IMG/VR virus record: IMGVR_UViG_3300008266_000706
Location: 1 to 23,293 of that record
Direction: 5' to 3' (one strand)
DNA from: a virus
DNA: 23,293 nucleotides
Below are positions 1 through 23,293 of the stretch, piece by piece. The position numbers were made by a program, and so were the translations under genes. Each line of letters begins with the position of its first letter. The stretch's first letter is position 1. The notes beneath the pieces are model-generated. The model was not told where the DNA came from, ran no database searches, and saw only the letters and a program-made list of their open reading frames with translations.

Positions 1-38
1 TTTTTTATTTATTTCCTGAACTTTAAAACCTTATAGCT
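1..38 (+). promoter_or_regulatory. Leader of first small gene, copy 1 of a repeated leader
   Basis: The stretch opens with a T tract, probably the tail of an upstream terminator cut by the window edge. It continues with TTATTT, CCTGAACT, TTAAAAC and CTTATAGC directly before an ATG. The same order of blocks recurs at about 299-333 before the next small gene. No Shine-Dalgarno sequence is present, which is usual for Bacteroidetes. I infer a shared promoter/leader for small early-type genes; the transcription start is not known. Confidence 0.45.
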
Positions 39-269
39 ATGTATTACATTGATGATTATTCCCTGTATTGCGATCCTTTCAGCGATGAGTATTTCGAATC
101 TCAAACAGAAACGGAATTGCAGGAATTAGGCATTAAATACGAAGTGTATTTAGATGTTTGTTATCAAGCAAACGAGCCTAATGTATTGTCTTGGGAGGAG
201 TTCTTAGCGTATGAACGCTCTCTCAAGGCAAAGGATGATTTCGTTTCAGACGATGATCTTCCGTTCTAG
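39..269 (+). CDS. Small very acidic protein with SSB-like C-terminal tip
   Basis: This is a 76-residue protein that I cannot assign to a family. It is strikingly acidic: about 20 Asp/Glu against 4 Lys/Arg. It has no membrane segment or signal peptide. The last residues are DDFVSDDDLPF, which closely match the acidic C-terminal tip of bacterial single-stranded DNA-binding proteins (DDDIPF in E. coli; a terminal Pro-Phe after acidic residues). That tip is the docking site for many host repair and replication proteins. The rest of the protein is too short and has the wrong pattern for an SSB OB fold, so it is not an SSB. I infer a possible decoy that binds SSB partners, or a DNA mimic. It has its own leader and its own terminator at 278-304, as is typical of small host-interaction genes. 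Function is unproven. Confidence 0.75.
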   Translation: MYYIDDYSLYCDPFSDEYFESQTETELQELGIKYEVYLDVCYQANEPNVLSWEEFLAYERSLKAKDDFVSDDDLPF

Positions 270-277
270 CTTAAGTT

Positions 278-304
278 CAGCCCGTAATGGGCTGTTCTTT
301 TTTT
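278..304 (+). terminator. Rho-independent terminator after the acidic gene
   Basis: A 6-bp perfect stem CAGCCC/GGGCTG closes a 5-nt loop (GTAAT) and is followed by TTCTTTTTTT. It begins nine bases after the stop codon of the upstream gene. Confidence 0.88.
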
Positions 305-333
305 ATTTGCTCCCTGAACTAAAACTTATAGCC
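299..333 (+). promoter_or_regulatory. Leader of second small gene, copy 2 of a repeated leader
   Basis: Directly after the terminator T tract come TTTATTTG, CTCCCTGAACT, AAAAC and TTATAGCC, then ATG. The blocks and order match positions 1-38. TTTATTTG (302-309) is one base off the Bacteroides -7 element TAnnTTTG, but no good TTTG lies at the expected upstream distance, so the promoter reading is uncertain. Confidence 0.45.
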
Positions 334-444
334 ATGAAAGACATGATTTTTATTGTTGTATTATCGTTTTATTCTCTATGTGTAATAACTCCTATTGCTG
401 TAGAGATATATGAGTATATACAAAGAAAACGCTCTCGTAATTGA
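334..444 (+). CDS. 36-residue single-pass membrane protein
   Basis: I choose the ATG at 334 because it sits directly after the repeated leader; an in-frame start further upstream would overlap the preceding gene and its terminator. The product starts MKDMIFIVVLSFYSLCVITP, a hydrophobic helix of about 20 residues. It ends with a short basic tail (YIQRKRSRN), so an N-out/C-in orientation is predicted. The stop codon lies inside the loop and 3' arm of the following terminator. Small phage membrane proteins of this kind often act early against the host envelope or other phages. Nothing here identifies a specific target. Confidence 0.6.
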   Translation: MKDMIFIVVLSFYSLCVITPIAVEIYEYIQRKRSRN

Positions 445-457
445 GAGTTTTTCTTTT
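432..457 (+). terminator. Terminator overlapping the stop codon of the 36-residue gene
   Basis: The stem CTCTC/GAGAG has a 6-nt loop GTAATT, and TTTTTCTTTT follows. The stop codon TGA at 442-444 is inside the hairpin. The loop begins GTAAT as in the terminator at 278-304, which suggests the two cassettes are related. Confidence 0.75.
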
Positions 458-502
458 ATTTGTTTTATGATATAGCTTGTCTCTAATGCGGCTATAGTTA
501 TT

Positions 503-724
503 ATGGAAAATTGCGTATTAGTTGAAGTAAGAAGTTGGAATGTATATAGTGGTGATGAAAATGATTGGGTTTATGGTATATTTTTTTTGTTACAACTCCA
601 AGGCCAATACTCTCAAACAAAAAATTGGCCTAAAGCTTTAACTACAATTTCCTCCATTTCATTTCAGAAATTGATATTTTTATTTGAAAAAGTTTTGGGT
701 CCCCTTCTCTCGGCCTCACGCTGA
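503..724 (+). CDS. Hypothetical small protein, possibly frameshifted
   Basis: The 73-residue frame starts MENCVLVEVRSWNVYSGDEN after a third cassette-like spacer (458-502). I do not recognise it. The first ~30 residues look protein-like. After a run of eight T (578-585) the translation becomes less convincing (rich in Leu, Ser, Ile, ending PLLSASR). It then runs into the GC-rich block. Reading the other forward frame after the T run gives YNSKANTLKQKIGLKL and then a stop near 643, a more natural end. A 7-bp inverted repeat AGGCCAA/TTGGCCT (601-607 and 625-631) lies in this part. The real gene may end earlier through an indel in the T run, or this may be non-coding. Confidence 0.35.
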   Translation: MENCVLVEVRSWNVYSGDENDWVYGIFFLLQLQGQYSQTKNWPKALTTISSISFQKLIFLFEKVLGPLLSASR

Positions 725-727
725 AGA

Positions 728-770
728 CCCCCCCCGTCAAGGCAGCCCCACCCCCCACTTTTCCCAGCCC
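728..770 (-). other. C-rich block, G-quadruplex candidate on the minus strand
   Basis: The plus strand has C tracts of 8 (728-735), 4 (746-749), 6 (751-756), 3 (763-765) and 3 (768-770). On the minus strand the runs at 746-770 have loops of 2, 6 and 1 nt, which fits the classic four-run quadruplex rule. The block is sharply unlike its AT-rich surroundings. It lies in the convergent gap between the plus-strand genes on the left and the minus-strand gene ending at 832. The gap 725-831 holds no convincing gene. Confidence 0.6.
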
Positions 771-831
771 ACACGTCAGACCATATACACAAATCAGGCA
801 GGGGTGTAGATATTGTTGTTCAGTTTACCAA

Positions 832-990
832 CTAGTCAAAGTATTTTTGATGATTTTTAGAGTCATCATACATAGCTGAGAGGTAATCATTTTTCTTTTT
901 TTCAAAGAAGTATCGAATATATGTGAGTGTATTTGTTATGACAGAGAGAAGGAGGAGTATGATAAGAATATTTGAGTCTAGGCAGGTCAT
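832..990 (-). CDS. 52-residue single-pass membrane protein
   Basis: A minus-strand frame starts at the ATG complementary to 988-990 and ends with TAG at 832-834. The product starts MTCLDSNILIILLLLSVITN and continues TLTYIRYFFEKKKNDYLSAM. It therefore has one strongly hydrophobic helix (about residues 8-29), then a Lys-rich patch and a polar tail, so the C-terminus is probably cytoplasmic. It follows the 1048-1335 gene on the same strand after a 57-nt gap and is probably co-transcribed with it. No Shine-Dalgarno sequence is visible. A perfect 6+6 palindrome with a one-base centre, TCATAACTTATGA (987-999), covers the start codon and might serve as an operator or hairpin. I do not know its function. 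Confidence 0.6.
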   Translation of the reverse strand: MTCLDSNILIILLLLSVITNTLTYIRYFFEKKKNDYLSAMYDDSKNHQKYFD

Positions 991-1047
991 AACTTATGAT
1001 TTTATAAAAAATGTGTCGCGAATGGGTTTTTAACTGTTTTTAGGTAA

Positions 1048-1335
1048 TTATACAATACCTATTTTAGCTATTTTAAAATTGGCTACATTTTTGCCTTTGT
1101 TGGTTCCATAATCTTCTTTTCGGATACCTTGCATTTCCACTTCTAGCATAATTTTGTATTTGCCGTTTATGTTCCATGAGTTAATTTCAGGGAGGTCAGA
1201 ATCAGACATAGAGAAAGATGGGCGAGGGTCATAAGATTCTCCTTTAGGCACCATACCATATTTTTCAGTTTCTTTTGCTGATGCTTTGAGGGTTCTCATT
1301 TTCATAGCATCTTTAGGTGGCTTTACAGTTTTCAT
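1048..1335 (-). CDS. Conserved-looking small phage protein
   Basis: This is a 95-residue soluble protein on the minus strand. It has a Lys-rich N-terminal tail (MKTVKPPKDAMKMRTLKASA). A core follows with SFSMSDSDLPEINSW and the strand-like pattern GKYKIMLEVEMQGI, and it ends FKIAKIGIV. Short proteins with this plan (basic flexible tail, then 'G-x-Y-x-(x)-hydrophobic strand' and a final KI/KIGI strand) occur in many tailed phages near head genes. Some are annotated as capsid staple or accessory proteins, but I recall this only in general terms and give it low weight. It is transcribed away from the 1441 gene, and 1336-1440 is the divergent promoter region. Confidence 0.75.
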   Translation of the reverse strand: MKTVKPPKDAMKMRTLKASAKETEKYGMVPKGESYDPRPSFSMSDSDLPEINSWNINGKYKIMLEVEMQGIRKEDYGTNKGKNVANFKIAKIGIV

Positions 1336-1390
1336 AATTTATAAGATAAGATTTTATGGCAATAAATGTAAAAATATTTTTTATTTAATT

Positions 1391-1420
1391 TTTGAATATT
1401 AAAAATTTGTTGTTTATTTG
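1391..1420 (+). promoter_or_regulatory. Bacteroides-type promoter for the 1441 gene
   Basis: TTTG at 1391-1394 is separated by 18 nt from TTTATTTG at 1413-1420. The Bacteroides primary sigma consensus is TTTG, about 19-20 nt, TAnnTTTG, so the -33 box matches fully and the -7 box differs at one fixed base. The start would lie near 1425, leaving a ~16-nt leader that contains GGAGG (1431-1435), a real Shine-Dalgarno sequence five bases before ATG and unusual in this window. Confidence 0.5.
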
Positions 1421-1440
1421 TACAAAACCTGGAGGTAAAA

Positions 1441-1812
1441 ATGGAAATTTTTGTAAGTAAAAAAAGCGGTAAAAATGTTAAGGTAAGAAATATCTATCGT
1501 GCTGTATGCAGCGAGATGGATGATGCGTTTATGTGGGCCGCCGTAGATGCAGAAAATTTAGCAAAGGAGTACGACAAAACCTATCCTTATTCTATCAATT
1601 ACTCTATAAAAGATGGATCAATGGAAGGATTTTTCAGTATTACAAAAAGAAGTGTTACGCAAATTAATGTTGTTGTATTTGAGGAAGATGTTGACAAAGA
1701 CATATATGATAATGATGATCTTATCATATATGTTTATAAGGGCAACAAGGTAGCAATGAAAAATTGTCATCCTGCAAATCAAGAAGAATGGAATAATGTT
1801 AATCGTGATTGA
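1441..1812 (+). CDS. Hypothetical protein
   Basis: This is a 123-residue protein that I do not recognise. It has no signal peptide or membrane segment. The middle section (EMDDAFMWAAVDAENLAKEY) looks helical. The second half alternates strand-like pieces (FFSITKRSVTQINVVVFEED, DDLIIYVYKGNKVAMKN), so a small alpha/beta fold is likely. The start is well supported by GGAGG five bases upstream and by the promoter candidate at 1391-1420. It is the only gene between the divergent region and the structured RNA/tRNA segment. The RNA segment begins within a few bases of its stop codon, so the transcript may continue into that RNA and the tRNA. Confidence 0.75.
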   Translation: MEIFVSKKSGKNVKVRNIYRAVCSEMDDAFMWAAVDAENLAKEYDKTYPYSINYSIKDGSMEGFFSITKRSVTQINVVVFEEDVDKDIYDNDDLIIYVYKGNKVAMKNCHPANQEEWNNVNRD

Positions 1813-2012
1813 CTACCGGGAACAGGTCGGGATCTACTAATTATTTAACAGCTTGAAGAAGTGATGTTGTAATTAGTATAAAGCAAGTTACATGCGTAAA
1901 AAGGGTTAAGGAGCAATCCGGCGGTAAAAATTCATCATCAAATGAAATACATTGGCGAGGTCAGAAAATCCAATGCGTTGAAACCCACTGATAGCCTCTG
2001 TAATTTGCTTTT
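1813..2012 (+). ncRNA. Candidate structured non-coding RNA upstream of tRNA-Gln
   Basis: No open frame of useful size exists here, but several complementary segments fit one fold. (1) TACTAATTA (1835-1843) pairs perfectly with 1870-1878; inside it AACA/TGTT and GCTT/AAGT extend the arm to a GAAG loop. (2) A 13-nt segment (1880-1892, AAAGCAAGTTACA) pairs with 1999-2011 with one G-U. (3) Inside that closing helix, GGGTT (1903-1907) pairs with AACCC (1982-1986). (4) A GGA-GCAA-TCC mini-hairpin lies at 1910-1919. (5) TTCAT/ATGAA hairpin (1931-1935 with 1942-1946). (6) CATTGG/CCAATG hairpin (1950-1955 with 1970-1975). Its loop GTCAG (1960-1964) can pair with CTGAT (1988-1992), a possible pseudoknot. 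The closing helix ends six bases before the tRNA. I recognise no known RNA class. Confidence 0.6.
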
Positions 2013-2017
2013 AAAAT

Positions 2018-2089
2018 TGCCCTGTCGTATAATTGGCAGTACAAGTGATTTTGGTTCACTGAATTGAGGTTCGAATCCTTACGGGGCAA
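2018..2089 (+). tRNA. tRNA-Gln (anticodon UUG)
   Basis: A complete cloverleaf of 72 nt. The acceptor TGCCCTG (2018-2024) pairs with CGGGGCA (2082-2088) with one G-U. The D stem GTAT/GTAC follows. The anticodon stem AGTGA/TCACT has loop TTTTGGT, giving anticodon TTG. The variable loop is 4 nt, and the T arm is TGAGG-TTCGAAT-CCTTA. The discriminator is A2089 and the CCA end is not encoded. The anticodon reads CAA, which is common in this window, notably in the Gln-rich end of the portal. It is not an amber suppressor. Confidence 0.95.
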
Positions 2090-2112
2090 CTAACAATTAA
2101 AACTTAAAAACC

Positions 2113-2769
2113 ATGAATGAAGAAAAGAAAATCAGCAAAGTAAAAATGCTTGAAGGTGGTCTCAAAGGATTAGAGATTGAATACCTTACTAGCAAACAAG
2201 TAGAAGGCAGAACTTACCAAGTAGAAAGAAAAGAAAAGAGAAAAGTGCCTGTATCAGGAGAACTATTGAATTGCTTTCATACAATGGATCAGTATTTCAA
2301 AGATATTGCATGTGTTAACAATGGAACAGTTTATGGCCTTAAAGTTACTGCAGGTGGATTTCAGCTTATTGGTGAAGTAGATACAGGCATTAACAATAAA
2401 ACTATTAATTATGCCACTCCATTTATTTCAGAAGGAGATGATTATGCTTCATTTGAAAGTGTATCTAAAGCACTTGATAAGCTAATTGTTGAAGTTGATA
2501 AATACATGAAGGGCGAGAATAAGTATAGTGACAAACAGATTGTTATGCAATTTTATGAAAGAAAAGCACCTGATCAATTGACTGAAATGATGTCTAAGTC
2601 AGATGATGAAATTGCACATGAAGCTATGCGTATTCTAGAAGAAAAAGGTTGTATTGTAATTGCTCCCGAAGCTTTGTATGGTGAGGATATTTTCACTCCT
2701 GCTGTAGAAGAAGTAAAAGAAGTAATAGAAGAAGATAACACTTTTCTTGCTCCACCATCATTTGAATAA
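2113..2769 (+). CDS. Hypothetical protein at head of packaging block
   Basis: This is a 218-residue protein that I cannot assign. Residues 1-50 are rich in Lys/Glu. The middle has strand-like pieces (VYGLKVTAGGFQLIGEVDTG). A helical segment (about 130-175) includes ALDKLIVEVDKYMKG. The C-terminal ~25 residues are acidic and probably disordered (EEVKEVIEEDNTFLAPPSFE). It begins 23 nt after the tRNA behind the leader AATTAAAACTTAAAAACC (2095-2112), which resembles the capsid-gene leader. It is followed after a 14-nt gap by the PD-(D/E)XK nuclease, so it may work with that enzyme in DNA processing; that is inference from position only. Confidence 0.8.
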   Translation: MNEEKKISKVKMLEGGLKGLEIEYLTSKQVEGRTYQVERKEKRKVPVSGELLNCFHTMDQYFKDIACVNNGTVYGLKVTAGGFQLIGEVDTGINNKTINYATPFISEGDDYASFESVSKALDKLIVEVDKYMKGENKYSDKQIVMQFYERKAPDQLTEMMSKSDDEIAHEAMRILEEKGCIVIAPEALYGEDIFTPAVEEVKEVIEEDNTFLAPPSFE

Positions 2770-2783
2770 TCTTGGGAGGTGTC

Positions 2784-3500
2784 ATGTTTAGCGACAAGGT
2801 TTATTTAAAAGAAGACACGCATCAGTATTTCTGTAGATTAACAGGTAAAGAATATTCATCAATGTCCGCTGTCAAAAAGTCAGTTAAAAATGACTTTAAA
2901 GATAGTTTTGCATATAAAAATGCAAGTCAACAAAAAAGAGATGAATGGACACAAAAAGGTATAGGTGCAGCGACATTAGGAACAAGAAATCACTTGGCTC
3001 TTGAAACTTATGCAAAAACTGCATCTATACCTGATGAATTAAGTGATTTATATCCTATGGTAAAAAGCATATTCAGTTTATTTCATGAATATGATAGGGT
3101 ATATAGTGAACAGGTTCTTTACTCAGATACTTATGGTGTGGCCGGCACAGCAGATAAGATTTGTGCAAAAAAGTCAAAATCAAAAGTAAAATACATTGAC
3201 ATTTACGATTACAAAAATTACGAAAAAGGTATTGAATTTGTAAGTAAGTATGATCAATGGATGAAAAGTCCATTAGATTATTTGCAAGATTGTAGATTTA
3301 ATGATGTAGCTTTGCAATTGGCAGGATATGGATTAATGGCTAAAGAACAATTTCCTGATGTTCCTGTAAGGAAGCTTTCAGTAATTGTAATACCACCAAA
3401 TGATCCTTTAAATTGGCAATGTATCACTTTGCCATTTATGTATGCTGAAGCACAAGTATTATTTAAGCATTTTGACTCTTTACCTAAAAAGCAATTTTAA
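2784..3500 (+). CDS. PD-(D/E)XK (RecB-like) nuclease
   Basis: A 238-residue protein predicted to cut DNA with a metal-dependent PD-(D/E)XK fold. The family motifs appear in order: LGTRNHLALE (about 65-74, the G..H...E helix), SEQ (E109), GVAGTAD with the metal ligand D124, IYDYKN with the D142-x-K144 pair, and ALQLAGYGLM (Q178, Y182, the QxxxY helix). This is the arrangement of RecB/Cas4-type nucleases. I place the start at the ATG at 2784 rather than the in-frame TTG at 2772, because GGGAGG (2774-2779) sits just before it. Nucleases of this superfamily are common in crAss-like genomes. Its place just ahead of the terminase suggests a role in recombination or in preparing DNA for packaging. 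The exact substrate is unknown. Confidence 0.85.
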   Translation: MFSDKVYLKEDTHQYFCRLTGKEYSSMSAVKKSVKNDFKDSFAYKNASQQKRDEWTQKGIGAATLGTRNHLALETYAKTASIPDELSDLYPMVKSIFSLFHEYDRVYSEQVLYSDTYGVAGTADKICAKKSKSKVKYIDIYDYKNYEKGIEFVSKYDQWMKSPLDYLQDCRFNDVALQLAGYGLMAKEQFPDVPVRKLSVIVIPPNDPLNWQCITLPFMYAEAQVLFKHFDSLPKKQF

Positions 3501-4057
3501 TGAGTTACATATTTACACTTGCTAGTGATGGCAAAGTAATACTTGATAAAAATTGTATGAAGCTTGTTCCTTCGATGAAATATCTATCGGAGGACGAGCT
3601 TTTGTTTGTTATATTGGCTGTAGATTATCATAGTCCTTATAATAAATTTCCAGATGAAGAAAGGTATCGTAAGGCAAAAAATCATGTATATGGAACAATG
3701 CAAATAGAACCATGGGAAGAAGGTCGCATTAAAACTGCCATGAATGATTACATGAGTTTGCAATATGATAGAAGAAGAGAATTAAAAAAAGTATTAGAAA
3801 AAAAGCTTGATTTGCTACAAGGAGCATTATTAATGGAAGAAGTAGCAACTAAGATTACTAATACTTTGACATCAATAAAAGAATTAAGAAAAAATATAGC
3901 AGATTTAGAAAAAGAAATTCTAACAGGAGTAAGTGAATATCAGTCAATATTAGAAGGAAAAGGCAATAGAAGTTTGATTGAGATTATGCAATACAGTAGA
4001 AATGCATTTGAAAACTTACAAAAACCACAGCAACCATGGCAACCACAGGGCCAATAA
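3500..4057 (+). CDS. Coiled-coil protein overlapping terL, possible small terminase
   Basis: A 185-residue protein. Its ATG overlaps the previous stop (TAATG at 3498-3502), and its last 22 bases overlap the start of terL, so all three are translationally coupled. Residues ~1-90 are mixed, and residues ~92-150 form a long Lys/Glu/Leu helix with heptad spacing (LEKKLDLLQGALLMEEVATK, IKELRKNIADLEKEILTGVS), so it probably oligomerises. The Pro/Gln-rich end (QKPQQPWQPQGQ) is dictated in part by the overlapping terL frame. Location and helical nature are compatible with a small terminase subunit, which is usually the gene just upstream of TerL. There is no recognisable helix-turn-helix, so this stays a hypothesis. 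Confidence 0.8.
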   Translation: MSYIFTLASDGKVILDKNCMKLVPSMKYLSEDELLFVILAVDYHSPYNKFPDEERYRKAKNHVYGTMQIEPWEEGRIKTAMNDYMSLQYDRRRELKKVLEKKLDLLQGALLMEEVATKITNTLTSIKELRKNIADLEKEILTGVSEYQSILEGKGNRSLIEIMQYSRNAFENLQKPQQPWQPQGQ

Positions 4058-6120
4058 TATGTCCTAAAAGGCCAATTATAAAGACAAAGCAATTTTGTCC
4101 ACACCCTGTTGCTAAATATGGCATTCCTAGTTATGCTGATGGAAGTATAGATGGAGGCAAGGTAGTAGGAACTGCTGCTTGGCAAAGTTGGTGGGAAGAA
4201 CAATTTTATTATTGCATTCATGGATATAATACAGGAGGGATTTGGATTCCTGGAAGAATGTATTATTACCTTAATTTTTATTACATCACTACCCTATTAA
4301 GGGGATCACATCATCCTGACTATGTTGATTTGGACTTGGAATGGTTCTATACTGTTGAACGTGCAAAGCAAGAGTTTAAAGGTATTATCATGCCAAAGGC
4401 TCGTAGGAAAGGTATATCAGAAAAGACCAATAGTGTGCTATCTCATGGAACTCGGTTTGTGCCAAGGTATAAGGCAGGAGTAGCCGCAGGTAATGAGGAT
4501 TATGTAACTGACTTTATTACCAAATTTGATATTGGTGATTCTATGGTTGCACCTGAATTGCACATGGATAGATTGGTAGATAATAAAGGAGAGATTAAAT
4601 TTGGATGGAACGAAAAAGATGAATATGGTAAGTTTGGAGATAAGGGATCATTAGCACAAATACTATTGAGATGGATGAAAACTGATCCTAACTTATTTAA
4701 AGGTCTTTATCTTAATGATTGCGTATTTGAGGAGTTTGGAGAGTTTGACAAAGGTAAAGAAGCATATTCTGCTACTAAGCAATGTTTCATGGTAGGAGAA
4801 ATGATGGTAGGAACAGCTTTTGTTTATGGAACAGGTAATAGTTCTAAAGCAGGAACAGAACACATGGCTGAAATGTATCTTAACGCAGAAGCTTTTGGAC
4901 TGATTCCTTTTTTTATTCCCGGAACTAGAATGTATTTTCCTTATGTAGGAGGTGCAGTAAATCCTATTACAAAAACTGAATTTAATCAAGATGGAACGCG
5001 ATACGAAAAGATTCCTAATCTCCAAGAATATAAGCCTTATCAAAGGTTTGGCATGGAAGATGAAGAAGCTGCTCAACAGGCTATAGATACATATTTAGCT
5101 GAACTATTTAAAAAGCCTGATAAAACTGACTATTTACGAGAAAAACAAAACGTAGCAACAAAAATTGAGGATGTATTTATTAGAAAGGGTTCTAATAACT
5201 TTCCTCATGAAATTTTAAATGACCAAGGATTTAAAATAAAATCTTTGACTCATAATAAATATAAACATTGGAAACCTGATTGGATTCGCGATAGAATGGG
5301 TCAACCTATTTATCCATTAAAAGTAGATATGGTTCCATTATCTGATGAAGATTTATTAAATCCAGAAGTTGCTCAATCATCTGTAATGATTCTTGATGAT
5401 GGTCACCCTGTAAAAGGATTTCAAAATTTATTTATAGGTGGTATTGATAGTTATGACGTTGATCAATCCTTAACTTCTAAATCATTAGGAGCAATGGTTG
5501 TTTTGCGACAAATGCACATGATTCCAAATGTAGAAAATATGCAACCTGTTGCAATAATACGTTGCAGGCCTAAAACCAAAGAGAAATTTTATGAGTTGTG
5601 TTTGATGGTAGCAGTTTATTATGAATTAATGGGTAATGTGCTTATTGATCATGCTAAACCTCTTATTATTCAATACTTCAAAGAAAATGGAGGCATGTCT
5701 TATTTGGCAAAAAGACCAACTAAATTTGAAAGTGAGTATTCTAAACAAGTGCATGAGTTTGGAGTATCTATTAATGCAACATCTCAGCCTAAAATGATAG
5801 GTTTATTACAAAACTATTTTACTCAACATTGTCATAAAATATGGTTTATATATCTTATTGAAGAATCATTAGGATATGATGAAGGAACATTAAATTCAGA
5901 TGCTGACTGTGTAGATGCTTTAGGTATTGCTTTAATGCAATGTGTTAGTTTGGGATTAATGCCACAAGACAATAATCAATTAATGGTTAATGATCCTTTG
6001 GCTATTACAGAATGGATTGAAGATGCACATGGCAATATGATTCCTGTAATTAAAAATGGAAAGAACGAGGATTATCATGATCCTTTTATGAGATATGTAG
6101 AAACAGGTAGTTTTAAATAA
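4036..6120 (+). CDS. terL: Large terminase subunit (TerL)
   Basis: A 694-residue DNA-packaging motor made of an N-terminal ATPase and a C-terminal RNase H-like nuclease; it docks on the portal, translocates DNA and cuts it. The ATPase signature is atypical: ARRKGISEKT (about 122-131) stands where other terminases have RRxGKS/T. Walker B is LYLNDCVFEE (about 224-233) with the catalytic Glu pair, and GTGNSS (about 265-270) is the coupling motif. In the nuclease, D471 (FIGGIDSYDVD), D538 (NVLIDHAKPL) and D624/D627 (DADCVDALG) match the three acidic metal sites. I use the ATG at 4036, inside the upstream gene. The next gene follows one base after the stop. Length and motifs fit crAss-like TerL proteins. 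Confidence 0.95.
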   Translation: MATTGPIICPKRPIIKTKQFCPHPVAKYGIPSYADGSIDGGKVVGTAAWQSWWEEQFYYCIHGYNTGGIWIPGRMYYYLNFYYITTLLRGSHHPDYVDLDLEWFYTVERAKQEFKGIIMPKARRKGISEKTNSVLSHGTRFVPRYKAGVAAGNEDYVTDFITKFDIGDSMVAPELHMDRLVDNKGEIKFGWNEKDEYGKFGDKGSLAQILLRWMKTDPNLFKGLYLNDCVFEEFGEFDKGKEAYSATKQCFMVGEMMVGTAFVYGTGNSSKAGTEHMAEMYLNAEAFGLIPFFIPGTRMYFPYVGGAVNPITKTEFNQDGTRYEKIPNLQEYKPYQRFGMEDEEAAQQAIDTYLAELFKKPDKTDYLREKQNVATKIEDVFIRKGSNNFPHEILNDQGFKIKSLTHNKYKHWKPDWIRDRMGQPIYPLKVDMVPLSDEDLLNPEVAQSSVMILDDGHPVKGFQNLFIGGIDSYDVDQSLTSKSLGAMVVLRQMHMIPNVENMQPVAIIRCRPKTKEKFYELCLMVAVYYELMGNVLIDHAKPLIIQYFKENGGMSYLAKRPTKFESEYSKQVHEFGVSINATSQPKMIGLLQNYFTQHCHKIWFIYLIEESLGYDEGTLNSDADCVDALGIALMQCVSLGLMPQDNNQLMVNDPLAITEWIEDAHGNMIPVIKNGKNEDYHDPFMRYVETGSFK

Positions 6121-6121
6121 T

Positions 6122-6349
6122 ATGAAAACAGAAAATCAATTTTCAACACAAGAATTAGAGGACTTCTATACTCATTTAAAAAACTTATTAGAAATTATTC
6201 CTGATGTAGTTAAACATAGATATTTAAGTGAAAACAACTGTATTTTATGTAAAAATTGCACAGAGTATTTAGTTTCTGTACAAAAACAAGTAAGACAGGA
6301 TAAAGCCGAAAAAATGAAATTAATACAAGAAAAGGAAGAAAACTCCTGA
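6122..6349 (+). CDS. Small Cys-motif protein between terL and portal
   Basis: This is a 75-residue protein with one intervening base after the terL stop, so it is translated from the same message. It is helical and charged, with three closely spaced cysteines, C40-x2-C43-x2-C46 (NNCILCKNC), and a Lys/Gln/Glu-rich helix at the end (VSVQKQVRQDKAEKMKLIQE). A small metal site or redox pair is possible; a fourth ligand would have to come from a His (H18 or H32) or a partner. No family recognised. Its position suggests a packaging or head-assembly accessory role. Confidence 0.75.
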   Translation: MKTENQFSTQELEDFYTHLKNLLEIIPDVVKHRYLSENNCILCKNCTEYLVSVQKQVRQDKAEKMKLIQEKEENS

Positions 6350-6370
6350 TTTGTAAATTTTTAACATTTA

Positions 6371-6400
6371 GTTGTCCATATTGTTAATTTAGTATTTTTG
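6371..6400 (+). promoter_or_regulatory. Bacteroides-type promoter directly before the portal gene
   Basis: GTTG (6371-6374) is separated by 18 nt from TATTTTTG (6393-6400). The second box matches all fixed bases of the Bacteroides -7 element TAnnTTTG, and the first matches three of four of TTTG. The ATG of the portal gene starts only six bases after the box. The predicted transcript would therefore begin at or within a base or two of the start codon. Confidence 0.55.
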
Positions 6401-6405
6401 CGAAA

Positions 6406-8634
6406 ATGCGTATAAAAAATCAGTTTCCGAGGCAGGATATTCCTGAAAATGAGAAAGATGAAAAATGGTGTATCCAACATCTTGACTTTGCTACGTATTT
6501 ATTAATTCAGCGTAATTACTATTACAATAGAAAAATTACTGAATATTTTAATCAATACAATGGCTTATCAAATGCAAATACATACAAGTATTTGACTGAG
6601 GCTTATGGTAAAAAGAACAGAACGAAGTTTATTGATTATCGACTAGGAAAAGCCAAAATTGATCTTTTAAATGGCGAATTTATAGATAGACCAATTCGTT
6701 CTACAGTATATACTATTAATTCTGAGGCAGTTGCAGAAAAACAAGATCAATATCTTGTAATGATTGGTGCATCACTTGCCAAAAAAGAATTAAGCGTTTT
6801 AAAGCAAAATGGTTTGGATCCGATGGAAGGCTTACAAGTGCCAGATATTGATGATGAAGAAGGATGGAAAAAAATCAATTTTAAAAACAAGAATGAAGCT
6901 ATAATGCAAATCATTGTTAATGAAACATTAGCTTCAGATGATACAAAAACAAAACTAGCCAACGATTTCTTAAATGTAGAACTTGCTTCAATGTGTTGGG
7001 GTAAAGTATTTATGAAAGATAATGGCGAGGCATCATATCAATCTATTGATCCTAGAGATGCGATATTTGTTGAATTAAACAACGATCCATTTATAAAAAG
7101 ATCAATGATTCGTGGTCAAAGAAAACGTTTGACTGTTGCTGAAATTCTTAATGAATATGAACTAACTGATGAGCAAAGGCAGAAGTTACAATATTTGGCC
7201 AATAATAAGTCTGATTATCTTAATGGGGATTATGGTAGGTATAGCCCTTTTTCTATGGATAATGGAGAGTTTACGATTGATGTTTTGGAAGTTGAGTGGG
7301 ATTCGGTTGAGCCTATAATGACAAAACTTATTCCAAGCAAAACAAATCCGGATGTAAGATATAAGCAGGATTTAATAGTAGAAAAATACTATGAAAATCG
7401 TGTTCGTTTTGATAAGCAATTTGAAAAAGATAAAGTAGAGGTTGTAACACAATACAGACAAGTAGTATGGGAAGCAACTCGTATAGGTATTGATATTCAT
7501 ATTAACTGTCGGAAAAAACCTTTCCAAATGTTTTATGAAGATGATCCATCAAGAATTATTGGTGGTTCATACACAGGAATGTTATTCAATACTGTCAATG
7601 GAACTAGGGTGCCTTTGTCAGAAACTATAGATAATTTATCGCGCATGTATAATGCAACGATGTATCAAATAAACCGGGAACTTGCCAAATTCCATGGTAA
7701 TATCTTAGGTTTTGATGAGGCATCCTTGCCAAAAGGCAAATCGGTCAGAGATATGCTTTATGAAGCTATTAATGATGGTTTGTTGCGATATAATTCTTCT
7801 GCAACAGGTAATTTGTCAAGTACAAATCCAAATGTCAATAGAATTTTACAGCAAATTGATATGGGTTTTTCTAACTCATTTTCTGTATTAATTCAATTAA
7901 GAACAGATATTGCTACTACTCTTGACAAGCTTACAGGTATTAATAATGACCGTCAAGGAATGACAAGTGCATCTTCTACGGTTACTAATGCTCAACAGAA
8001 TATATCGGCTTCAAGAGCAATTACTGCTCCTATGTTTTATATGTTTGAAAGATATATTGAAAACATATTGACTAGAATGGCTGAAATGACAAAATTGCAT
8101 ATTGTTTATCAAGGCAGTAAAAAATGGGAGTCTATACTTGGTTCTGAGAAGTATGGATTTTTAAGAATTGATCCTGAAATTGTAAAATACAATTTTGGTG
8201 TTCATATTGCCGATAGCACAAAAGAACAGCGTTTGCGTCAAAGAATGGAAATGTTATCTCAATATGCTTTAAATAGTAAAGAGGTTCGATACGTTGATGT
8301 TATGGAAGCAGAGGCGCAAGAATCTATTTCTGATGCAATTGCTGTCATGCAAAGAGGTTGGGAAACAGTACAAAAAGTAAATGCAGAACAACAAGCAGCG
8401 GCTTCTCAGCAACAAATGCAATTACAACAACAAGCTTCTGAAGCACAATATCAGCAAGCACTTGAAGATAGAGAAGATAGACAAGCACATGAAGTTGAAT
8501 TGGCTAAAATTAAAAAAGGCCTAGATGTTATACAGGATTCGTTATACGCGCAGAACGAATTAACTACACAAAATGCTGCGCAAGAACAACAAATGCTTAA
8601 CCAGCAAGCTGCACAATCAGCACCAATAATGTAA
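6406..8634 (+). CDS. Portal protein
   Basis: A 742-residue protein. Portals form the dodecameric ring at one capsid vertex through which TerL pumps DNA and on which the tail is built. The assignment rests on size, position between terL and the scaffold/capsid genes, and the overall pattern. There is a mixed alpha/beta wing/clip region (about 60-420), then a helical stem and crown with LSRMYNATMYQINRELAKFH, SVLIQLRTDIATTLDKLTGI and ITAPMFYMFERYIENILTRM. From about residue 660 the sequence is a long Gln/Ala/Glu coiled coil (QQMQLQQQASEAQYQQALED), probably the barrel that points into the head. It may be expressed from its own promoter (6371-6400) with almost no 5' leader. No second Met occurs near the start that could replace ATG 6406. 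Confidence 0.88.
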   Translation: MRIKNQFPRQDIPENEKDEKWCIQHLDFATYLLIQRNYYYNRKITEYFNQYNGLSNANTYKYLTEAYGKKNRTKFIDYRLGKAKIDLLNGEFIDRPIRSTVYTINSEAVAEKQDQYLVMIGASLAKKELSVLKQNGLDPMEGLQVPDIDDEEGWKKINFKNKNEAIMQIIVNETLASDDTKTKLANDFLNVELASMCWGKVFMKDNGEASYQSIDPRDAIFVELNNDPFIKRSMIRGQRKRLTVAEILNEYELTDEQRQKLQYLANNKSDYLNGDYGRYSPFSMDNGEFTIDVLEVEWDSVEPIMTKLIPSKTNPDVRYKQDLIVEKYYENRVRFDKQFEKDKVEVVTQYRQVVWEATRIGIDIHINCRKKPFQMFYEDDPSRIIGGSYTGMLFNTVNGTRVPLSETIDNLSRMYNATMYQINRELAKFHGNILGFDEASLPKGKSVRDMLYEAINDGLLRYNSSATGNLSSTNPNVNRILQQIDMGFSNSFSVLIQLRTDIATTLDKLTGINNDRQGMTSASSTVTNAQQNISASRAITAPMFYMFERYIENILTRMAEMTKLHIVYQGSKKWESILGSEKYGFLRIDPEIVKYNFGVHIADSTKEQRLRQRMEMLSQYALNSKEVRYVDVMEAEAQESISDAIAVMQRGWETVQKVNAEQQAAASQQQMQLQQQASEAQYQQALEDREDRQAHEVELAKIKKGLDVIQDSLYAQNELTTQNAAQEQQMLNQQAAQSAPIM

Positions 8635-8638
8635 AACC

Positions 8639-9871
8639 ATGAACTATTTAAGAAAAATGTATTTTAACGCAGACTCTAGCGATAGCGGAGCGACTGCTGA
8701 AGCACCAAATTTTGATCTTTTAGAAGAAGCATTTGGAGACACTACAATTGACACTTTAACAGAAAGTAATAATGTAGATACTACAGATACAACGAATGAT
8801 GTTCCTGAATTTGGGACTGATACAAATGTTGATAGTAAACCAAATGATAATACGGATAGTTCAAATGATAAAAAAGAAGATACTAAAAATGATGTAAATC
8901 AAGATGACGATCTTACTTTTAAGTTACCTGGCGAGGAAGGTTATATCGATCCTCTCCAAGAAAAAACAATAGAAGCCGATACCATTGAAGAAACCACTTG
9001 GTTAGCAATGGCTGAAGCACAAGGATTAAAGATTGAAGAAGATTCTGTAGATGCATATTTAGAAGCCGTTAAGCAGGATAAGGAAATTTCAATTCAAAAA
9101 GCTGTTGAAGAAGTACAAAAACAACAGTTTATAATGGATATTGCAAAGTTTCCTGAAACTGAAAGGCTTTATATGGAACACGTTATAAATGGTGGCACAT
9201 TTGAAAGTTTCCAAAATCCAACAGGAGTAATTGATAGTTATTTGCAATTAGATAATTATGAATTGTTGGCTGCTGATTTACAAGCAAGAGGATTTACAGA
9301 TAAAATGATTGATACTGAATTAGCATTAATGATGAAACAAGAAATTGTTTTAAATGAAAATACTGCTAATGAACAAGTGGTATCAATGTTAGATCATAAT
9401 GCCGATAAATTAAGGCAAGGGTTAGAGCTTAAAAGGCAAGAAGTAATACAACAGGTTGTAGAAGACCGTAAGCAAATTAAAGAAAGAGAAGAACAAATAA
9501 GACAAGAAAAAGTACGACAAGAAAATGAAACCTTTAAGGAAGAATTAGGCAGGACCGAAACTTTCTTTGACATTCCAGTAACGAAGCAACAAAAAGACTT
9601 TATCAAGCAAAAATGGGAATCAGGAGAACTCAGGCAGTTATTTGCTGAAAATCCTAAAATTGCTGTTAAAGCCGCGATGCAACATTACTTCGGGGATCAG
9701 GCTTTAAAGATGCTTAAAACAATGGAGTATGATGCAGGTATGGACAGGTTCCGCAGAAAACTTGCAAACGTTCCACCAAAAGCAAATGGCGGCTCGGGTC
9801 GTACAAACAATATGAATGCAGGAGGTGATGGACCGAATTTTGACCTATTACAACAAGATTTGGAGGATTAA
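8639..9871 (+). CDS. Scaffold-like head assembly protein
   Basis: A 410-residue, highly charged and mostly helical protein between portal and capsid genes, the usual place for a scaffold. Residues ~20-95 are disordered and rich in Asp, Asn and Thr (DTTDTTNDVPEFGTDTNVDS). Residues ~100-250 and 260-310 are long helices (VVEDRKQIKEREEQIRQEKV). Residues 310-360 form a compact helical piece. The peptide PNFDLL occurs twice, near the N-terminus (APNFDLLEEAFGD, residues ~22-34) and at the very end (GPNFDLLQQDLED). Scaffolds bind the capsid or portal by short terminal peptides, so the duplication may mark a docking motif. It starts four bases after the portal stop. The role is inferred from position and composition. 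Confidence 0.8.
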   Translation: MNYLRKMYFNADSSDSGATAEAPNFDLLEEAFGDTTIDTLTESNNVDTTDTTNDVPEFGTDTNVDSKPNDNTDSSNDKKEDTKNDVNQDDDLTFKLPGEEGYIDPLQEKTIEADTIEETTWLAMAEAQGLKIEEDSVDAYLEAVKQDKEISIQKAVEEVQKQQFIMDIAKFPETERLYMEHVINGGTFESFQNPTGVIDSYLQLDNYELLAADLQARGFTDKMIDTELALMMKQEIVLNENTANEQVVSMLDHNADKLRQGLELKRQEVIQQVVEDRKQIKEREEQIRQEKVRQENETFKEELGRTETFFDIPVTKQQKDFIKQKWESGELRQLFAENPKIAVKAAMQHYFGDQALKMLKTMEYDAGMDRFRRKLANVPPKANGGSGRTNNMNAGGDGPNFDLLQQDLED

Positions 9872-9880
9872 TAAAAGATC

Positions 9881-9916
9881 ATTAACTTATTTATTAATTA
9901 AAAACTTAAAAAAACA
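9881..9916 (+). promoter_or_regulatory. Leader of the major capsid gene, shared with the 13785 gene
   Basis: The leader starts ATTAACTTATTTATTAATTA and continues AAAACTTAAAAAAACA before ATG. The 13750-13784 leader begins ATTAACTAATTTATTAACC and continues with A tracts; about 16 of the first 18 bases agree. It has no Shine-Dalgarno sequence and no Bacteroides -7 element. I infer a late promoter recognised by a phage factor, or an A-rich translation enhancer. Confidence 0.55.
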
Positions 9917-11413
9917 ATGTCATTACATTTAGGTAAAATACAGGTTAAGCAGGGTAAATGGACTCCTTCCTGTACTACTGAGTACAATTTGATTGAAAAT
10001 CAATTGAAATATCCTGCTATTCGTAGGATTCTTGAGTATTCTGATAAGCGTATGCTTACTACCCTGATTGTTTCAGGTGTTACTAGTCAGTATGCTATTG
10101 GTCACCAAAAAACTGCTATCGGTGAAATCCCACAAGATAAAGTTATTGGTAACAATGCTTATCAGTTTGACATCATGGGTCGTATCCAACAGGCTTCTGA
10201 AATCAACTTCCAAGTTGGTTCTACACAACCTGATGGAACTTTCCAATTGTCTATGAAAGATGATTATTTGGTTCCAGGCATGAACTGCTTGTTCCATGGT
10301 CAAAATTTCCAAGCTCGTGTTATGGGTCTGCCTACAGGAAGCAATGGTAACTATATCTATACCTTTAAATCTCCTGATCAAACTCTGTTTAACTTCGCTA
10401 CACACGTTGCTCCACAACAAGGTCCAAAAACTTGTTTCGGTGGTTATACTTCTTATAGCGAAAAATCACTGCGTGGTTATGGTCGTTTCCATACTCCTGA
10501 TACATTTATCCAACACATGACTATCAGCCGTAAAGGTTTTGGTATTTCAGGTGGTGCTGGTTCAGATGTTCTTTGGGTAGAATACGAAAATGACAACGGT
10601 GCTACTGCTAAAGGTTGGTATTATGTTCAACAGCAACAAGCTCGTGTACAAAGGATGATGGAAGATGAAACAATGTATTGGGATGGTATTTCTTCAATGA
10701 AAGATCCTAACACAGGTAAACTTCTTAACTATTCATTGCTTGGTACTGATCCTGAAACAGGACTTCCAATTACACAAGGTGATGGTATCTTGAGGCAGAT
10801 TGAAGGATCAAACGTTCTGTATGGTTCAGCTGTAGATGGAACTCAGACTATCGATGATATCATTGATATGATGACTATTCTTGAAAAGAAATGTAACATG
10901 ATTTCTGAAAAAGAATGGATTGTAGTTACAGGTACAGATGGTTATGCTACTGCACAGCGTTTGCTTAAAGACTATGCTTATAATGACCTTGGAATGAGGA
11001 CTAATATCAATGGCGAAGGCAACGGAAAAGTTGGTGGTAAGCTTGTAGATGTTGGTTACATTTTTGCTTCTTTCAATATCAATGGTAACAAAGTTACTTT
11101 TGTTAAGCACCCAGAATGGGATAACGAACAAAAATATACTGAAAGAGGAAGAAACGGTAAACTTCTTCGTTCTAACATGATGGTATTCCTTGATCTTTCT
11201 ACTGAAAACGGAAGAAGGAACTTGGAAATCCTTACCAAAGGTGGAAATGGATTCTCTCGTAAAGAGGTTTCTGCTGAAATCAATGGTCTGACAGGAAAAA
11301 CAGGTTCACCTGTTTACACTGCAGAAGATGCCATCAGGTTTGAGGTATTGTCTGAAAAAATGATTGTTATGTATAACACCGTATCTAGCGGTATTATCTA
11401 CATGACTCCCTAA
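9917..11413 (+). CDS. Major capsid protein (HK97 fold, crAss-like)
   Basis: A 498-residue protein that builds the icosahedral shell. Size, position after the scaffold-like gene and overall pattern fit crAss-like capsid proteins: an N-terminal arm (MSLHLGKIQVKQGKWTPSCT), a spine-type helical region with many Gln/Met (QQQQARVQRMMEDETMYWDG), and a beta-rich P domain towards the C-terminus (WIVVTGTDGYATAQRLLKDY, VGYIFASFNINGNKVTFVKH). Codon choice differs from the neighbours: CGT, CTG, GGT and AAC are frequent in an otherwise A/T-ending genome, as expected for a very highly expressed gene. It has a dedicated leader (9881-9916) and a strong terminator (11429-11467), so its mRNA can accumulate separately from the downstream genes. 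Confidence 0.92.
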   Translation: MSLHLGKIQVKQGKWTPSCTTEYNLIENQLKYPAIRRILEYSDKRMLTTLIVSGVTSQYAIGHQKTAIGEIPQDKVIGNNAYQFDIMGRIQQASEINFQVGSTQPDGTFQLSMKDDYLVPGMNCLFHGQNFQARVMGLPTGSNGNYIYTFKSPDQTLFNFATHVAPQQGPKTCFGGYTSYSEKSLRGYGRFHTPDTFIQHMTISRKGFGISGGAGSDVLWVEYENDNGATAKGWYYVQQQQARVQRMMEDETMYWDGISSMKDPNTGKLLNYSLLGTDPETGLPITQGDGILRQIEGSNVLYGSAVDGTQTIDDIIDMMTILEKKCNMISEKEWIVVTGTDGYATAQRLLKDYAYNDLGMRTNINGEGNGKVGGKLVDVGYIFASFNINGNKVTFVKHPEWDNEQKYTERGRNGKLLRSNMMVFLDLSTENGRRNLEILTKGGNGFSRKEVSAEINGLTGKTGSPVYTAEDAIRFEVLSEKMIVMYNTVSSGIIYMTP

Positions 11414-11428
11414 TCATTAATCAGCTAG

Positions 11429-11467
11429 AAAAGGAGCCCGGGGTGATAGCCGGGTTTCCTTTTTTAT
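11429..11467 (+). terminator. Strong terminator after the capsid gene
   Basis: The inner stem CCCGG/CCGGG (11437-11441 with 11450-11454) is flanked by AAAAGGA and TCCTTTTTT. These pair further and supply the T tract, so the hairpin could also act in the opposite direction. Confidence 0.88.
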
Positions 11468-11499
11468 TATTAAATATTAAACTGTATAAAAAAAATACA

Positions 11500-11730
11500 A
11501 TGAAAAACGAAGAAAATAAAGTGTATGAACTTTTAAGCAAAAAACAAGTATCAGATTTTTTTGCAAAAGGTTCAGTATCTATTAAAGCAAATGGAACACT
11601 TATGTTTATCAATAAAGATGGTTTATTATCAATGCCTAATGTTAGTGTAGGTGATGTTGTAAATAAAGATTTTACAATTGAAAAAAAAGATAGTGAAACT
11701 ATTTCAATAAAGAAAAAAAAGAAAAAATAA
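11500..11730 (+). CDS. Small Lys-tailed protein after capsid gene
   Basis: A 76-residue protein. I use the ATG at 11500 because an earlier in-frame start would lie inside the terminator hairpin. The N-terminal half is helical (KVYELLSKKQVSDFFAKGSV), the second half is beta-like (SIKANGTLMFINKDGLLSMP), and it ends in a run of six lysines encoded by an A-rich tract. The plan recalls small capsid-binding or DNA-contacting head proteins, and the position next to the capsid gene agrees, but I recognise no family. The A-rich end (11706-11730) is also a place where slippage could change the tail length. Confidence 0.75.
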   Translation: MKNEENKVYELLSKKQVSDFFAKGSVSIKANGTLMFINKDGLLSMPNVSVGDVVNKDFTIEKKDSETISIKKKKKK

Positions 11731-11760
11731 TCAAGGGTAAAACCTTTTAAAACCTGAAAA

Positions 11761-12912
11761 ATGGAAAACTTAACTACTGTAACAACAGCCGGAGATACAA
11801 CTCCAATGTATATTGAAATGAAAAACCAACATGGACATGTTCTTAAATTGGTAAATTTTGAAAATCCTCAAATGTGTCCAAGAAGCGGTAAAGTTGAACT
11901 TATTTACTTAAAAAAGAAAGAAAAGGTTGATCCTAATAATTCTTTTAAATGTTTTACAGATCAAAGGACAGGAATTACTTATGGTATTCCAATTGGAACT
12001 GATTATAGAACGGGAGAAGTAAATTTTCAACGTATTACGCTCAGAGATTTTAGAATATATGATCTGTCAAATCCACAAGATGCTAAAGAATGGGCATGTG
12101 TAAGGATGTGTCATTTTGTAGAAGGTTCTCCTAATCAGTTTGGAAAACCACTTTATCGTATATTAGATCATGAACAAGAAGCACAAAATAAGCTTATTGA
12201 TGTTGAATATACTGAAAGAGCAATTGCTTTGGCTAAAAAAATTATTGGCAATGAAATCCGTGAGTTTGCAATGATATTGGAAATTCCAGGTATTGAAAAT
12301 GATACTGATGCAATTGTAAAAGGTAAGGTATATGATAAAGCACTAAAATCACCAAAATGGTTTTGTCAAAAATACGATGATGCTAATAGACCTACTCTTA
12401 CTGTTTTAAAAAGATGTTTATCAACAGGTTTAATTGATTTTGATCCAATGAAAGGATACTCAACTAAACAAGGTTTGTATCTTGGAGATAATGAATATTC
12501 TGCAATTAACTATTTAACAAAAAACAATGCTTTATTAATGACATTAAATGCAGAATCAAAGCAAAGAGATAGATATTATAAAGAAACAGGAGAAAATGGT
12601 GCAGATATATTGCCTACTGCTCATGTTGAAGATACTCCAGAACAAAAGCGTATTAAAGAATTGGAAAAGCAATTAGAGCAATCTAATAAATTGACTGCTG
12701 AACTTAATGCTAGGTTTACTCAATTTATGGAAATGCAAAAAGCTGCTAATTCTGTAGATAAAAAAGTTGAGCCTGAAGTTAATTTATCTGAGGAGGATGC
12801 AATCCGTAATCAAGCTAAAAGTTTAAACATTCCTTATTGGCATAATAAGAAAATTGAAAACTTAATGGCTGAAATTGATGAAAAAGTAAATCAATTATCT
12901 AAAGCTGAATAA
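11761..12912 (+). CDS. Conserved structural-block protein of unknown role
   Basis: A 383-residue protein. Residues ~10-270 form a folded alpha/beta region with several Cys (QMCPRSGKVELIYLKKKEKV, EWACVRMCHFVEGSPNQFG, PKWFCQKYDDANRPTLTVLK). Residues ~290-330 form a coiled coil (EQKRIKELEKQLEQSNKLTA). The last ~45 residues look like a small helix-extended-loop-helix segment (IRNQAKSLNIPYWHNKKIEN, then LMAEIDEK), a pattern often used for binding. Its stop codon overlaps the next start by one base. The position between capsid and connector genes suggests a virion or head-completion protein. The direct repeat TAAAACCT (two copies in 11737-11754) lies just upstream. Confidence 0.8.
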   Translation: MENLTTVTTAGDTTPMYIEMKNQHGHVLKLVNFENPQMCPRSGKVELIYLKKKEKVDPNNSFKCFTDQRTGITYGIPIGTDYRTGEVNFQRITLRDFRIYDLSNPQDAKEWACVRMCHFVEGSPNQFGKPLYRILDHEQEAQNKLIDVEYTERAIALAKKIIGNEIREFAMILEIPGIENDTDAIVKGKVYDKALKSPKWFCQKYDDANRPTLTVLKRCLSTGLIDFDPMKGYSTKQGLYLGDNEYSAINYLTKNNALLMTLNAESKQRDRYYKETGENGADILPTAHVEDTPEQKRIKELEKQLEQSNKLTAELNARFTQFMEMQKAANSVDKKVEPEVNLSEEDAIRNQAKSLNIPYWHNKKIENLMAEIDEKVNQLSKAE

Positions 12913-13709
12913 TGAATATAATACAACTCCGAGAAAGAATAGCTTTCCTTAATGACAGGACTGCTAGCGCACGTTTTGATAACTATCAATACGATGAAGC
13001 AATTAATGATGCCATAAATCAGATAATTAAGGATAGGTTCGATAATGTTAAACAAGGAAAAAGCTATTCTTTTGAAAGAGTTCAAGTTGTTATTGATGAA
13101 TTAAATACTCTTGTTAATACAAGTCCTGTAATTGTTCCTGTAGCAAATGTTATACAAAGAGCAAATTTTCCTGCAAATTATAGAGAGTTTATTCTATGTG
13201 AGGTTACTATAAATGGAGTAAAAACTTATTCAAGAGAACTATCTCATGCAGAATTACCAAAGATTGATAGGAATCCTTTTAAATTTGCCTCATTTGATAA
13301 AGATAGGGTTTGGCATACTTTTAATTCTGCAGGCATTAATGTACAATTTGGAACAGGAACATTTACTGCGGCACAAATAACTTATTTGCGTCAACCTGCA
13401 AAAGTTACTCTTGGATTGCCAAGCAATTACATAAATCCTTCTGCAACCGCATTATCTATTGGTACTTCTTATTATGTATCAGTAGATTGTGATGTAAATG
13501 GAACACCTTATTTTGTAGGACAACAATTTACAGCATTATCTACAAATTTAGTAAGTGGTCAAGTAATAGCTGTATCTAATACGGTTGATTGTGATTTGCC
13601 TGAAAAGCTTCATGATGAAATATGTGATATTGCTAGTGCAACAATGATGGGAACTGTAGAAGATTATAACAAAGTAACATTTTTAACTAACCAAAGTGTT
13701 AAAAATTAA
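12912..13709 (+). CDS. Head-tail connector / ring protein
   Basis: A 265-residue protein. The N-terminal ~65 residues form a helical bundle of the type seen in portal-binding adaptor proteins (NIIQLRERIAFLNDRTASAR, YDEAINDAINQIIKDRF). Strands follow (FILCEVTINGVKTYSREL, INVQFGTGTFTAAQITYLRQ), and it ends with an adaptor-like helix (LPEKLHDEICDIASATMMGT). Residues ~177-221 are a small beta insertion (LSIGTSYYVSVDCDVNGTPY, FVGQQF) that recurs in the 15499 gene and, more loosely, in the giant tail gene. In crAss-like virions such proteins make the first rings under the portal. The start overlaps the preceding stop (TAATG). Family assignment is from pattern and order only. Confidence 0.75.
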   Translation: MNIIQLRERIAFLNDRTASARFDNYQYDEAINDAINQIIKDRFDNVKQGKSYSFERVQVVIDELNTLVNTSPVIVPVANVIQRANFPANYREFILCEVTINGVKTYSRELSHAELPKIDRNPFKFASFDKDRVWHTFNSAGINVQFGTGTFTAAQITYLRQPAKVTLGLPSNYINPSATALSIGTSYYVSVDCDVNGTPYFVGQQFTALSTNLVSGQVIAVSNTVDCDLPEKLHDEICDIASATMMGTVEDYNKVTFLTNQSVKN

Positions 13710-13749
13710 ATCGTTATTATATTTTAAAACATTTATATATTTACCCTCA

Positions 13750-13784
13750 ATTAACTAATTTATTAACCAAAAATTCTTTAAAAA
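13750..13784 (+). promoter_or_regulatory. Leader of the lectin-domain gene, shared with capsid gene
   Basis: ATTAACTAATTTATTAACC followed by an A-rich stretch leads straight to the ATG, nearly matching 9881-9916 in sequence and in distance to the start. The 13710-13749 part is AT-rich without a visible terminator. Confidence 0.55.
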
Positions 13785-15419
13785 ATGGAATTTAGTGCAT
13801 TTAAAAAGTCAGTGCTGTTAACATCAAGTGCTAAAACTGATGTATCGCACAGTGGCGGTTATCTGTCCGTCACAGGCAGTCAGAAAATTCGGTATAACGA
13901 CATTCTGTCTATTAAACAGATAAATTATAAAGCAGAGGTACAGCAAGTATGGACTCTTGGTCCTACTTACACTCCTACTGCATCAACAGTTTATAAATTG
14001 CGTCTTGGCGATCCTTTTAAAAGGTATCAAGGCTATGCACAGCAATTGATTTCTGTTGCATTTACTACTCCTGCACTTATTACAACAATTGGTGCAAATG
14101 CTTTGGCACAAAGAACTTACATTGCAACTCAGCTTGCTGCAAAAATCAATGCTATTGATTCTTTGTTTGTAACTGCTAGTGTTAATGGTGGTACAGGTGC
14201 TTTGGTTCTTACTGATGATGCAGGTTACTATCCATCTCCAACTGCAGGTGGTGTTACTCCACGCAAAGGATTTACAACTGTTCAAGTATCTACAAATGCT
14301 GATGGAACTGGATTTGTTACAGGTGATTTGACTCTTACAACTGCTGGTCAATATTCATTTGGTGATGGAACTGATCTTGCTAGTCGCGTTCCTGCTTTCT
14401 ACGCTTACTTTGGTAACAACCTTATTGGCGGTGAAATCAATAATCCTAAGACTATTTCAGGTGGTGATCCCGTTGCAGGACAAAAGTATAATGCATTTCT
14501 TATATCTTATCTTGTTCTTAGGCCTGTTCCAACTGTGTCTGATGTTATGGGATATGAGCAAAGAGAATTTGCTGTATTTGTAGACAATGGTAAAGGTACT
14601 GTTACAACTAATGCTGCAGGTTATCTTGCTTTTGAAAGAGAAATGCACAGAGAACTGTTTGGAATGTACAAAAACGATCCTAAAGCTGTTGTTGAATTTT
14701 TTGATAATGGTATTGGTGGTTCTTCTATTAATGTTAATGCTACAAGTCTTCCATCTGTAAATGGTGTTGCAACAGGTGCTACACAAGATATTAATGCTTT
14801 AAACACAGGTGATAACGTATTCAGCAATTACCTTATTGGTGCAGCTACTCAAATTGTTCCACAAATGACTAATACAGGTCTTAATTTGGAACATGATGCT
14901 ACTGCTAGTGAAGGTTCAATTTATGACACAGGTACATTTACAAACAATCCTAAAGAGTTTGTTGTTGGCAAGCATGAGTTTTCAACATATTTTAAAGCAT
15001 CAATTGCTTTGCCTACAAATGTATTGTCAATGCTTGTAGGATTCCGCAAAAAAACTGCTTACAACTTAGCAATTGCAAACTTGGATTTGCTTTCTTTAGG
15101 ATGGCTTAGTTCAAATGTTGCAGCACAACCAATTTCTGGAACTTCAATATTGGCTACTGTTGTATCAACTAGTTTGACAGGTGTAACATGGGCTGCAGGC
15201 GAAACACACACATTGCAAATAAGTGTTAAGCTTGATGGTTCAGTTAAATACTTTGTTGATGGTGTTGATGTAACTAGTTCTTTGGCTAATCCAATTAAAA
15301 CATTGGTTGCAGGAGATACTTATATTCCATTTATATATCATATTAATGGAAATACTGCTGCTGCTACTGCTACTGTTAGCGAATGGGTTACTGTTCAATC
15401 TGCTGATTTTATTAACTAA
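13785..15419 (+). CDS. Abundant virion protein with C-terminal lectin-like domain
   Basis: A 544-residue protein, beta-rich throughout, with no signal peptide. The N-terminal ~230 residues are Thr/Gly/Ala-rich (LITTIGANALAQRTYIATQL, SVNGGTGALVLTDDAGYYP). A middle part carries YEQREFAVFVDNGKGTVTT and LAFEREMHRELFGMYKNDPK. Residues ~395-540 look like a concanavalin/LamG-type beta sandwich (HEFSTYFKASIALPTNVLSM, GETHTLQISVKLDGSVKYFV, DGVDVTSSL). Such domains bind sugars or stabilise fibres. Like the capsid gene it has less A/T-biased codons, a private leader and a strong terminator, so I infer a high-copy structural protein such as a capsid decoration, collar fibre or head fibre. Which of these cannot be told from the sequence. 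Confidence 0.8.
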   Translation: MEFSAFKKSVLLTSSAKTDVSHSGGYLSVTGSQKIRYNDILSIKQINYKAEVQQVWTLGPTYTPTASTVYKLRLGDPFKRYQGYAQQLISVAFTTPALITTIGANALAQRTYIATQLAAKINAIDSLFVTASVNGGTGALVLTDDAGYYPSPTAGGVTPRKGFTTVQVSTNADGTGFVTGDLTLTTAGQYSFGDGTDLASRVPAFYAYFGNNLIGGEINNPKTISGGDPVAGQKYNAFLISYLVLRPVPTVSDVMGYEQREFAVFVDNGKGTVTTNAAGYLAFEREMHRELFGMYKNDPKAVVEFFDNGIGGSSINVNATSLPSVNGVATGATQDINALNTGDNVFSNYLIGAATQIVPQMTNTGLNLEHDATASEGSIYDTGTFTNNPKEFVVGKHEFSTYFKASIALPTNVLSMLVGFRKKTAYNLAIANLDLLSLGWLSSNVAAQPISGTSILATVVSTSLTGVTWAAGETHTLQISVKLDGSVKYFVDGVDVTSSLANPIKTLVAGDTYIPFIYHINGNTAAATATVSEWVTVQSADFIN

Positions 15420-15436
15420 GGTTAGCAATTAAATTC

Positions 15437-15479
15437 AAAAGGGGAGGACAGAGTTTTCGGATTCTTTTCTCCCCTTTTT
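15437..15479 (+). terminator. Strong terminator after the lectin-domain gene
   Basis: The ten-base arms AAAAGGGGAG (15437-15446) and CTCCCCTTTT (15469-15478) are perfect complements around a 22-nt loop and end in a T tract. The symmetric A/T flanks could allow function in both directions. Confidence 0.9.
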
Positions 15480-15498
15480 ACCATAAATACAAACTGCT

Positions 15499-16332
15499 AT
15501 GACGCTTAATGAATTAACCTACGATATTATAATGATATTGACTAAACTTGGGTTTACAAATGACTCTCGTTTAGAAGAATCATATATTGAGTATTTAATA
15601 CATAAAAAGCGTGGTTCTTTAATTGTAGAAGATTTTAAAAATACAGGTATTATTCATCCTGTGTTCTTTCAAGATTTAGGAATGTGCGATTTGACAATTA
15701 TAAATCCATCAGAAGATAGAAATATATCTATATGTAATTGTCCTATTGCAAAAGTTACATTGCCAAGAGTGATTGGTTTGTATGATGATATTAGTATGCA
15801 GTTTAATAATGGTGTAAGAGTATCAAGTGTATGCAATACAAAGAAGTATTTTCCTATTGCATTTGATTTGTTTAGTCAGATACCTGAACATCATGAAAGA
15901 ATGAAAATGAAGCAATTTTTTCAAATTGGAGATGCATTTTATTTATCTCCTGTTGTAAAAAAAGCTAGATTTATTGCTGTGCTTTCTAATCCTAAAGAAG
16001 GATTTGTAATTCAATCTGAAAATGTAGCAAATACCGATTTGATTATTGGACAAACATATTATGTTGTAGATAAGCAAATAGTGCATAATGGCGTTCCTTA
16101 TGCCGCCGGGGCAAGCTTTGTTGCCGTAACAACAACTTACTCTGGTAATGGTACAGTTCAGTTTTATAATCAAAAAAGAGCAATTACAGAATTTGATGAA
16201 TATCCTATTACGGCAGAAATGGCAAATAGAGTAATTCTAAATGTATTAACTGAAGAATTTAAATTAGAAAGCAGTCAACTTGCCGATGTTGTTCAAGATT
16301 CAAGAGATTCAAATCAACTTATTTCTAAGTGA
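15499..16332 (+). CDS. Tail connector / ring protein with beta insertion
   Basis: A 277-residue protein. The N-terminal helices (MTLNELTYDIIMILTKLGFT, LEESYIEYLIHKKRGS) resemble adaptor-type connectors. A strand-rich middle follows (CDLTIINPSED, IAKVTLPRVIGLYDD), and a C-terminal helix pair ends it (MANRVILNVLTEEFKLESSQ). Residues ~181-232 carry the same small module as the 12912 gene (LIIGQTYYVVDKQIVHNGVP, YAAGASF). It starts a new transcript-like unit after the 15437 terminator, and its stop overlaps the GTG start of the next gene. I infer a ring of the tail hub; crAss-like phages have several stacked ring proteins encoded here. Confidence 0.72.
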   Translation: MTLNELTYDIIMILTKLGFTNDSRLEESYIEYLIHKKRGSLIVEDFKNTGIIHPVFFQDLGMCDLTIINPSEDRNISICNCPIAKVTLPRVIGLYDDISMQFNNGVRVSSVCNTKKYFPIAFDLFSQIPEHHERMKMKQFFQIGDAFYLSPVVKKARFIAVLSNPKEGFVIQSENVANTDLIIGQTYYVVDKQIVHNGVPYAAGASFVAVTTTYSGNGTVQFYNQKRAITEFDEYPITAEMANRVILNVLTEEFKLESSQLADVVQDSRDSNQLISK

Positions 16333-16760
16333 TAACAATAGATAAAATTGTCAAAAATCATTTGGCAAATGACAGAAATTACTTAAAAGTAAGTGAACAA
16401 ATAAAATTTTATAAAAGATATTTTGAATTAGTAAAAGATGCGTTAATAGAAGGAGAGCTAGTTGAGTTTCCTAATAAAGGTGGCAAAATTGCAGTTTATC
16501 GTAGGGAGCAAAGTAAAATGCCTTCAAAAAAACCATCATTAGTTACAAAGCAAGGAATAAAAAAAGTAAATTGGCATGATCAAATAAATCTTAAAAGGCT
16601 AGGTTGGTATTATGGAACATTTTGGAGGCATAACCGAGCGCACTATTTAGGATACATTTTTAAGACAAAAGACAAGTTAAAAAAAGAACTTGCAAAAAAA
16701 TTAAAAGAAACAGATATAGAATATAGGGCTTATGTCAACAAGCAGACTACAATCAATTAA
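16329..16760 (+). CDS. HU/IHF-like protein in the tail block
   Basis: A 143-residue basic protein that starts with GTG overlapping the previous stop (GTGA at 16329-16332). Residues ~20-60 (VSEQIKFYKRYFELVKDALI, EGELVEFPNKGGKIAVYRRE) align by eye with the HU/IHF core: two dimerisation helices, then 'ALxxGExVxxxxxGxFxVxxRE'. An IHF-subunit-like gene inside the tail block is a known feature of crAss-like genomes. The C-terminal half differs from host HU: WHDQINLKRLGWYYGTFWRH, then Lys-rich helices (KDKLKKELAKKLKETDI). Because it sits among connector genes, a virion role (a ring subunit or DNA contact at the exit channel) is as likely as a nucleoid role. Its last 29 bases overlap the next gene. 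Confidence 0.75.
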   Translation: MITIDKIVKNHLANDRNYLKVSEQIKFYKRYFELVKDALIEGELVEFPNKGGKIAVYRREQSKMPSKKPSLVTKQGIKKVNWHDQINLKRLGWYYGTFWRHNRAHYLGYIFKTKDKLKKELAKKLKETDIEYRAYVNKQTTIN

Positions 16761-17496
16761 AATTCCTGTTTTTAATGCCATAGAAGATATGGGTGGATAT
16801 AGTGCAAATGATGTGCCTGTATTTACTCGTTGGGCAAATTATGCTATTACAAAAGATATTAAAAGCATTGGTTGTTTTGTTAAAAAGATATTTGTTCTAG
16901 ATGTTAAAAATTGTCTTGCAGAACTTGATCCTTGTGTTATTACGGTAAAAGCCGTATTGCTTGGAGATCATGGATGTGATTGTGGTGTTGTATTTGATAA
17001 GTATTACTCAATGTTAGGTAATTCTGTAATGCCTCAATTGCCTATGTATGAAGGTACAGCTTTTATGGTTATTGATGCAAAAGATACTTCTTCGGGTGCA
17101 TCAATGGTAACTTGGAAGATACAAGACAATGCTATTCTATTTAAGACAAATGCCTATAATGGCAAAAAAGTAACAATACAGACAATTTCAGTTGTTACTG
17201 ATGATGATGGATTTCCTATGGTTTCAGAAAACTGCATAGAAGCAGTTACTCAATATATAAAGTTAAAATATGCTGAAAGAAGTCGTTATGGCAGAAGTCA
17301 GCATAAACTAACTATTAATGATATCCGAGATATCAGGCAAGAGTATCATAGATTGGCTTCTGTTGCAAGAGCAGATGATGGTCAACTTTCAGAATCTGAA
17401 TACGAAGAAATGGCACACATGCTTAATGATCCTTATGTTGGATGGGGTGTGTCTGTAGGAATGAATCAACACTTTAACACATCATGGGGAATATAG
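16732..17496 (+). CDS. Tail ring/collar-type structural protein
   Basis: A 254-residue protein. The N-terminus SRLQSIKIPVFNAIEDMGGY is followed by helical and strand segments (FTRWANYAITKDIKSIGCFV, KNCLAELDPCVITVKAVLLG). An acidic/Cys patch (GDHGCDCGVVFD) follows. The end is helical (CIEAVTQYIKLKYAERSRYG, INDIRDIRQEYHRLASVARA). It overlaps both neighbours (29 bases upstream, 13 downstream), so it is tightly coupled to the HU/IHF-like and giant tail genes. Order and size match the crAss-like connector set, but I cannot say which ring it forms. It ends in TAG, and the overlap with the next gene shows that this TAG acts as a stop. Confidence 0.75.
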   Translation: MSTSRLQSIKIPVFNAIEDMGGYSANDVPVFTRWANYAITKDIKSIGCFVKKIFVLDVKNCLAELDPCVITVKAVLLGDHGCDCGVVFDKYYSMLGNSVMPQLPMYEGTAFMVIDAKDTSSGASMVTWKIQDNAILFKTNAYNGKKVTIQTISVVTDDDGFPMVSENCIEAVTQYIKLKYAERSRYGRSQHKLTINDIRDIRQEYHRLASVARADDGQLSESEYEEMAHMLNDPYVGWGVSVGMNQHFNTSWGI

Positions 17497-19751
17497 ATGT
17501 ACGGTATTTTGATGGCGGGATGCATTCTGATAATAATCCTGTCTTTCAGCCGGAAAATTCATATAGAAGCTTATATAATGGAAATTTTGTCAATTTAGGT
17601 GGTAACAAATTTGCAATAGAGCTATCAAAAGGCAATATTGTATCTTTTACTCTACCTAATAATGATTTTATTCCTATTGGCTTTATTTCATTTGTAAACT
17701 TTCTTGCGGTTATATCTACAAATACAAGACCTGGATATACTCCTACAATAAATGCAACTGAAATAGGAAAGGTTATATATAACAATAATGGTACGGGAAC
17801 GTATGTGCCTTTATATCATCATAAAGATATTGGTCATACACAAGCAAAATTAATAGAAGGTCATGGCAGGGAAGAAAATGCGTTTATTAAAAGAGGTTAT
17901 TGGACTGATAATAATGTATCTCCAAAAGTTTTTAATTTTGCTGATCCAACTTTTACGACATATTTAACTTCGGGAACCCTTACTGCAGGAAAACAATATA
18001 TGGTCATAAAAGGCACAGTAATAAGCGGTGCTACTAATTATGGGCCAGGAAATGTTGCAGGAACAGTATTTACAGCAACAGGTGCTGAAACATGGACTGC
18101 GGCAAATATTGTTATTGGTTATGTTCCTGTAGAAATACTTGATTGGACTCCAAAGAAAAATAATGGAACAATTAGGTTTAAAAAGTGGAAATTAGGAGGA
18201 TCGGTATTATCAGGAATGTATGCTTTTGCATATCAACTTGAAGGCATAGGAGGCATTAGAAGCACTTGGTCATTCGTAACAAGACAAACACACGTAACAA
18301 ATTCCATTCCTGTTAGTGCATTGTCTATGAGTTATCAGCAATATCAAGGTGCAGCTTCTACAACTTTGACTAATAAAACTGTTGTTCTTAATGTATCTGA
18401 TATAGATCAATTTTATACTAAAATAAGAGTAGCAGTAGTAAGATATAATGCTTTAAATGTTCCTTTACAGCCTCAATTATTTTTTGAAGGACAAATTACA
18501 GGCACATCTATGGATATTGATTATGTAGGTGGAACTGCATTATCAAACCTTATTTCAACTGATTTACAAAGTATTATTGTAGGTTTAAGAACTGTAAAAA
18601 CTGTAGTTTCATTTAAAAACATACAATTTCCTGCCAATTTATCGGAATATTCAGATGTTAATTGGACACCTACAGCAAATGTTACTGTTCAAGAATATCT
18701 TGTTCCAACTGATATAATGGGCTACCCAACTCCTGGAGATGGCAACTCATTAAATGGACATTTTAAAGTTAATGATACAATAACAGGAAATACTATTGTA
18801 TATCCAAGGCAATGGTATAAAGTATATGGCCCTGCAGGTTCTTCAGTAACATATAATGGTGTTGTCTATGGCCCTTCAAGTATAAATGGAGATGTATTTC
18901 AAGGTTTGACTACAACATATCCGGGAACAACATGGACAACTCCTGTGGGAAGTCCTGTTGTAGTTGCTGTATTGAGGTTTTCTAAATATGGTACAGGTGC
19001 AGGTCAAGTATTTGATTACATACCAATAGAGGATGATTGGTGTGATGAAAAAGGAATGACTGTTCAAACGCACTTAGGGAGTTTTTGGAGAGGCGAAACA
19101 GTGAGAACAGGTGTGTTGTTTTATGATCCCCTTGGTAATCCTTTATTTGTAAAATGGCTTGCCGATAAGGCTATTGACAATCAATATCAAACACAAGATG
19201 GTATTAACTTGCGCTTATGTGAAAGATACAATACTGCAAATGTATGTTTGCGACATATTGGGTTAAATATATCAAATTTAGACTTAAACCCATTAGTTAC
19301 TGCATTACAAACTACTTATCAAGATTCTACTATTACATTAAATGATTTAACAAAGTTTGTAAGTGGTTTCTCAATTGTACGAGCGCAACGATCTCAATCT
19401 ATTCTTGCTCAAGGCATGATATTTCCAACAACATTACAAATAGTAGACTATTATACAGATAATAATACAACACCAGGATATGATGGAGAATGGGATTTTT
19501 TAGAAACGTTAGATAAGCACTATTATTTAAAGTTATATGATCAAACTACGCCTGTAGTTACAGCTTCTCCTAAAGGAACTATTGATGAATTACAGACTGC
19601 TTTTGGTGCTTTAATTACATGTGGAGCAATTAATGTAAATTTTGGACAACCGGGTATTACGTTTAATAATGATACTCTTGTAGATAGTGCAATTAGTAAA
19701 TTGGATACGACCAAACGGAGTGCCTTATGGTGGAACTTCAGATGCATCTAA
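17484..19751 (+). CDS. Giant tail (muzzle/stabilisation-type) protein, N-terminal part of a split gene
   Basis: The 755-residue frame starts MGNIDVRYFDGGMHSDNNPV. It is beta-rich, with propeller-like repeats (GREENAFIKRGYWTDNNVSP, FAYQLEGIGGIRSTWSFVTR) typical of the large distal tail protein of crAss-like podoviruses. Two small beta insertions lie at about residues 164-212 (LTAGKQYMVIKGTVISGATN) and 439-492 (QWYKVYGPAGSSVTYNGVVY). They are related to the module in the 12912 and 15499 genes. The reading frame ends 13 codons after LDTTK with out-of-character residues (RSALWWNFRCI), while the continuation of the protein is found in the +1 frame at 19687-21426. The true product is probably about 1,300 residues. 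Confidence 0.85.
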   Translation: MGNIDVRYFDGGMHSDNNPVFQPENSYRSLYNGNFVNLGGNKFAIELSKGNIVSFTLPNNDFIPIGFISFVNFLAVISTNTRPGYTPTINATEIGKVIYNNNGTGTYVPLYHHKDIGHTQAKLIEGHGREENAFIKRGYWTDNNVSPKVFNFADPTFTTYLTSGTLTAGKQYMVIKGTVISGATNYGPGNVAGTVFTATGAETWTAANIVIGYVPVEILDWTPKKNNGTIRFKKWKLGGSVLSGMYAFAYQLEGIGGIRSTWSFVTRQTHVTNSIPVSALSMSYQQYQGAASTTLTNKTVVLNVSDIDQFYTKIRVAVVRYNALNVPLQPQLFFEGQITGTSMDIDYVGGTALSNLISTDLQSIIVGLRTVKTVVSFKNIQFPANLSEYSDVNWTPTANVTVQEYLVPTDIMGYPTPGDGNSLNGHFKVNDTITGNTIVYPRQWYKVYGPAGSSVTYNGVVYGPSSINGDVFQGLTTTYPGTTWTTPVGSPVVVAVLRFSKYGTGAGQVFDYIPIEDDWCDEKGMTVQTHLGSFWRGETVRTGVLFYDPLGNPLFVKWLADKAIDNQYQTQDGINLRLCERYNTANVCLRHIGLNISNLDLNPLVTALQTTYQDSTITLNDLTKFVSGFSIVRAQRSQSILAQGMIFPTTLQIVDYYTDNNTTPGYDGEWDFLETLDKHYYLKLYDQTTPVVTASPKGTIDELQTAFGALITCGAINVNFGQPGITFNNDTLVDSAISKLDTTKRSALWWNFRCI

Positions 19752-21426
19752 AGCTAATACATTATATGTATATTCAGGACATTATCAAAAGTTAGATACT
19801 GCTTTTATGTCATATCTTACAGGTAATGCAGGTATTGTTAATAATATACATGTATTTGGTGGAGATGCCTTTGTTTGTATATATGATTTAGCAAAAGGAA
19901 TTAAAAATGATACTGATGAAAGATTAGGTACGCCATTTTTTTCAGAAGGTATATTATTTCCAATTGAATCTCATATAAATTTAGGACTTAGGGAAGGAAG
20001 GCATTTATCAAGAGATAGAAGTTATGAATTTATTGGAGGTGTCACATATAATCCGGGCGGTATTGACTTTAGTACACCATCAGGATCGCAAGTTGAGCAA
20101 TTTACATATAATGGAGTTTATTCTTCTGTAGAACAAACTTACAGATATGCTGCTACCCCTGTAGGTTGGTTGCCTAATAATAAATTTGAAAAAAGGGCAA
20201 GATATAGTCTTACTAAGTATGATGGTGAAATAATTGACAATTTTAGAGTTTTTTTACCTAATAATTTTCAAGAAGCAGAAGGGCGTAATGGAGAGATTAA
20301 CAATCTTATAGTAGGAATTAATCATTTATTTTATTTGCAAAATAGAGGTGTAGGTTATTTTCCTGTAGCTGAAAGAGAAACAGTTAGCACCGCACTTAAT
20401 CAAGCTGTTCAACTTGGTATAGGTGGCATTATGACTCGTTTTGATAATATGAATACCTTTTATGGTAATCAGCATCAATGGGGTGTTATTAGAATGCCAG
20501 ACAGGTTTGCTTGGTTTGATATGCGAAACAGGACTATGTTAATGATGTCTTATGGAGCTGAAGGAGTGCAAGAATATTCTATAATTAAAGGATTAGAATC
20601 TGAATTATATGCTTTATTTACAGATATAGAAAATGATCCTAGTCCTAATATATTTGATAGTGATCAGCCTTTATTAAATAGAGGTATTGCAGGTGGTTAT
20701 GATCCTAAATATAAAATGGGCTTTATGACCTTTAATTTTTCTAAAAACAATAATGGTGTTTTAGAAGATAGGTCAATTACTTTGGGATTAAATAAAATGC
20801 TTGACAAGTTTATTGGATGGTACAATTTCACACCTGGCATTTGGGCGCATCATGGCGGTAATACATTAAGTGTTCCTGTTATTATTAATCCATTTGCTAT
20901 TGGGTATGCTTATGAATTTGGCGAAATTGTAAGTGATAATTTTAAAAATTACATTTGTATTGTGCCATTTACATCAACAAATAATAATGAAAGACCATCA
21001 TTAAATACTACAAATTTTAAACAATTACATAAAAGTTCTGAAATATTTGTACATTGGCGTGGTAAAACAGGACAATTTTATGGTAAAGTGTATGATAATA
21101 GCTTAGAAATTGTTGTTAATAAAGACAACTATGATGCAAAAGCTATTGATACTTTAGAGTTTAATGGCAGTCCTGTAAACTATGACACTATGCAGTTTAC
21201 ATCTGATCAAGGAAGTGTTTCAGAGTTTACATTAAATTCAAGAAATTACAAATACTTTGATAGCAATTGGAATTTTAATGTTCCATTAATAAATAGACAG
21301 AGATTTGTAGATAATTATTTGATAATAAAAGGAATAGTAAAAAATTATAGCACAGATCCTACAATTAGTTTAGATAAAGAAAAAGTGCTATTAAGTGTTA
21401 AATCAATTTATAGGATGAAAGTATGA
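19687..21426 (+). CDS. Giant tail protein, C-terminal part in the +1 frame
   Basis: The open frame from 19687 encodes up to 579 residues. Its convincing part begins at NGVPYGGTSDASKANTLYVY, exactly where the upstream frame loses sense. The stretch before that (VQLVNWIRP) is merely the alternative frame of upstream coding. No leader or ribosome site precedes it, so an independent start is unlikely. Removing one A from the AAA at 19713-19715 joins the two parts as LDTTNGVPYGGT. The body continues the beta-propeller-like fold (RVFLPNNFQEAEGRNGEINN, LIVGINHLFYLQNRGVGYFP) and the end is a small beta domain (KTGQFYGKVYDNSLEIVVNK). The stop overlaps the next start (ATGA). It is one gene broken by an indel or read by +1 frameshifting. 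Confidence 0.85.
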   Translation: MQLVNWIRPNGVPYGGTSDASKANTLYVYSGHYQKLDTAFMSYLTGNAGIVNNIHVFGGDAFVCIYDLAKGIKNDTDERLGTPFFSEGILFPIESHINLGLREGRHLSRDRSYEFIGGVTYNPGGIDFSTPSGSQVEQFTYNGVYSSVEQTYRYAATPVGWLPNNKFEKRARYSLTKYDGEIIDNFRVFLPNNFQEAEGRNGEINNLIVGINHLFYLQNRGVGYFPVAERETVSTALNQAVQLGIGGIMTRFDNMNTFYGNQHQWGVIRMPDRFAWFDMRNRTMLMMSYGAEGVQEYSIIKGLESELYALFTDIENDPSPNIFDSDQPLLNRGIAGGYDPKYKMGFMTFNFSKNNNGVLEDRSITLGLNKMLDKFIGWYNFTPGIWAHHGGNTLSVPVIINPFAIGYAYEFGEIVSDNFKNYICIVPFTSTNNNERPSLNTTNFKQLHKSSEIFVHWRGKTGQFYGKVYDNSLEIVVNKDNYDAKAIDTLEFNGSPVNYDTMQFTSDQGSVSEFTLNSRNYKYFDSNWNFNVPLINRQRFVDNYLIIKGIVKNYSTDPTISLDKEKVLLSVKSIYRMKV

Positions 21427-23293
21427 AACCACCTAAAAGAATTGTAAAAAAATATGCAGGAGGAGGGTCGGTTAATGACCTTAATGAAACTCAAAAGCAA
21501 GAATATTATGCTCTGCCTGAAGAAAAACGAGAGCAATTTCTTAAAGATGCATTAGCTTCTATGGGTAAAACATACATTCCTACAAGCAATCCATCTGCAA
21601 GTGCAACTCCTGCTCAAATGGCAACAAATCCTGCTTCTACAACAGGAACTACTGATATGACAACTAAAGCTGTTAATGTAGCTACTCAAACTGCAACAAA
21701 TATTGCACAATCAACTGCAGGTACTGCAGCTTCGGCCGCAGGAAGTGTTGCATCTGCTATTCCATGGGCAGCTGTAGGAGAAGTAGGTGGAGATATAGTA
21801 AGAAGCACAGGGACTCAAACAGGTAGTGATACATCAGTATATGCTACAAATATGGGTGCCGATGCATTAACAAGAGCAGGGCAAGGTGCGGCATTAGGAA
21901 GTATAATTCCAGGTGTAGGAACGGCTGTTGGTGCAATTGTAGGCGGTGCTGCAGGTTTAGTTGAAGGAGCGTTTAAATCTAATAAACAAACTAAAATTAA
22001 TGCACAAAATAAAAGTGCAGAACAATATAATCAAACACTAAAAGCGGCAGGAAAAGGTGTATACGCTAAAGGGGGTAAAGTAAACACGTCACAATATGAT
22101 TCTTATGTTGATTATTTAAATAGTCAATATGCCACTAATTCATCTTATTCTACAGGAGCGGCAGGAGAGCAAAATAAACAAGAAATGCTTAGTGAGAGAT
22201 TTGGAGATCAAAGATTTAATCCTCCAACAAAATTAAAGGCAGGTGGCAAACTTCCTACGCCTATGACAAGAAGTGGTATGAATCCTGATTTTACTGCAAT
22301 TCCCGGTTATGGCGAAGGTGGAGAAACAGGTAAAAGAGAGAAAAAAATTAAAAAACCTGCAAAAACAATAAATCAGGCTTTAATTGGATTGGGTATTGGT
22401 GCACCACTAGGATTAATGGGTGGAGCAGCTATTGGCGGTAACTACGGAGAAAAAAATGCTCCATACGAAGATATACCAACTTATCTTAGAACTACACCAC
22501 AAGTAGATGAAAGAGCTGCGTTTATAACAAAAAACAATTTACTAGGTATGGGTATTGGAACGCTTGGTAGTGGGTTACTTGGTATGGGTGTTGGTGCTGT
22601 AAAAGGAGCTATTGAAAATTCAAGATATAAGGCACAGCAAGATAGATATCATAAAGCAGCAAAAATTGCTAGAGATTTAAAAGCGGCTGAAGATGAAAGA
22701 ATGCTTTTGCAACAGTCAGTAGAAAAAGTTAGGCAGAATCAATTAAAGATGAATCCTGATGTAAATCCTGAAAACCTTCCTATTGATGAAGAAGCAAAGC
22801 AAAAGTATCTAGAAGAATTAAATCTTAGACGTGGTGGCGAAGGGAATAAATCAAAACAAATGTATCGTGAGCAAATGATTGATAGCGGTGCATTTTTTGG
22901 TGCTGCTGACGGTGGAACAATAAATGCCAAATATACTAAAAAGCCAAAAGGAACTATGCCATATCCTACAATGGCAAAAGGTGGAGAAATATCAGGCCCC
23001 GGTGGTCCTAAAGATGATGCTATATCTGCTACAGTAGAAGAAGGAAGTTTTATTGTTCCTGCTGAAAATGCAAGTATTGCTGAATACATTAGAGCAAAAT
23101 ACCTTAAAAAACCTACTGAAAAAGCAAATTTAGCACAAGGCGGTAAGTCAACATCTGATGTTATGTTGTCTGATGGAGAACATATGTTTACTAAAGCAGA
23201 GGTTGATAAACTTACTAAGATGGGTATTAACCTTGATGAACTAGCTCCTAATTCAAATCCTGAGAATAAACTTCAATATGGTGGTGCAATTGC
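21423..23293 (+). CDS. Gly-rich virion protein, likely cargo/ejection type (partial, 3' end outside window)
   Basis: An open frame of at least 623 codons starts with ATG overlapping the previous stop (ATGA) and runs off the edge. It opens MKPPKRIVKKYAGGGSVNDL. It contains three Gly/Ala-rich hydrophobic stretches that could insert into membranes: about 155-185 (LGSIIPGVGTAVGAIVGGAA), 321-339 (GLGIGAPLGLMGGAAIGG) and 373-398 (LLGMGIGTLGSGLLGMGVGA). A glycine-pair motif, [AKQYRD]xGG[KEGT], recurs about eight times. One copy starts the segment AKGGEISGPGGPKDDAISAT followed by EEGSFIVPAENA, a pattern seen in tape-measure and internal virion proteins. I infer a protein packed in the head or tail and ejected with the DNA, as crAss-like phages encode after the muzzle gene. 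The exact role is not proven. Confidence 0.8.
   Translation, partial: MKPPKRIVKKYAGGGSVNDLNETQKQEYYALPEEKREQFLKDALASMGKTYIPTSNPSASATPAQMATNPASTTGTTDMTTKAVNVATQTATNIAQSTAGTAASAAGSVASAIPWAAVGEVGGDIVRSTGTQTGSDTSVYATNMGADALTRAGQGAALGSIIPGVGTAVGAIVGGAAGLVEGAFKSNKQTKINAQNKSAEQYNQTLKAAGKGVYAKGGKVNTSQYDSYVDYLNSQYATNSSYSTGAAGEQNKQEMLSERFGDQRFNPPTKLKAGGKLPTPMTRSGMNPDFTAIPGYGEGGETGKREKKIKKPAKTINQALIGLGIGAPLGLMGGAAIGGNYGEKNAPYEDIPTYLRTTPQVDERAAFITKNNLLGMGIGTLGSGLLGMGVGAVKGAIENSRYKAQQDRYHKAAKIARDLKAAEDERMLLQQSVEKVRQNQLKMNPDVNPENLPIDEEAKQKYLEELNLRRGGEGNKSKQMYREQMIDSGAFFGAADGGTINAKYTKKPKGTMPYPTMAKGGEISGPGGPKDDAISATVEEGSFIVPAENASIAEYIRAKYLKKPTEKANLAQGGKSTSDVMLSDGEHMFTKAEVDKLTKMGINLDELAPNSNPENKLQYGGAI

Follow-up and report, generated by a model that had tools for sequence, protein, structure and literature searches.

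A 205-nt non-coding gap directly upstream of a tRNA-Gln gene in a 23.3-kb IMG/VR virus record holds an RNA structure that is real but modest and is probably a tRNA-leader domain. In the favored reading, given a rough probability of 0.42, the gap encodes a structured RNA that would double as the 3' end of the message from the upstream gene and as the tRNA's 5' leader, and would cap that message where RNase P cuts. The pairings and their tRNA-anchored position are directly observed, as is the frequent occurrence, in related phages, of similar structures within a few bases of the tRNA 5' end. The unusual feature of the gap is the position of its main helix relative to the tRNA, which is more telling than the length of that helix.

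Genomic context of the tRNA-Gln leader

The window (the whole stretch of DNA analyzed, 23,293 nucleotides) encodes an exonuclease, a terminase large subunit (terL), a portal protein, and a major head protein, as identified by matches to virus families. Its terL shares ~21-29% identity with phages in public collections, mostly named Crassvirales, and 35-38% with syntenic uncultivated relatives. The features relevant to the gap are the following:

1441 to 1812, plus strand: upstream gene, 123 aa, no assigned function; would carry the gap element as its 3' UTR
1813 to 2017, plus strand: gap between the upstream gene and tRNA-Gln; candidate structured leader or 3' UTR
1835 to 1878, plus strand: hairpin A, with an extended arm and no U-run
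1880 to 1892, plus strand: 5' arm of the 13-bp closing helix (duplex -13.7 kcal/mol)
1978 to 1980, plus strand: TTG, possible -33 element of a Bacteroidota-type promoter
1999 to 2011, plus strand: 3' arm of the closing helix
2001 to 2008, plus strand: TAATTTGC, promoter-like box
2018 to 2090, plus strand: tRNA-Gln, anticodon TTG
2113 to 2769, plus strand: downstream gene, 218 aa, homologue of a ~320-366 aa protein that precedes the exonuclease in relatives
4036 to 6120, plus strand: terL

The gap had been described from the sequence alone as leading into the packaging genes, which is true of the gene order, but terL lies 1.9 kb downstream with three other genes between. Elsewhere in the window, clear intrinsic terminators at 276-310 and 428-460 (AGCCCGTAATGGGCT and CTCTCGTAATTGAGAG) are each directly followed by TTTATTTG, a terminator-promoter arrangement that recurs with TATCTTTG in the loci L017 and L020. 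The segment at 699-800 is GC-rich and rich in C-runs (GACCCCCCCCGTCAAGGCAGCCCCACCCCCCAC), unlike the remaining AT-rich phage sequence, and is possibly a foreign insertion or an assembly artefact.

Predicted fold of the gap

No ORF of at least 60 aa occupies 1813-2017, in line with the gap having been called gene-free, and a hidden small ORF was rejected on the ORF check. The coordinates and pairings of the helices described in the sequence-only reading were exact on recheck, including the 9-bp perfect stem 1835-1843/1870-1878, which a G-U at 1844/1869 lengthens to 10 bp, and the 13-bp closing helix 1880-1892/1999-2011 with one G-U, separated from the tRNA-Gln by six bases (2012-2017). The minimum free energy (MFE) of the gap is -48.7 kcal/mol (z = -2.16), a value equalled by 3 of 200 shuffles (p ~0.015), while the antisense strand folds less well and is unremarkable (z -1.12). 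Helices of at least 13 bp arose anywhere in the gap in 14 of 500 shuffles (2.8%, p ~0.03). The fold is better than most shuffles, but to call the helices far longer than chance was an overstatement, the significance being modest. The gap was also checked as an intrinsic terminator and rejected, as none was found between gene 1441 and tRNA-Gln; hairpin A lacks a U-run and is therefore not a typical one.

Position of the closing helix relative to the tRNA

A helix of at least 13 bp with its 3' end 2-7 nt before the tRNA was present in 0.33% of shuffles (P = 0.0033), with the 2-7 nt range chosen after pseudoknots had been seen in other leaders and not from the window alone. The leaders used for comparison belonged to isolated tRNAs (no tRNA within 75 nt upstream) taken from complete genomes of Crassvirales and from a small number of other phage records. 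By best helix ending 2-7 nt before the tRNA, the window's leader ranked first among the 52 tRNA leaders of the Crassvirales set (p 0.005). The enrichment also extended to the whole set, with nine leaders at p <= 0.05 for a tRNA-anchored helix against 2.6 expected and two in controls ending 60 nt upstream.

Compact pseudoknots in Crassvirales tRNA leaders

On reading 34 leaders, a compact H-type pseudoknot was seen to recur just ahead of the tRNA, separated from it by a few bases. Using a fixed descriptor (score of at least 24), which after tightening fits only tRNA leaders with short loops, pseudoknots 2-7 nt before the tRNA were identified in 9/34 discovery leaders and in 6/17 fresh leaders, some of which are close relatives of the first 34 and not fully independent, compared to rates of 1.3% in dinucleotide shuffles and 3.8% in the sequence downstream of these tRNAs. 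The fresh leaders are the fairer sample because the descriptor was tightened after the first 34 had been seen. About a third of isolated Crassvirales tRNAs carry such a pseudoknot, mostly ending 3-5 nt before the tRNA, with an S1 helix of 4-6 bp, an S2 helix of 5-9 bp, and a last loop that is mostly A-rich.

The pseudoknots precede UAG-suppressor and other tRNAs, including those at L005:5212-5256, L071 before 1501 (cr114), L100:688-731 (cr125), L053 (cr6), L118 (cr56), L101:545-584 (cr4), and L062 (cr53). Upstream of the seven UAG-suppressor leaders (L005, L053, L062, L071, L100, L101, and L118) lies a shared small gene that ends like ...WFKK*. When five of these leaders were compared base pair by base pair, eight of ten pairs varied in a compensatory manner and 50/50 cells held standard pairs, counted on descriptor-placed stems, a placement that favors pairing, because the MAFFT alignment misaligned the stems. 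No Rfam family covers these leader pseudoknots, and a literature search found no paper on them. This class is a more interesting result than the window's own element. In another crAss-like phage, the public record annotates a tmRNA beside tRNA-Met (L103, NC_055903, cr272_1; 193-562, minus strand).

The window leader resembles the compact pseudoknots in lying upstream of a phage tRNA, between a stop codon and the tRNA, with a main helix (the equivalent of S2, 13 bp) that ends a few bases (6 nt) before it. It differs in that the helix closes a span of 132 nt instead of the usual 17-30 nt, the nearest medium-span analogue being a tRNA-Pyl leader (L110; span 59 nt, 9 bp, and 4 nt before the tRNA in the MFE fold), and in having no significant second helix. 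The descriptor scored 0 in the window, where the short-loop S1 was missing, and with S1 relaxed the best pairing was reached by 95% of shuffles. A possible pseudoknot at 1960-1964/1988-1992 had been proposed, and GTCAG and CTGAT do occupy these positions, but as partners they were not significant by the same comparison. The alternative gap pseudoknots TACCG/CGGTA and CCGGG/TCCGG were rejected as no better than chance against shuffles.

Promoter-like box under the 3' arm

The arrangement TTG-N20-TAATTTGC precedes the tRNA-Gln, and its box falls within the 3' arm of the closing helix. Bacteroidota sigma promoters use the boxes TAnnTTTG or TAnnTTGY (PMC7366714, PMC9723704), of which TAnnTTGY has been described in Flavobacterium psychrophilum as an alternative box occupying -12 to -5 (motif SM5; PMC9723704). 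TAATTTGC fits this second form of the -7 box, and the TTG at 1978-1980, 20 nt before it, corresponds to the TTG/TTTG near -33. Since the TAnnTTGY box stands at -12 to -5, the transcription start is predicted at A2013, five bases before the tRNA. The chance of a box 4-14 nt before the tRNA was 0.0135, or 0.00135 with the TTG included, both values referring to a motif recognized only after the sequence had been inspected. In this clade TAnnTTTG occurs at 2.4/kb in intergenic DNA compared to 0.45/kb (5-fold, rising to 13-fold with the upstream TTG), and TGTAATTTGC precedes a gene in the related contig L013 and is absent from 99 kb of coding DNA.

These data make it a tentative but serious possibility that the tRNA has its own promoter in the 3' third of the gap, giving a 5-nt leader, and that the fold is incidental and the rest spacer; the pairing of the 5' arm would then reflect nothing more than an inverted copy of the box within it (TAACTTGC, minus strand). 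Such a promoter leaves the 13-bp perfect partner unexplained, and no box at a tRNA-proximal distance was present before the other 51 tRNAs; one in 52 is the level expected by chance. The inverted copy, at 1883-1890 in the 5' arm, faces leftwards, into hairpin A; it could conceivably act as a divergent antisense promoter, but its -33 TTG is 23 nt away.

The sequence before the tRNA-Gln is like Bacteroidota promoters in that TTG-N20-TAATTTGC stands as far from the tRNA as expected, with a start that is predicted, and differs from them in that the box overlaps a helix arm. The RNA and promoter readings overlap, and evidence from a single sequence cannot separate them. Because the other 51 tRNAs lack the box, a tRNA-anchored helix has a better base rate in the Crassvirales set than a private promoter, which gives a slight lean toward the RNA.

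Both features could in principle be functionless, the gap being a chance structure in an AT-rich spacer. This explanation is unlikely: the helix and the box are independent and each stands at a meaningful distance from the tRNA (p 0.003 and p 0.001), and 205 nt is a considerable length for a spacer in a compact phage genome. It draws on the limited fold z and on the frequency of 13-bp helices anywhere in shuffles, as well as on several features having been tested post hoc and on conservation not having been seen.

Relatives and known RNA classes

Relatives of the window were sought via its terL, 2113, major head, and exonuclease proteins. The contigs of two very near phages, L002 (near-identical to the window, with 100% identity in the overlapping terL) and L008 (71-89% protein identity, including 89% for the head protein and 72% for terL), end short of the gap. 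Exonuclease relatives were identified in eleven loci, most of which share the exonuclease-3500-terL-portal order, and no tRNA was present in the sequence examined at these loci. In those syntenic relatives (~30-40% identical) whose contigs cover the region upstream of the 2113 homologue, there was no gap-like RNA; a small gene stands there, often with a terminator. In one relative an in-frame TAA interrupts terL (L003:2671-2673) while the frame continues with clear homology on both sides, representing a mutation, a sequencing error, or recoding.

In collections from which the window's own record had been left out, no gap homologue was found in the phages, viral contigs, or genome contigs searched, whether by blastn in phages, by exact 18- and 21-mers in IMG/VR, or by a single-sequence covariance model (a weak model) run on 23 sources and on the records from which 24 loci came. 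As the syntenic relatives are without the tRNA and the RNA, both look lineage-specific and a link to packaging is unsupported. The structured RNA, which the sequence-only reading had left unassigned, gave no match to any known class in Rfam, even at E <= 5, and a riboswitch was rejected on this basis.

A packaging RNA as in phi29 had been suggested from the nearness of terL. That the element is a phi29-like pRNA or regulates the packaging operon in cis is scarcely credible: the location upstream of packaging genes and nothing else speaks for it, there was no Rfam pRNA match, the exonuclease-terL-portal order is shared by relatives that lack such an RNA, and the distance to terL is 1.9 kb.

Processing of the tRNA by a ribozyme that cleaves itself or splices, whether group I-like or HDV-like, is very improbable. 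The strings ACCGGGAAC and GCAATCCGG, compared earlier with group I intron P and Q elements, are in place (CCGGG/TCCGG) and the R and S elements are absent as described, but a group I ribozyme is not supported. The Rfam model Intron_gpI gave no covariance-model match at E <= 5, the P7 and P3-P8 core was not recognized, with no R/S strings (P7) on reading the sequence, P5 and P6 are lacking, and a 5-bp P/Q-type pairing was reached by most shuffles. Neither is an exon interrupted, the tRNA being whole and the upstream gene terminating at a stop codon of its own ahead of the gap. In gut phages, HDV-like theta ribozymes are found next to tRNAs and act on the tRNA 3' side (PMC10879173), and the window element shares with them the placement of a structured RNA beside a phage tRNA. 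Because they cut at their own 5' end, these ribozymes serve a tRNA upstream of themselves, whereas the window tRNA lies downstream; a nested double pseudoknot starting from the tRNA 3' end is required, the element is 5' of the tRNA, and no HDV-like Rfam family was matched.

Proposed role of the leader structure

The leader reading is favored because the tRNA-anchored helix is rare in shuffles and the strongest of the 52 in an enriched set, because related leaders carry pseudoknots with compensatory changes, and because the sense strand folds better than the antisense with no intrinsic terminator before the tRNA. It is weakened by the lack of a gap homologue and by syntenic relatives that manage without the tRNA or RNA, by the pseudoknot descriptor score of 0, the coincidence of the 3' arm with the box and the modest fold significance, and by the large span. 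A structured RNA tied to the tRNA leader, as first proposed, remains the leading reading through its anchored position and the analogous leaders, although a promoter fits the same bases.

Under the leader reading, a read-through transcript from a promoter before gene 1441 would extend across the gap into the tRNA, read-through being the norm in the leader set because only one of 52 tRNAs has its own promoter box. Host RNase P cleavage at 2017/2018 would release the tRNA, and the closing helix, six bases before the cut, would form a cap that protects the upstream message, at its newly made 3' end, from 3'-to-5' exonucleases. The same helix would keep the leader beside the cut single-stranded, as RNase P needs.

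In MALAT1/mascRNA, a tRNA-shaped RNA is preceded by an RNase P cleavage site, and structure protects the 3' end that the cut leaves on the upstream RNA. The likeness is in logic only, namely an RNase P cut before a tRNA shape with protection of the upstream 3' end; MALAT1 is a eukaryotic nuclear RNA with a U-A-U triple helix, whereas the window has a plain helix whose protective role is inferred.

UAG-suppressor tRNAs switch these phages to a recoded genome. It is doubtful, but worth considering, that structured tRNA leaders form an undescribed class across the Crassvirales, of which the window element is a large example, and that such leaders control RNase P release and protect the upstream message, including at UAG-suppressor tRNAs. 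The suppressor-tRNA pseudoknots with compensatory changes make the idea of RNase P control testable without a homologue of the window element. If true, leader structures acting at the RNase P step would provide a simple control point for the activation of phage tRNAs, stop-codon suppressors included, and a terminator-free route to mRNA 3' ends.
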